From an uncultured Acidobacteriaceae bacterium (lineage in GTDB: Bacteria; Acidobacteriota; Terriglobia; Terriglobales; Acidobacteriaceae): 64,000 bases of DNA. Location of the stretch: contig CAINJJ010000050.1 in assembly GCA_903849645.1 (NCBI GenBank), forward strand, positions 28,025-92,024. Reading direction: 5' to 3'. Position numbers and translations under genes: made by a program. Each line of letters starts with the position of its first letter. The stretch's first letter is position 1. Of the stretch, positions 1 to 64,000 are shown piece after piece. Below the pieces are notes generated by a model, which made no database searches, was not told where the DNA came from, and saw only the letters and a program-made list of their open reading frames with translations.

Positions 1-174
1 CGAAGCCACAATCTCAACCCGGTTGCAGGTTGAGACAATCATGCACTCCGTTACGCCCGGCTCCGCCGCCAGCGCCCGCGTCGTCTCGGGAAGGTCTTCG
101 CGCGAGATCGCGATCCGCTCACGCAATTCAATCGGCGCGGTCTTGTGATTCACTCCAATCAGGGCCAGTGTCAT
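1..174 (-). CDS. hemA: Glutamyl-tRNA reductase, N-terminal 58 residues (runs off left edge)
   Basis: The first 58 codons of glutamyl-tRNA reductase, the NADPH enzyme that makes glutamate-1-semialdehyde for tetrapyrrole synthesis. The translation opens MTLALIGVNHKTAPIELRER and reaches STCNRVE, whose cysteine is the thioester-forming nucleophile of the family. The ATG at 174 overlaps the stop of the upstream HemX/CcsA-like gene as ATGA, so the two are probably translationally coupled. The ORF track misses this gene because it is cut by the window edge. The identification is firm; the rest of the protein is not visible. Confidence 0.93.
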   Translation of the reverse strand, partial: MTLALIGVNHKTAPIELRERIAISREDLPETTRALAAEPGVTECMIVSTCNRVEIVAS

Positions 175-1007
175 CGGGGACCGTACCTGTGGACCTGGCT
201 GAAAACATTGGCCAGCATCACCACCAGCATCACAATGAATACGGCTCCGGAGAGATACGCCGCCCGGCGGCCGCGCAGCCCCTGCGTCCGCCGCACAAAC
301 AGGAGCGCCACATACACGGCCCACATGGTGAACGAGGCAATGACTTTGGGATCGCGGAAATATGCCGCCCCCAGCACCGTCTCCTGCGCCAGAACGGACC
401 CAATCACCAGCCCCACCGTCATGCAGGGAAATCCAAACTCCAGCGTGGCGTGGGCAATGCGCTCCAGCGTATCCAGCGGCGGCATCCAGTCCAGCGGCAG
501 CCACCAGGAGTCCGTCCCCGGCTTCCGCTTGCTCTTCAGCCTGCGCTCCTGCACCAGGTAGAGAACCGAGGCCAGCAGGCTGAACCCGAGCGCCACATAG
601 GCCGCCAGCAGGGCTGCAATGTGCGCCACCAGCCAGCTGATCCTTACCCCTTCCGACGGAAAGACATACCGCTCTGCGCCCAGAGCAGGCACAAAGACTG
701 CAAAGAACGTGATCGGCAGCACGAAGATGCCCAGCGACACCGCGTCATAGAGCCACCAAACCAGGAAGAAAACGCCGGCCACTGCAAATCCCAGCAGCGA
801 CTCCACCTCCCGCACGCCTACCGGCATCCAGCTATGGCCCTGCACCAGCATCTCCACCACCGAAACAAAGTGGAAAAAAAAGGCCAGGCCGCCCAGGTGG
901 ACACAGCTCTTCCGCCAGCGGACCACTCCATACAGCACGGCCGGAAAGATTGCGATGGATGCGGCCGCGTAGAGGATGGCCGCGACCCGAAGCCAGAGAA
1001 GGTACAT
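171..1007 (-). CDS. HemX/CcsA-like integral membrane protein
   Basis: A 278-residue protein with about eight hydrophobic segments, in the cytochrome c assembly (CcsA/HemX) family. Its stop overlaps the hemA start, an arrangement also known from Bacillus hemA-hemX, which suggests a role in haem supply or haem-protein assembly rather than classic CcsA function. I do not see the tryptophan-rich WWD motif of true haem-handling CcsA/CcmC proteins, so HemX is the better guess. The ORF track starts at 1076, but the ATG at 1007 (MYLLWLRVAA) has an AAGGTG ribosome site about 9 nt upstream and begins directly with a membrane segment, so I moved the start. Confidence 0.75.
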   Translation of the reverse strand: MYLLWLRVAAILYAAASIAIFPAVLYGVVRWRKSCVHLGGLAFFFHFVSVVEMLVQGHSWMPVGVREVESLLGFAVAGVFFLVWWLYDAVSLGIFVLPITFFAVFVPALGAERYVFPSEGVRISWLVAHIAALLAAYVALGFSLLASVLYLVQERRLKSKRKPGTDSWWLPLDWMPPLDTLERIAHATLEFGFPCMTVGLVIGSVLAQETVLGAAYFRDPKVIASFTMWAVYVALLFVRRTQGLRGRRAAYLSGAVFIVMLVVMLANVFSQVHRYGPR

Positions 1008-1201
1008 ATCGATCTTCACCTTAAAGGCGCAAAACAACAGTATACTGTGACGCAAATCACTCGCAGAAGGCGTCAAACGAATCGCACGTGCCGATTTTGG
1101 TGCGCTGTTTCACTCCGGCTCGCTCAGGCGGCTCATCCGCAAGCAAAACCGAGGCTTTCGGCGACCCTTCCACCCTGGACCGCGGCCCGGACAGCCTGCC
1201 G

Positions 1202-1711
1202 CTACAGCCCCTTCTTCATCACGGCAAGCCCCGCCCGCGAGGCCTCCACATCGTCCTCGGACTTGCCTCCGCTGAAGGCCACAATCACCCAGCCTCCCTT
1301 TACCCGGCCAATCACCCCGCCCTGCCAGCCAAACTCGCCTGTCATCGGCGGCCGCCCGGCGGTGCCGCTGTCCTTCAGCGTCTCGGCCATCTCTGAAGCC
1401 TTGGCGTAGGCAATTCCCAGCAGGTTGTTGCCCTTTTCCGTGGCTGTGGGCGCGTCCTTCATCCGCCCCACCACGGCCATCTTGGACGTCCACCCTTCAA
1501 TCGTCTCGCCCTCGGCATAGGCCACCACGGCCACGCCGCCAATCTTCAACTCGGCCGCCCGCTTCTTCATCGCCTCCAGGGCCGCGCTCGTCACGGCATC
1601 CAGCTTCTTCGCGCTTACGGGCTTTGGCCCGCCTGCCGCCTGCACCCGCACCCCGCCCGCCATCAAGCCCGCCAATACCAGTACCGCCGCCGTCAAGACA
1701 CGCCTCTCCAT
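1202..1711 (-). CDS. Secreted GlcG/HbpS-like small protein
   Basis: A 169-residue protein with a signal peptide (hydrophobic run after MERRVLTAA, likely cleavage after VQA). The mature part resembles the GlcG/HbpS fold: an N-terminal helix with ALEAMKKRAAEL, a VAVVAYAEG strand, and a glycine-rich end FSGGKSEDDVEASRAG that matches the usual GVSGG...D..A.AG pattern. Members of the family bind haem or have no known role. A GGAGGG ribosome site lies about 7 nt before the ATG. It follows nothing closely and is oriented towards the haem genes, which is only weak support for a haem link. The family call rests on motif memory. Confidence 0.55.
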   Translation of the reverse strand: MERRVLTAAVLVLAGLMAGGVRVQAAGGPKPVSAKKLDAVTSAALEAMKKRAAELKIGGVAVVAYAEGETIEGWTSKMAVVGRMKDAPTATEKGNNLLGIAYAKASEMAETLKDSGTAGRPPMTGEFGWQGGVIGRVKGGWVIVAFSGGKSEDDVEASRAGLAVMKKGL

Positions 1712-1863
1712 CCAATACCCTCCATGGCAAATTTCACCCGGCCCGGAAGCCGCCCGGACACCGGAGAATCATACCTTCCGCAGGCTCTACGCTCCATCGG
1801 CCCCTCCCCTAAGCCCCGCAGCCTACCCCTCCGCCATCCCGTCACGTTACTCTTGAATGCAGC

Positions 1864-4607
<2,744 letters not shown>

Positions 4608-4611
<4 letters not shown>

Positions 4612-5732
4612 AATCCACCCTGCGCCAAGCCGCCGGCAGTCTTCTTGTTGTTGGACTGGGCGGAACCGAACTCACCAGCCTTGAGCGCGCATGGCTCCGC
4701 CTTATCCGTCCCGGCGGCATCATCCTCTTCAAGCGCAACATTACAGACGCGGCACAGACCCGCGCCCTTCTGGATGAGGCCACAGGCTTCTGCGCACCGC
4801 ACGCCGCGCGCTTTGTCGATGTGGAGGGCGGCACCGTCAACCGACTGCGCGACGCCCTAGCTCCCATCCCCTCCGTCTCAGCCGTCGCCGCCGCCGTACT
4901 CTCTCTCGCAGAGCCCGCGCTGGCCCGCACCCACGGCGAACTCATCGCGCAATCCGTCCGCGCCTTCGGCTTCAACACAACGCTGGCGCCGGTTGTCGAT
5001 CTCGCCCTGCCTGAGGCCGCAGAGGTCCTCGGCTCGCGCACCGCAAGCCCCGATCCGGCAGTGGTCATCGCCTACGCGCGCCAGTTCCTCTCCGGCCTCG
5101 CGGCCCACGGCGTTTCCGGCTGCGGCAAGCACTTTCCCGGCCTCGGCGGGGCCAGCGGCGACACACACTTCCTGACCCCTTCCATCGGGCGAAGCACGAG
5201 ACAGATGGAAGCCGACCTCGCCCCCTACCGCGAACTGCATGCGCAGATGCCCATCGTCATGACCAACCACGCGGCCTATCCCGCAACGCCCGGCAAGCAG
5301 ACACCTGCCTCGGCCTCGCGCTACTGGATTACAAAGATTCTTCGCGAACGCATCGGCTATCGCGGACTCATCCTCTCCGACGATCTCGAAATGGGCGGCA
5401 TTCTCAAGTTCATGCCCATCGAAGAGGCCGCCATCGAAGCCTTCCGCGCCGGCTCGGATCTGGTCGAGATATGCCACAGCGCCGAGCTCATCCTGCGCAC
5501 GTACGAAGCGCTCCTCACCGAGGCCGAGCGTTCCGCAGCCTTCCGCGCACTGCTGCTCAAGCGCGGACAACAATCCTCCCGCAAGCGCGCAAAACTCTAC
5601 ACCGCGCCCATCCCGCGCCCGCTCACGGCCAAGCAATTCGCAACGCTGCAAACGCGCATCGCGCGCTTCGCCGGCCAGATCGCCGCCAGCGAGTCCACTC
5701 CACGCGCCACCTCGCCCGCGGAGGCCTCATGA
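4608..5732 (+). CDS. nagZ: Beta-N-acetylhexosaminidase, GH3 family (NagZ)
   Basis: A 374-residue glycoside hydrolase family 3 enzyme that removes N-acetylglucosamine from 1,6-anhydro-muropeptides or related wall fragments. Visible marks are GGIILFKRN near the start, KHFPGLGG at about residue 174, a following D-T-H that fits the NagZ acid/base Asp-His dyad, and LSDDLEMGG at about residue 256 containing the nucleophilic Asp. There is no signal peptide, so it should act in the cytoplasm, as in Gram-negative recycling. It overlaps mutS before it and anmK after it by four bases each, so the recycling genes are probably co-translated. Confidence 0.93.
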
Positions 5733-6898
5733 CCGCGCGTACCATGGTCGTGGCAGGCGTCATGAGCGGCACCTCCGCCGACGGCATCGACGTGGCCATC
5801 GTGCGCATTGCAGCAGGCCGTTCCAAACCTGCGCTCACCCTGCTGGCCCACGAGGGCTTCCGCTACCCTGCACCCCTGCGCCGTGCCGTGCTGGCCGCCA
5901 TGAACGCCTCCTCCATCAGCACCGCCGAACTGGCGCGCCTGAACTGGCGTCTAGGCCTCGCCTATGCCGAGGCCGTCAAGGCAACCGCGGAGAAGCACTC
6001 TCTCCGCCTCGACCTCATTGGATGCCATGGGCAGACGCTCTACCATCAGCCGCGCGCCGTGAGCTATGCCGGCCGCAGCTTTGCCTGCACCTGGCAGTTA
6101 GGCGAACCCGCAGTCCTTGCCGCCTCGCTGGGCGTGCCGGTGGTTTCAAACTTCCGCCCCGCAGACATGGCCGCCGGCGGTCAGGGCGCTCCGCTCGTGC
6201 CTCTGCTCGACTACGTGCTCTTCGCCAACCGCAAACGCGGCCGCGTGCTGCAGAACATCGGCGGCATCGCCAACCTCACCGCCATCCCCGCCGGCGCAGC
6301 TTCCTCCGCCGTTGTGGCCTTTGACACAGGCCCCGGCAACATGATCATCGACTGGCTCGCGCAGGAGCTCACCGGCGCGCGCTTCGACCGCAACGGCCAA
6401 AGCGCCGCTCGCGGAACTGTGCTGAAACCGGTCCTCGCCACGCTCCTCCGCAACCCTTACTTCCATCTCAAGCCACCGCGCACCGCCGGTCGCGAGCAGT
6501 TCGGCCGCGAGTTCGCCGCGCGCTTTCTCGCCGCCTGCCGGAAGCTCAGCCCGCGCACTGAAGACGCCATGGCCACCGCTACCGCCTTCACCGCCGAGAC
6601 CATCGCTGCCAGCTACAAGTCCTTCGTTCGCCGCTCCATGCAAGGCCAGACCGTGGATTACATCGTCTCCGGCGGCGGCGCGCGCAACGCCACCCTCATG
6701 GCGATGCTTGCCCAGCGCCTTGAACCTCTGGGCTGCGACCTCGCCACGAGCGAGCAGTTCGGACTGCCCGCCGAGGCCAAGGAGGCCGCCGCCTTTGCCC
6801 TCCTCGCCTGGCAAACCTGGCACAGGCAGCCGGGCAACGTCCCCAAGGCCACCGGCGCCACCGGCCCTGCCATCCTCGGCCAGGTGACCTATGTCTAG
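5729..6898 (+). CDS. anmK: Anhydro-N-acetylmuramic acid kinase
   Basis: A 389-residue sugar kinase that opens the 1,6-anhydro ring of anhMurNAc and phosphorylates it to MurNAc-6-P. The N-terminus has the family hallmark MSGTSADGIDVA, followed by GCHGQTLYHQP, GGQGAPLVP, NIGGIANLT, FDTGPGN and SGGGARN, the order expected for AnmK. The ORF track extends it to 5471, but the ATG at 5729 overlaps the nagZ stop (ATGA) and places the motif at the normal distance from the start. The 3' end overlaps the next gene by 8 nt. Substrate supply would come directly from NagZ. Confidence 0.95.
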   Translation: MTARTMVVAGVMSGTSADGIDVAIVRIAAGRSKPALTLLAHEGFRYPAPLRRAVLAAMNASSISTAELARLNWRLGLAYAEAVKATAEKHSLRLDLIGCHGQTLYHQPRAVSYAGRSFACTWQLGEPAVLAASLGVPVVSNFRPADMAAGGQGAPLVPLLDYVLFANRKRGRVLQNIGGIANLTAIPAGAASSAVVAFDTGPGNMIIDWLAQELTGARFDRNGQSAARGTVLKPVLATLLRNPYFHLKPPRTAGREQFGREFAARFLAACRKLSPRTEDAMATATAFTAETIAASYKSFVRRSMQGQTVDYIVSGGGARNATLMAMLAQRLEPLGCDLATSEQFGLPAEAKEAAAFALLAWQTWHRQPGNVPKATGATGPAILGQVTYV

Positions 6899-8456
6899 GC
6901 GGGCGCAAACATTCGCCGGCCGGCGTTCGTTGCGTGCTTCCCTTCCGTTTCTTGCGCTTGCTCTGCTTTTCGCCATCACGAGCTGCCGCTCCACCCCACG
7001 CGACCCGCAAACTCTCGTCTTCCTCATTGAAAGCAGCCCCGCCAATCTCGACCCGCGCATCGGCACCGATGGCCAGTCCGAGCACATCGACGAGCTGCTC
7101 TTTGACGGTCTCGTCTCCCGCGATGCGAGCTTCCGCTTCACTCCCGCCCTGGCCGCCAAATGGGAACAGCCCAACCCGCTCACCCTCGTCTTTCACCTTC
7201 GCGATGGCGTCCGCTTCCATGATGGCCGCCCGTTCACCGCGCGCGATGTCCTGTGGACCATCAACTCCATGCGCTCCGGCGCCGTCATCACGCCCAAGTC
7301 AGCCGCCTACGCCTCCGTTGATACTGTCGAGGCGCCCGATGCGCGCACGGTTGTCTTTCATCTCAAGCACCCCGACAACTTTCTCCTCACCAACCTCTCC
7401 ACTGGCGCCATGGGCATCGTCCCCGAGGGCAGCGGACGCGAGTTCTGGCGTCATCCCATCGGCACCGGCCCCTTTCGCTTCGTCAGCCAGCAGATTGACC
7501 AGGATGTCGTCGTCGAGCACAACCCTCTGAGTTGGTCCGCCGTACCCGCCCTTGAACGCGTGCGCTTCCGCATTGTTCCCGACGCCATCACCGAGTCGCT
7601 TGAGCTTGAAAAAGGCTCGGCCGATGTTGCCGTCAACTCCCTGCCCATGGACGCCTTGCCAGTCCTTGCCGCGCTCCCGAATCTCATCGTCGAAGACGCG
7701 CCCGGCACGCAGATCCAGTACCTCACTTTCAACCTGCGCGACCCGCTCCTGCAGGACCCGCGCGTGCGTCAGGCCATCGCCTGCGCAATCGATCGCACAC
7801 AGATCATCGACACCCTCCTCCGCGGCCACGCACAGCCCGCCGGAAGCCTGCTGCCCGCAGCCCATTGGGCCTTCACCGGCGATGTCGCCCGCTACGACTT
7901 CGACCCCGCGCGCGCGGTCCAACTTCTCGATCGGGCCGGCTACCGTGCCGGCCCTACGGGCGTCCGCCTTCATCTCACCATGAAGACCAGCACCGTCGAG
8001 GACGTGCGCTCCCTCGCCGCCGTTCTCCAGCAGCAGCTTGCCCGTGTCGGCATCGCGCTCGACCTCCGCAGCTACGAGTTCGCCACCTTCTATTCCGATG
8101 TCACACGCGGCGCATTCCAGATGTATTCGCTCCGCTGGATCGGCGGCAACGAGCAACCGGACATCTTCAGCTATGTCTATGCGACCGCCAACTTCTCCCC
8201 CAAAGGAGCCAATCGCAGCCACTACTCCAACCCGCGTTTGGATGCCCTGCTGAGCGACGCCGCCCAAAGCGCCGACAACGCAAAGCGCCGTGCCGACTAT
8301 GCCGAAGCGCAGCAGATTCTGGCCCGCGATCTGCCCGCCATCAACCTCTGGTATCGCGACACCATCGTCGTCCATAGCCGCCGCTTGCAGCACGTGGTCC
8401 CCACTCCCTCGGGAAGTTATTCATTCCTGGAAGCGGCGGAGTTGCGCTCCGAATAA
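6891..8456 (+). CDS. ABC-type peptide-binding lipoprotein (SBP family 5)
   Basis: A 521-residue extracytoplasmic solute-binding protein of the DppA/OppA/MppA family. The N-terminus is a lipoprotein signal with the lipobox AITSC. NLDPRIGTDGQSEHIDELLFDGLV and the later PLLQDPRVRQAIACAIDR region are typical of the family. It begins inside the end of anmK (8 nt overlap), so it is co-expressed with nagZ and anmK. This makes a murein-peptide ligand, as for MppA, an attractive inference, but no binding specificity can be read. No permease or ATPase gene follows, so it must use a transporter encoded elsewhere. Confidence 0.88.
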   Translation: MSRRAQTFAGRRSLRASLPFLALALLFAITSCRSTPRDPQTLVFLIESSPANLDPRIGTDGQSEHIDELLFDGLVSRDASFRFTPALAAKWEQPNPLTLVFHLRDGVRFHDGRPFTARDVLWTINSMRSGAVITPKSAAYASVDTVEAPDARTVVFHLKHPDNFLLTNLSTGAMGIVPEGSGREFWRHPIGTGPFRFVSQQIDQDVVVEHNPLSWSAVPALERVRFRIVPDAITESLELEKGSADVAVNSLPMDALPVLAALPNLIVEDAPGTQIQYLTFNLRDPLLQDPRVRQAIACAIDRTQIIDTLLRGHAQPAGSLLPAAHWAFTGDVARYDFDPARAVQLLDRAGYRAGPTGVRLHLTMKTSTVEDVRSLAAVLQQQLARVGIALDLRSYEFATFYSDVTRGAFQMYSLRWIGGNEQPDIFSYVYATANFSPKGANRSHYSNPRLDALLSDAAQSADNAKRRADYAEAQQILARDLPAINLWYRDTIVVHSRRLQHVVPTPSGSYSFLEAAELRSE

Positions 8457-8685
8457 CAGCCCTCAAAGCCTCTCGCAGCGCGGCCTTCAGCTTGTCTTAA
8501 GGTTCGGCGCAAAGCCCCCTCGCCTGAATGCCTATTGTTTGCAGCATCTTCAGCGCAGCTTCATGTTGCGCGCCGCACTATGGGATGAGCCGTTCAACCT
8601 TTTAGCGCTTTCGCTCGTCTACCCAAACAGAGAAAACGCATCCTTCCTGCACACGGAAAGGTAATTGCCCGTGGAGAATTTGCAA
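8457..8685. other. Intergenic gap, no gene seen
   Basis: About 230 bases between the solute-binding lipoprotein and the DUF5666-like gene. No convincing terminator stem, tRNA or repeat was seen. A promoter for the next gene is expected here, but I could not pick one with confidence. GGAG at 8672-8675 serves the ATG at 8686. Confidence 0.4.
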
Positions 8686-9858
8686 ATGAGCAACAACAAG
8701 AACATCAGCTTTCGATTCGCATGGCTTCCTGCTTTCATCCTGCTGGCCTGCGCCGCGGCCCTCAGTGCCCAGGCCCCCGCCCGCTTTGTCGGAGCCATCA
8801 CCGCCATCAACGGCGCATCCATCACGGTCAAGACCGACGCCGGCGAATCCTACCAGGTCAGTGTTGATTCCTCCGCGTCGTTGAGGCGCATCGCGCCCGG
8901 GCAAAAAGACCTCAGCACCGCCGACGCCATGCAGTTCGCCGACCTTGCCGTTGGAGACCGCGCCCTGGTCAAGCTCGATCCCAATGCCCCCGCGGGCACT
9001 CTGCAGGCCCTCCAGATCATCGCCGTCAAGCAGGCCGACCTTGCCCTCAAGCAGCAGAAGGATCGCGAAGACTGGCAGCGCCGCGGCGTAGGCGGCCTTG
9101 TCAAGAGCGTCGATGCCGGCTCCGGCGTCATCCTGTTGACCAGCGGCGCAGGGGCGCAGCTCAAGACCATCACCGTGCACACCACAAAGACCACCATGCT
9201 CAAGCGCTATGCGCCCGCCTCCGTCCGCTTTGACGCGGCCCAGCCGGCGCCCATCGACGCCATCCACACCGGAGACCAACTGCGCGCCCGCGGAACCAAG
9301 AGCCCCGATGGCCTCGAACTCTCCGCCGAAGAGGTCGTCTCCGGCAGCTTCCGCAACATCTCGGGAACCATCACCTCCCTTGACCCGGCCACGTCAACAC
9401 TCGTCGTCAAGGACCTGCTGTCAAAAAAGCAAGTCACGATTCACATCTCCACTGAAGCCCAGATGCGCCGCCTTCCCGACCGCATGGCCACCATGCTCGC
9501 CATGGCCCTCAAAGCGCCCGCGGGCGGCCGCTCCGCTCCACCTGCTGCCGGAAACACCACGGCTCCCATGCAGCGCGGCGGAACAGGACAGATGGGCGGC
9601 GGCGGCCAATGGGCCGGCCAGGGCTCCGGCGGCGGTGACCCGCAGCAGATGTTGAACCGTGCCCCGGCCATTCAACTGGCAGATCTCAAAAAGGGTGACG
9701 CCGTGATGCTCGTCGCCACAGACGGCGCGACGGAAGTCACGGCCATCACGCTGCTCGCCGGCGTTGAGCCGCTGCTTGAAGCGCCTGCCGCAAGTCAGAG
9801 CCTGCTCTCCAACTGGAGCATGGGTGGCGGCGCCGGCGCTGCCGATGCAAATCAGTAA
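8686..9858 (+). CDS. Secreted DUF5666-like repeat protein
   Basis: A 390-residue exported protein of unknown function. After a signal peptide ending LSAQA come repeated small beta modules: FVGAITAINGASITVKTDAG, a second with VGGLVKSVDAGSGVILLTS, and a third with ISGTITSLDPATSTLVVKD. This short beta-barrel repeat is the DUF5666 style common in acidobacterial secreted proteins. A Gly/Gln/Met-rich linker near residue 300 separates the last module. The track's TTG start at 8665 is replaced by the ATG at 8686, which has GGAG 10 nt upstream and begins the signal peptide. The next gene follows within 40 nt, so they probably share a transcript. Confidence 0.7.
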   Translation: MSNNKNISFRFAWLPAFILLACAAALSAQAPARFVGAITAINGASITVKTDAGESYQVSVDSSASLRRIAPGQKDLSTADAMQFADLAVGDRALVKLDPNAPAGTLQALQIIAVKQADLALKQQKDREDWQRRGVGGLVKSVDAGSGVILLTSGAGAQLKTITVHTTKTTMLKRYAPASVRFDAAQPAPIDAIHTGDQLRARGTKSPDGLELSAEEVVSGSFRNISGTITSLDPATSTLVVKDLLSKKQVTIHISTEAQMRRLPDRMATMLAMALKAPAGGRSAPPAAGNTTAPMQRGGTGQMGGGGQWAGQGSGGGDPQQMLNRAPAIQLADLKKGDAVMLVATDGATEVTAITLLAGVEPLLEAPAASQSLLSNWSMGGGAGAADANQ

Positions 9859-9895
9859 GACCGTTCCATACGAAGTGAAAACAAGCGAGGAACTC

Positions 9896-12800
9896 GTGTA
9901 TTCAAAACTGCAATGCCTCATTCATTTTCTGATTGCCCTGGCCATGGGATTGGCCGGAGTTCTGGGAGCGACCGCGCAGACCGCGGTCACGGCGACTCCT
10001 CCGGCTACCGCCACCCTGCATGGCCACATCGCCGACCCCACGGGCGCTCTCATTCCCGGCGCCACCGTCACGCTCGTCACCTCTGCCGGAACTGCTGTCA
10101 CCACCACCACAGCCGACTCGAGCGGCGCATACACGCTCGCCAACCTCGCGCCCGGCGGCTACATCGTCAAGGCCAGCTACGACGGCTTCGCCCCTTTCAC
10201 CTCGCCCACCATCCAGCTTGCGGCCGGGCAGATGAAACGCGTCGACATCGCCATGGCCATCGAGGTCGCGCAGCAGAGCGTCGAAGTCACCGACGAGTCC
10301 TCCTCCATCAACGTTGAAGCCAGCAGCAACGCCAGTTCGGTTGTGCTCAAGGGCAAGGATCTTGACGCGTTGTCTGACGACCCCGACGAGCTGTCCAACG
10401 AACTGTCCGCGCTCGCCGGCCCTTCCGCCGGACCCAATGGTGGCCAGATCTACATCGACGGCTTCAGCGGCGGGCAACTGCCGCCCAAGTCCGCCATTCG
10501 CGAGATCCGCATCAATCAGAATCCCTTCTCGGCCGAGTTTGATCGCCTCGGCTACGGCCGCATCGAGATCCTCACCAAGCCCGGCACAGACAAGCTCCAC
10601 GGCCAGGTCTTTGTCCAGGGCAACGACAAGCCCTTCAACACGGGCAACCCCTTCACCTCCACCATTCCCGACTACTACAGCTATCAGTTCAACGCCACGC
10701 TCAATGGCGCGCTCTCCAAAAAGAGTTCCTTCTTCGTCAGCGCCGAGCAGCGCAACAACGAAAACGTCAACGCATGGCGCATTCCCGATGCCGTTCTCGA
10801 AACCAGCCCCGGCGTCTTTACTGACACTGTCAACTACGGCGTCAACCAGTTGAACCGCCGCATCCGCGACAACCTCTCCGCGCGCATCGATCTGCAGCTC
10901 GGCGCAAGAAACACCTTCACGGTGCGCTATGGCTTCTGGGCTGAGTCGGAGCACAACAACCTCAATCAGCAATCGCTGCCCAGCGCATCCACACACGAGT
11001 CCAACACCGACCACACCGTGCAGATGAGCGACGCAATCGTCATCAACGATCATGCCGTCAACGAGACCCGCTTTCAGTTCGAGCGGCAAAACGAAAATCA
11101 CTACCCCGACTCCACCGCCCGCACCATTGGCGTCGCGGGAGACTTCACCGGCGGCGGCTACAACGGCGGCAAATACCTGGACCACGCCACCCGCCTCGAG
11201 TTCCAGAACCTCACTACGTTGAGCCACGGGGCGCACGCCATCAAATTCGGCGCCCGCATGAGAGACACGCGCGACGCCAACCTCACCAACTCCAACTTCA
11301 ACGGCTCTTTCACCTTTGACTCCTTCAGCAAATACCTCAACATGGCCAACGGCCTCTCCGCGGGCACGCCGTTCGATACCCTCGTAGCCGCCGGCTATGG
11401 CCCCACATCCGGTGGCTATTCAAGCGGCCAGCAGTCCACCCTCGCCAACGTCTTCGACGTGGCGCTCTTCGCCCAGGATGACTGGAAGTTCAACCGGCGG
11501 CTTACCCTTTCCGCCGGTCTCCGCTGGGAGGCACAGAATCATGTCGCCGACCATAACGACTGGGCCCCGCGCGTTGCCATCGCCTATGCGCTCGACGGCG
11601 GCGGCAAAGACAACAAGAAGACCAAAACCGTGGTGCGCGCCGGTTACGGACTCTTCTATGACCGCTTTGACAGCCGCAGCCTGCTCACCATCATCCGCTC
11701 TGGCGCTCAGCATCAAATCGTGCTCAACAAGCCCGTCTGCACCGACACCGCAACCACTCTCGGCGCAATCGACCTGACAAGCTGCTCCAGCCTCGGCAGC
11801 TCGTCCGCGGCCTCGGTCCCGGTGCGTTATGAAGTGGCTCCCCACTACCAGTCGCCTTACACCGGACAGGCAGGCGCAAGCCTCGAGCGCCAACTCCCCG
11901 CCGGCAACAGCATAACCCTCACCTACCTGCGCTCCTTCGGCGTGCACCAGATGGTCAACCGCAACGCCAATCAGGCTACCGGAGGAACCCCGCAGGACAG
12001 CACCGGCGGCTACCTCTACGAGTTCTACCCAGAGGCCGTCTTCAAACAGGACCAGGTGATCGTCAGCGTCAACGGCAAGCTGGGCAAGAACGCCACCGTG
12101 ATGGGCTCCTACACCTTTGCGCGCGCCAACAGCAACAGCGCGGGCGGCGGCGCTTCCAACGCCTACAACCTCGACCAGGACTACGGCCGCGCGGGCTTCG
12201 TCGCGCGCAACATGCTCTTTCTCATGGGCAGCTACAACGGACCGTGGGGCATCCGCTTCAATCCTTTCATGGTGGCCCAGTCCGGCCGCCCCTTCAACAT
12301 CACACTGCCCACCGATCCATTGAACAACCTCTTCAATCAGCGGCCCGCCAAGGCTTCGACCGCCGACTGCTCCGCCAGCGCCGGCCGCTTTGTTGAAACC
12401 ACCTTTGGCTGCCTCGACACCACTCCGGCCCTCGCCACCAATGTGGACCTGCTGCCCGTCAATCTCGGCAACGGTCCAGCCGCCATCGCGGTCAACCTGC
12501 GCATCAGCAAGTCCATCGGCATCGGCCCCAAGCTCGCCGCAGCCAACGGAAATCAGGATGGCGGCGGACCTCCGGGAGGTGGCGGACCGCCCCCAGGTGG
12601 TGGCCGTGGCGGACCCGGCGGTGGTGGTCCGGGCGGCGGCCTTGGACCGGGTGGACTGGGCGGCGGTGGCGGCCGGGGCGGCATGGGTGGCATGTTCGGT
12701 TCAACCGGTACGGGTCACAAGTACTCGCTGAACTTCAGCGTTCAGGCCCTGAACCTCTTCAATGACATCGACTACGGAACCCCCAACGGAACGGTCGTTC

Positions 12801-12934
12801 CCACCCTCGATTCAACTACCGGAACCTGGGGGCCCGGCAAGCAGTTTGGCCACTCCACCAGCCTCGCCGGCCAGATCTTCTCCACCGGCTCCGCAGCCCG
12901 CCGCATCTTCGGGCAGGTCATCCTCTCCTTCTAA
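9896..12934 (+). CDS. TonB-dependent receptor-like outer-membrane protein with Gly-rich loop
   Basis: A roughly 1012-residue outer-membrane protein of the acidobacterial Oar/CarboxypepD_reg type. After a signal peptide (cleavage near ATAQ) is a carboxypeptidase-regulatory domain, ATLHGHIADPTGALIPGATV, then a plug-like segment and a long beta-barrel with alternating aromatic strands that ends in GQVILSF, the usual C-terminal phenylalanine. Near residues 885-930 it carries an unusual stretch made almost only of Gly, Pro and Arg. The track start at 9764 lies inside the previous gene; I prefer GTG at 9896, which follows GAGGAA, although an ATG at 9845 is possible. Substrate unknown. Confidence 0.82.
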   Translation: MYSKLQCLIHFLIALAMGLAGVLGATAQTAVTATPPATATLHGHIADPTGALIPGATVTLVTSAGTAVTTTTADSSGAYTLANLAPGGYIVKASYDGFAPFTSPTIQLAAGQMKRVDIAMAIEVAQQSVEVTDESSSINVEASSNASSVVLKGKDLDALSDDPDELSNELSALAGPSAGPNGGQIYIDGFSGGQLPPKSAIREIRINQNPFSAEFDRLGYGRIEILTKPGTDKLHGQVFVQGNDKPFNTGNPFTSTIPDYYSYQFNATLNGALSKKSSFFVSAEQRNNENVNAWRIPDAVLETSPGVFTDTVNYGVNQLNRRIRDNLSARIDLQLGARNTFTVRYGFWAESEHNNLNQQSLPSASTHESNTDHTVQMSDAIVINDHAVNETRFQFERQNENHYPDSTARTIGVAGDFTGGGYNGGKYLDHATRLEFQNLTTLSHGAHAIKFGARMRDTRDANLTNSNFNGSFTFDSFSKYLNMANGLSAGTPFDTLVAAGYGPTSGGYSSGQQSTLANVFDVALFAQDDWKFNRRLTLSAGLRWEAQNHVADHNDWAPRVAIAYALDGGGKDNKKTKTVVRAGYGLFYDRFDSRSLLTIIRSGAQHQIVLNKPVCTDTATTLGAIDLTSCSSLGSSSAASVPVRYEVAPHYQSPYTGQAGASLERQLPAGNSITLTYLRSFGVHQMVNRNANQATGGTPQDSTGGYLYEFYPEAVFKQDQVIVSVNGKLGKNATVMGSYTFARANSNSAGGGASNAYNLDQDYGRAGFVARNMLFLMGSYNGPWGIRFNPFMVAQSGRPFNITLPTDPLNNLFNQRPAKASTADCSASAGRFVETTFGCLDTTPALATNVDLLPVNLGNGPAAIAVNLRISKSIGIGPKLAAANGNQDGGGPPGGGGPPPGGGRGGPGGGGPGGGLGPGGLGGGGGRGGMGGMFGSTGTGHKYSLNFSVQALNLFNDIDYGTPNGTVVPTLDSTTGTWGPGKQFGHSTSLAGQIFSTGSAARRIFGQVILSF

Positions 12935-12951
12935 ACCGCTATGAACTGGCA

Positions 12952-12985
12952 AGGGCCGAAGCTTCGTGCTTCGGCCCTCTTTTTA
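12952..12985 (+). terminator. Rho-independent terminator after TonB-dependent receptor-like gene
   Basis: A perfect 11-bp stem AGGGCCGAAGC / GCTTCGGCCCT with a 5-nt loop, followed by CTTTTT. It lies 18 nt after the receptor stop and ends the plus-strand transcript before the convergent beta-mannosidase gene. Confidence 0.9.
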
Positions 12986-13002
12986 TGCCCGGCCTCATGC
13001 GC

Positions 13003-15630
13003 CTACTTCGACGCGCCCACGGTCGCCTGCGCCGCCACATTGGCAAAGGCGTCCGTCAGCGAAACCACCTGCAACTGCGCCTTCAGCGCCTCAAGCGATG
13101 CGGCAGTCTTCACCGCAACCTCGACCGTCTCGCCCGGCATCACGTCAAAGTAGTTGTCCGAGACCTCCGCATCCACGCTGCCAAACGACAGGTACACGCT
13201 CCGTGCCAGCACCGCCGACCCAATGCGAATCCTGTAGCTGCCCTTCTCGCCCGCTGCCTCCACCTTCAGCGCGGCCGGCTTGAGATGAATCTCCTTCACC
13301 GGCGCCAGATATGCAAGGTTACGCGAGACCGTCTCCTTGCCCACAACAAGCTCAGCCACAACAAATACCCGCGACGTGTCCGCCGCGCCCGCATCCGTCA
13401 GCTTCTTCAGCGGCCACTCGAGATACACCTTGCTCGCCAGTGCCGCCACATCCACCAGATGGCTCTCTTCCAACAGCACCTTGCCGTCAAAGTCCATCAG
13501 CCGCACCCGCAGCGTCGCCGCCTCGGCCTTCACCTTGTCGCTTACGATGTAAACCTTCACCGCTCCATCTTCAACATGCGGAGAAACCAGCAAAGGCGCG
13601 TAGAAGCGCTTTGCATAATACTGCAGCGCCTTCCAGCGACCGAAGTAGTCAATCGAAGACCACGAGGCCACCGGCCAGCAATCGTTCAACTGCCAGAAGA
13701 TCGAGCCCATCGTCTCCGGCCGCGACCGGCGAAAATGCTCCGCGCCAATCTTGATTCCCTCGGCCTGCAACACCTGGCTCACATACAGAAAACTCGCAAA
13801 GTCCTTCGGCTCCGCATAGTCCTTCAGCAGGTAGTTGTGAATGATGTCGTTGCCTTCATTGTTCTTCTGATGATTCAGCATCACCGGCGTAAAGATGTTC
13901 GCGCGGTCTTCCGGCAGCGTAAACGCCTCCACCGTCTTCAACTCCGGGAAGGACTGGAACCCGTACTCGGTCACGAAACGCGCATGATGCGTCTCGTAGG
14001 TCGAGAACGGCACGCGCCCATGCCACACATCCCAGATATGTGCGTCGCCGCTCTGGTAGTGGTCGCTCAGCTCCTCATAGTCCGCGCTCGGCGAACTCGG
14101 CCAGTAAGGCGTCTCCGGGTTCAGCCGCGCCACCACCCGATTCAGAATGCCGCTGAACTCGGTCAGGTAGTCCTGCCACATCTGGCTCTTGATATCCAAT
14201 GGCATCTTGTCGCGCGGCGCCCAGCCCATCGCGATCTCCGTCTCGTTGTTGCCCGACCACAGCACGATGCTCGGATGATCGCGCAGCCGCCGCACCTGGT
14301 CCTCTGCTTCAGCCTCGATGTTCTGCTTGAAGGCATACGTCCCCGGCTGCCAGTCATTGCCAAACTGGAAGTCCTGCCACACCATGATGCCCAGCTCATC
14401 GCAGATGGAGTAGAACTCCTCCGTCTCGTAGTAGCCGCCGCCCCAGTGACGGATCGTGTTCATGTTGGCGTCGCGCGCCGACTCCAAGATCCGCCGGTAG
14501 TCCGCCGTCTTCACGCGATTGGGAAAGCTGTCGAAGGGAATCACGTCCGCGCCCTTGGCAAACACGGGAATCCCGTTCACCACCAGCTCAAACGACCGCC
14601 CCCACTTGTCCAGTTCCCGATGCAGCACGATGGTGCGCAGGCCCACTTTCGTCTTGCGCTCTTCGCTCGGCTGCGCGCCCGTTCCCGCCTGCGCCGTGAA
14701 CTCATACAGCGGCTGCTCCCCATACCCCGCGGGATACCACAGCTTGGGCTGCCGAATCTCGATCGGCAGATCAATCACGTTGCGCCCCGCGTGCAGCGTG
14801 GTCCTGGTGCTCAGCGTCACCGCCTTGCCATCGGGCGCGTACAGCACGCTCACCTTCGCCGGACCCGCCGCCGCGGCTTCCACCTCTACCTGCGCGTCCA
14901 GGTGCGCCACGTCCCCGCTCACGTCCCGCTGGTGAATCGAGAAGTCCGCGATGCGCACCTTGTCCCAGGCCTCTACGCGCACCGGCTTCCAGATACCGCT
15001 GGTCACAAACCGCGGGCCCCAGTCCCAGCCATACTCGTAGGCAGGCTTCCGCAGATAGGTCTTCCCATCCACCTTTGTCTTCGGCTGCCACGGGTCGGCC
15101 GCCGCCATCTCGTCGGCCACCTTGTCCGGCGAGGCAAACACCACCTTCAGCTCGTTCTTGCCCGCGTGCAACATTCCCTTCGCCGCCACCCGCCACACCC
15201 TGAAGCTGTTGCCCGCCGTCAGCGCCTGCGCACCATTCAGATACACCGTGGACGGACCGTCCAGCCCATCAAACACCAGGTCCACATTCGCGCGGCTCAG
15301 CAGTGCGGGAGGGACATCAAAGCTCAGCCGGTACTCCCAGCTCTCCTTCTCAATCCACTGCAGTTTGGGTTCGTTATCACGAAAGAAGGGGTCGGGAATC
15401 TTCTTGTTGGCCAGCAGGTCCAGGTGCACATCGCCCGGAACGGTCGCCGGAAGCCAGCCAGCCGCCTCCGCCTGCCCCGCCGTCGCCTGCCGGAACTCCC
15501 AGCCGTGGTCGAGGATCAAAACCGCATTCTGCCCCTGCTTTGACTGGGCTTCGGCGCTATGGACCGCCATGCTCAAGACCACTGCCGCTACCGCACAGCT
15601 CACAACCGAAACCGCACTCATCCCTCGCAT
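13003..15630 (-). CDS. Beta-mannosidase, GH2 family, exported
   Basis: An 875-residue GH2 beta-mannosidase that removes terminal beta-mannose from manno-oligosaccharides or N-glycan cores. A signal peptide (to HSAEA) sends it to the periplasm or outside. The N-terminal jelly-roll has PATVPGDVHLDLL and WIEKESWEYRLSF, then YEYGWDWGPRFVTSGIWKPV, a signature of mannosidases within GH2. In the TIM barrel, HWGGGYYE and WSGNNE contain the general acid/base Glu, and VTEYGFQSFPE contains the nucleophile Glu. Length is normal. It is convergent with the previous receptor gene and separate from the downstream glycosyltransferase. Confidence 0.92.
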   Translation of the reverse strand: MRGMSAVSVVSCAVAAVVLSMAVHSAEAQSKQGQNAVLILDHGWEFRQATAGQAEAAGWLPATVPGDVHLDLLANKKIPDPFFRDNEPKLQWIEKESWEYRLSFDVPPALLSRANVDLVFDGLDGPSTVYLNGAQALTAGNSFRVWRVAAKGMLHAGKNELKVVFASPDKVADEMAAADPWQPKTKVDGKTYLRKPAYEYGWDWGPRFVTSGIWKPVRVEAWDKVRIADFSIHQRDVSGDVAHLDAQVEVEAAAAGPAKVSVLYAPDGKAVTLSTRTTLHAGRNVIDLPIEIRQPKLWYPAGYGEQPLYEFTAQAGTGAQPSEERKTKVGLRTIVLHRELDKWGRSFELVVNGIPVFAKGADVIPFDSFPNRVKTADYRRILESARDANMNTIRHWGGGYYETEEFYSICDELGIMVWQDFQFGNDWQPGTYAFKQNIEAEAEDQVRRLRDHPSIVLWSGNNETEIAMGWAPRDKMPLDIKSQMWQDYLTEFSGILNRVVARLNPETPYWPSSPSADYEELSDHYQSGDAHIWDVWHGRVPFSTYETHHARFVTEYGFQSFPELKTVEAFTLPEDRANIFTPVMLNHQKNNEGNDIIHNYLLKDYAEPKDFASFLYVSQVLQAEGIKIGAEHFRRSRPETMGSIFWQLNDCWPVASWSSIDYFGRWKALQYYAKRFYAPLLVSPHVEDGAVKVYIVSDKVKAEAATLRVRLMDFDGKVLLEESHLVDVAALASKVYLEWPLKKLTDAGAADTSRVFVVAELVVGKETVSRNLAYLAPVKEIHLKPAALKVEAAGEKGSYRIRIGSAVLARSVYLSFGSVDAEVSDNYFDVMPGETVEVAVKTAASLEALKAQLQVVSLTDAFANVAAQATVGASK

Positions 15631-15736
15631 CCAATCTCCTCCGGGGCCTCACGTCGTACCGCTTTCGCAGCCGAAAACCATGAGCCAAAAAATCGATGAT
15701 AAGGGTATCATGCACGGTCGACGCCGTCTCCGGCCC

Positions 15737-16843
15737 TCAGCGGCGACGCTCCAGCAGCCGGCGGTAGAGCCTCTCCCACTCATCCGCCTTGGCGTCCATG
15801 CTGAAGCTCTCCAATATCCGCTCGCGCGCCGCCTTCCCTCCCGCGCCGCGCGCCTCCGGGCTCGTTCGCATCACCGCAACCAGCGCCTCCGCCAGCGCCT
15901 CGGGCGCCTTCGCGGGAACCACTGAACCGCACTCGCCCGCCATCTCCCGCACGCCCCCCACGTCTGTGGCCACCACCGGCTTTTCCATCGCCATCGCCTC
16001 ACCCAGCGCCAGCGGCATTCCCTCCCATGCCGAACCCAGCACGAAGCCGTCCGCGGCATCCAGCAGCGCCGGCACATCGCGCCGCAGGCCCAGCCATTTC
16101 ACCCGGCCCTCTACGCCCAACCCTTCCGCTAGCCTCTTCAGCGCCTCCAACTCACTTCGTCCTGCCTCTCCGGCAATCGCCAGCCGGCTCATTGGCTCCG
16201 CCTTGCTCCCCAGCGCAAACGCCCGCAGCAGGTTCGGATAGTCCTTCGCCGCCACCACCCGCCCCGTCGCCAGCCATTGAAACTCGCTCCCCACCCCAAG
16301 CTCGCGGCGCATCTCCGCACGCCGCTCTGGGTCGGCGGCAAACTCGGTCGTATCTATCCCGTTGGTCAGCACCGAACACTTGTCTGCCCCCACCGCCTTC
16401 AGCCGTACATAGCGCTCCGCCGCCGCCGTGCTCACCGCCGTCGTATGCGCACTCCAGGCATCTGTCAGCCGGTAGGCCGTCATCCGCGCCCGCCCGCCCT
16501 CGTAAACGTTGTGAATGGTAGATAGAACTGCTGCGCCCGGATGAAACAGCCCAAGCACTCGCGCCGCCATGTTCGCTGGAAAGGTATGGCTGTGAATAAT
16601 CTCCGGCGCAAAGCCGCGCAGCGCCCCATGCGCGCGGGACAGCCCGGCCGCCACCCCCGCCGGGCTCTTCCGCATGTCCAGATGAATCACCGGGAGCTCC
16701 GTCGCCCACTGCTCGACTTGCGCCGCCTTCAGCACCACCAGCGTAATCGCGTGTCCCCGCCCCGCCATCCGCTCGCCGAGCGCGATCACCTGCCGCTCCG
16801 CGCCACCAACTCCCAGCGAGGTGACCATGTACGCAATGCGCAT
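15737..16843 (-). CDS. GT4-family glycosyltransferase
   Basis: A 368-residue retaining glycosyltransferase with two Rossmann halves. The N-terminal TSLGVGGAERQVIALGERM is the acceptor-side glycine loop of GT4. The C-terminal half carries LGLRRDVPALLDAADGFVLGSAWEGMPLALGEAMA, containing the E-X7-E motif that holds the sugar nucleotide. It probably adds a sugar to a surface polysaccharide or lipid carrier; donor and acceptor cannot be told. A hairpin (16847-16879) lies just upstream of its start. It could be a late member of the bufferin operon by position, but function suggests otherwise. Confidence 0.85.
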   Translation of the reverse strand: MRIAYMVTSLGVGGAERQVIALGERMAGRGHAITLVVLKAAQVEQWATELPVIHLDMRKSPAGVAAGLSRAHGALRGFAPEIIHSHTFPANMAARVLGLFHPGAAVLSTIHNVYEGGRARMTAYRLTDAWSAHTTAVSTAAAERYVRLKAVGADKCSVLTNGIDTTEFAADPERRAEMRRELGVGSEFQWLATGRVVAAKDYPNLLRAFALGSKAEPMSRLAIAGEAGRSELEALKRLAEGLGVEGRVKWLGLRRDVPALLDAADGFVLGSAWEGMPLALGEAMAMEKPVVATDVGGVREMAGECGSVVPAKAPEALAEALVAVMRTSPEARGAGGKAARERILESFSMDAKADEWERLYRRLLERRR

Positions 16844-16846
16844 GTC

Positions 16847-16879
16847 CGTTCCACATCAGCTTTCAATGGATGTGGAACG
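16847..16879 (-). other. 11-bp inverted repeat between doxX-like gene and glycosyltransferase
   Basis: Arms CGTTCCACATC and GATGTGGAACG are perfect complements separated by 11 nt, filling most of the gap between two minus-strand genes. There is no T-tract on the minus strand, so it is a poor terminator. The distal arm ends only a few bases before the ATG at 16843, so it could mask the ribosome site, act as an operator or be an mRNA processing stem. Confidence 0.5.
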
Positions 16880-16895
16880 ATTCTAACGCGCCTGC

Positions 16896-17378
16896 TCAGG
16901 ACTTGACGCTTTTCCCCAGCCCGCGCCCCATCACCCAGTCCACCGCAAACAGGCCCGGCCCAAAGACCAGCACCAGCAGAGCCGCAAACCAGAACGTGAA
17001 CGGATCGGCCGCATAGAACTTGTCTGGCGCGGACAGCACGCCCAGAAAAGCCTCCCGGTCCGCCGTCCAATAGGCCACCGTCATGTTCAGGAACAGCACC
17101 AGCGCCACCAATCGCGATCCCAGCCCCAGCGCCAGCAGAATCCCGCCCGCAAACTCCACCAGCGCCACAAACAGAGCCGTCATGCCAGGCGCGGGCAGAT
17201 TCAACGAGGCAAAGAACTCCGTCACGTGTTGCAGGTTGTGCAGCTTGCCCCATCCAGTCTGCGCAAACTGCCATCCCCAGTAAAGCCGCACCAGCAGCAG
17301 CAAAGGGCTCTGCGCGTGATTGGCCAGAGCCGTGGCCCGTTTGCAGAAATCTCTTGCAACTTCGATCAGTTTATTCAT
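16896..17378 (-). CDS. DoxX-family membrane protein, last gene of bufferin-type operon
   Basis: A 160-residue DoxX-family protein with four membrane helices. Typical marks are LLLLVRLYWGWQFAQTGWGKL at the first helix and FAGGILLALGLGSRLVA at the second. DoxX members often close DUF2282/DUF692/DUF2063 operons (HvfD-like), with a presumed redox or membrane role that is not defined. The ORF track begins at 17453, but ATG 17378 has a strong GGAAGGGAAG ribosome site and overlaps the bufC stop by 8 nt, so I use it. It should be co-translated with bufC. Confidence 0.88.
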   Translation of the reverse strand: MNKLIEVARDFCKRATALANHAQSPLLLLVRLYWGWQFAQTGWGKLHNLQHVTEFFASLNLPAPGMTALFVALVEFAGGILLALGLGSRLVALVLFLNMTVAYWTADREAFLGVLSAPDKFYAADPFTFWFAALLVLVFGPGLFAVDWVMGRGLGKSVKS

Positions 17379-18285
17379 CTTCCCTTCCTGTCCGTTGGGG
17401 TTGCTCTTCACTGCTTGCTCTGCACAGCCAGCCGAGCTCCGCCCAGGTGGCAAACCACTCTCTCACCTTCTTTGGCCGGCGGCCCTCCGCCAGCTTTGAC
17501 CCTTCAAACCCCGCTTCCAGTGCGGCTCCCAGCGTCAATCCTCTGCGCAGGGCGCTCAGGGTGCGATACTCCTCCGGCTCCATCCGCCGGTAATAGACCG
17601 ACATCTCCACCCGGTGCGCCGCCAGCCAGGTAGCCCGTCGGCGCAGCCGAGGCAGCCTCATCGGCTCCATTGGAACAGCCTCCCCGCGGACCCCGGCCTC
17701 ACTTGCCTCGCGCTTCTGCCTGTCATGCAGTCCAAGCACCAGGTCGTCGGCCGGATGCTCCAGCGCCATCAACTGCACATGGGGCTGCAAGCCAATCCGC
17801 GAATCCCCGCTCAGCGCCGCAACCTCATCCAGCGTCAGCGGCGTCAGCGCCTCCTGGTCAAACGCCTCCACAAAGGCCCACTCAATCCGCGCCACATCTA
17901 CTGCCAGCCCGTGCCGCCGCCCGCCCCGCTCCGGGTGCGCCGCCAGCCAATCGGCAAGCTTGGACCCAAGGTTGCGCAGAGTGAATGACCGACTCGGATG
18001 CTCTGTAAGGTAGGCCACCGAAAGAGCCTCAAAGGCCCGTGCGCCAACTACCGCCTGCAGCGCGGGAAAATCCTCCGCCAGCGCCCCAAGCATGCGAAAC
18101 CAGTACTGCCGGTTATAGATCTCCAGCCGCTCAAACGCGGTCAACCGGCTGTTTGGCGCAATGAACGAGCCCGCCACCGCCTCCATCGCGCGGCCGTCCG
18201 GTGCGGTCTGCGCCATCGCATCGTCCGCTGTCAGAGGCATCATCACCGCCGCCGCCATCGCGCGTTGCAGAGTCTCCAGGTTCAT
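17371..18285 (-). CDS. bufC: DUF2063 protein, bufferin maturation partner (BufC-like)
   Basis: A 304-residue protein whose N-terminal half is a DUF2063 domain: RLEIYNRQYWFRMLGALAEDFPALQAVVG. In bufferin and methanobactin-type pathways this domain is the partner (BufC/MbnC/HvfC) that presents the precursor peptide to the DUF692 oxidase. The start overlaps the bufB stop by ATGA and the end overlaps the DoxX gene by 8 nt, which fixes the operon order. The C-terminal half is less conserved and rich in Arg/Leu. No signal peptide is seen, in line with cytoplasmic modification. The family call is firm; the exact reaction is inferred from known relatives. Confidence 0.88.
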   Translation of the reverse strand: MNLETLQRAMAAAVMMPLTADDAMAQTAPDGRAMEAVAGSFIAPNSRLTAFERLEIYNRQYWFRMLGALAEDFPALQAVVGARAFEALSVAYLTEHPSRSFTLRNLGSKLADWLAAHPERGGRRHGLAVDVARIEWAFVEAFDQEALTPLTLDEVAALSGDSRIGLQPHVQLMALEHPADDLVLGLHDRQKREASEAGVRGEAVPMEPMRLPRLRRRATWLAAHRVEMSVYYRRMEPEEYRTLSALRRGLTLGAALEAGFEGSKLAEGRRPKKVREWFATWAELGWLCRASSEEQPQRTGREDE

Positions 18286-19142
18286 CGCGCCGCCTCCGCG
18301 AGTTGCACTGTCTGCCGCGTCAGGTAGCGCTCCGCCTTCTTCGCCTCGGCATGCACCTCGTCAAAGCCCGGAATCCGGTCGTCCCACTCCAGCAGCGTTG
18401 GCGTCGGTCCGCAGCGCTCGATCGCCCGCGCATATAGGTCCCATACCGGGTCGATCACCGGATGGTCGTGCGTGTCCAGAATGTACTTCTCATAGTTCGA
18501 ATGACCGGCAATGTGAATCTGCGCCACCCGATGCGCCGCTACCGCATTCACATACACCATCGGATCAAACTCGTGATTCACGCTTGACACATAAATGTTG
18601 TTCACGTCCAGCAGAATCCCGCAGTCCGCCCGCTCCACCACTTCGTTCAGAAACTCCCACTCCGTCATCTCCGAGCCACTGAACGCCGCGTAGGAACTCA
18701 CGTTCTCCACCGCTACCGGAATCTCCAGGAAGTCCTGCACCATGCGCACCCGCTCCACCGTGCGCTCCACCGCCTCCCACGTATAGGGCAGCGGCAGCAG
18801 GTCGTGCGTATAGGTGCCGTCCACGCTTCCCCAGCAGAGATGGTCGCTCAGCCACGGAGTCTTCGTCCGCCGCACCAGTTGCTTGAGCCGCCGCAGGTGC
18901 TCCGGGTCCGGGGCGGTCACCGAGCCAAAATACATTGACACCCCATGCTGCACCACCCGGTAGCGCTCCAGAATCTCGTCGAGCACCTTCAACGGCCGCC
19001 CCGCATCGATCATGAAGTTCTCCGAGATGATCTCGAACCAGTCCACCACCGGCTTCTTGTCGAAGATGTGCCGGTAGTGCGGAATCCGAAGTCCGATTCC
19101 GATGCCAAGGTCCTGATATCCGTTGAAGCGATTCCCGGCCAT
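18282..19142 (-). CDS. bufB: DUF692 multinuclear iron oxidase (MNIO), BufB-like
   Basis: A 286-residue TIM-barrel enzyme of the DUF692/MNIO family, which uses two or three iron atoms and oxygen to rebuild cysteines in ribosomal peptides. The opening GIGIGLRIPHYRHIF and DWFEIISENFM, plus the metal-ligand patches VQHGVSMYF, WLSDHLCWG, AVENVSSY, ILLDVNNIYVSS and QIHIAGH, are all present, so the active site looks intact. I start at ATG 19142 (AGGA upstream) instead of 19184, since the family begins shortly before GIGIGLR. Immediately upstream is the cysteine-rich precursor gene. In bufferin systems the enzyme turns Cys residues into copper-binding thiooxazoles; the product here is not known. Confidence 0.93.
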   Translation of the reverse strand: MAGNRFNGYQDLGIGIGLRIPHYRHIFDKKPVVDWFEIISENFMIDAGRPLKVLDEILERYRVVQHGVSMYFGSVTAPDPEHLRRLKQLVRRTKTPWLSDHLCWGSVDGTYTHDLLPLPYTWEAVERTVERVRMVQDFLEIPVAVENVSSYAAFSGSEMTEWEFLNEVVERADCGILLDVNNIYVSSVNHEFDPMVYVNAVAAHRVAQIHIAGHSNYEKYILDTHDHPVIDPVWDLYARAIERCGPTPTLLEWDDRIPGFDEVHAEAKKAERYLTRQTVQLAEAAR

Positions 19143-19214
19143 ACTTGTCCTGTCGCAGGGAACCACGCATGGACCCTGCCTCACGATAGATTTTGAAATT
19201 TGATTTGTTTGGCG

Positions 19215-19247
19215 GCGGCAGAAATGCCTGGCTGGGCTTCCTGCCGC
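19215..19247 (-). other. Hairpin between bufA and bufB
   Basis: In the 122-nt gap after the precursor gene, GCGGCAG and CTGCCGC can pair with a further GCC/GGC pairing inside. No U-run follows. A stem here could protect the short precursor mRNA or thin out read-through, giving more peptide than enzyme, which RiPP operons often do. Pairing is visible; the role is inferred. Confidence 0.4.
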
Positions 19248-19264
19248 GCCCTGGTGAGGGGGAG

Positions 19265-19561
19265 TTAGATCGCGCTCGGCTTGGAGCCGTCGGTGGCGCA
19301 GCCGCCCTTGCCCTTGCAGCTGTTTTTGGCCTTGCAGCCGTTGTCGCCCGTCTTGCAGCCGCCCTGGCCCTTGCAGTCGTTCTTGCCCTTACAGGAGTGC
19401 TTTGAAGTGTCCTTGTCCTGGGCCGTATAGCGCAGGCCTGCCTTGGCCGCCTTCACCGTCGAGCCGTTGTGGTTCTGGGTGGACTGCGCCGCGACGGAGG
19501 TTCCGCCCATCAGGCCGGAGAGAGCTGCGGTCAGGAGCAATGCGTTGATCTGATTCTTCAT
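19265..19561 (-). CDS. bufA: Bufferin-type cysteine-rich precursor peptide (BufA-like)
   Basis: A 98-residue secreted precursor. Residues 1-26 form a signal peptide (cleavage near SVAAQ). The core holds six cysteines at residues 57, 63, 69, 76, 82 and 88, spaced C-x5-C-x5-C-x6-C-x5-C-x5-C, as two similar triplets built from SCKGK and GGC units with many Lys and Gly. It is followed by DUF692, DUF2063 and DoxX genes, the layout of bufferin (copper-binding RiPP) operons. The motif differs from the EGKCG repeats of the best-studied bufferin and is nearer the CKG-rich BufA2 type as I recall it. The ATG at 19561 has GAGGT 9 nt upstream; the track start at 19618 is too early. Confidence 0.85.
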   Translation of the reverse strand: MKNQINALLLTAALSGLMGGTSVAAQSTQNHNGSTVKAAKAGLRYTAQDKDTSKHSCKGKNDCKGQGGCKTGDNGCKAKNSCKGKGGCATDGSKPSAI

Positions 19562-19662
19562 GGTATTTTGACCTCGTTTGGGAAGTTGGGGGCGGATGCT
19601 CTCCGCCGGTTCGCTCACTGCATCGGGCCCCTCTGCGGTCCCGCGCTTCCGGTGTCATGCCC

Positions 19663-19694
19663 TATGGGAGTGTGTGTCCGCGGGAAAGGTTACA
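19663..19694 (-). promoter_or_regulatory. Candidate ECF-type promoter upstream of bufA
   Basis: On the minus strand TGTAACC is followed, 16 nt later, by ACTCCCATA, about 100 nt before the bufA start. GTAACC is the -35 element known for an ECF sigma factor (SigF) that drives bufferin-type operons in Caulobacter; the -10 here does not match that factor's CGAA. An ECF sigma gene lies under 1 kb away. Suggestive only. Confidence 0.4.
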
Positions 19695-19840
19695 AGCGAA
19701 ATCAGAAAGGCTCGAATTTCCATTTCCGTAGCACCACCCATCCGTTCAGCCGCACCGGAATGGCCTCGTCAAGGGCCTCTGAGCTAACCTGATCCTGCCC
19801 CCTCCGTTGAGGCGTGGTGATTGTCTGGAGGAGACCTGCC

Positions 19841-20275
19841 ATGAACCCCAAGGGATTGCGAGCCCTGAGCGGCGCAAGCCTGCTGATTGTCCTGCTCCAG
19901 AGCGCCTGCACCGCGGTGCTCACCATCAGCGGCATCCGGGTGGCCATCGGCCTCACCGCCCTGGCCGCGGCCAGCGGCATCTACGCCCCGGCCAAAGGCT
20001 TCCATCAGGACGCCATTCGCATCCCCATGCTCTGGCTGGCCACCATCGGCGCCCTGGTCAACCTCGCCGTCCTTGCCTGGATCTGGAAGCTCCGCGCCGC
20101 CCCCGCCGCGCAGTGGCGCAGGCGCGAACTCACGCCCCGCCAGAAGCGCTCGGAACGCCTCCAGGTTGCCCTGTCCGTTGTCACCCTGATTCTTGTGGGA
20201 TTCGAAGTGTGGACCCATACCTTGGTCCACCGGACCGGCCCCCCGCCTGCTCCAGACGCTCAGCATCTTCGCTAG
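19841..20275 (+). CDS. Small integral membrane protein, unknown function
   Basis: A 144-residue protein with about four hydrophobic segments (SGASLLIVLLQSA, VAIGLTALAAASGIY, MLWLATIGALVNLAVLAWIW and VALSVVTLILVGFEVWTHT). I do not recognise the family. The ATG at 19841 follows a near-perfect GGAGGAG ribosome site, so the longer track start is rejected. It is divergent from bufA and convergent with the anti-sigma gene, whose stop overlaps its own by four bases. CTAACC lies upstream at about 19786, a weak look-alike of the GTAACC near bufA, so shared ECF control is possible. A role in metal stress is a guess from location. Confidence 0.65.
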   Translation: MNPKGLRALSGASLLIVLLQSACTAVLTISGIRVAIGLTALAAASGIYAPAKGFHQDAIRIPMLWLATIGALVNLAVLAWIWKLRAAPAAQWRRRELTPRQKRSERLQVALSVVTLILVGFEVWTHTLVHRTGPPPAPDAQHLR

Positions 20276-20520
20276 CCGGGGTCTTTGAGATCCAGTTCCC
20301 TGTCCAGCCGCGCGTGCAACCGTTCGCTGTAGCCCGCCGGCAGCTCAAACACCCGGTCGTCCGCCATCAGAACCACAACGTTGCGCGTCGAGTCCAGCAC
20401 CGCCGAGCAGATCTCGCACGTCTCCAGGTGCTTGTCGATGTCCGCGCGCAGGGCCGCATCCACCTCGCCATCGATATAGGCCGAGATGTGCTCCCACACG
20501 TGTTTGCAGTCGATCTTCAT
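20272..20520 (-). CDS. Zinc-binding anti-sigma factor (short, cytosolic)
   Basis: An 82-residue protein with HLETCEIC, the H-x3-C-x2-C motif of ZAS-type anti-sigma factors that hold an ECF sigma inactive until stress. It has no membrane helix, so it is a soluble anti-sigma of the RsrA kind rather than a membrane sensor. The ATG overlaps the sigma stop as ATGA, which is the standard coupling for such pairs. A first Cys (residue 5, DCKH) may add to the zinc site. Redox or metal sensing through the Cys/His site is plausible from the family, not shown. Confidence 0.88.
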   Translation of the reverse strand: MKIDCKHVWEHISAYIDGEVDAALRADIDKHLETCEICSAVLDSTRNVVVLMADDRVFELPAGYSERLHARLDRELDLKDPG

Positions 20521-21146
20521 TTGCCTAACCCAAACAGCCCTTTGCGCCGCGGCGCAAATCCCTTCAGTTGCGGAGCCAGCTCCCGCTGCAGCAGGGCCCG
20601 CGCCCGGTGCAGGCGGACCTTGACCGCCCCTTCTTGAATGCCCAGCGCCGCCGCGGTTTCGCGCACGTCCATCTCTTCGATGTCACGAAGCATCACAACG
20701 TTACGGTAAATCGCCGGAAGCCCCTCGATCGCCTTGCGCAGAATCGCGCCCAGTTCCTTCCGCTCCAGCTCTTCCAGCGGAATCTCCCGCCAGCTCGTCA
20801 AAATCGCCGGCGTGTAATCGCCGCTCTGCTCGTCGGTCTCCGCCTCCAGCGAGTCCTCCCGCCGGCTCGCCTGTTTGCGCAGCCGTCCCAGCCCCTCGTT
20901 GCGCGCAATCGACAACACCCACGTGCGAAACTGCGCATCGCCACGAAACAGGTGCAGGTTCTGATACACCTTGATCGCCGTCTCCTGCGCCGCATCCTCG
21001 GCCTCGGCTTCATTCTTCAAGAGGGAATAAAGCATGAAATAGATTCCGCGCTCCAGAGGCCGGATCAGGTCGTGAAACAGGTGCTTCTCCCCCGCAAGGA
21101 TGCGGCGGATGCACTCGGCCTCGAACTCGGGATTGGATGCGCTCAT
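20517..21146 (-). CDS. ECF-type RNA polymerase sigma factor
   Basis: A 209-residue group 4 sigma factor. Region 2 includes DAAQETAIKVYQNLHLFRGDAQFRTWVLSIARNEGL, and region 4 includes LPAIYRNVVMLRDIEEMDVRETAAALGIQEGAVKVRLHRARALL, the helix-turn-helix that reads the -35 element. I start at ATG 21146 (MSASNPEFEAECIRRI) because earlier codons add no sigma sequence, though no strong ribosome site is seen. It forms a coupled pair with the zinc anti-sigma gene. The nearby bufferin operon is a likely target but this is inference. Confidence 0.93.
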   Translation of the reverse strand: MSASNPEFEAECIRRILAGEKHLFHDLIRPLERGIYFMLYSLLKNEAEAEDAAQETAIKVYQNLHLFRGDAQFRTWVLSIARNEGLGRLRKQASRREDSLEAETDEQSGDYTPAILTSWREIPLEELERKELGAILRKAIEGLPAIYRNVVMLRDIEEMDVRETAAALGIQEGAVKVRLHRARALLQRELAPQLKGFAPRRKGLFGLGK

Positions 21147-21359
21147 CTGGCTCTGCGAGGGGCCAAAGCGGGACCACCGTGGCTCTCCCTGCCCCTTGCT
21201 TTGAACTATAGCGCGACTGCCCTTTGGACTTCGCGTCCGCAACATGCGCAGGCCGCCGGAAAGGCCGGCTCAGATCAATAGTCTGCAAGTTTTTCGCTTG
21301 CAACAGATTACTTTCACTCAAATTGCACTTTCCGCTGTACAATCTCCACGAGGAGACCC

Positions 21360-21701
21360 ATGGCCGGAGATATTCAACTTCAGTGCAGCGATTGCGGGCA
21401 GGACTTCACCTTCACCGCTGCGGATCAGGCGTTCTTTCAGGAACGTGGTTACTCGACCCCAAAACGTTGCAAGAATTGCCGCTTGGCAAAGAAGAACGAT
21501 CAGGGGGGCTCCGGCTACCGTTCGGCTCCAGCACAGGGTACACCTGTTATTTGCTCGGGTTGCGGCCAGCCTACAACAGTGCCTTTTGAGCCGCGTGGTG
21601 ACAGGCCGGTCTTCTGCCGCGACTGCTACCAGGCGCGCAAGGGCAGCGGTGGCGGTCCGGGCGGCGGTGGCGGAAGCTCCCGCGGGCGCGGCAGGTACTA
21701 A
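21360..21701 (+). CDS. Double zinc-ribbon protein with RGG-like tail
   Basis: A 113-residue protein with two CxxC...CxxC zinc ribbons: CSDCGQDFTFTAADQAFF through RCKNC, and ICSGCGQPTTV through FCRDCY. The tail is almost only Gly, Ser and Arg, like RNA-binding RGG tails. This architecture is a known but uncharacterised zinc-ribbon family in soil bacteria; a role in RNA or stress is only inferred. GAGGAG sits 5 nt before the ATG, and TACAAT at 21338 could be a -10 element, with no good -35. It is divergent from the sigma gene. Base use is less GC-rich at third positions than its neighbours in the first half. Confidence 0.8.
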   Translation: MAGDIQLQCSDCGQDFTFTAADQAFFQERGYSTPKRCKNCRLAKKNDQGGSGYRSAPAQGTPVICSGCGQPTTVPFEPRGDRPVFCRDCYQARKGSGGGPGGGGGSSRGRGRY

Positions 21702-21859
21702 ATCGTAGCGGGCTGGATTTTCAAGCAATCTCCGGCCCCGCTCGACGCTTCCATATTCCAGGCAGAGGCCTTTTGTGCGGTTGACCCACCAGGCTCAGGT
21801 CAACTTATCATTGCCGCTCGAGTTATGCCTGCTGAAATCAGCAATCAAGTCAGATTCAC

Positions 21860-21899
21860 AAAAGAGCGGGGCAGCGAATTTTCGCCGCCCCGCTCTTTT
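21860..21899. terminator. Bidirectional rho-independent terminator
   Basis: Arms AAAAGAGCGGGGC and GCCCCGCTCTTTT pair perfectly, with an inner GCGAA/TTCGC extension. Either strand reads a GC stem followed by TTTT. It lies 29 nt after the minus-strand C45-type gene and about 160 nt after the plus-strand zinc-ribbon gene, so it can end both. Confidence 0.9.
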
Positions 21900-21927
21900 G
21901 TCGTTCCAGCGCTCTTGGTCAGTCCGG

Positions 21928-23376
21928 TTACTTCTTTTCCCCAGCCGCAAACTGCGTCCACGGACCCGCCTTCATGTCCTTGAGAATCGGCTTCAGATAG
22001 ATATACTCCGGATGCGCCGCCAGAAACGGAGCCGCGATGAAGTCCTCGCCGCAAGGATGGCCTGCCCGCCCGATAAACGACAGATGGGCGGCCATCTCCG
22101 AGTCCGCCACCTTGCCCGTCACCGCTCCGCCCGGGTAATACGGCGCCCATTCCCACTCCGGCACCCCGCGCTTCACCGTATCCACGTGCCCGCAGAGCGA
22201 ACGCTCATCCGCCTCCGTCTTGCCCGAGTAGCTGTCGTCATGGTCTGCCATGAACTTCTCGGCCATTTCAGTATCGATGCGCCCCTTGGACTCGGCGATC
22301 TTCTTCTCCCAGGTCACGCGCCTCGCATTCGGCGAACTGCCCAGGTTGCTTGGGTCAAAGCCATCTGTCTCCGTCCTGATCAGGTCCGGGTCGCGGGGGA
22401 AGTTGGAGCTGACAAAGTAACCATCCTTCGAACGCCACAGCGGCGTGTTCTTCAAGCCCAGTTCCAGGTACGCAACCTCCCCGCTGTTGCGATCCCCGAT
22501 CAACCAGTCGTTGGCGTAGCCGCCGTTGTTGCCGTCCTTGATCAGCGCCACATATTCATCGATGGAGCCGCCATACTGCAGCGCCTTCCGCGAGCGCACA
22601 AACTCAGGCTTTCCGTTCGAGTCCCACCCCTCAAACTGCGTAATCGTGGTCTCCGTCACCATCAACCCTGCCGCATTCACCCCGAAGTCGTCCTCACTGG
22701 TAATCACGCCAGGCTCGCCATCCACCAGCATCCGGTGCCCCTTGGCCGGTTGAATATCAAAGATCACCGTCCACCGCTCTCCCTCGGCATAGCTTGACCA
22801 GTTGTTGTGCGCAATCACGATCTTTCCGCCCCTGGTGTAGCTGCCCGTGGCGATGAACGCCGAGCAGCGCCCCTCGGGCTTGATCTTCGGAGCGCCCGCC
22901 GCCTTCTCCTTCTTGTCCAGCCAGGGCACATAGTACTCCGACAGCTCCATCTCCCCGTTCAGCGCCACAATGTCCCACACATCGGCCTTCCCGCCCTTCG
23001 ACTGAACCCCTTTGGCGATTCCCGCCAGCTCCTGCTGATACTCCGGGTCAATGTGCGGCCAGAGCATGGTGCGCCCCGCCTCACGGTAGAACTGCCAGTT
23101 GCGCTTGGTGGCGTGGCGGCTCTCCAACTGCGTCACCCGCAGCAGGTCCTCAATCTCAGCCGAAAGCAGGCTGCCATGCTGAAAGCCAATCTGCGCGGGT
23201 GTGCCTTCCAGGTGCACATACGTCCACCCTCCCCGCTCGAAGCGGTAGCCGGGGTCTGTGCTGTTGGGGGTGGCAGTACTCGATGGCGCGCCAGTCGCGG
23301 CGGCAGGCAGAGTTGCAAGGGCGGAAAACGCGAAAAGAGCAAGCGCCGGAACGGCGCGGCGGAGCAGAGCAGGCAT
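21928..23376 (-). CDS. Exported C45/phospholipase B-like Ntn-hydrolase
   Basis: A 482-residue exported protein of the C45 (acyl-CoA:6-APA acyltransferase) / phospholipase B-like clan. After the signal peptide (to PAAATGA) comes a pro-segment with EGTPAQIGFQHGSLL, typical of the family, and then EGRCSAFIATGSYTRGGKIVIAHNNW; the Cys is the expected nucleophile that becomes the new N-terminus after self-cleavage before it. Such enzymes split amide bonds in lipids or peptides; the substrate cannot be read. I move the start to ATG 23376, which follows GGAGGAA by 6 nt. It runs towards the bidirectional terminator at 21860-21899. Confidence 0.8.
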   Translation of the reverse strand: MPALLRRAVPALALFAFSALATLPAAATGAPSSTATPNSTDPGYRFERGGWTYVHLEGTPAQIGFQHGSLLSAEIEDLLRVTQLESRHATKRNWQFYREAGRTMLWPHIDPEYQQELAGIAKGVQSKGGKADVWDIVALNGEMELSEYYVPWLDKKEKAAGAPKIKPEGRCSAFIATGSYTRGGKIVIAHNNWSSYAEGERWTVIFDIQPAKGHRMLVDGEPGVITSEDDFGVNAAGLMVTETTITQFEGWDSNGKPEFVRSRKALQYGGSIDEYVALIKDGNNGGYANDWLIGDRNSGEVAYLELGLKNTPLWRSKDGYFVSSNFPRDPDLIRTETDGFDPSNLGSSPNARRVTWEKKIAESKGRIDTEMAEKFMADHDDSYSGKTEADERSLCGHVDTVKRGVPEWEWAPYYPGGAVTGKVADSEMAAHLSFIGRAGHPCGEDFIAAPFLAAHPEYIYLKPILKDMKAGPWTQFAAGEKK

Positions 23377-23432
23377 CCAGGTTCCTCCAGATTTCCCTGA
23401 AGATACCACGGTGCCTCAATCGCCGCGAAACG

Positions 23433-25469
23433 TCAACGCTTCTTCGCCGGCTTCCCGGCAGCTTTCTTCGCTGCGGGTTTGGCCGCCTTCACGGGCTTGG
23501 CTGGCGTCGCCGCCGGCTTCTTCTTTCCCGCGGCAGGCTTCGCGGCCGGAGCTTTCGCCGCCACCTTCGCTACCGGCTTCGGCGCAGGCTTTGCCAGCCC
23601 CTTCACGGCAGCCTTGGCCGGTTTAGCCGCGCCAGCCGGGTGTGCCTTTTGCGTCGCGGGCTTGGCAGCAGGCGCATGCTTCGCCGCAGGTGCAGGTTTT
23701 GTTGCAGGTACAGGCTTGACCGCCGGCGCTGCAGCCGCCTTGCCCTTCTTCGCTTCGGCCGCAACTTTGGCCGGCTTCACCGGCGCTTCCACGGGCGCGT
23801 TCTTCCCGGCAGCCCCATGGCCCCTTCCGTGGAACGCATCTTCCACCTTCGCCGCAGCCACAGCGGGCGCCTTCTTTTCCTTGGGCGACGCCTTGGGAGC
23901 CCGCGACGGGGGAGGCGGAGGCGGTTCATCCTCGTCCTCCTCATCCTCCTCGGCATCCAGGTCGTCGTCCGCATCCAGCGGCTCGGTTTCGATAGCGATG
24001 TCCGAATCCAGATCCACCTTGGGCAGGCTCAGGCTCAGATCCAGATCATCATCGTCCCCGCCAATGTCGTCCAGGTCATCGTCGTCGTCTGACTCGTCCT
24101 CGGAATCCTCGTCATCATCAAACGAAGCCTCCTTGATCTTGGCCTCGGCGCCGCGCTTCGCCCGTGGACGCTTGATCGTCACCTGCGGCGGAGGCGCCGG
24201 CGGCGAGTGCGGCTCAAGGAACGCGCGAACCTCCTCCGGCGTCGTCAGCCTTCCATCAATCAGCTCCAGAAAAACCGAGTGCACAATCTCCGCATACCCG
24301 GCCAGCTCCGGCGTGATGCGCATCTCCTGCATCAGCGCATGAGGAATCCGTCCCCTGGTCTCCGGCCAGGCTTTCAGGAACTGGTTGAAGCGCTCCTTTA
24401 CGGCTGCATCCTTTGTTGTAAATCCAAGCCAGAGAATCGCTTCCGGATCATAGCTCATGAAAAGCTTGAAGCTCGTCGAAGGCGTCGCATTGTCTTTGGA
24501 CAGCAGCACCTTGGCAAATCCAGACGCCAGCGCATCCAGGCTGTTCCACTCTTGCACAAACCCAGGACGCAGCATCAGCTTCTTCAGCGCCGCCAGATCC
24601 TTGGCCGCCAGCTTCGCCGTCAGCAAATGCATCTGCGCCGCCGAAATGTCCGCATGAACCCCCTGCACCAGCAGCTCCACCGCCAGATCGTGCAGCGCCT
24701 TGAGCCGCTCCTCGTCCGCCTTCGCCGCGGTCCAGGCCGGGAACAGCACCTTCATCCAGCCCTCGGCCTCCAGCGCACGCAGAATCTTCAGCCCCTCTTC
24801 CTCATGGCCTATCTGCTCCAGTTCCTGGCTCCGCGCCTGTGCGGAGAGGTGCTCGATCACGCCCTCTTCCCGGGCATTGTCATAGCGGGTCCGGGTCTTG
24901 CTGTCGAACTCCCAGCCCAGCCGCGCCTGGTAGCGCGTCGCCCGGATCAAGAGCGACGGCTCCTCCAGAAACCCGTAATTCGACACCAGCCGCAGCGTCC
25001 GAGACTCGATATCCGCAGCCCCGTTCATGGGGTCCATCAGCAGCCCATAGGAGCCTTCATTCAGGGAGAGCGCCATCGCGTTGACCGTGAAGTCCCGGCG
25101 GCGCAGGTCTTCCTGGATCGAGGCCGGGTGGTAAACCGGGCTCCCCGGCTTGGGATACTCGCACCGGTGCGCGCTCACCAGGTCCACGCGGACGGTCCCC
25201 GGAAAGCACAGGTAAAGCGATCGCTTCTGTTCGTCCTGGCCCCAGACCTTGCCGCCCAGGCTCTCAATTTTGCTCTTGAGATTCAGTGCATCGCCATGCA
25301 CAGCCACTTCAAGATCGCGAACCGCGTGGCCGCTGGTCAAATCGCGAACCGCATCCCCGGTCAGGAACAGGATCGTTCCCGCCTCGCGGGCTGTATCGCG
25401 CAACTGTTGCAATGCGTGCTTCTGGTCGGCCGACAGCCGATTTTCCAGCAGATAAATGTAGTCCGGCAT
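23433..25469 (-). CDS. Poly(A) polymerase/CCA-transferase family protein with acidic and H1-like tail
   Basis: A 678-residue protein. Residues 1-450 are a class II nucleotidyltransferase like CCA-adding enzyme: LTGDAVRDLTSGHAVRDLEVAV (37-57), the third acid in RVDLVSAH (96), and RRRDFTVNAMAL (123 onward). Two signature spots are altered: the usual GG is GD, and the usual D-x-D is D-L-E. The last 220 residues are a low-complexity tail, first a run of Asp/Glu, then Ala/Lys/Pro repeats (PAKPAAKK style) like histone H1 or AlgP. The start at 25469 has AGGGAAA upstream. It may add nucleotides to RNA or be a non-CCA relative; the tail suggests nucleic-acid binding. Confidence 0.82.
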   Translation of the reverse strand: MPDYIYLLENRLSADQKHALQQLRDTAREAGTILFLTGDAVRDLTSGHAVRDLEVAVHGDALNLKSKIESLGGKVWGQDEQKRSLYLCFPGTVRVDLVSAHRCEYPKPGSPVYHPASIQEDLRRRDFTVNAMALSLNEGSYGLLMDPMNGAADIESRTLRLVSNYGFLEEPSLLIRATRYQARLGWEFDSKTRTRYDNAREEGVIEHLSAQARSQELEQIGHEEEGLKILRALEAEGWMKVLFPAWTAAKADEERLKALHDLAVELLVQGVHADISAAQMHLLTAKLAAKDLAALKKLMLRPGFVQEWNSLDALASGFAKVLLSKDNATPSTSFKLFMSYDPEAILWLGFTTKDAAVKERFNQFLKAWPETRGRIPHALMQEMRITPELAGYAEIVHSVFLELIDGRLTTPEEVRAFLEPHSPPAPPPQVTIKRPRAKRGAEAKIKEASFDDDEDSEDESDDDDDLDDIGGDDDDLDLSLSLPKVDLDSDIAIETEPLDADDDLDAEEDEEDEDEPPPPPPSRAPKASPKEKKAPAVAAAKVEDAFHGRGHGAAGKNAPVEAPVKPAKVAAEAKKGKAAAAPAVKPVPATKPAPAAKHAPAAKPATQKAHPAGAAKPAKAAVKGLAKPAPKPVAKVAAKAPAAKPAAGKKKPAATPAKPVKAAKPAAKKAAGKPAKKR

Positions 25470-25523
25470 TTCGTTTCCCTGCCTCTGCCGCCCGTTTTCT
25501 TTGCCAAGTGGCTGATGTTGCAA

Positions 25524-25764
25524 CGGTTACGGCGCAGCCTGCCAATGGTTGCAAAGCAGTACAGTAACACAAGTCAGCCCCCTTGGCTAGGCAACTCGCC
25601 ACCCTTGAAATACCCCTTTGGGGTAACTGTTTCATATACAAGGACTCCCCCCCCCAGTCGCTCCCGGAAGCTCCCCTTCCTTGTACCGTTTCAGGACAGT
25701 TTGCACCCCTTTTGCTGCATCTTCCGCCATGACCCAAGCCCGCTCCATGCGACAATTCTCACCA
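25524..25764. other. Intergenic region with poly-C tract
   Basis: About 240 bases between the divergent nucleotidyltransferase and DUF-type genes. It holds the small palindrome ACCCCTTTGGGGT (25612-25624) and a run of nine C at 25647-25655. Promoters for both genes should lie here, but I see no clear pair of boxes. Confidence 0.4.
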
Positions 25765-26283
25765 ATGGCCTCCGTGCGCAAGCCCGTGATCGTACGCAAG
25801 TTCTCCCGGGATTGGTCCGCCGGTTATGCCGGCGCCACACTCGGCCAAAGCCCATCCGAGCTTGAAATCCTCGACCTCGCCGGCAAGGTGCTCCGCATCG
25901 GCTGGTCCGAGGTCAAATGGGTCTGCTACGTCCGCGACTTCCCGGCCTCTTCCTCTGACCAGGCCAACCCCGAGCGCCTGCTTCACAAGCGCTTCTCGAT
26001 CCGCCCGCGCGCCCCCGGCCTCTGGCTCCGCCTCACCCTCACCGATGGCGACGAACTCGAAGGCCTGGCCGCCAATGACCGCTCCCTGGTAGACGGCGCG
26101 GGCCTGCTCCTCACCCCGCCCGACATGCGCTCCAACACCCAGCGCATTTACATTCCCCGCCAGGCCATCCAGACCCTTGAAGTCCTCAGCCTCATCGGCG
26201 CCCCCGGCCGCCGTCATGCCACCGCCACTCACCCCCGTACCGAGCAGCCCGACCTCTTCCCATCCGACGCCGACACGCCATAA
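25765..26283 (+). CDS. Conserved hypothetical protein (cytosolic, beta-rich)
   Basis: A 172-residue protein that I cannot assign. It opens MASVRKPVIVRKFSRDWSAGY and contains KVLRIGWSEVKWVCYVRDF, then a region like a small beta-barrel regulator (LTLTDGDELEG, QRIYIPRQAIQTLEVLSLIG). Similar proteins occur next to cell-surface genes in Acidobacteriota as I recall, without a role. There is no signal peptide. Three upstream in-frame ATGs exist (25729, 25747, 25765) and none has a good ribosome site; I choose the one nearest the conserved part. It is followed by a tandem repeat array. Confidence 0.6.
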   Translation: MASVRKPVIVRKFSRDWSAGYAGATLGQSPSELEILDLAGKVLRIGWSEVKWVCYVRDFPASSSDQANPERLLHKRFSIRPRAPGLWLRLTLTDGDELEGLAANDRSLVDGAGLLLTPPDMRSNTQRIYIPRQAIQTLEVLSLIGAPGRRHATATHPRTEQPDLFPSDADTP

Positions 26284-26316
26284 ACTGGCTGCGAAAAGCC
26301 GGTAAATTCCATCGAT

Positions 26317-26500
26317 GTGTCCGGGCACGACTTCACAGGCCGCGGAAAGACTCGATGGGAGGCACGAAGGGTCAGGGCCCGACTTCACAGGCCGCGGAAA
26401 GACTTGATGGGAGGCACGAAGTGTCAGGGCCCGACTTCACAGGCCGCGGAAAGACTCGATGGGAGGCACGAAGTGTCAGGGCACGACTTCAGTCGTGCCG
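26317..26500. repeat. 52-bp tandem repeat array (three units plus a partial)
   Basis: GACTTCACAGGCCGCGGAAA begins at 26329, 26381 and 26433, exactly 52 bp apart, with one or two changes per unit; a fourth unit starts at 26485 but switches to CAGTCGTGCCG. The array sits between a hypothetical gene and lpxD. It is open in one frame (the track's 26355 ORF), but that reading has no start signal and the period is not a multiple of three, so it is not coding. No spacer diversity, so it is not CRISPR. Confidence 0.9.
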
Positions 26501-26545
26501 TAAGCCCCATATAATCGAGCGGGCTTTAGCCCCTGCGGTATGCTT
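26466..26545. repeat. Dispersed palindromic intergenic repeat (copy 1)
   Basis: GGGCACGACTTCAGTCGTGCC is a near-perfect palindrome followed by GGGCTTTAGCCCC, another palindrome. The first part recurs, inverted, at 39066-39094 with one mismatch over about 27 bases. It looks like a member of an intergenic repeat family of this genome. Confidence 0.7.
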
Positions 26546-26636
26546 TTCAGGCTGTGTGCTCAAAAACCAACCTTTTCGGCAGCCAGTAAGACCGGGCTCA
26601 AATGCCCGGTGCAACCCTTCCGTTACAATTCCATTG

Positions 26637-27689
26637 ATGAACCTGGGCGAATTGGCAAGCAGGCTGGGCGCGGAGTTGCGCGGCGACCCGAGCCTTGAAG
26701 TGACGGGCGTCAAAGGAATTGAGGAGGCTGGCCCCACCGAGGTCACCTTCGTCGCCAACCCCCGCTATGCGGGCCTGGCCCGCAAGACCCGCGCGGCCGC
26801 CATCCTCGTCGAGCCGGACTTTCCGGAGATCGACGCCCCCACCCTCCGCCTCAAGAATCCCTACCTCGCCTTCTCCCGGACCCTGGCCCTCTTCTACCAG
26901 GCGCCGGTCTACGCCCCCGGCATCCACCCCACCGCCGTCATCGACCCCACCGCCGACATCGGCGAGGGCGCCCACATCGGCGCCTATGTCGTTGTCGGTC
27001 CAGGGGTAAGCCTTGGCCCCGACGCCACCCTCCTGGCCCATGTCGTGCTCTATCCCGGCGTCAAGGCCGGCGCCCGCTTCTTCGCCCATGCCCACGCCGT
27101 GGTCCGTGAAGCCTGCATCCTGGGCGACAACGTCACCCTTGAAAACGGAGCCATCATCGGCGCCGACGGCTTCGGCTTCGCCAAGAACGAGGACGGCCAC
27201 TGGGAGAAGATTCCCCAATCCGGGCCCGTTCACCTCGGCAATCGCGTCGATGTGCAGGCCAATGCCTGCATCGACCGCGCAACCGTCGGCGTTACCGAGA
27301 TCGGCGACGGCAGCAAGGTCGATAACCTCGTCCAGGTCGGCCACGGCTCCCGCGTCGGCCAGAACACGCTTATCTGCGCCCAGACCGGCCTCGCCGGCTC
27401 CTCCGTCATCGGCAGCAACGCCATCCTCGCCGGACAGGCAGGCGTGGCCGGCCATTGCACGCTCGGCGACGGCGTCATCCTCACCGCCCAGTCCGCCGTC
27501 TCTCACGACATCCCCGCCGGCAAGGTCATCTCCGGCTCCCCCGGCTTCGACAACCGCGTCTGGCTCCGCGCCGTAGCCATCTTTCAGCGCCTTCCGGAAC
27601 TGCTCAAACGCCTTGATCGCGTCGAAAAGGGCCTCGCCGCCAGGCCGTCCTCCGGAAGCTCCGCCGGCGAAGAGGAATACCGGAAATGA
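26637..27689 (+). CDS. lpxD: UDP-3-O-acylglucosamine N-acyltransferase LpxD
   Basis: A 350-residue enzyme of the third step of lipid A synthesis, moving a hydroxyacyl chain from acyl carrier protein to the amine of UDP-3-O-acylglucosamine. The N-terminal uridine-binding domain has VTFVANPRYAGLARKTRAAA and the body is a run of hexapeptide repeats (left-handed beta-helix), with VDNLVQVGHGSRVGQNT containing the catalytic His region. The ORF track starts in the tandem repeats; the true start is ATG 26637 (MNLGELASRLGAEL). The stop overlaps the next lipoprotein gene (ATGA). It confirms a lipopolysaccharide outer membrane. Confidence 0.95.
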   Translation: MNLGELASRLGAELRGDPSLEVTGVKGIEEAGPTEVTFVANPRYAGLARKTRAAAILVEPDFPEIDAPTLRLKNPYLAFSRTLALFYQAPVYAPGIHPTAVIDPTADIGEGAHIGAYVVVGPGVSLGPDATLLAHVVLYPGVKAGARFFAHAHAVVREACILGDNVTLENGAIIGADGFGFAKNEDGHWEKIPQSGPVHLGNRVDVQANACIDRATVGVTEIGDGSKVDNLVQVGHGSRVGQNTLICAQTGLAGSSVIGSNAILAGQAGVAGHCTLGDGVILTAQSAVSHDIPAGKVISGSPGFDNRVWLRAVAIFQRLPELLKRLDRVEKGLAARPSSGSSAGEEEYRK

Positions 27690-28063
27690 AGGCAAGCATG
27701 AATCTGCGCCATGGAATTCTGACCGCCCTGCTCGCGCCTGCCCTGCTCTGGGCCGCGGGCTGCCACTCCTATCACATTGAAACCACCGTCGAAAACCGCA
27801 CCGGCGGCGCTATCCAGTTGCTTGAGGTCGACTATCCCAGCGCCAGCTTCGGGGCAAACCGCCTCGCGCCGGGTGAGGTCTTCCCCTACCGCATTCAGTT
27901 GCGCGGCGATGGCCCCCTCAAGGTGCAATACACGGCCGCCGACGGCCATCCGGTGCAGATTGAAGGCCCCGCGGTGGCCGAACGCCAGGAGGGCGCCCTC
28001 AAAATCGTGCTCCTGCCTGAAGGCAAGGCCGAGTTCCATCCCGAATTGACGCCTAAACTCTGA
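27686..28063 (+). CDS. Small lipoprotein, unknown function
   Basis: A 125-residue lipoprotein with signal peptide and lipobox LWAAGC. The mature part starts HSYHIETTVENRTGGAIQLLEVDYPSASFG and is a single beta-sandwich-like domain with no motif I recognise. It overlaps lpxD by four bases, so it is co-translated and probably sits in the cell envelope. I see no lipid A enzyme features, so I infer only an envelope role. A second in-frame ATG at 27698 is an alternative start, but the overlap favours the first. Confidence 0.7.
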   Translation: MKASMNLRHGILTALLAPALLWAAGCHSYHIETTVENRTGGAIQLLEVDYPSASFGANRLAPGEVFPYRIQLRGDGPLKVQYTAADGHPVQIEGPAVAERQEGALKIVLLPEGKAEFHPELTPKL

Positions 28064-28163
28064 AATAATTCGGACATCCTCAACTTCGGCTGCGCCGGGG
28101 CCTCGGTTGTACTGCGACCCTCTGCCTCTGCCGATAAGCCACTTGCAGGCTCCACGGAGTGAT

Positions 28164-30455
28164 GTGACCGCATTGCAGCCAGTCCGTACCGGTGGACTCT
28201 CCCCGTCCAGGTGGATGGGGAAGTATGCCTTCGCTGTCCGGCTCCTCGGCTGCTTCTTTTCCGTCACGGTTGCCACCGCGCTCACGGGCTTTGAGGCAGA
28301 TGTCATTCTGATCTGGGTCGTCAACGGCCTCCTGCTCTCCTACCTGCTTCTCGCCCCCCGCTGGCGCTGGCCCGCCTATCTCTGCGCGGGCTTTCTCGGC
28401 CAGTTGGCGGGCAGCCTCGTGGTCTATCCGCACCTCCGCATTGACCTCATCCTCATCACCCTCAATATGGCCGAGGTCTTTCTGAGCGCCCAGTTTCTCC
28501 GTGGCCGCTCCACCCAGCTTCCCCGATTCACGGAGCGTGCCTACGTCTTCCGCTTCTTCTGTGTCGCGGTGCTCGCTGTTCCAATTGCCTTCGGGCTCAT
28601 CTTTGCCTTCATCTCGGCGTTTTGGCTCCAGACTGACCCCCTCTCGCAGTTTCGCAACTGGGCCGTATCCGACGGCCTGGGCGCTGCCGTCTCCACCCCG
28701 GCCTTCGTCGCCATCTTCCAGAGTCGTTTCAGAGAGTCCGTCAACTGGAAGAAGAACTGGCCTTACCTGGCCATTTTTGTCGCCTTGACCATCGCGGGAT
28801 TCACACGATCCACAGTCCCCATTGTCTTCCTGCTCTACCCCCTTCTCATCATGGTCCTCCTGCGCCTGGGGCTGGCCTGGGCAGCCATGGCAAACCTCTT
28901 TGCCGCCGGCGTCGGAAGCTGGTGCACGGCACATGGCCTCGGCTTGTTCGCCGTCATTGGGCCGTCCATTCCAGGCGGGGCCGCGCTCCTGCTGCAAACC
29001 GCCGTTCTCGGCGGCATCATCACCGTCTATGGCGTGTCGATCCTCATTGAGAAGCAGAAAGCCACGGAACAACAGTTACGCGAAATCGTGACCGTGCACA
29101 ATCTTGTCACTGAAAACTCCCGCGACCTCATCATGATCGCCGACTTCCACGGCCATCGCTCCTACATCTCCGCCGCCACCGAATCCATGATCGGCTGGAA
29201 GCGCGAGGAGTTGCGCGAAATCAAGAGCATGGATCTGGTCCACCCCGATGACCTGCCAAGAGCCGTGGCTGCCGTCACAAGGCTCCATGCAGGAGCACCC
29301 GGTGAAATGTTCGAGGCTCGCGTCAAAAAGCGCAGCGGGGACTATGTCTGGGTAGAGGCCAGCCTGCGCCGCATCCGCGGTTCCGGACCGCTGGCTGCCC
29401 CCGGCATTCTCAATATCGTTCGCGACATCACCGAGCGCAAGATCGCCGAGCAGGCGCGGGAATTTCACCACTCCCTCATCGGGGCCATCCAGGGCGCTTC
29501 GCTCGACGGAATCCTCGTCGTCAATGACGAGGGAAAAGCGGTCTCCTACAACAAGAAGTTCTCCGAGGTGTGGGGAATCTCCACGCCGGATATACCCCCG
29601 GCCCTGCACGAACAGATGCTCCAGGTGCCGGACGAGGAACTGCTCTCCCAATGCCTTGACCTTGTCAGCGACCCCGATGGTTTCCTCGATCGGGTCAAGG
29701 AACTCTACGCCGATCCGCAGGCCGACGAACTCTCAGAAGTTGAAATGAAGGATGGCCGAACCCTCGAACGCTATACCACCGGCCTGCACAGCATTGCAGG
29801 CCAATACCTGGGCCGGGTCTGGTTCTTCCGCGACATCACCGGGCGCAAACGCGCCGAACAGCAGCTCCAGGATGCCTACAAGACCGTCGAGGTGCTGGCC
29901 GGGATGGACGCCCTCACCGGGCTGGCAAACCGCCGCCGCTTCGACGAGACCCTGGAGGCGGAGTGGCGGCGCGCCGTCCGCGACCGCAAGCCCATCTCCC
30001 TTTTGTTATTTGATGTGGATCTGTTCAAGCTCTACAACGATACCTATGGCCACCTCGCCGGCGACGCCTGCCTCAGGGAAATCGCTCAATCCGCCCTCGA
30101 AGTCGTCAAGCGGCCGGGCGATCTGGTGGCTCGATTCGGCGGCGAGGAGTTCGCCGTTGTGCTGCCCGGCACCCCGAGCGAAGGTGCAAAACTGATTGCC
30201 GAGGAGATCTGCGCCGCCCTGCGCAACCGCAAACTGCCCCACAGCGCCAGTCCGCACCTTTGCGTCACCGTCTCCGTCGGTTACGCCACCGTGCTCCCTG
30301 CCCCCGGTGTCTCCATCGCTTCTCTCATTCAGGCAGCAGACGGCGCTCTCTACAAGGCCAAGAACAAGGGCCGTAACCAGGTATGCAGCGGCGACGCACT
30401 TCTCGCTCAGGCGTCAGTTCCGCCTGAAATCACCCCCGCCATCAATCCCAGCTAG
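28164..30455 (+). CDS. Diguanylate cyclase with MASE1, two PAS and GGDEF domains
   Basis: A membrane-bound c-di-GMP synthase of about 763 residues. The first 290 residues are a MASE1 sensor with about eight helices. A PAS domain follows (NSRDLIMIADFHGHRSYISAATESMIGW), its PAC end, a second PAS (GILVVNDEGKAVSYNKKFSEVWGI), then a GGDEF domain with the active motif RFGGEEF. RPGD lies five residues before GGEEF, so the inhibitory I-site is present and the enzyme should show product feedback. There is no EAL domain. The start is uncertain: GTG 28164 has GGAG four bases before it; ATG 28215 is an alternative. Confidence 0.9.
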   Translation: MTALQPVRTGGLSPSRWMGKYAFAVRLLGCFFSVTVATALTGFEADVILIWVVNGLLLSYLLLAPRWRWPAYLCAGFLGQLAGSLVVYPHLRIDLILITLNMAEVFLSAQFLRGRSTQLPRFTERAYVFRFFCVAVLAVPIAFGLIFAFISAFWLQTDPLSQFRNWAVSDGLGAAVSTPAFVAIFQSRFRESVNWKKNWPYLAIFVALTIAGFTRSTVPIVFLLYPLLIMVLLRLGLAWAAMANLFAAGVGSWCTAHGLGLFAVIGPSIPGGAALLLQTAVLGGIITVYGVSILIEKQKATEQQLREIVTVHNLVTENSRDLIMIADFHGHRSYISAATESMIGWKREELREIKSMDLVHPDDLPRAVAAVTRLHAGAPGEMFEARVKKRSGDYVWVEASLRRIRGSGPLAAPGILNIVRDITERKIAEQAREFHHSLIGAIQGASLDGILVVNDEGKAVSYNKKFSEVWGISTPDIPPALHEQMLQVPDEELLSQCLDLVSDPDGFLDRVKELYADPQADELSEVEMKDGRTLERYTTGLHSIAGQYLGRVWFFRDITGRKRAEQQLQDAYKTVEVLAGMDALTGLANRRRFDETLEAEWRRAVRDRKPISLLLFDVDLFKLYNDTYGHLAGDACLREIAQSALEVVKRPGDLVARFGGEEFAVVLPGTPSEGAKLIAEEICAALRNRKLPHSASPHLCVTVSVGYATVLPAPGVSIASLIQAADGALYKAKNKGRNQVCSGDALLAQASVPPEITPAINPS

Positions 30456-30464
30456 AGAGCCACG

Positions 30465-30675
30465 CTGAAGGCCGCTGGCCCCACTGCAGGTGGCTCCCCC
30501 TGCCGCAAAAGTCTGGGTGCCCCGTGTCCGCAGCCTTATCGCGGGCATGGGTGGGAAACCACAACCCCAAACAGCGCCGCTCCCCTGATAGCCCGGGCCC
30601 TGTATGAGATCCGCGCCGAAGGCCGCTGGCCTCACCGCAGGGGGCCGAAGGCCGCTGGCCCCACCGCAGGTGGTG
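30465..30675. repeat. Intergenic repeat: three copies of a 28-bp GC-rich unit
   Basis: CYGAAGGCCGCTGGCCYCAC recurs at 30465, 30616 and 30645 followed by GCAGG; the last two copies are adjacent. Each contains GGCCGCTGGCC, which can fold. It fills the convergent gap between the cyclase gene and the secreted protein, where it could serve as a transcription stop or be a neutral repeat. Confidence 0.75.
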
Positions 30676-30676
30676 G

Positions 30677-31627
30677 TTAGCGGACCATGCTTTGGAAGAG
30701 AGGCGATTGCAGCAGGCTGTTGAACTCGGCGTCGGTTGTCGAGAAGTGGATGGAAAGCTTGCCGGAGTCCGAGGCAATCGACGTCGCGGCCAGCGCCGCC
30801 TTTTCCGCATCCGAGCCGCCCATCTTGCGCACCAGCACCGCCGCGTTCAGCAGCGATGAGATGGTGGCCGCGGCGAACGAGTCTCCGGTCGAGATGGTCA
30901 GGTCAAACTTCACCCCATGCTGGAAGTCCATCGAATACCACGAGGCCACCAGCCGCTTGCGCACCGTCTCAAAGTCCGTGACTGAACCGGCCTCGCCCAG
31001 CACCTGGCGCATCATGATCTGCGTGCCCTTCTGGTCGAGAATGCTCCACAGCGGCTCGTAGTCCACCGTCCTCATTGCGTCCATCATGGCCGCGTTGCTC
31101 AGCAGGCTCGGTGCTATGCCGTCCCGCGCGTCCAGCGCCTTCTCCACAGCCTCTGACGTACCAAAGACCATCGTCGACGGGTCCGTAAAGCACACCACCA
31201 TCCCCGACTTGCCCATCGGGTACACCTTGTTGGTGCGCACCAGCGTGGCCTTCACCTTCTGCTTGCGAAAGTTGGCGATGATGTCCGGCGTGGAAAACTG
31301 CCCCTGCGCCACGCCCACCGTATCCAGTTGGTCGCCTCCGTCCTTGGGACGAAACAGCGCAAACGCCAGTTGCTCCACATCATGATTGTCGTTGAGGCCT
31401 GACTTCCGCAGCGCCTCGTCAAACGCCTTCAATTCAGGAGGCATCACGCGGTCCCGCAGGTCCATCGCCGCAGTCGAGTTCTGCATCGCCCGGTAGTCAA
31501 TCACCACCAACTGCTGCACTTCATGCGGAATCGCGCTGCGCGCATCAGTCGACAACTGAGCCGCCTGCATGGAAGCCGCGGCCGCCAACACCAAAACTGG
31601 AATCACAAAACGAAAGATTGCCTTCAA
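30677..31627 (-). CDS. Secreted protein of unknown function
   Basis: A 316-residue exported protein; signal peptide MKAIFRFVIPVLVLAAAASM with cleavage near MQAAQ. The mature chain has HEVQQLVVIDYRAMQNSTAAMDLRDRVMPPELKAFDEAL and VYPMGKSGMVVCFTDPSTMVFGTSEAVEKALDARDG, a pattern like DUF3352-type beta/alpha repeats in which a protein lists whether values are active; I cannot name the family with certainty. It is followed on the same strand, 65 nt upstream in genomic terms, by the formiminotransferase gene, without overlap. Confidence 0.6.
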   Translation of the reverse strand: MKAIFRFVIPVLVLAAAASMQAAQLSTDARSAIPHEVQQLVVIDYRAMQNSTAAMDLRDRVMPPELKAFDEALRKSGLNDNHDVEQLAFALFRPKDGGDQLDTVGVAQGQFSTPDIIANFRKQKVKATLVRTNKVYPMGKSGMVVCFTDPSTMVFGTSEAVEKALDARDGIAPSLLSNAAMMDAMRTVDYEPLWSILDQKGTQIMMRQVLGEAGSVTDFETVRKRLVASWYSMDFQHGVKFDLTISTGDSFAAATISSLLNAAVLVRKMGGSDAEKAALAATSIASDSGKLSIHFSTTDAEFNSLLQSPLFQSMVR

Positions 31628-31692
31628 AGAGTCGTTCCTCCGCAGCCGGCCTCGCCCTTCAATGCGATTTGCCTGGCCGCAATTCTCTTATT

Positions 31693-32649
31693 TTACGCGC
31701 CCGCCGCCTGTTCGCCAGGCCGGGCCGGTTGGAGTTCTCCCGGCCACGCCAAGGGCGCCAGGAGCCGGTGTTCCAGGACCTTGGTTCCCTCATCGAACCC
31801 AATTAACTGACGCATCCATTCGCTGTCCCGCTCACAGGCAGCCTCCGGCAGAAGCCCCACGACCTCGCCCTCTACAGGGGCCGACTTGTGCTTCCTGGCC
31901 AGCGCCGCCACCGCGCGGTAGACCTGGGAAAGTGGTGTCGCCTGAAAATCGGTGATGTTCATCGCCAGTTGCGCCCGGCCCTGCACCAGCACACCCATGG
32001 CCTTCACGCCCTTCAACCCGCCTGAAGCCGCCCGGATCTCCCGCGCTATCGCCCGCACCATGGCCACCTCGTTCGAGTCAAAGTAGAGGTTGTAGTCCAC
32101 CAGGAACCGCCTCGCTCCCACGGCGCAGGCTCCCGCCGTCGGGTGAAGCCCCGGTCCTCCCAGGTCTGGCCGGCGCGCCGAATCCTGCCGCACCGCGTCC
32201 CGCAATCCCTCAAACTGGCCCCGCCGCACCTCGTCCAGGCTGGCCCGGTCCGGCCGCGCCGCCGCCGCCTCGTAAAAGAACACCGGAACCGCAAACCGCC
32301 GCCAGATCTCCAGCCCCGCCTGCCGCGCCAGCAGAGCGCACTGATCCAGCTTGATGCCAGAGACCGGCACAAACGGAATCACGTCCGCCGCCCCGATGCG
32401 CGGATGAACTCCCTGCTGCCGGGTCAGGTCGATCAGTTCCACGGCCTTGCCCGCCCCGCGAATCGCCGCCTCCACCACCGCCCCAGGCTCGCCGGCAATC
32501 GTCACCACGGACCGGTTGTGATCCGGGTCCATCGTCCAGTCAAGAAGCTTCACGCCCTCCACCCGCATCGCCGCCACAATGGCCTCGACACGCTTGGCAT
32601 CCTTGCCCTCGGAGAAGTTCGGAACGCACTCTACAACTGCTTGGCTCAT
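31693..32649 (-). CDS. Glutamate formiminotransferase
   Basis: A 318-residue single-domain enzyme of the FTCD family, which moves the formimino group from formiminoglutamate (histidine breakdown) to tetrahydrofolate. Marks: VVECVPNFSEGKD at the N-terminus, DPDHNRSVVTIAGEP, HPRIGAADVIPFVPV with the catalytic His, TAGACAVGARRFLVDYNLYF, and AQLAMNITDFQATPL. It lacks the cyclodeaminase half present in animal FTCD; this is normal in bacteria. No other histidine-degradation genes are nearby. It ends with an Ala/Arg/Pro-rich tail. Confidence 0.92.
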   Translation of the reverse strand: MSQAVVECVPNFSEGKDAKRVEAIVAAMRVEGVKLLDWTMDPDHNRSVVTIAGEPGAVVEAAIRGAGKAVELIDLTRQQGVHPRIGAADVIPFVPVSGIKLDQCALLARQAGLEIWRRFAVPVFFYEAAAARPDRASLDEVRRGQFEGLRDAVRQDSARRPDLGGPGLHPTAGACAVGARRFLVDYNLYFDSNEVAMVRAIAREIRAASGGLKGVKAMGVLVQGRAQLAMNITDFQATPLSQVYRAVAALARKHKSAPVEGEVVGLLPEAACERDSEWMRQLIGFDEGTKVLEHRLLAPLAWPGELQPARPGEQAAGA

Positions 32650-32692
32650 AGCCCCTTTGCCCCGCCCACATCCTGCTCCGACGGGGGCCTGC

Positions 32693-33397
32693 TCATTTCC
32701 ACAGCGTATAGCCCACCTGCACCTGAATGCTGGCGTTCACGCCGGGGTTCCGGTCGCCCAGGGATGCCGACGAAATATGCACCGCGTTCACGCCCAGGTC
32801 AATCGAACGCTTCGGCCGCGTGAAGTAGTGAAACCCGATGCCCCCCTGCGGCGTAAAGTTGAACACCGAAGTCCCCCCTGGGTTCCCGTGCGGAATCAGT
32901 ACGTCCGGCGGAAACTTGTGCGTCGTGTAAATCAGCCCGCCCGCCCCCTGAAACCAGGGCTGAAACCGCCGCGAGCTGGTCAAAAAATTCCAGCGCAGGA
33001 TCACCGGCGTCATGCTCGCTCCCGTGAACGTCCCACCTCCCACTGGAGCCGTATAGGTAGCTCCGTGATAGGTAAAGGTCTGCTCGTGCGCCGCCGGTGT
33101 ATACGCCTGGAAAAACGGGCTGACGCTCGCGCCCAGTTCAAACTGCCCCGAGACGAATCCGGCATGAATCACCGGCGTCAGCGGCTTTGCTGCCTGGAAC
33201 CCAGCCCACAGAAACTTGTAGCTGGACCGGTCGCCCACGCCCGTGCCCCAGTTCACAATCGGCCCATACTCCCAGCTCCTGGCTGTGCGCACCTGCGCCA
33301 CGGGGTTATCCGCCGCGCCGGCGGCATTTGGGGCCTGGGCAGAGGCCGCGGTCCCCGCAGCCAAAATCAACAGCAGAAGCTTTCCAGTTCGGGTCAA
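32693..33397 (-). CDS. PagL-like lipid A 3-O-deacylase (acyloxyacyl hydrolase)
   Basis: A 234-residue outer-membrane beta-barrel with signal peptide. The C-terminal HISSASLGDRNPGVNAS fits the PagL H-x-S pattern in which His and Ser of the catalytic triad lie near the membrane surface, with strands ending VQVGYTLW. PagL trims a fatty acid from lipid A and dampens immune recognition in pathogens; in soil bacteria its role is not known. The track start at 33481 (TTG) is too early; TTG 33397 follows AAGGGAAG and opens the signal peptide. I cannot find the acidic triad member with certainty, so the activity is inferred. Confidence 0.65.
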   Translation of the reverse strand: MTRTGKLLLLILAAGTAASAQAPNAAGAADNPVAQVRTARSWEYGPIVNWGTGVGDRSSYKFLWAGFQAAKPLTPVIHAGFVSGQFELGASVSPFFQAYTPAAHEQTFTYHGATYTAPVGGGTFTGASMTPVILRWNFLTSSRRFQPWFQGAGGLIYTTHKFPPDVLIPHGNPGGTSVFNFTPQGGIGFHYFTRPKRSIDLGVNAVHISSASLGDRNPGVNASIQVQVGYTLWK

Positions 33398-33433
33398 CGT
33401 TCTTCCCTTCTCTTGATAAAGTTCCAATTCCCC

Positions 33434-33462
33434 AAAAAAGGCCGCCACAACCGGGCGGCCTT
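33434..33462 (-). terminator. Rho-independent terminator after yebC
   Basis: On the minus strand AAGGCCGCC / GGCGGCCTT pair over a 7-nt loop and are followed by TTTTTT. It lies about 150 nt after the YebC stop and ahead of the PagL-like gene, so it should separate their transcripts. Confidence 0.88.
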
Positions 33463-33520
33463 CCTGAGTGAAAGCTTGCAATGCGCCTAGGACTTCACGT
33501 GTAGTTCGTCCGGCCGGAGG

Positions 33521-33580
33521 GAGCAGGGGGCTTCAGCCCCCTGAAAACCAGGCCAATCCTCAGGGCCGTCAGGCCCGGAT
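33521..33580. repeat. Palindromic intergenic repeats between yebC and terminator
   Basis: AGGGGGCTTCAGCCCCCT is a near-perfect palindrome at about 33525-33542, followed by AGGGCCGTCAGGCCCGG, another imperfect palindrome. The theme resembles the GGGCTTTAGCCCC and GGGGCTGAAGCCC pieces near lpxD and at 39 kb. Confidence 0.65.
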
Positions 33581-33612
33581 CAAGGCAAATCGCAACAAAT
33601 GCAACGGTAGTA

Positions 33613-34362
33613 CTAGCCGGCCGCTGCTTCCATCTGCTCCGCGTCCATATCAAAGTTCGAATAGACGTTTTGCGTGTCGTCGCAGTCTTCCAGCGTCTCC
33701 AGCAGGCGGATCATCTGGTTGGCCGCCGAACCTTCGAGCTTTGTATATGTGGACGCAACCATTGTCACTTCGCTCATCACGGTCGCAATCCCGGCAGCTT
33801 TGACCGCTGCCGCAACCGCTTCGTGCGAACCCGGATCGGTCACAATCTCCCACGTGTCGCCTTCGTCGTTGAGGTCCTCGCCGCCGTGTTCCAGCACGAT
33901 GTCCATCAACTGCTCTTCGCTCGCCGCGTCCTTTTCGACCGCGATCAGCCCCTTCTTTGAGAACATGAAGCGCACCGAGCCGGTCTCGCCCAGGTTGCCC
34001 CCGTTCTTTGAGAAGGCATGGCGAATCTCGCTCACCGCCCGGTTGCGGTTGTCCGTCAGCACGTCCACGATGATGGCCACGCCGCCCGGGCCGTAGCCCT
34101 CAAAGCTGATCTCCTCGTAGTTCACGCCTTCCAGTTCGCCGGTGCCGCGCTGAATCGCGCGCTTGATGTTTTCCTGCGGCATGTTTTCCGCCTTGGCGGC
34201 CAGAATGGCGGTGCGCAGGCGGGGGTTGCCGTCAGGGTCGCCGCCGCCGCCCTTTGCGGAGATGGTGATTTCCCTGATCAGACGGGTGAATATCTTGCCG
34301 CGCTTGGCATCCAGCGCGCCCTTCTTGTGCTTGATTGTGGCCCATTTTGAATGGCCGGACAT
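33613..34362 (-). CDS. YebC/PmpR-family protein (TACO1 homologue)
   Basis: A 249-residue member of the YebC/TACO1 family. It opens [23 protein letters not shown], contains [25 protein letters not shown] and YEGYGPGG-type sequence ([22 protein letters not shown]), and is the normal length. Older notes call these transcription regulators; recent work ties the family to ribosomes stalled on proline runs. The track start at 34524 is 54 codons too early: ATG 34362 has GAGG five bases upstream. It is divergent from the GH31 gene. Confidence 0.93.
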
Positions 34363-34518
34363 GAGAACCTCAATGGTAGTGAAGATGCCGGCGCGGGCAC
34401 GCGCCTGACCTTGTGATTGTACCACCGGCGTCGAACCCTCCGGCAGCCCGTTTCCCATCCCCCGCTTGAGGGGATTATCCTTGCCTCGTTCTTCAATTTG
34501 GCTCCCATGAGGTGCTGA

Positions 34519-37080
34519 GTGCAAAGGGTTGTACGATTTCTGTTTGTTCTACTTGGAGTCCTGTTTTTAGCCGCAACGTCTCAAGCGAATCAGTCCGCCG
34601 AAACCCAGCAGAAATCGGGCTTCGTCCGTCTCGACCGGGTCACCGCTTCCCGGGCAATCCCCAACGGCATTGAGATCCGCTCCGGATCAGCCATCCTCCA
34701 GATCACCGCCCTGCGCGACGACGTCGTTCGCGTCCGCATCGGCCCCGCAGGCCAGTTGCCCGAGGACGCCTCCTGGGCCATCCTCGCCTCCGCCCGCACC
34801 GCCGCCGTTCCAGTTTCCGCCGAGAACAACGCCTCCGCGGTCGGCTTCAAGACCGCCAAGCTCCACGTCAGCGTTCGCAAGGACCCCCTCGAGCTCACCG
34901 TCACTGACAACGAGGGCCGCGTCATCTCCGAGGACCTGCCTGGGCGCCCCACCGAGTTCCACGGCGCATCCTTCCGCGTCTTTCACAAGTCCCCCGCCGA
35001 CGAGCACTACTTCGGCCTTGGCGACAAACCCGGCCCCCTCGACCGCCGCAACGAAGCCTTCGTCGACTGGAACACCGACGCCTTCGGCTGGCAGGAGTCC
35101 ACCGACCCCATCTACAAGTCCATCCCCTGGTTCATCACGTTTCGCAAGGGCATGGCCGCGGGCATCTTTCTCGACAACACCTGGCGCGCCAGCTTCGACT
35201 TCAACAAGGAGTACCGCGACGGCTACTCCTTCGGCTCCGAGGGCGGCCCGCTGGACTATTACATCGTCAATGGACCCGAACCCAGGGCGGTCGTCCAGAC
35301 CTGGGCCTGGCTCACCGGCCCCACCCCCCTCCCCCCGCTCTGGTCCTTCGGCTACCAGCAGTCCCGCTACAGCTACTACCCCGAGTCCGAGGTCCGCCGC
35401 ATCGCCAGCCGCCTGCGCAGCGAGCGCATCCCCGCCGACGTCATCTGGCTCGATATCGACTACCAGCTCAAGAACCGGCCCTTCACCGTGGACCCGGACC
35501 GCTTTCCCCACTTCGACCAGTTGATTCAGGACCTCAAGGCCCAGCATTTGCACACCGTGGTCATCACCGACCTCCACCTCGCCTACCAGCCCAACATCGG
35601 CTACAAGCCCTACGATGAAGGCGCAGCCGGCGACCACTTCGTCAAGAATCCCGACGGCTCCACCTACGTCGGCGTTGTCTGGCCCGGCAAGGCCGTCTTC
35701 CCTGACTTCACCCGCAAGTCCTCCCGCGACTGGTGGGGCTCGCTCTACTCCGACTTTGTCGCCAAGGGCGTCGCCGGGTTCTGGAACGACATGAACGAGC
35801 CGGCCATCTTCGACGTCGCCTCAAAGACCATGCCCGACGACATCCAGCACCGCATCGACGAGCCTGGTTTCGCCCCCCGCACCGCCAGCCACCTTGAGAT
35901 TCATAACGTCTTCGGCATGGAAAACAGTCGCGGCACCTTCGAGGGCCTTCTCAAGATCAACCCCAACTCCCGGCCCTTTGTTATGACCCGCGCCAGCTAC
36001 GCCGGCGGCCAGCGCTACGCCGCCACCTGGAGCGGCGATAACTCCGCCTCCTGGAACCATCTCCGCATGACCACGCCCCAGCTCATCAACCTCGGCCTCA
36101 GCGGGTTTGCCATGAGCGGCGCCGATGTAGGCGGATTTGCCGCATCCCCCCAACCCGAACTCCTTACCCGCTGGCTTGAGGTCGCCGCCTTCCATCCCAT
36201 CGACCGCGACCACACCGCCATCGGCACGCTCCCCCAGGAACCGTGGGAGAACGGCACACCCGAAGACCTGAGCCTCCGCCGCCGCTACATCGAGGAGCGC
36301 TACCGGCTGCTGCCCTACATCTACACCACCGCCGACGAGATGAGCCGCACCGGCCTGCCCATCATGCGGCCCCTCTTCCTCGAGTTCCCCAAAGGCAACG
36401 GAGACGGCCAGCCCATCGACCTCAGCTCCGGCAACACCTTCCTCCTCGGTCCCAGCCTGCTGGTCGCCCAGAGCCCCTATCCCGACGAGATGGACGACTA
36501 CACCGTCGCCCTGCCCCCCGGCGGCTGGTACGACTACTGGACCGGCGCGCGCGTCGAGGGCGACCAGGGACGCAAGGCCATTGACAACAACCCCGTCACC
36601 CAGCCCGAGGTCCACATTCACCGCAGCCTCGACACCCTCCCCGTCTTCGCTCGCGCCGGGGCCATCGTTCCCGAGCAGCCCCTTGTGCAAAGCACCGAGG
36701 AGACCCCCCGCGGCCCCCTCACCCTGCGCGTCTACCCGCCCACCGCGAGCAGCAAAGACTGCGAGGGCAGCCTCTATCTTGATGACGGCGTCACCCAGGC
36801 CTTCACCAAAGGCGAGTTCCTGCGCATGGACTTCACCTGCCACGCCACCGCCCAGGGAATCACCGTCAACGTCCAACCCCACCGCGGCAGCTTCGCGCCC
36901 TGGTGGAAGCAGGTCTCCATCGAGGTCTACGGAGCGGTCAAGCCCGCCGCCGGCGCCAGCAGTGCCGCCGCCGGCGCCACCCCCGCCCCCATCCAGACTG
37001 GCTACGACGACGAACACCACCGCATCACAGCCCTCCTGCCCGACGACGGCAAAGGCCTGGAACTCAAACTCGCCTACTGA
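34519..37080 (+). CDS. Alpha-glucosidase/alpha-xylosidase-like GH31 enzyme, exported
   Basis: An 853-residue GH31 enzyme with a signal peptide ([18 protein letters not shown]). The N-terminal beta domain is followed by the TIM barrel with [19 protein letters not shown], then [13 protein letters not shown] whose Asp is the nucleophile, and SGADVGGFA. The C-terminal part includes [10 protein letters not shown]. The enzyme cleaves alpha-glucosidic bonds in the periplasm; the exact sugar is not determined. The start is GTG with AGGTG seven bases upstream. A low-complexity Ala/Gly/Pro linker near residue 815 suggests a flexible C-terminus. Confidence 0.92.
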
Positions 37081-37282
37081 CAACAACCAAACCCGGGGCG
37101 CCCAGGCTGGTGCCCCCCCGGGCCTCGCGCTTCTGCAGACCGGGGGAGCACAACATCGGGCGCCCAGGCCTCTCCACTCCACCCTCCTTCCCCGTCCCCC
37201 AAAACAGCTCCAGGAGCTCCATCCAGGGTGAGACGCAAGGCAAACGGACCAGCCACCCCTCGGAAGCTGATACCCTGAAAGC
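37081..37282. other. Intergenic gap with two GGGCGCCCAGGC copies
   Basis: About 200 bases between the glucosidase and purQ. GGCGCCCAGGC occurs at about 37099 and 37160, and CCGGGG/CCCCCGG runs could pair into a stem after the first gene. No T-tract follows, so a terminator is not claimed. Confidence 0.45.
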
Positions 37283-37978
37283 ATGAAATTCGGGGTACTC
37301 GTCTTTCCCGGTTCCAACTGCGACCACGACACCTACAACGTGATCGCCGAAGTGGCTCACCAGCCCGTCACCTTTCTCTGGCATGACTCCGACAAGCTTG
37401 ACGGCGTCGATGCCGTGCTCGTGCCCGGCGGCTTCGCCTACGGCGACTACCTGCGCACCGGGGCCATCGCTCGCTTCTCGCCCGTGATGCAGGCCGTCAA
37501 GCGCTTCGCCGATGGCGGCGGCCTCGTGCTCGGCATCTGCAACGGCTTCCAGATTCTCACCGAGGCGGGCCTCTTGCCCGGCGCGCTCATGCGCAACGCC
37601 GGCCTCAAATACATCTGCAAGCAAGTCCATCTCCGCGTTGAAACCGCCGACAGTCCCTTTACCAGCCAGCTCGCCAAGGGCAGCGTCCTCCAGATTCCCA
37701 TCGGCCACATGGAGGGCAACTACTTCTGCACACCCGAGGAGTTGCAGGCCCTCGAAGCCGAAGACCGCATCGCCTTCCGCTACGCAACCCCGGCCGGGGC
37801 CATCACTCCGGAGGCAAACCCCAATGGATCGCTTGCCAACATCGCCGGCATTCTCAACCCCGGCAGAAACGTTCTCGGCATGATGCCGCACCCGGACCGC
37901 TCCAGCGAACGTATCCTCGGCTCCGCAGACGGCTGGAAGATCTTCGCCTCAATGATTGAAGCGCTGGCAACCCGTTAA
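37283..37978 (+). CDS. purQ: Phosphoribosylformylglycinamidine synthase, glutaminase subunit PurQ
   Basis: A 231-residue class I glutamine amidotransferase that feeds ammonia to PurL in purine synthesis. [19 protein letters not shown] opens the protein, [15 protein letters not shown] and [10 protein letters not shown] (nucleophile Cys) follow, and the C-terminal MPHPDRSSE gives His and Glu of the triad. Length is right for the small PurQ. No purS or purL is adjacent. A weak ribosome site precedes ATG 37283. Confidence 0.96.
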
Positions 37979-38008
37979 GAGCGACATGCACGCTGGGGAC
38001 GGCAGATC

Positions 38009-38875
38009 ATGATAGACATCCATCAGCACCTCATCTACGGCGTGGACGACGGCTCGCCCGATCTGGAAACCTCCCTCGCCATGGCCGAGGAAGCCATCAA
38101 GGACGGCATCACCCACGTCGTCTGCACTCCGCACGCCAGTGATGTCTATCCCTTTGACATCCCCTTGATTGAGTCCCGTTACGCCGAACTGCGCGACCGG
38201 CTCCAGGGCCGCCTCGACCTGAGCCTGGGCTGCGACTTTCACCTCACCGCGGACAACGTCTTCGACGCCGTCGCCCACCCGCTCCGCTACTCGGTCAACA
38301 ACAAGGGCTACCTGCTGATCGAGTTCGCCAACATGGCCATTCCGCCTCAAATGTCCGACGCGCTTTTCATGCTCCAGTCCGCCGGCTACACGCTCATCGT
38401 CACCCACCCCGAGCGCTATCCCGTCCTTTTGAACCAGCCCGAACTCCTGGCCGAGTGGGTGCAGAAGGGATGCCTGGTCCAGGTGACAGCCAGTTCCCTC
38501 TACGGCCGCTTCGGCAAGATGGCCGAGGCCTTCTCCAACGAACTGCTGGAGCGCAACTGGATCCACTTCCTCGCCACCGACGCCCACAACATCAAATGGC
38601 GTCAGCCGCACCTGCGCCACGGCTACGAATACGTCGCCAGCAAAGCTGGAGAAGAAGCCGCCCGCCGCCTCTGCCTCACCAATGCCCAGGCTGTGCTCAC
38701 CGGCGCAAGGCTCCCTGACCAGCCCGAACCCATCGGACTCTGGGACAAGCGCCCGCTCAAGTTCTCCGTAAAGAAGTTCGCCGGCGCCGCCCGCAAAGAC
38801 GACTCCAGCCATCTGCGCCACGACGCGTCACAGACCGGCGCTCCAGGCTTCTGGAAACGCCTCTTCTCGCGCTGA
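38009..38875 (+). CDS. CpsB/YwqE-type tyrosine-protein phosphatase (PHP fold)
   Basis: A 288-residue PHP-family protein. The motif MIDIHQHLIYGVDDGSPDL near the N-terminus carries metal-binding His and Asp, followed by THVVCTPHAS, IVTHPERY and FLATDAHNI, which complete the three-metal site. CpsB/YwqE members remove phosphate from tyrosine kinases that control capsule export. No kinase is adjacent. The last 40 residues are basic and may be a flexible tail. It starts 30 nt after purQ, possibly by chance. Confidence 0.88.
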   Translation: MIDIHQHLIYGVDDGSPDLETSLAMAEEAIKDGITHVVCTPHASDVYPFDIPLIESRYAELRDRLQGRLDLSLGCDFHLTADNVFDAVAHPLRYSVNNKGYLLIEFANMAIPPQMSDALFMLQSAGYTLIVTHPERYPVLLNQPELLAEWVQKGCLVQVTASSLYGRFGKMAEAFSNELLERNWIHFLATDAHNIKWRQPHLRHGYEYVASKAGEEAARRLCLTNAQAVLTGARLPDQPEPIGLWDKRPLKFSVKKFAGAARKDDSSHLRHDASQTGAPGFWKRLFSR

Positions 38876-38918
38876 GCGGGCGGCGTCAACCGCTCAAATG
38901 GTTGCCTGTGTCTTGAAT

Positions 38919-39080
38919 GGGCACGACTTCAGTCCTGCCGGAAATAGCCCAGAAGTGACGTGGGCCTTACAGGCTGCCGAAAAAGGCCTGTCTCTGGGGA
39001 TGAAGCCTAAAAAGCATGCCCCCAGGGGCTGAAGCCCAGTGGATTTGATTGGCTTTGGCGGCACCACTGAAGTCGTGCCC
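38919..39080. mobile_element. MITE-like element with 15-bp terminal inverted repeats
   Basis: A 162-bp non-coding stretch bounded by GGGCACGACTTCAGT (38919-38933) and its exact complement ACTGAAGTCGTGCCC (39066-39080). Inside are further partial palindromes such as AGGGGCTGAAGCCC. The right end and following TGACACTTC match, inverted, the end of the 52-bp repeat array at 26466-26492. No transposase and no clear target-site duplication were seen, so it may be a REP-like or MITE-like family. Confidence 0.6.
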
Positions 39081-39157
39081 TGACACTTCATGCCTTCCCC
39101 ATCGAGTTCTCCCGCAGCCCGTTTTGCCCCTGAGCGTCCGAACTCTGAATTCAGATC

Positions 39158-39895
39158 CTAAAGTCCCAGCCCGCCGTCCACGGCCAGCACCTGCCCGGTG
39201 ATGAAATGCGGCCCCGTCGCAAAAAACAAGACCGCCTCCGCCACATCGTCCGCGCTTCCGTTGGCTTGCATCGGGGTCTTGGCGGCAAAGCGGGCCGCCC
39301 GCGCGCTCGCCTCTTCGCCCAGATCAATCCACCCAGGCGCAACGCAGTTCACGCTCACCTCGGGCGCAAAGGCCTTGGCCATGGCCTGGGTCAGCATGTG
39401 CAGCGCGGCCTTGGAGGCGCAGTAGTGGGCATGGCCGGCCCAGGCATGAATTCCGCCCAGGGAGCCAATGTTGACAATGCGGCCCCGTCCCGCGCGCAGA
39501 TGCGGCAAAGCCTCACGGGCCACCAGAAAAGGCCCCCGGGTGTTGGTCTCGAAGACCGCATCCCATTGGCCCAGGCTCAGGTTGTCCAGGGGAGCCGACT
39601 CGAAGACCGCGGCGTTGTTCACCAGCAGGTCGAGCCGCCCAAATTTGCCGACAACCCCAGAAACCGCCGCGCAAACGGAGCCTTCTGAACGCACATCGCA
39701 CTCCAGAGCGACCGCGCGCACACCGAGATTTTCAATGTCCTGCGCGGTCCTGAGGGCATCTTCACCCGAGGTCCTGAAGGTTACAGCAACGTCTGCCCCC
39801 GCCTGTGCAAGGGCCAATGCAATGGCGCGCCCAATCCGCCGGGCGCCTCCTGTAACCAGTGCCGTTTTGCCGCTCAGAGGTTGGGATGTCTTCAC
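39158..39895 (-). CDS. Short-chain dehydrogenase/reductase (FabG/pteridine reductase-like)
   Basis: A 245-residue SDR enzyme. TGGARRIGRAIALALAQAG is the NAD(P)-binding loop with the Arg-Arg seen in pteridine reductase-like members, NNAAVFES follows, then Ser of IVNIGSLGG and the active Y-x3-K as HYCASKAAL. The C-terminal ITGQVLAVDGGLGL is typical. It reduces or oxidises a small alcohol or ketone, substrate unknown. The start is GTG at 39895. It sits alone, downstream of the small secreted regulatory-domain gene on the same strand. Confidence 0.88.
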   Translation of the reverse strand: MKTSQPLSGKTALVTGGARRIGRAIALALAQAGADVAVTFRTSGEDALRTAQDIENLGVRAVALECDVRSEGSVCAAVSGVVGKFGRLDLLVNNAAVFESAPLDNLSLGQWDAVFETNTRGPFLVAREALPHLRAGRGRIVNIGSLGGIHAWAGHAHYCASKAALHMLTQAMAKAFAPEVSVNCVAPGWIDLGEEASARAARFAAKTPMQANGSADDVAEAVLFFATGPHFITGQVLAVDGGLGL

Positions 39896-39962
39896 AGGCG
39901 GGACCCGGTCCTTGGCGTCAAAGCATTCAATGAAATCAGGCCCAAAAAACCGCAGGGCTGGC

Positions 39963-40454
39963 CTACCTGGGCGCGGGCGTTGTGGCGGGCTTGTCTTTGG
40001 CCGGGGGCGCGTCCTTGTCCGGGGCCGCGGCTTCGGGGTGACTCTTGTAGATGGAATACTGCTCGCCCGGTCGCTTCATCCGGACTTCGATCGCCATCGC
40101 GTCCTTGTCGATCTTGAAGTCGTCGCCATAGGTCTGGAACCCCTTGGCAATGATCTGCAAACGCACCTCGCTGCCCATGGGCAGAACATCGATGGCGGCC
40201 TTGCCGTCCTCGTTGGACTTCAGTTCCATGTTGCCCTTGTCGCCCACAAGATGAAAGATCACCGCCGCATTCTCCACCGGCTTGCCGTTCACGTCCCGCA
40301 GCACCGTGATCTCGATGCGCGAGGTAGGGGGGGGAGACTTGTACTTGCGGCCGCGCTTGTGGTTGTCCTGCCCGGCGCCGGCCGGGAAAGACGTGAGAAG
40401 CAGACCGCAAAGGGCCACGAAGAGGCTGAGTCGGAAAAGGGACTTGCGAACCAT
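39963..40454 (-). CDS. Secreted carboxypeptidase-regulatory-like domain protein
   Basis: A 163-residue exported protein. After a signal peptide (FVALCGLLLTSFPAGAG) is a basic stretch HKRGRKYKSPPP, then one Ig-like carboxypeptidase-regulatory fold with IEITVLRDVNGKPVENAAVIFHL and GKAAIDVLPMGSEVRLQIIAKGFQ. The end is Lys/Pro/Ala-rich. The fold is common as an N-terminal part of TonB receptors here, but this protein is a lone domain. Role unknown. Confidence 0.72.
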   Translation of the reverse strand: MVRKSLFRLSLFVALCGLLLTSFPAGAGQDNHKRGRKYKSPPPTSRIEITVLRDVNGKPVENAAVIFHLVGDKGNMELKSNEDGKAAIDVLPMGSEVRLQIIAKGFQTYGDDFKIDKDAMAIEVRMKRPGEQYSIYKSHPEAAAPDKDAPPAKDKPATTPAPR

Positions 40455-40548
40455 GACTAGATTCTATCGCTTCGCCCTCTGGCCAAGGAACCGGCCGCCC
40501 CCCTATCATCGGCTCCAGAGCAGTTCGGGCCAACCAAGGCGGCGCACC

Positions 40549-40914
40549 ATGGCAAACTCGACCGTTGAACAGCAAGAGCGACAGCTACGGGCGCTGTTCG
40601 CCGTCAAGCTGGCTCACACGGCCATCTGGGCCTTTCTCGTACTGTGCATCCTGGGTCTGCCGGCTGCTGCCCTGCTGCGCCGCTTCGACTGGGCACTCGT
40701 GCTGTCGCTGCTCGTGCTGCTGGAGTGCGGCGTCCTTGCTCTCAACCGCGGACGTTGTCCCCTCACCGACGTGGCTGAACGGTTTACCGAGGACCGCAGC
40801 CCGGTCTCGGACATCTACCTCCCGGTCTGGCTCGCCCGCTGGAACAAGCAGATCTTCGGGTCGCTCTTTGTCCTCGGGGCCATTTTCGCGCTTTGGCAAT
40901 GGTGGCGATCATAA
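40549..40914 (+). CDS. Small membrane protein with CPLTDVAERFT motif
   Basis: A 121-residue protein with about three membrane helices (TAIWAFLVLCILGLPAAALL, ALVLSLLVLLECGVLAL and FGSLFVLGAIFALWQW). Between them is RCPLTDVAERFTEDR followed by IYLPVWLARWNKQIFG, a conserved-looking extramembrane motif that recurs in uncharacterised proteins, a little like DUF2784. The track start at 40282 is in the antisense of the preceding gene; ATG 40549 is the natural start. Function unknown. Confidence 0.65.
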   Translation: MANSTVEQQERQLRALFAVKLAHTAIWAFLVLCILGLPAAALLRRFDWALVLSLLVLLECGVLALNRGRCPLTDVAERFTEDRSPVSDIYLPVWLARWNKQIFGSLFVLGAIFALWQWWRS

Positions 40915-41046
40915 ACGCCAGCCCGGAATCCAAAAAGCCGACCCCAAAAAGGCGCCTTGATTGCCGCTTCCCAAGCCCTTTCAACGCCTCACATAATTGA
41001 ATCAAATTAATATGAGTGTGTTCCGCTCATATTTGCGATTCTGGAC

Positions 41047-41075
41047 TTGACAATCGGAGAGAATCTTCCTATCGT
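41047..41075 (+). promoter_or_regulatory. Sigma-70-type promoter of groESL
   Basis: TTGACA (41047-41052) and TATCGT (41070-41075) are separated by exactly 17 nt, about 175 bases before groES. The -10 box runs into the left arm of the CIRCE operator, the usual place for HrcA repression. Confidence 0.8.
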
Positions 41076-41101
41076 TAGCAATTGGAAGGTGAGAGTGCTA
41101 G
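41075..41101 (+). promoter_or_regulatory. CIRCE operator (HrcA site), imperfect
   Basis: TTAGCAATT, nine bases, GAGTGCTAG. The CIRCE consensus is TTAGCACTC-N9-GAGTGCTAA; the left arm has two changes and the right arm one, with the exact N9 spacing. It points to heat-inducible control of groESL by HrcA, whose gene is not in this window. Confidence 0.85.
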
Positions 41102-41249
41102 CAACCCGCTGGCTCAACTGCTTGCTCCGACCTGCACTTGCGTTTCTTTGAAACTCCGGACGGCAGCCTTCGAAGCGCATTTTTCCAAAAAACCACTCAA
41201 CCCCGCGCTCGGGACCAATCTTGGGCGTGTGTGAAGGAGAAGCGACACA

Positions 41250-41561
41250 ATGGCAGCAACCTCTGTAGCAACAACGTTTATCCCCCTCCATGATCGCATT
41301 CTGGTCCGCCGCCTTGAAGAGGGCGAAACCGTTCGCGGCGGCATCATCATCCCCGACAGCGCCAAGGAAAAGCCCCAGGAGGGCGAAGTCATCTCCGTGG
41401 GCAAGGGCAAGTCGAACGACGAAGGAAAGGTTTTCCCGCTCGACGTGAAGGCTGGCGACAAGGTCCTCTTCGGCAAGTACTCCGGCACCGAGATCAAGCT
41501 CGACGGCGAAGAGTTCCTCATCATGCGTGAGGAAGAAGTCCTCGGCATCGTGAAGAAGTAG
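41250..41561 (+). CDS. groES: Co-chaperonin GroES
   Basis: A 103-residue GroES, the lid of the GroEL chamber. [27 protein letters not shown] with the mobile loop, [10 protein letters not shown] and [29 protein letters not shown] are diagnostic. GAAGGAGAAG lies before the ATG. It is the first gene of the CIRCE-controlled groESL unit; groEL follows after a 166-nt spacer with repeated CAGTGAACA pieces. Confidence 0.97.
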
Positions 41562-41573
41562 CTTCCCAGTGGT

Positions 41574-43398
<1,825 letters not shown>

Positions 43399-43483
43399 CA
43401 ACAGTAGTCAGTGAACAGTGGTCGGGGATCAGTAATGATCTGACCGCTGGACCTGATTCCTCCTCACAGGATGCAGTTGAATA

Positions 43484-43519
43484 GCAAAAGGCCTCCAGCT
43501 TTGGCTGGGGGCCTTTTGC
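43484..43519 (+). terminator. Rho-independent terminator of groESL
   Basis: GCAAAAGGCC-T-CCAGC and GCTGG-G-GGCCTTTTGC form a 16-bp stem with one T-G wobble and a 4-nt loop. The 3' arm itself ends in TTTTGCG. It lies about 85 nt after the groEL stop. Confidence 0.88.
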
Positions 43520-43624
43520 GTTCCGGGTCCATTCTTCATTCTGGCAGCGCTATTCGAGAAGCCGACGCTTGCCTGCCGCGCAGGACAAACCGTTCGAGGG
43601 CCCGAAGGGACTGCTCACCGCAAA

Positions 43625-43873
43625 TCAGTCACCCGCAACGGCGGGAGTGTGGATCACCGGACTTACGACACGGGGAGTCATGGACCGCATCCAACCGGCG
43701 GAGAGCCATGCCCTGGGTACGGAAAACTCCGACCAGCCGCAGTCCAGGCAAACCTTGATGTCGGGAGACGGGGTCATGGGCGGATAGCTAAGGGTTCGCG
43801 GGCTGTTGCGATAAAGCCGTATCTCTGCGGGAATCAATGAAACGGACTGCGACTGACATTTCGGACAAGCCAT
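43625..43873 (-). CDS. Small zinc-ribbon protein, unknown function
   Basis: An 82-residue protein with CPKCQSQSVSLIPAE at its start and VCLDCGWSEFSVPRAWL later, a CxxC...CxxC zinc ribbon with about 38 residues between halves. I do not recognise a named family, although the CLDCGWSEF ending is a pattern seen in small acidobacterial proteins. GAGGTG precedes ATG 43873 by five bases. The tail after residue 60 is not conserved in any way I can judge. It is isolated, between groESL and the large receptor gene. Confidence 0.65.
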   Translation of the reverse strand: MACPKCQSQSVSLIPAEIRLYRNSPRTLSYPPMTPSPDIKVCLDCGWSEFSVPRAWLSAGWMRSMTPRVVSPVIHTPAVAGD

Positions 43874-44154
43874 GGCACACCTCGAAAACAGAAGTACAGT
43901 AGACCAAAGTAACGCCGGAGAATTACAAAGACTCTAATCGGGTGAATGGCACTTGTTCAATCGCAAATTTGTGCCATCGCACGATTTTCGTAATTTCCTT
44001 TGGTTTTCAAGCAATTCATTTTCATCACATCATAACCATTTGAATTTATGTAGTATTTCACTCGATCGTTCGCCGCTGCCTGAGGGCGAAAACAGCAATG
44101 ACCTTCGTATCAGCCGACTCCATCTTCCCGCTGATCCGCATCTCGATAATGCAG
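43874..44154. other. AT-rich intergenic region
   Basis: About 280 bases with clearly lower GC than the neighbourhood, including runs such as TTCATTTTCATCACATCATA. GTGCCATCGCACGATTTTCG can form weak stems. No ORF with a start signal, tRNA or repeat family was seen; it may hold the promoter of the small zinc-ribbon gene. Confidence 0.45.
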
Positions 44155-44180
44155 AAAAGGGGCCCGCAAGGAGCCCCTCT
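44155..44180 (-). terminator. Terminator after Oar-like receptor gene
   Basis: On the minus strand GGGGC-TCCTTGCGG-GCCCC is followed by TTTTCTG, 24 nt after the receptor stop. Confidence 0.75.
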
Positions 44181-44203
44181 TTCCGGAGTTCACAGAACTG
44201 TTC

Positions 44204-47200
44204 CTAGTACGTGATGTGAATCCCCATGGTGAAGGCTCTGGCGCCGCCAATGGTGCCGGTGGCCGAGCCAAAATTGGCCGCATTGTTGGGGCAGCCCTTG
44301 GTGGCGCTGATGGCATAAACCGCGGAGCAGGTCCCGGTGCCGACCGGGATCGTCGTCTCAAGCCGTGTCAACTTTCCGGTTCCTTTGGAATAGGGAAGCT
44401 GATCCAGGTTGGCTCTTGTGCTTTCCTGGTCGGTGGCGAGAGGGCTGCTTACAAGCTGACCGTAGTTGATATAGAACGACCCCGGCGTGCAGTTGTAGTA
44501 GTTATCGATCGAAGCCGATGTCGCTGTGTTGGAGCAGGCATAGGGCTGCCGAATCTGCGCCTGATCCTGCGGCACGTCAAGGCTCGTCGTGTTGGTCACA
44601 TTGAATGCATTCAGCTCATACTGAACCGATATCTTCTCGGAGACGTGGAAGCTCTTTCGTACAGAGAGATCAAGCCGCTTTTGCATTGCCTGACGGAAGA
44701 TATTCCGCTGCCCCTTGTTGAATGCGGTCTCGTAGATATCCTGCGGGTCGCTTCCGGTCGATACCGGAACCCCCGAGTCCCCCGGAGTGACGTAGTGGAT
44801 CGCAATCTGGCTGGGGTCAAGCGAAGGAAGGTAGCTGCCCCCCGTCCCGCGAAACGCACCCTTGTTCCCGGTGAGCGCGGATTTCGGATGCTGGGGGTCT
44901 TTGATGCCCAGCACAGGGTTCATCAGGTTCGGATAATCGCCAAAATTCAGGCTCCCGACCGAGCCATAGAACTCATAGAGCGAGAACGGCTCGCCACTCT
45001 GGAGTATCCCCTGGCCGGTGAGGTGCCAGTCGTTGGCGACGTAGGAGGCCAGCGAGTGCGCCTTTGCGGTGTTGGGAACCTCAAACTGGAAGTTGGTGCT
45101 GAAGACGTGCGTGCGATCAAAGTCCGATGAGGACCAGGAGTCGCGCAACTTCTTGGGGTCGTCTCCCGTGAAGAACAAGCCGATGTCGCTCTGCTCATCC
45201 AAGGCGTGACTCCACGTGTAGCTCGCTCCCGCCTGCACATGATGCGACAGCCGCTTTTCAACATGCGCCTCAAGCGCGTCATAGGCTGAGACGCCTGCCG
45301 CCTTGAAGTTCGCGGCATTGGGATTGTAGCCAATGTAGGGAGCCCTGAAGTCCGTGTTGCCGCCGTCGTAGGTGTTCCATTTCTCGCCGGCGATGGGCGT
45401 ATAGGCGTCGACGTTGAAGCCAAGGATGGGATCGTAATAGTTGTAGAGATTGTTCTGATTGAGCACCTGGAAGCCGTAAGTGGCCTTCTCACCCCAGATC
45501 GGACTGCCTGGTGTTGCGATGCCCGGTTCATTCAGAGGGAGCGGCAACACCGAATGCCGTCCCCGATTGCCGGTGTAGCCGAGCGAAACCGCAATCGTAT
45601 CCGTCGGCTGCCACTGCACGTTCAGCGTGTAGTTCATGGTGTACGGCAGGACGTTGTTCTTGTCATAGGCCCCGAAGTTCAAGGTCGGCGAGCAGGCCGT
45701 ATAGTCCAGTGACTGGTTGTCAAATCCATCGCAGTTCTGGAACCCGTAGATCGGGTCCGTTCCCGTCATCACGTTAAGCTGGTTTTGCAGCGCCTGCTTC
45801 ACGCTTCCAGGGTCAGAGTTCGGAGGAATATACGTTCCACCTGCCTTCGCTGTATAGAGGCCCGTGCCCATTGGGTTGGAGAGGGAAAGCGAACCTCCGC
45901 TTCCAATGCCATAACCCACCAGCGGAGCCGACTCCGTCACTCCGAATGGGCCGCCGATGTCGCCGCCCGCGGGCTGGGAAAGATAGGTAAACAACTCGCC
46001 CCGATCGTAGTAGATTCCGCCTCCGCCGCGAATCACGAGATTGCCGTGTTGGGACTTGGGCGACCATGCAAAACCGATGCGCGGCGAGATGCCCCACTGC
46101 CGCCCCTTCAGCGTGGAATCACTCACTCCGGCTGTCGCGTGGTTTTTGTTGTTGCCGGCGACCTCAAACCCGGCGTTGTTGACCGTGAAGCCAAGAGTCG
46201 TATCTCCCTTAACGTCATAGAGCGCTGGATTGAAGTTGAACATGTTGCCGTACTTTTCAGTCAGCCCGCCATGGTAGTCGTAGCGAACGCCCGCGGTGAT
46301 GCTGAGGTTCGGCAGCGCCTGCCATTTGTCCTGCACATACCCGGAGAGTTCGTTGGAGCGGTAGTACCGGTCCGCATTATTGCGGCCGGTCTGGGGGTCG
46401 ATGCTCTCGATCACATCGGCGCTTCGGACCCTGCCCTGAAGAAAGTTGTCAAACGAATTGACCACCATCTGGATGTTGCCATCGCGATTGTTGATGATGT
46501 TCAGTTGTGTGTAGCTGTAGCCGCCTCCCGCGACGATTGTGTGCTGACCCATGGTGAAGATCACGTTCGAGGAGGGATTGAGGCGGTTTTGATAATACCC
46601 CATGTCGGTGAATGAGCTCGCTGGCCCAAGCGCAAGGGCCGGGGAATACTGCGAGCTGTCGCCAAAACTCTTGATCGTGATTCCTGGAAGGCCCGCATTA
46701 AAGTACGCCGGGGAAGACGCATCCTGCACATAGCCCCCGCCAACGCCAAAGTTCCCGCCAGGAGCTGTCTGCTTGAAGAGGCTGTACGAGCCCATCCGGA
46801 CAAACCCCAGCCGTTGCTCCCAGTTGAGTCGCGATCCAATCGAAATCGTGTTGTCGATGGCCGCAACCTGCGATCCGTTCTTCTGCGTCACAGGAAAACC
46901 CGCCGTCTGCGAGTAACCATAAGGCTTCGTGACCGGCGCATCCTGGTAAAAGTACTTGACTGACAGCCTGTCCCTCTTGCTCACGTCGTAGTCCAGAGAA
47001 AGCGTGGCCTGATTCGACGTGAGAACCGAGGTGCCGATCAGGTTCACATTGGGAACCCCATATTGGTACGCGCCATTGCTCTGCGCCGACGGGATGAGGT
47101 ACTGTCCGTTGGGCAGCTTGGCGTTCAACAGCGCCGCCGCGATGGAGTTGACACTCGTCGCGCATTGCGTCGGGTCTGAACAGCCCCAGAGCGCATCCGC

Positions 47201-48370
47201 TGCCAGCAACCCTGCCTGCGAGCGGTCATCTGTCAGGCCCGATGGCACGGTCATCTGCGAAAGGCCGGTCCCCTGGTCCGAATTTGACCGGTGCTGATAG
47301 GCGGCAAAAAGAAACAGCTTGTCCCTGAGCAGGGGCCCACCCGCCGTAAATCCCGTTGACCAGCGATTGATGTACGGGTTGACCATCGAGTGAGGGAAGA
47401 CTCCGACTCCTTGCTGAGCCAGTTGATACGACTGGTTGAAGAAAAATGGCGAGGAGTTAAGACTGTTGTTGGCGTAGCTGCCGTAGACCTGGCCGTGCCA
47501 CTGATTCGTGCCAGTGGAAGTATTGACGTCGATTTGCGCGCCGCTGGTGGCGCCCTGCTGGGCGTCGTACATCGATGCGTTCACGCGCAATTCCTGCATG
47601 AATTCAGGAGGAGGCGAGGGCAGGCTGTTGCCGTTGGATCCGTACACTGAAGTGCCCACCGAAAAGCTGCCGCCGGCCGTCGCGGCGCTGCCGATATTGA
47701 AGTTGTAACGCTGCGAAGTCGAACCGCTGGAACTCTTGCCGTTGAAAAGGTTGGTGGCGTCAACGCCGTTTACCTGGAAGGTGTTGGATGTGTCACGCTG
47801 TCCGTTGGCCCAGATTGGCTGGTTGCCCAGCCCCGAGTTGGAATCCAGGTTGGAGAGCAACTCCGCGTTCACGCCCGGCGTCAGCACAGCAACCTGGGTA
47901 AAGCTCCCTGTGGCAAGCGGGGTCAAATCAATCTGCGCCGCGTCCAGCGTATAACCGTTTGTGGCGTCCGTGGCATTCAGCAGCGGCGTTCCTGTCACCA
48001 GCACCGACTCCGTAGCCTTGCCCACCTTGAGCGTGGCATTGACAGTGGTGGCGCGCGCCTCATGAATCGGAATTGAAGTCAACTGGGTGACCTCGAAGCC
48101 CTCGCGAAACACCTTCACCACATACGTTCCGATGGGAAGATTGAAGATCTGGAAGAAGCCCGTCCCCGGCGTCGTCGTCGTGGCGCTCACATTGATCGCG
48201 GAGTTGGTTGCCGTCACCGTGGCGCCGGCAACCGCCGCTCCCGATGGATCAACCACCGTGCCGTTCAGCGAACCAAGCGTCTGCTGCGCCATGCCGGATT
48301 GACTGCACATCACCATGGCCACCAGAAACAGCAGGCCCTTTGCGATACTCCTCCAGGAAGATCGAGTCAT
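44204..48370 (-). CDS. Oar-like TonB-dependent receptor with carboxypeptidase-regulatory domain
   Basis: A 1388-residue outer-membrane receptor of the kind expanded in Acidobacteriota. After a signal peptide (cleavage near SGMAQ) there is a carboxypeptidase-regulatory domain LNGTVVDPSGAAVAGATVTATN with IFNLPIGTYVVKVFREGF, then a plug-like segment and a very long beta-barrel (many YG-, W- and F-rich strands) ending in AFTMGIHITY. Such proteins probably import large sugars or peptides, but no ligand can be read. ATG 48370 has TGAGGAGAAT just before it; the track start at 48433 is rejected. Upstream is about 340 bases of free DNA. Confidence 0.88.
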   Translation of the reverse strand: MTRSSWRSIAKGLLFLVAMVMCSQSGMAQQTLGSLNGTVVDPSGAAVAGATVTATNSAINVSATTTTPGTGFFQIFNLPIGTYVVKVFREGFEVTQLTSIPIHEARATTVNATLKVGKATESVLVTGTPLLNATDATNGYTLDAAQIDLTPLATGSFTQVAVLTPGVNAELLSNLDSNSGLGNQPIWANGQRDTSNTFQVNGVDATNLFNGKSSSGSTSQRYNFNIGSAATAGGSFSVGTSVYGSNGNSLPSPPPEFMQELRVNASMYDAQQGATSGAQIDVNTSTGTNQWHGQVYGSYANNSLNSSPFFFNQSYQLAQQGVGVFPHSMVNPYINRWSTGFTAGGPLLRDKLFLFAAYQHRSNSDQGTGLSQMTVPSGLTDDRSQAGLLAADALWGCSDPTQCATSVNSIAAALLNAKLPNGQYLIPSAQSNGAYQYGVPNVNLIGTSVLTSNQATLSLDYDVSKRDRLSVKYFYQDAPVTKPYGYSQTAGFPVTQKNGSQVAAIDNTISIGSRLNWEQRLGFVRMGSYSLFKQTAPGGNFGVGGGYVQDASSPAYFNAGLPGITIKSFGDSSQYSPALALGPASSFTDMGYYQNRLNPSSNVIFTMGQHTIVAGGGYSYTQLNIINNRDGNIQMVVNSFDNFLQGRVRSADVIESIDPQTGRNNADRYYRSNELSGYVQDKWQALPNLSITAGVRYDYHGGLTEKYGNMFNFNPALYDVKGDTTLGFTVNNAGFEVAGNNKNHATAGVSDSTLKGRQWGISPRIGFAWSPKSQHGNLVIRGGGGIYYDRGELFTYLSQPAGGDIGGPFGVTESAPLVGYGIGSGGSLSLSNPMGTGLYTAKAGGTYIPPNSDPGSVKQALQNQLNVMTGTDPIYGFQNCDGFDNQSLDYTACSPTLNFGAYDKNNVLPYTMNYTLNVQWQPTDTIAVSLGYTGNRGRHSVLPLPLNEPGIATPGSPIWGEKATYGFQVLNQNNLYNYYDPILGFNVDAYTPIAGEKWNTYDGGNTDFRAPYIGYNPNAANFKAAGVSAYDALEAHVEKRLSHHVQAGASYTWSHALDEQSDIGLFFTGDDPKKLRDSWSSSDFDRTHVFSTNFQFEVPNTAKAHSLASYVANDWHLTGQGILQSGEPFSLYEFYGSVGSLNFGDYPNLMNPVLGIKDPQHPKSALTGNKGAFRGTGGSYLPSLDPSQIAIHYVTPGDSGVPVSTGSDPQDIYETAFNKGQRNIFRQAMQKRLDLSVRKSFHVSEKISVQYELNAFNVTNTTSLDVPQDQAQIRQPYACSNTATSASIDNYYNCTPGSFYINYGQLVSSPLATDQESTRANLDQLPYSKGTGKLTRLETTIPVGTGTCSAVYAISATKGCPNNAANFGSATGTIGGARAFTMGIHITY

Positions 48371-48709
48371 ATTCTCCTCACAGAATGTTGATGGAACGTT
48401 TCGAGATTGCGGGGGGGGCCTGCGGGGATGCATTGGCCCAGTTTCATGATTGTGGGAATCAACCGGAATGGACTCCAGGGTTGATCAATTCCTCACCTTC
48501 AAGTTTGTCCTATCCTGACCATTATCCAAAGCGGAAAATGCTAATTCGCAACGGCTTTGACGCGATGAAATGTGGAAAACGTGGTCATTATCGAGCAACC
48601 AGGCAGGGGTCCTCGATGGCGAGTTTGAGCGTTCTGTACGGAAAGTGTACTCTCGGCTCCTCGAAGGCTTGATTGGGACAATGCAGGTTGCTCTTGTCAC
48701 GGGAAAGAG
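48371..48709. other. Upstream region of Oar-like receptor gene
   Basis: About 340 bases between the receptor start and the stop of the B12-type receptor. On the minus strand TTGCGA and GATAAT occur 19 nt apart (about 48520-48550), a possible but loosely spaced promoter. An eight-G run sits near 48412 (GGGGGGGG). Nothing else was recognised. Confidence 0.4.
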
Positions 48710-51196
48710 TCAGCGCCCGCTAGCCTTCCCCAACTCAATGCGCAGCCCCGCGCGGAACCCAAACGGCAGGCTGGTGAAGCCGATGGGTGCGATATGCCGG
48801 TTCCCTGTCAAGTTGTCAGCCTGTCCATACGCCTCAAGCCAGGAGAGCAGCCGGTAGCTGCCGCCCAGGTCAACCCGCGCGTAGCCGGGGTCCAGATTGC
48901 GGTTGGGCAGCAAGAGGGAGTTGCCGCCGTTCAGGTCATAGCCGGCCAGAAAATCCGAGTCGTCGGACCGGCTGGCAAAAGCCGCCGTCCCCAGCGCCGT
49001 CATCCTCTGATGAGAATAGCTTCCGCTGATGAAGCCGGAATGCGGGGCGCGGCGGAACGGACGCGCGCCCTTGAGCGGCGAGTACACGCCGATGGGGATG
49101 CCGTTGAAGGTCGGCACCGGGCCCAGCAGTGCCACGTCGTCGTTGCTGAAGGACCTCTGCACGACCGCGTCCAGATAGGTGTAGCCACCGCGGACAAAGA
49201 TGCTGCGCCCGATGCCGCTCTCAACCGTGGTCTCAACGCCCAGAGCCCGATAAGCCTGGGTGTTGAGGCTCTGCTCGTAGGCCCCGTTGGCGGCGAGAAA
49301 CTGCTCAAGCTGCGCCTGTTGTGCGGGCGTCAGATTGGGCAGCAACTGGGGAATCAGGTCCAGACCCACATATTCGATCTGCCGCCCGTATTCGTTGTGA
49401 AAGAAGCTGGAGCGCAGCACGACCCGCTGCGCAAAGAGAGCCTGTTCCACTCCACCCTCATAGGTGCGTGTTGCCGGCGCAGCCAGCGGGGCGATGTGCA
49501 GCTGCTGAACCGTCCCCTGCCCGCCGTTGGACTCAAGAAAGTTGTAGAGAGAGTAAAACTGGTCGGTCAGAGAAGGCTCGCGTACCGCATCTCCAAAGTT
49601 GAATAACAGGCGTGTGCCGCCAAACACCCCTGGGCGCGGGCGCAAGGCATAGAAGGAAAAACCTGCCCGCGGCGAGGTCTGCGCGCCAAACAGAGAATAG
49701 TGCTCCAGGTTCCCGCCCAGCGTATAGAAGAAACGATTTTTGAAATCCCCATGAACCGCCGCCCGGTAATCGTAGTTCGCTCGCTTGACCGGCGTGTAAT
49801 ACGCGCTGCCGGGCTCCGAACCGCGCTCATCCTCATATTGAAAGCCAATCAGCGCGGTAAGGTGCGGCGTGAAACGATAGTCGCCCTGGTAGCTGAACTG
49901 ATCCCGGTTTGACACCAACTGATGGCCCTGCGGATAAGCTCCCGCGAAATCCAGCAGCGCGCGCCCGGTGACCGAGTAGCCATTGGCCCCCTTGATCGTC
50001 ACCATATCGCCAAAGCTATCGCCATAGGCGTCAAAAACCCCGGCGCCGCTCTGTTCCCACAGATGATATTGCTCGCGCTTGCGGGCCAGCCCATAGCGGA
50101 ATGAGTTGTGCAGCGCCGGGCTGGTCTGGTTGTCGACCGATGCGGACAGGAACAGGTTCTGGTCCTTCTCCGTCGCATTGTCGGCAACGTGATAGAAGTC
50201 CCAGCTGTTCGGCACCCCGGTTGCGTCGAACCCGTAGTGAACCGACGCCCGCAACTGCGTCTGCCCGGTCGGCTGCCAGCCAAAGTTCGCCGCGCCCGTT
50301 CCCAGGTGGTATTCGTCCCGCGGGAGGTCGTTGGCAGACTGGAGCCAGCTCACCGCGCCCAGGTAATCCAGCTTGCTCCGCGCCCCGGCCACTTCAAGCT
50401 GCTCGCGCGAAGTCGAAAAACTGCCCCCCTCCCCCCGGAAAAGGAAAGAAGGGAAACTCGTGGTGCCGTGCGGTGTGGTCAGACTCACAACCCCGCTGGC
50501 CGCATCCGCGCCGTAGAGGCTGGAGTTGGCGCCGCGATACACCTCCGCCCGCTCCACCGCCGTGGTAGACAGGGGGCCAAAGTCAAACCGGCCGCCCAGG
50601 TCGCCCAGGCTCACGCCGTCCAGCAGCACCTTGTTCGAGTCCGAACCGCCGCCCCGCACAAACAGTGAACTTTGCGCTCCAAGCTGGCCGGTCTGCACCA
50701 CAAACGTACCCGGCATCAGCCGCAGTGAATCCACAAGATCAATGCGCAACGCCAGATCGACCGGACTCAAAACGCTGGTTGCGGCCCCGGTCTGCGGCTG
50801 CGGCGTCGGCGTTCCGGTGTCGGTCACCACGATCGACTCGCGGGCCCACTCCGGCTCCAGCACCAGGCTGCGCTCCACCGAGTCCAGCCTTCCCGCGTAA
50901 AAGCCGGGCGTCTCCAACTGCCGGAAGCTCCTGGCGGAAACCACCAGGAAAAATCGCCCTTCCGCCCCGGAGAGAAGCTGAAAGCTGCCGTCCGCTCCAG
51001 AAATCGTGGCGCCCACCACTTTGCCATCGCTGATCAACGCAACGTTCGCGCCAGCCACCTTGGCGCCTGAAGCGTCTGAAACAACGCCGTGAATCGACGC
51101 CGCCATGCAAAATTGAACGGTTCCAGATAAAAGGAGAGCCGAAGAAACGCCGAGGAATCGACGTAGTTTGGATCGCAACCGGGTAAAGACAGGCAT
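48710..51196 (-). CDS. TonB-dependent receptor, BtuB-type by riboswitch context
   Basis: An 828-residue outer-membrane receptor. A signal peptide is followed by a carboxypeptidase-regulatory-like domain (SIHGVVSDASGAKVAGANV), a TonB plug domain with LRLMPGTFVVQTG, SLFVRGGGSDSNKVLLDGV and VERAEVYRGANSSLYGADAASGVV, and a beta-barrel ending in PFGFRAGLRIELGKASGR. A cobalamin riboswitch lies 47 nt upstream on the same strand, so cobalamin or a related corrinoid is the likely cargo. Two adjacent ATGs occur; the second (51196) has better spacing from AAGGAG. Unlike E. coli BtuB it carries the extra N-terminal domain. Low third-position GC is not evident. Confidence 0.88.
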   Translation of the reverse strand: MPVFTRLRSKLRRFLGVSSALLLSGTVQFCMAASIHGVVSDASGAKVAGANVALISDGKVVGATISGADGSFQLLSGAEGRFFLVVSARSFRQLETPGFYAGRLDSVERSLVLEPEWARESIVVTDTGTPTPQPQTGAATSVLSPVDLALRIDLVDSLRLMPGTFVVQTGQLGAQSSLFVRGGGSDSNKVLLDGVSLGDLGGRFDFGPLSTTAVERAEVYRGANSSLYGADAASGVVSLTTPHGTTSFPSFLFRGEGGSFSTSREQLEVAGARSKLDYLGAVSWLQSANDLPRDEYHLGTGAANFGWQPTGQTQLRASVHYGFDATGVPNSWDFYHVADNATEKDQNLFLSASVDNQTSPALHNSFRYGLARKREQYHLWEQSGAGVFDAYGDSFGDMVTIKGANGYSVTGRALLDFAGAYPQGHQLVSNRDQFSYQGDYRFTPHLTALIGFQYEDERGSEPGSAYYTPVKRANYDYRAAVHGDFKNRFFYTLGGNLEHYSLFGAQTSPRAGFSFYALRPRPGVFGGTRLLFNFGDAVREPSLTDQFYSLYNFLESNGGQGTVQQLHIAPLAAPATRTYEGGVEQALFAQRVVLRSSFFHNEYGRQIEYVGLDLIPQLLPNLTPAQQAQLEQFLAANGAYEQSLNTQAYRALGVETTVESGIGRSIFVRGGYTYLDAVVQRSFSNDDVALLGPVPTFNGIPIGVYSPLKGARPFRRAPHSGFISGSYSHQRMTALGTAAFASRSDDSDFLAGYDLNGGNSLLLPNRNLDPGYARVDLGGSYRLLSWLEAYGQADNLTGNRHIAPIGFTSLPFGFRAGLRIELGKASGR

Positions 51197-51242
51197 CATG
51201 GCTCCTTCGTTCCCCTCGGAACGCAAGCGGGGTTTGGCGCCG

Positions 51243-51450
51243 AGGACCGGTCTCCTGACTTGCGCTATTTCCAGCCACCTTCCCACAGACTATCCCGAAG
51301 GGCGCAGTCCGCAGTGGTTGTTCCGAGGACTCCGCGCGAAGCGGAATCACTCAGGCTGGTTCCCTGCCCTGCCCGATACGACGGGCCAAGCAGCAGAGGC
51401 GCTCACAGTTGCGGGGCAGTGGCGGAGTTTCACCGCCTTCCCGAGCATCC
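51243..51450 (-). promoter_or_regulatory. Cobalamin (B12) riboswitch
   Basis: The minus strand reads GGGAAGGCGGTGAAACTCCG, then CCACTGCCCCGCAACTGTGA, later CTGTGGGAAGGTGGC (the B12 box region) and, at its end, GCAAGTCAGGAGACCGG. These are the conserved blocks of the cobalamin riboswitch in the right order and spacing (about 208 nt). CCTCGG just after it can pair with CCGAGG next to the ribosome site of the receptor gene, suggesting control of translation start by cobalamin. Confidence 0.95.
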
Positions 51451-51501
51451 TGGCGATTGCCGAAATAGATCCGCTGCCCATCAACGCCGCAGCGAAAAAC
51501 T

Positions 51502-51522
51502 ACATGGAACAGTTTTCCATGT
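51502..51522 (-). other. Small hairpin at start of the riboswitch transcript
   Basis: ACATGGAA and TTCCATGT are perfect complements over a 5-nt loop, just after the promoter at 51531-51560 and before the riboswitch. A 5'-end hairpin may stabilise the leader. Confidence 0.6.
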
Positions 51523-51530
51523 CATCAACA

Positions 51531-51560
51531 TTTATAGCCGCAAGGAATCTGCCAAGTCAA
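51531..51560 (-). promoter_or_regulatory. Sigma-70-type promoter of the B12 receptor leader
   Basis: TTGACT, 18 nt, TATAAA on the minus strand, starting transcription near 51524. It lies between the tRNA 3' end and the riboswitch. Confidence 0.75.
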
Positions 51561-51619
51561 AGGAAGGAGGGCAACGTGAAAAGGGAGAAGGGCCAAAACT
51601 AGCAGTTGATTCAATAGTA

Positions 51620-51696
51620 TGGTGACCCCGGGAAGACTCGAACTTCCGACACGCAGTTTAGGAAACTGCTGCTCTATCCACCTGAGCTACGGGGCC
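51620..51696 (-). tRNA. tRNA-Arg (anticodon CCT)
   Basis: A 77-nt cloverleaf on the minus strand: acceptor GGCCCCG with CGGGGTC (one G-T pair), D-arm with AGCTCAGGTGG, anticodon stem GCAGT/ACTGC enclosing TTCCTAA (anticodon CCT), T-arm with GTTCGAGTC, and an encoded CCA after discriminator A. It reads AGG arginine codons. It ends 60 nt before the receptor promoter. Confidence 0.96.
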
Positions 51697-51731
51697 ATCC
51701 TTTATAATCAACAAGTTACAGAATATGCTTG

Positions 51732-51749
51732 ACCCCACAAACCCCACAA
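51732..51749. repeat. 9-bp tandem direct repeat next to tRNA-Arg
   Basis: CCCCACAAA occurs twice in a row at about 51732-51749, in the short gap between the tRNA and the integrase remnant. It could be a recombination scar or chance. Confidence 0.4.
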
Positions 51750-51808
51750 AGCGTAGAACGGTTTCATTCTGGCTGAACGCATCGTGGATGTTGAGAGTGG
51801 GGTAACGC

Positions 51809-52627
51809 ATGTCACCAAGATACCAGCGTGGGAGCCTTCGGCGCGAGAAGCGCGCCGGCGGAGACAAATGGGTTTGGCGCTACCGGTTGACCGGGGTGAT
51901 GAAACAGGAGGCATATCCAGTCGCCGACTTCAAGACGAAGTCGGTGATGTGGAAGCATCTCGAGCCGTCGATCCGGGTACTCAATGGCCAGGCTGAGAAG
52001 CCAGTTCATGTGGCGCCAACCATGGGCGACGTCATGAAGAAGTACATCGACCAGGAGCTGCCGAAGCTGGCTGCTTCCACGAGGAACACACAGGGAGGTC
52101 AGCTTCGGCTCCACATCGAGCCGCGGTGGGGAAACAAGCCACTCGCGGATATCGAGCCTGGAGAAGTCGAGGAGTGGGTATCGACGATCAAGCAGGTGAA
52201 CACTGGTGAGGACATGTCCCAGACCTCCAGGAGCCACATTGTCATCCTGATGCGCCGGCTATTCAAGCTTACGACCGCGATCAGCCAAATTCCAAGGAAA
52301 GCTATTCCGGACGGCGGTTCCGCGATCAAGCCTAAGAATTTCGGTGTGAACGGGATCAATAGCAGCAACCGGCAAGTATTTCTCGGCATGACCTTTTCGG
52401 TAAATTGGGATACAGCGGCGCCCCCCAAATTTCCGCAGGGATTCCCAACTGACGGAAGGTTGTTCCCAGATGACGTGATCGGCGGCGCTAAGGAGCGGAA
52501 TGCTCCTGGAAACTCGCTTGATGTGTACAACTACAGTTCAACCAAAAATGCGTGGGCATCAACGAGAAGGGCCATGGTTACGACGTATATTCCAGTTAAC
52601 AATGCGGGGGGAACATGTCCAAAATAA
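51809..52627 (+). pseudogene. Truncated tyrosine recombinase (integrase), catalytic domain lost
   Basis: A 272-residue reading frame. Residues 1-170 look like the N-terminal arm-binding and SAM-like core-binding parts of a phage integrase: RYQRGSLRREKRAGGDKWVWRYR, then TMGDVMKKYIDQELPKLAAST, WGNKPLADIEPGEVEEWVSTIKQ and SRSHIVILMRRLFKLTTA. The catalytic R...H-x-x-R...Y domain that should follow is absent; from about residue 175 (KPKNFGVNGINSSN onward) the sequence is unrelated to recombinases. So the integrase is broken at about 52330. It lies beside a tRNA gene, marking an old integration area. Confidence 0.75.
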
Positions 52628-53271
52628 ACAACGTAGCTCGAAACGTCGTGGTATTGATGGCCGTCTTGAACTCAGTCGCTTTTGGACAGAATTGCAAATT
52701 GTCGGGTACCACGGATTGGAATCCTTCACTTCGAAGTGTACTTGCCGATTGCTCATTCACGCTACCGTCGCCAGATGGGCAGCTTAGATTGAATGTTACC
52801 GCATCGGGTGTAATGTCGCTCTGGAAGAATACGGAGGCGAAGAAAGCCTGGCGCGGTCCTAAACTGCAACCGCCTGCGATGGTCTCCTGGTCGCCAAAGT
52901 CAGATACTTTCTTCGTCAACGACGGCGAGGGTTCTGGAATGTCAAGCGTTTTTAGAGTATTTAGAGTCAACGGAATTCAGGTTATGGAAGATGACTCTAT
53001 TGAACGGGCAGCAGTAGCCCTTTACCGTCGCCGAACACATTGCACTAGGTCGTCAGCTGATCCTAACGTTTGGGGCTTTGGCTGGGGAATGAACGGAGAC
53101 AGTATCCTCCTGTTCGTTCAGCCAACGGTGGATGAGCCATGCGGGCCTTCCGGAAACTTTATAGGATTAATTGTGCAGACCTCAGATGGCAAGATTGTGG
53201 AGACAATCCCAGAAGTGCAGATGAAAAAGAGATTCGATTCACTATTGCCACCTGAAATGTTCAGCAAGTGA
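52615..53271 (+). CDS. Secreted protein of unknown function
   Basis: A 218-residue exported protein, signal peptide MSKINNVARNVVVLMAVLNS with cleavage near VAFGQ. The mature chain holds five cysteines and beta-rich stretches such as ADCSFTLPSPDGQLRLNV and WSPKSDTFFVNDGEGSGMSS, a beta-propeller-like repeat pattern. I do not recognise a family. The start overlaps the end of the integrase remnant by 13 nt. A +1 shift near its end would add a further 36-codon open stretch (to 53345), so the C-terminus may be frameshifted. Codon use is visibly more AT-rich than in flanking genes. Confidence 0.55.
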   Translation: MSKINNVARNVVVLMAVLNSVAFGQNCKLSGTTDWNPSLRSVLADCSFTLPSPDGQLRLNVTASGVMSLWKNTEAKKAWRGPKLQPPAMVSWSPKSDTFFVNDGEGSGMSSVFRVFRVNGIQVMEDDSIERAAVALYRRRTHCTRSSADPNVWGFGWGMNGDSILLFVQPTVDEPCGPSGNFIGLIVQTSDGKIVETIPEVQMKKRFDSLLPPEMFSK

Positions 53272-53324
53272 GCCAGAGGCACCGAACTGTGTGACATATA
53301 ACGGCGAGTACCTGCGATACAGCA

Positions 53325-56300
53325 ATGGCGCGCAGACGTACTTCAGTGTCAACTAAGCGTACAAGCAGAATTCGCAGAGCTGCCCAGGGCCCGCGCGTGC
53401 AGTCGTTCTCGACTGAAGTAGCCGCTGGCGCCACAACCTCACTCACCTGGACGGCTCCACGCCCCGGCACTTACCTGATTGAATCGGGCACGCATCCTTC
53501 CATCCAGGGCCCCATGGGGCTCTATGGAATCCTCGTGGTCACAGCTGCTCCAGCCGGCCCGGTGGCGGGTACAGCCTACTCCGGTGTGAGCTACAACGCG
53601 GAAGTGCCGCTGATCTTTGGTGAAATCGACCCGGTACAGAACAACGCAGTCAGCGCCGCGGTAAACCACGTGGGGTTCAGCGAGACTGCGGTCTGGTCAG
53701 GCCAGCCAAACGGCTGTGGAAACCCTTCTTCGGCCAATTACCAGACATGTTATCCACCCGCGGTGAACTACACCCCGCTTTACTACACAATCAACGGCGT
53801 GGCCTTTGACAAGACACATCCGTCTGCATCGCTGTTCTCGGCAACGCCGACAACCGTGACTGCAGGCAGCAACCTCCTTGTGCGGCTGGTCAACGCAGGA
53901 CTGCGCATGCATGTGCCTTCAATCGTTGGCTCGCAAACAAGCGTTGGCTCGCAAACTGGAGGGACCACGCCAATACCGGGCTTTTCGCTCATCGCGGAAG
54001 ATGGCAACCCGCTTCCCGGCTCCGCCCGTGTGCAAAACGAAGTGTTCATGGCCGCCGGCAAGACCTATGACGTGATGGTGAATGCGCCAGGAGGCGGCGC
54101 CGCGGCTCTGCCCGTATATGACCGCGAACTCAGCCTTTCCGGGAATGCGATCTCCCGCGATGCCGGTATGCTGGCCTACATCAATATCAACGGCGCAGCA
54201 GCACCCCATAACGCTTCCGTGACAGCAGCCAATCCGGACACATATAACTCACTTCTAGCAGGTAAGCCGCTGACGGTTGCGGATCCGGCGAAGGGGGTTA
54301 TCGCAAATGACATCAACGTCTATGGCGTCACCCTTCTCACTACGCCCTCGAACGGGACGGTGCTACTGAATTCCGACGGCACCTTCACCTATACGCCGAG
54401 CGGCATGACCGTAACTGACTCTTTTTCCTATTGCGCAAACGGCACCGTCACAAGCACGGGTTGTTCGTCGGGCTTGACCGCTACCGTCACGTTGGGTGCA
54501 GCGCCCCTCGAGGCCGGCAGCGGCATCACAGTGGCTCCTATCTCATACACTGCTAACACAGCAACCTATCTCAAGATCAACTCCCCCGGCGTGTTGTCGG
54601 TGGACAAGGATGCGCTGGGCTATCCGCTTACGGTGAACGCGGCGAGCGTGACCGCAGGGTCGGGTCTCACCCTTGCCGTGGATGGCAGCGGCGGGTTTGT
54701 TGCGTCAGTTTCCACGGCGGGCACCTACACCTTCACTTACAAGGCCCAGAACTCGCAGGGCACTCTCAGCGCCACGGCAGCGACTGTAACGTTGATCTTC
54801 CCGGCGGGCTCCGGCCTGAAGGTATCGGTGGTGGATGGAAACGACAAGACAACCCCAATCACCGATTACCGCTGGATCATCGAGGAAGACCGCACCTTCT
54901 TCATAGACCCCACGAAGACCACGAATAATGGCGGGACAGCGATTGTTCCCACTTTCGGCACCAACTTCCACACCAGCTATATGCCGATGATAGCTACGGG
55001 CTGTGTAGGCACCATCTCCTGCCAACAGGGCCAGTCCATCGGGGGTGTAGGGGTGGTGTGCGACCAGGGGAATGGCGTTTGCAGGACGAGCGCAACGCAG
55101 GAAACAGCTGTCGACCCAGGCCAGGTACACCTGGACCCGACCAAACGCTACTACATCTCCATATTGCCTGGCGATGCAGCCAATCCCTTCCAGACCTCAA
55201 ACCAGACTGGGGCCTGCTCTGCCGGCACGCCAGGGGCCACAAATTGCGGTCACGGCATGGGAGGCGCGCCCATTGCAGCCGGTCAGACCGCGGTGACTGT
55301 GCTTGCACAGCCCACACCGTTCCCGCCCTCCAAGCTGTCAGTCTTTGTCTTTGAAGACGACTTCCCGCTCAACGGCGAGCAGGATGGAGGCGGCGGCATC
55401 GATGTGCTCTCGCCCAATGAACCTGGCCTGGGGCAGTTCAACATCACCATCATGGACGATGCCGGAGGTCCTGGCGACCCCACCGGGCAGGTGGACTACG
55501 ACATGTTCAATCAACCCCTCTCGAACAGCCTGGCCGGCACCAAAGACCCGGTTACCGGAATTGACGCCTGCCCCATATCACCGGAATCGCGCATCGGGAA
55601 GAGCGACCCCACCCAAACTGGAATCACAGGCACGATTGTTACCTGCCCGAAGTACGAGTCGGATGGCACAACACTGTCTCCCCTGGCTGGACAGGCTGTC
55701 GTGGCGAACCTTATGCCAGGCAGGTACGGGGTCATCGCAACTCCAGGCGCGGACCGGATTGCCCGCGGCGAAGAGTGGCTACAGACCAATACCCTCGATG
55801 GCCAGAAGGCGCATGACTCGTTCCTGCGCATCGGGGAGCCGAGTTTCTTCCAGGAGTATGGGCCGGCTGGTTACCACGTCTCCATCGGCTTTGCCAACCC
55901 CGCCATCATCAACGCCCGGAAGGCGAGCGTGTGCAACGGCACCAACATCAACATCACCGGAACAAATTGCACCAATACCGTCACGGGCATCGTAACCACG
56001 GAGCGCATGAGCCGGACTCCGGATGAGAGGCTTTACAGCAGCGGTTCGCGCGACAGCTTCGCCTTCACCCAGTGCTATGTCAGCTTCGGCGATCCGGACG
56101 GGGAAGACTTCGCGTTTACCAAGTGCAACGCTGATGGCACCTTTACGCTCACCGGCCTGCCTGACGGAGATTGGCGGATCACCACCTTCGATCAGTGGAA
56201 CGACCAACTGGTTGACGGCCTCTCTACGCCGGTTCGGCTGGCCGGCGGGGCAACGGTGCACTTCGACTCCAAACCAGGAGGCTTGGGCGACATCGCCGCG

Positions 56301-59300
56301 AATCAGTGGCAAGCCAACTTCATGACCCGCACATTCCTCGACACCAACGGCGACGGCATCTCACAGAAGAATGAGGACGGGCTTGCGCTGGTGAAGACCA
56401 ACGTCCGCTTCCGCGATGGCAGCTTCTCCAATCGCAACAACACTGATCTGAATGGATATGCAGCGTTCAACGAAGAGTTCCCGCTGTTCAGCTGGTATGT
56501 CATTGAGACCGATGTAACCCGCTACAAGAACACTGGAACCCATGTTGTTTACGATGCAGGCGGCCCGGCCGACGGCACGCCCTGCGGAGGAACCACCGGC
56601 GCTGCGCCATGCTCAGCGACAGCCGCCATCTCCAAGAACATGGCCAACACAGTGGAGCAGGTCCCTCTCCCTGCAACCCTGCGCGTCCCCGGGGCCGTCT
56701 ATTGCGACAACGCGGACTGCAATGGCTTCTCAATCGCGACTGGGCCTGAAGCTGGCGGCTCCAGCGGCCCAATCACTGGTCTCTCCACCGGCCGCATCGA
56801 CCCTCCCTGGGTATTGACCGAAGGCTGGCAAGGCTACAGCGGGCAGAACAACTTCCTTGAGTTCGGCAAGAAGCCTTACGCCTCAGGTGAGAACGGCGGC
56901 ATCCGCGGCCACGTGGTTTACTCCTCCACGCGTCCGTTCGACGATCCGCAGTTCAACACGCAAAACACCTGGGAGCCGCTGGTCCCTAATGTCACCATCA
57001 ATCTCTACCAGGAAAGCACGGCGCCGGACGGCAGCCAGGCGCTCACGCTGGTTGACACCACCAAGACCAGCAGCTTTGATGACTGGGCGCAGGGCTTCCG
57101 GTCAGATGGCGTACCCAACATGAACTGCCCCGGCCAGACGACCACGGACCTGTTCTACTTCTCGCTGTATAACCAGCCGAGCTGGCTCGATGTTTACAAC
57201 AACGGCGGGACTCCGGCGCACACCATCCCGTACAACTCCCAGTTCAAGTGCTATGACGGCATGCATAACTGGAACCAGTTGCAACCGGCTCCCTATGACG
57301 GGATGTACCAGTTCCCCAGTGTCACCGCGCTGAATCCAACCACTGGAAAGCCGGCAGGGACAAACTGCACGGCGTGCATACCCAATCCTGACACCACCGA
57401 CCCCTACCGCTCCGGACTTCCCATGCTGCCCGATGGCAAGTACGTCGTGGAAGTCGTGGTGCCTCCGGGTTATCAACTGGTTAAGGAAGAAGACAAGAAC
57501 ATTCTTATCGGCGACAACTTCATCGCGCCGGTTACGGTGGAATTCCCCGGCTTGGGAGGCTCGGTCTTCATCTTGCCCGACCAGGCCGCCATCGGCTCCA
57601 CGTACAATGCCAACAGTGCACAGAACCCGACGCAAAGCCTGGGCAGGGATCCGAGTCTGGAAAGCCATGAGGGTGATACCCCGACGGTGGACACCTTCTG
57701 GCCCTGTGTCGGTGAACTGCGCACAGTGCCTGACTTTATCAGCCTATTCCCCGGCTCGAAGGAAGTGGCTCCGTTTGCCGGCGCCTCACGCCATCTCTGC
57801 GACCGCAAGGAAGTAACACTCGACGACCAGACATCGTCGCAGGCGGAGTTCTTCATCTGGACAGAGACACCCGCTGCGGCCCACTTCACCGGCGTCATCA
57901 CAGACGACTTCACATCAGAGTTCGATCCCTTCTCTCCGCAGTTCGGTGAGAAATTTGCTCCCCCCGACCTGCCTGTATCCATCAAGGATTGGCAAGGGAA
58001 CGAGATTTCGCGAGTCTATGCCGACCATTGGGGATCTTACAATGGTCTGACCTATTCAACGTGGGAGGTGAACCCGCCGAACCCGACTGGATACTCGCCC
58101 ACAATGATGGTCACCTGCATGAATGATCCGGGCACGGGGACCGCTCCTGACCCACTGTTCAATCCGCAGTACAGCAACTTCTGCTACGAAATCCCGTTCA
58201 TGCCTGGGCAAACCCAGTACATGGACACGCCGGTTACGCCGACTTCCGCGTTTGCCGGCGCAGGATACAACAACCCAGACTGCTCATACCCTGTAGCCAC
58301 TCCAGCCATCAGTGAAGTGGACGGTGACGGAGTTGGACCCTGGGTAAGTGCGGCGGGACACGCCATCACAATCACTGCCCTTGGCGACCAGTATGTACCC
58401 AACAACGCATATTCGGGCCCATCCGCGACTACGGCTCCCTACAACCAGAAGACCATCCTGCGTCACTATGGATTTGGCGGCACAAAGGGAACCGTAATCA
58501 TTGGCGGAGTCAGCGTAACCGCGGCCAACATTACAACCTGGAACGACACCACCATCGTTGCCAATGTGCCGAGCACCGTTCCCAACTGCACCCTTCAGCA
58601 GCAGACGCAATACGGCGGCTCTGCGGCCAAGTGCGGTCAACTCGTTATCACCGCCGCGAATGGCAGGCAATCGATTGACTCGATCACCGTCACCATCGGC
58701 GGCAAAGCTCCCACGCACGTTGCCGCCTCGGCATCGATCCAAAGTGCGATCGACGGGGCAGCGCCAGGCGATCTGATCATTGTTGACCCGACATGCACCG
58801 GCGCCACAGGACCAGTTGCATGCACTACCGCCGGCGCCACGAAGTCGAATGCGACCCACCAGGAGCTGGTGCTGATGTGGAAGCCGGTCCGACTGCAAGG
58901 TGTCGGCGCCGCCTCCAGCATCATCAATGCCAACACGCATCCCGCTGGCAAGATCCAGATCTGGCGGCAGAAGGTCAATTGCCTCTTCGGATTGGCGCTC
59001 AATGGAACCCCCTCCACAGGGACGACCGGCGCAAACCCATATGACCCGACAGGAACCTTATCCTGCGGACCCGGTCTGGCAAACTTCAAGCCCTTCGATG
59101 GAGTTAACCCCCAGGTTGACCGCCTGCCTCTGGAAGCAACGGTGGGCTGGGACGCAACTCTCAACGGCAACCTCGCCGAGCTGCTCCAGGAACCGACCCT
59201 CATGGGCGCACTGGAAGGCGCAGCCATCACCGTGCTTTCCAAGGGTGTCAACTTCACATCCAATCCATTCGCAGCCGACACCTTCCCAGCCGGCACCACG

Positions 59301-60182
59301 CTCCTGACAGCAAGCAATTGTGGAACCGCTGCGGGACCCAATCCGTTCCCAAGCAACTTCTGGTGCAATCCGTCCCGCATTAACGGCTTGGGAATCACCA
59401 ATAGCTCACAAGGCGGCGGCGGCATCTTCGTTCACGCCTGGGGCCATAACCTGGAGATCTCAAACAACCGGGTTTACAACAACGCTGGAACGCTGTCGGG
59501 CGGCATCAATGTTGGCCAGGGCGAGTTCCCGCCTGCCTACCTAGGCGGCGCTGCAAACGTGGCGCTTAATGCCGCTCCGGGCTCCTGCCAATCCAGCACC
59601 GTGACGGGCCTTGTGCTGCCCTACTGCCACAACATGAATGTCAACATTCACAACAACGCGGTGGTGGGCAACTCGTCCACAGGCGACGAATTGTTCTCGG
59701 CCACTCCGGCCGGAGCCGGCGGTGTCAGCTTCTGCACCGGCGCCGACTACTACAAGTTCAATTACAACTGGGTCTGTGGCAACTTGAGCACGGGTGATGG
59801 CGGCGGTCTTGGCCACCTTGGGTTCATTTACAACGGCGACATCGAGCACAACACCTTCCTGTTCAATCAGGCCACGAATCCAACCATTCCTACCAATGGT
59901 GGCGGCGTCCTGATTATGGGCGCGCCAGACGTAGATCCACCCTGCTCGGCACTCAATGATGCAGACTGCGTCGGCGCTCCGAACTTGATCGGACCGAGCG
60001 ACGGCAGCGGTCCGGGGCTGGTGATCAACGCCAACCTGATCATGGGCAACGCAGCGGACAGTGGCAGCGGCGGTGGCCTGCGCCTGCAGAACATCAACGG
60101 CTCTGACGTGGTGAGCTTCCCGACCACGCCGGCGCGGTGGAACTCGGTGACGGTCACCAACAACTGCGCGCAATCATTGTAG
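53325..60182 (+). pseudogene. Giant multicopper oxidase/Ig-like/beta-helix protein, apparently cut at both ends
   Basis: A 2285-codon frame. Residues 25-290 are cupredoxin sequence of a multicopper oxidase (RVQSFSTEVAAGATTSLTW, GTYLIESGTHPSIQGPMGLY), but the preceding H-x-H-G cupredoxin and signal peptide of such enzymes are missing. Then come cadherin/Ig-like repeats (GVIANDINVYGVTLLTTPSN), SdrD B-like modules (TFLDTNGDGISQKNEDG), an IPT/TIG domain and a right-handed beta-helix (GLGITNSSQGGGGIFVHA). It stops abruptly at VTVTNNCAQSL where a beta-helix should continue. It was a surface or secreted oxidase; as it stands it lacks export signal and copper ligands, so is probably not functional. 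Confidence 0.75.
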
Positions 60183-60651
60183 GCAGCAGCACAGGATGCT
60201 CCTGCTGCTGGATGGCGGCAAGCCGTTTGCGCGCGTGGGCGGCGGCGGGTTGGTCAGGGTAGTCGTGAAGGATCTGCTCGTAGACCTGTTTGGCCTGGTG
60301 GCCGAGCTTCTCGTCGCATTCGGCGAGGCGCAACAATGCTTTTGCCCGCACCTCGCGCGGTGTTGAGTTATCCGCCGCAATCTTCTCGTAAATCTCCATC
60401 GCCGACTTGAGATCGCCATCCGCATCTTCCTTCTCGATCCCCGCCTGCAGCCGCACGCCGGCCGCGACCGGGGCGGACTGAGCAAACAAAGGCCGAACTC
60501 CGATGGCGAAGAAGGGATCCGCCAGGAGATAGATCATGGCCGCGAATACGGCCCGCCTCAGCAATGGGCTATGGGCAGCGCCGCCAGCCGGGCCGGCATG
60601 ACCGGTCCTGGTCACTTCCATTCCGTCTGCTTCAATTTGAGTCGTGTTCAT
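60154..60651 (-). pseudogene. Truncated paralogue of TPR-PD40 protein (N-terminal part only)
   Basis: A 165-residue frame that matches the N-terminus of the next gene (60696-62921): both have a signal-type segment, LQAGIE-ED, then AIDVYQKIAAD/AMEIYEKIAAD, VRAKALLRLA and KQVYEQILHDY. The match ends at IQQQEHPV; after that 12 unrelated residues (LLPTMIARSCW) run into the antisense of the truncated oxidase. The beta-propeller half is missing. It is a broken duplicate, cut at about 60190. Confidence 0.82.
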
Positions 60652-60695
60652 CAGACGTCTCGGCGACGCGTCAGGCTATGGTCGCACTGTGCATG

Positions 60696-62921
60696 TCATT
60701 TCTTTGCGGGGGGCTCGAAGTTTTCGAGAGCCCAGATATCGTAGTTGTTGTACTGCATGGTTAGAGTAAGAACCTTGTGTCCGTCGGGGCTAAAGAACAG
60801 ACCACCCCACTCCTCTTTGGTTGGAAAATCGCCCACTCTCTCGGGCTCTCCTCCGGTGACCCGGACGCGAAACAGAGCGTGCTTTCCCTCGGAGTCAAAG
60901 GAGTGAAATAGAACCCAGTGGCAGTCTGGAGTGATTTCGAAATGGCCGCCGGGGAGGATGCCGGAAACCAGAGTCTTCCATTCTCCCTCTGGAAGCGACC
61001 GGGCGAGCAGGTCGTGTTCGAGGATTCTCACGATCCAGTGGCCATCCATGGAAGGCCTTTCCTGCCCTCCCTCTCCTTCTGAATGCAATGGAAGGTCAAT
61101 CACGGTCTCTTGATGGCTATCTCTCTCCCATCGGCTTATAGGGGGGATTCCTAGAAAAGGGACGCCACTTGAGAGGTAGAAGGTCCGGTCATCCTCGCTG
61201 GTTCGGAGAATGTACCTTGGTCCTGGGAATGTTTCAAGGCGCTCCATGACGCCAGAGTCCGCGGATATCTCATTCAAGTCTGTGGACCATCGTCCATCAT
61301 TGAAGGTTTCGCTGGCGCACAAGACCGCAGGATGTTGAAACTCAAATCGGCAGCTCTCGTTATTCGTTTGCGAATGAAAGAGAATGCGCTGCTGCCCAGT
61401 GCTGAGATCCTGCAGGATGAGAACTCGTTTGGCCGGGTCTTCATCCCCGGCCACGTAGGCAATCTTCCGGCCATCGGGTGAAAAAGATGGCCAGGGATTG
61501 ACACCCAGGCCGATGCCGCCGCGGATTTCCACTCGCTGCCAATCCCGAACATGGTTGTCGGCGTCAAAGGACCCAACAAAGGCCTCCGATTCGACCGGTT
61601 TGGTGGAACGATCCTGATAGACGAATGCTCCATTCATGGTGCTGTGGCCGCTTTGAATATCTCCATATCGCACAAACTCCGGTGGGGCGTTCACCTTTCC
61701 TTCCTTCACCGGGAGCAAAAAGAGCGCAGGCTTTCCCAAATGAAGATCGCAAAGTGCCAGAAAGGCGCCGTCGGAGGTCCAATCGCGAAGAACCGACCTT
61801 CTCCCTTTAAATATTGGGTCTTCACCATCGCGCGATGGTGATTGATACACCATCTGCGGATCTCCCTGTGGTTCTCCATCCTTCATGGGGAGTAAATACT
61901 CCCGAGCCGGGGCCAGTTCTTCCGGGATGGTCAGCAATTCATAAGCGACGAATCGTCCGTCAGGCGAGAAGGCCGCTTTGTTCACGCGCCGGCCCGGTTC
62001 CACGCTCGCCAACACGTGGCGCTTGCCGTCGGCGACAGAGACTATCGTCAAATGTCTAACTCCAATTTGCGGGTGTGTTGGGTAGACCAACAGGTATCGG
62101 CCATCCCAGGACCATGCAATGCCCCAGTCTGATGTTCCACCCAAAATGCTCCCTGCGGCATCGTCGCGCACCAACTCCCTATAGCTGGTGCCATCAATTT
62201 TGATGAGGGCGATATAGGAAGGATGTCTGGTCGATGTCATGAACCTCAGCGCTACCATGGAGAAGTCCCTGGATGGAAGGCAGGAAGGCTCATCCCCCGA
62301 AGGGAACTGGTAGATCAATCGCCTGCTGCGTCCGGCCAGATCTCCGAAGAAGACCTCTCCGTTGGGATTGGAGAAGATCGCGCGTTGGCCATCTGTGTCG
62401 CTTGAGCCCATGTCGCCCAATCCGGACCAATCGATTTTGCGTACGGTCATAGTTCCCCGCTGCACCGGATGCTCCTGCTGCTGGATGGCCGCAAGGCGCT
62501 TGCGGGCGAAGGCGGCGGCGGGCTGGTCGGCGTAGTCGTGGAGGATCTGCTCGTAGACCTGTTTGGCATGCCGGCCCAGTTTCTCCTCGCATCCGGCGAG
62601 GCGGAGGAGGGCTTTGGCGCGGACGTCGCGGGAAGCGGAGGCGTCCGCGGCGATCTTCTGGTAGACGTCGATGGCTGCGGGCAAGTGGCCGAAGTCTTCC
62701 TGCTCGATACCAGCCTGGAGTTGGGCGCCGGTGCTGATGGATGCGGATTGGGCGAAGGAGGGCTGGACGGAGAGCAGCGAGGCGATGGCCAGGGGGAGAC
62801 AGATGGAGGAAGCGAAGCCCCGGCGGCTGAGGACAAGGCCGCAAGCAGCAGTGAAAATGAGTGCGAACCGTTTGGTGCTGCCCGGTTTGGTGTGGATCGT
62901 CTTCCTCTGGGTCTGGTTCAT
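60696..62921 (-). CDS. Exported TPR-like plus PD40 beta-propeller protein
   Basis: A 741-residue exported protein. After a signal peptide (to QPSFAQS) is a helical YbgF/BamD-like TPR segment (AAIDVYQKIAADASASRDVRAKALLRLAGCEEKLG), then a beta-propeller of TolB/PD40 blades, with FSPDGRFVAYELL, FSPDGRKIAYVAG and FSPDGHKVLTLTM. Relatives are common in Acidobacteriota near two-component genes, without known activity. The true start is ATG 62921, with GGGAGG five bases before it; the track's 63287 start lies inside the response regulator gene. The response regulator is just upstream on the same strand, so it may be the sensor or target of that pair. Confidence 0.8.
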   Translation of the reverse strand: MNQTQRKTIHTKPGSTKRFALIFTAACGLVLSRRGFASSICLPLAIASLLSVQPSFAQSASISTGAQLQAGIEQEDFGHLPAAIDVYQKIAADASASRDVRAKALLRLAGCEEKLGRHAKQVYEQILHDYADQPAAAFARKRLAAIQQQEHPVQRGTMTVRKIDWSGLGDMGSSDTDGQRAIFSNPNGEVFFGDLAGRSRRLIYQFPSGDEPSCLPSRDFSMVALRFMTSTRHPSYIALIKIDGTSYRELVRDDAAGSILGGTSDWGIAWSWDGRYLLVYPTHPQIGVRHLTIVSVADGKRHVLASVEPGRRVNKAAFSPDGRFVAYELLTIPEELAPAREYLLPMKDGEPQGDPQMVYQSPSRDGEDPIFKGRRSVLRDWTSDGAFLALCDLHLGKPALFLLPVKEGKVNAPPEFVRYGDIQSGHSTMNGAFVYQDRSTKPVESEAFVGSFDADNHVRDWQRVEIRGGIGLGVNPWPSFSPDGRKIAYVAGDEDPAKRVLILQDLSTGQQRILFHSQTNNESCRFEFQHPAVLCASETFNDGRWSTDLNEISADSGVMERLETFPGPRYILRTSEDDRTFYLSSGVPFLGIPPISRWERDSHQETVIDLPLHSEGEGGQERPSMDGHWIVRILEHDLLARSLPEGEWKTLVSGILPGGHFEITPDCHWVLFHSFDSEGKHALFRVRVTGGEPERVGDFPTKEEWGGLFFSPDGHKVLTLTMQYNNYDIWALENFEPPAKK

Positions 62922-63030
62922 GGCGCCTCCCGGTTCGGATAGGCCGAGGATGAAGGAACGGTGTGTGGGGCAGATGGCTTTACCGTTCGTTCCCGGTAAG
63001 AATTCGGTCAGGATGTTGTGACGCGCCGGC

Positions 63031-63723
63031 TCAGGCGTCGAAGCGGTAACCCAATCCCCGGATGCTGACGAGATAGCGGGGGGCGGCGGGCTCGTCCTCG
63101 ATTTTCTTGCGCAGCGAGACGATGTGGTTGTCGACGACGCGATCAGTGACGGCAATGCCCGTGCCCCAGACCTCGTCGAGGAGGCGTTCACGGGTGAGGA
63201 GACGGCCACGGTTGCGGACGAAGGCGGCGAGGAGCTTGAGCTCGGTGGGGGTGGTCTCAAGGCAAAGGCCGTTGCGGCGCAGCTCAAAGCGGGTCATGTC
63301 GAGTTCGCAGCACCCGAAGCGGTAGACGTCGTCAGGCTGTGCGGCTGCGGGCTCCGAGGGCAGGGCACCACGCAACCTGGCGCGGATGCGGGCGCGGAGC
63401 TCCCGGGGGCTGAAGGGCTTGGTGACGTAGTCGTCAGCGCCGACGTCGAGGCCCATCACTTTTTCCGCCTCCTGGGTTTTGGCGGTGAGCAGGATGATGG
63501 GAATCTTGAGACCGCGGTGGCGGAGCTCGCGGCAGATTTCAAATCCGTCCTTGTGGGGTAGCATGACGTCGAGCAGGATGAGGTCGAAGGCGCCGGCCAG
63601 GGCACAAGAGACGGCCTCGGCTCCGTCCGCGACCATCGTGACCTCATATCCTTCGGTTTCGAGATCGCTCTCAAGACTGAAAGCAATCCCGGGCTCGTCT
63701 TCGACGACAAGAATCTTGACCAT
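63031..63723 (-). CDS. OmpR/PhoB-type response regulator
   Basis: A 230-residue two-component regulator. The receiver domain opens MVKILVVEDEPGIAFSL (acidic pocket), has the phospho-acceptor Asp in LILLDVMLP, the Thr of ILLTAKT and the Lys of YVTKPF. The winged-helix DNA-binding domain ends with RYLVSIRGLGYRFDA, typical of OmpR. AAGGAG precedes the ATG. Upstream only the last 11 codons of its histidine kinase remain, ending at an IS21-type element, so the regulator may now be an orphan unless the kinase survives beyond the window. Confidence 0.95.
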   Translation of the reverse strand: MVKILVVEDEPGIAFSLESDLETEGYEVTMVADGAEAVSCALAGAFDLILLDVMLPHKDGFEICRELRHRGLKIPIILLTAKTQEAEKVMGLDVGADDYVTKPFSPRELRARIRARLRGALPSEPAAAQPDDVYRFGCCELDMTRFELRRNGLCLETTPTELKLLAAFVRNRGRLLTRERLLDEVWGTGIAVTDRVVDNHIVSLRKKIEDEPAAPRYLVSIRGLGYRFDA

Positions 63724-63734
63724 ACGGCTCCTTT

Positions 63735-63770
63735 TCAGTCTTCGGCCAACGGCAGCACCAGGGTGAAGGT
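63735..63770 (-). pseudogene. Histidine kinase remnant (last 11 codons)
   Basis: The minus strand reads TFTLVLPLAED then stop, the standard C-terminal end of a HATPase histidine kinase, directly in front of the response regulator. It is cut at about 63770, where an IS21-type terminus begins. Too short for the ORF track. The rest, if present, would lie right of the IS beyond the window. Confidence 0.7.
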
Positions 63771-63843
63771 GTCAAGGGCGGCGTAAAAGGGAACCACTGT
63801 GGCGGCGTAAAAGGGAGCCAGTAGAGGGTTGAGTCGGGCATTT

Positions 63844-63892
63844 CGGGGGAGGAGGGGCGCCGGAGCGTCGCGGCGGCGGCCCTCCTCCCCCG
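63844..63892. other. 13-bp perfect inverted repeat inside the IS end
   Basis: CGGGGGAGGAGGG and CCCTCCTCCCCCG pair fully over a 23-nt GC-rich loop, after the IstB stop and before the terminus. It may stop read-through transcription out of the IS. Confidence 0.7.
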
Positions 63893-63913
63893 AGGCGCGT
63901 TGGGGAGGGGCTG

Positions 63914-64000
63914 TCAGGCTCGTTTTCGGCGGCTTTGCTTGAGGCGGTAGGAGTCGGCGTTCATCTCCAGGATGTGGACGTGGTGGGTGATGCGGTCGAG
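63914..64000 (-). CDS. IstB-like ATP-binding protein of IS21 element (C-terminal 28 residues)
   Basis: The minus strand translates LDRITHHVHILEMNADSYRL then KQSRRKRA and a stop, the normal C-terminus of IstB, the AAA+ helper that directs the IstA transposase. The rest is beyond the right edge. Confidence 0.85.
   Translation of the reverse strand, partial: LDRITHHVHILEMNADSYRLKQSRRKRA

Follow-up and report, generated by a model that had tools for sequence, protein, structure and literature searches.

A probable recent two-sided pseudogene of a giant cupredoxin-cluster gene beside a tRNA-Arg in an Acidobacteriaceae genome

The long open reading frame (ORF) found in a 64,000-nucleotide stretch of DNA from an uncultured Acidobacteriaceae bacterium (the whole stretch is referred to as the window) is very probably a recent two-sided pseudogene. 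It retains the central three quarters of a giant gene, the third in a cupredoxin gene cluster of the order A-B-giant. Deletions or rearrangements would have removed both ends and both partner genes, in a region next to a tRNA-Arg where remnants of other genes also lie. Since the signal peptide and the ribosome-binding site are both absent, we infer from the sequence that the ORF probably gives no functional product. Parts found in all intact relatives are lost, and no internal stops or frameshifts interrupt the 2285 codons, which is consistent with a recent break. On the other hand, an intact frame of this length would also allow selection on the truncated product.

An earlier note on this DNA had described a stop-free frame of 2285 codons, truncated at both ends, with a basic N-terminus devoid of a signal peptide and with the C-terminus in mid beta-helix. 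All of these features were confirmed. The frame was reproduced at 53325-60182 (forward strand), homology was confined to 53380-60164 with the paralogue described below extending past both limits, no signal peptide was found at the basic N-terminus, and the 3' break fell inside the last coils of the predicted beta-helix. The DNA homology with the nearest relatives began at 53380-53384 in the alignments with loci L034 and L068 (at 53380 in L068, with CTGCCCAGGGCCCGCGCGT identical) and had its 3' limit at 60163-60164; the alignment with L034 ends at 60164 (GTCACCAACAAC). Because the homology is limited in this way, the leader MARRRTSVSTKRTSRIRR and the terminal CAQSL-stop represent junction sequence (Table 1). 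No Shine-Dalgarno-like sequence precedes the ATG of the ORF (CCTGCGATACAGCAATG), and promoter-like sites upstream were not commoner than expected by chance. A frameshift was considered as well; the upstream frames were searched for the missing N-terminus and none has such a sequence. The collinear identity of residues 20-2280 to the giant family was about 70%, and since it spans some 2250 residues of full-length proteins, a chance match is excluded. Besides the two domains listed in Table 1, Pfam gave a Cu-oxidase match that was sub-threshold only, and neither HxH nor HCH occurred anywhere in the ORF.

Table 1. Features of the window around and within the truncated giant gene.
Feature	Position	Strand	Basis or remark
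tRNA-Arg (CCT)	51620..51696	-	ARAGORN; the same tRNA in L028 also adjoins a gene of this integrase family (next row)
Tyrosine-integrase remnant, N-terminal 154 residues, without the catalytic domain	51809..52272	+	63% identity to an integrase of 379 aa, intact and beside this same tRNA, in relative G017
218-aa frame, no Pfam/NCBIfam match, low GC3 (0.51)	52615..53271	+	Between the integrase remnant and the truncated gene
Non-homologous leader MARRRTSVSTKRTSRIRR, 18 codons (18-19)	53325..53379	+	Read from the junction sequence
Giant (third) gene remnant of the cupredoxin cluster	53380..60164	+	DNA alignments with L034/L068; protein match to residues 156-2451 of the 3053-aa C46 paralogue
Big_9 bacterial Ig domain, residues 301-382	54225..54470	+	Pfam PF17963, E 1.4e-5
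SdrD B-like domain, residues 1003-1089	56331..56591	+	Pfam PF17210, E 3.9e-9
Foreign last codons CAQSL-stop	60165..60182	+	Junction to the TPR gene remnant on the opposite strand
TPR/YbgF-like N-terminal remnant, 165-aa frame	60165..60651 (or 60154..60651)	-	62% identity to 60696-63287 over residues 26-163
Full-length TPR + WD40/TolB-like beta-propeller protein	60696..63287	-	PF07676, TIGR02800

The other copy in the same genome (4.54 Mb in 56 contigs) is located on contig C46 (C46:92421-99212) and is 70% identical over nearly the whole length. Its frame comprises 3057 codons, giving 3053 aa from the first ATG, with a clear signal peptide (MRIKHLKGTLKTAILAASVLLAGAGISGAQQ), and it stands third in an operon, after the genes for two smaller multicopper oxidases (MCO-A and MCO-B). 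Compared with this paralogue, the window copy is deprived of 155 N-terminal and 602 C-terminal residues. The N-terminal cupredoxin region is incomplete, the homology starting at paralogue residue 156, as are the beta-helix and the C-terminal tail, with the break placed at model residue 520, between coils and before the last strands. Neither MCO-A nor MCO-B adjoins the window copy, and the genes found downstream of the intact giant are also absent. MCO-A occurs in the genome once, on C46. When the missing N- and C-terminal pieces were searched separately against the genome, they were located only in the intact C46 cluster, all other matches being distant repeats.

A scan of GTDB genomes revealed 215 relatives, of which 80 were kept as loci, mostly from Acidobacteriota and Burkholderiales, plus Sideroxydans and others. 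Full-length relatives of the fragment thus exist not only on C46; two of the 59 relative genomes, both of the same genus, hold further intact copies of 3048-3505 aa (five in G008, one in G009). The complete N-terminus was seen by BLAST in 70 relatives. The shortest relatives are cut off where their contigs stop; the rest mostly measure 2700-3400 aa. No homologue with the start or the end of the window copy was present among the 80 loci, hence the complete short form that would speak against a truncation was found at none of them. The order A-B-giant, with a median B-giant gap of 16 bp, was conserved at every one of the 76 loci whose upstream sequence extends for 3.4 kb or more, a count that includes L021 and L066, which are one and the same locus. 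A few Acidobacteriota genomes have between one and five copies of the cluster, and many Burkholderiales carry it too. The giant gene is also present on the chromid of a laboratory relative, Cupriavidus metallidurans CH34. Five intact A-B-giant clusters (L019-L023) were found in a single acidobacterial genome, G008, while most genomes of the genus have none. Tyrosine integrase-like genes were noticed close downstream of several intact acidobacterial clusters (L018:17472-18710, L022:16675-17781, L024:684-1820, L030:21030-23809, and L034:21069-22154), and in the tree the Sideroxydans copy (L074) branches within the acidobacterial copies. Both observations suggest horizontal movement of the cupredoxin clusters.

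The surroundings of the window copy hold other broken genes. The TPR remnant, oriented head-on to the ORF, is likewise cut at the junction, because its homology to the neighboring gene at 60696-63287 stops at about 60186. Both TPR/TolB-like genes (the remnant and its full-length neighbor) are accessory, being nearly absent from same-genus relatives. Three genes cut within 9 kb indicate a patch of decaying accessory DNA. A short frame at 53225-53356 (forward strand, other frame) ends with CVTYNGEYLRYSNGAQTYFSVN just before the 5' junction; this frame and the one at 52615-53271 are possibly two further gene remnants. The integrase may have had a role in bringing the giant gene here, but its remnant sits on the 5' side of the tRNA-Arg and no attachment-site repeat of this tRNA was found in the window. 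Two routes to the present arrangement were considered and rejected: a single deletion via a conserved TPR neighbor, as the TPR gene was not found near intact copies and is itself rare, and a deletion by short direct repeats, as the longest match between the two junctions is 6 bp.

The earlier note had offered a recently broken gene as one explanation, and the intact frame, the loss of both ends and the lack of sequence decay agree with it. Of 965 columns that do not vary among the other copies, 34 are changed in the window fragment, against 28-35 in the closer intact copies and 60-70 in the two most divergent ones. The dN/dS values of the fragment against intact copies (0.11-0.21) were no higher than those between intact copies, and its tree branch (0.14) was shorter than that of its sister (0.23). 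As there is no excess of changes at the conserved sites, the break is young compared with the divergence of the family. The nearest relatives of the window copy come from other Acidobacteriota (77% identity). In the tree it groups with L034, L068, and L063 (all Acidobacteriota), apart from C46, and therefore represents an independent lineage; a recent duplication of the C46 copy was ruled out on the same grounds. The possibility of a mosaic of two copies was also dismissed, as the nearest relative shows no convincing switch along the gene.

Other explanations of the frame were weighed against a recent pseudogene. Assembly errors at 53.38 kb and 60.16 kb could have fused part of an intact gene with unrelated DNA, and the contig carrying the window (C50) does end at window position 64000 in an assembly broken into 56 contigs. 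We regard such errors as very improbable: the 6.8-kb fragment is present as one copy only in an assembly scored 100% complete, the missing ends exist only in the 70%-identical paralogue, the 5' flank is single-copy in the genome, no long repeats lie at the junctions and none longer than 6 bp links them, and the adjoining integrase and TPR genes are similarly truncated, as expected of decay. It is also quite unlikely that the ORF encodes a functional short form, i.e., a truncated yet useful protein with, for example, both ends replaced (the earlier note had named such a replacement as an alternative to a recent break). The intact frame and the conserved sites without excess changes would fit such a protein, but a recent break explains the lack of decay equally well; furthermore, export and translation signals are lacking, the break falls within the beta-helix, the partner genes are missing and not one of the 80 loci has a homologue with the same ends.

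We consider it no less improbable that the fragment is what remains of a genuine giant oxidase with its copper ligands in the lost N-terminus. This reading would be favored by the predicted fold, since the first 444 residues of one intact relative resemble two-domain laccases and copper nitrite reductases in a model of modest confidence (AlphaFold2, pLDDT 60.7; matches to MCOs and nitrite reductases at E 3e-7 to 2e-5, TM about 0.4). However, neither HxHG nor HCH was found within the first 460 residues of the giant in any of the 87 relatives aligned, the equivalent stretches read PTSLTIVGQLGG and ESGTHPSIQGPMGLYG and are conserved in the family, and the Sideroxydans counterpart Slit_1816 was reported to have no canonical MCO motifs (PMC12016527). 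The motifs reside instead in the two genes directly upstream of the intact giants: in MCO-A, both HxxHxHG and HCHxxxxxH..GM are present in 77 of 80 rows (contig ends cut the remaining 3), and in MCO-B, HxxHxHxxH and WHSH are present in all 80. Hence, the view that copper ligands had been lost with the N-terminus was not supported, and neither was the earlier note's picture of the ancestor as a huge surface oxidase.

The data instead support a giant surface protein, probably with a cupredoxin fold, that has two MCOs as partners. In intact giants, a signal peptide is present and the N-terminus is cupredoxin-like. In a model of L030 residues 1947-2751 (pLDDT 61.5, with better values in the strands), short strands recur as in a parallel beta-helix; similarity to polysaccharide-active beta-helices was weak (best E 2e-3), and a PDB profile search with the giant gave zero matches. 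Tentatively, the intact giant may be a secreted copper-free scaffold or surface-binding subunit that holds the two oxidizing MCOs at the cell surface, and its cupredoxin-like N-terminus, Ig and SdrD-B domains and beta-helix would be the parts of this scaffold. A more specific and rather doubtful proposal is that the three genes together encode one split secreted multicopper oxidase, in which MCO-A would contribute the type 1 copper plus one half of the ligands of the trinuclear site (HTVHFHG, HCHITPPEHLQMGM) and MCO-B the remaining half (HPFHEH, WHSH), with the giant as a copper-free scaffold anchoring the complex to minerals or polysaccharide. Judging by the motifs, a trinuclear copper site common to A and B may exist, as A has the full type 1 and half-site motifs and B has His pairs without Cys.

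The fragment itself is very probably an ordinary, fresh pseudogene, and its value lies in pointing to a conserved three-gene cluster of extracellular copper proteins. The cupredoxin-cluster giant is a known but uncharacterized family, and the cluster represents a little-studied system in which many soil bacteria encode a giant secreted protein beside two copper enzymes. If the giant were the copper-free scaffold of a split oxidase, the cluster would bear on the extracellular oxidation of solid minerals or polymers by soil bacteria, and the window would hold a dead relative of a machine widespread in acidobacteria and Burkholderiales.

Among known systems, the two-domain laccases and copper nitrite reductases (PDB 2zwn, 3g5w, 5zl1) are the best fold matches of the N-terminal 444 residues of an intact giant, and these structures also rank among the top sequence matches for MCO-A and MCO-B. 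The likeness of the giant to them is one of predicted fold only, as it has none of their copper ligands. MofA of Leptothrix and OmpB of Geobacter are large extracellular multicopper-oxidase proteins whose genes cluster with those for cytochromes and copper chaperones, and OmpB has an adhesion-type domain (PMC5566968); by this description, they are single-polypeptide MCOs and are thereby set apart from the giant. The cluster itself is known from Slit_1812-1818 of Sideroxydans lithotrophicus ES-1, where two genes with MCO motifs stand beside a larger third gene, Slit_1816, without them (PMC12016527, 2025); the correspondence with ES-1 rests on the published description. The architecture, called rarely described in the earlier note, is fairly so termed, yet it has been described for Slit_1816, which besides cupredoxin has adhesin-like and polysaccharide-lyase-like domains and reached a higher abundance with magnetite than with Fe(II)-citrate (PMC12016527). 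Similar clusters were reported in Paraburkholderia and Ralstonia (PMC12016527), and an earlier mention of the cluster is that of 'three tandem MCO-coding genes' (PMC5566968). In comparison with the Slit cluster, the window copy is a fragment only, with no adjoining A, B, SCO1, or cytochrome genes, and no SCO1 or cytochrome c genes were seen beside the intact acidobacterial clusters at L030, L063, and L069. The locus L074 from a Sideroxydans metagenome-assembled genome has contents that match the Slit cluster, namely A, B, the giant, LolA-like genes, cytochrome c, and SCO1, with the SCO1 and monohaem cytochrome c genes at L074:4844-5491 and 20986-22659.
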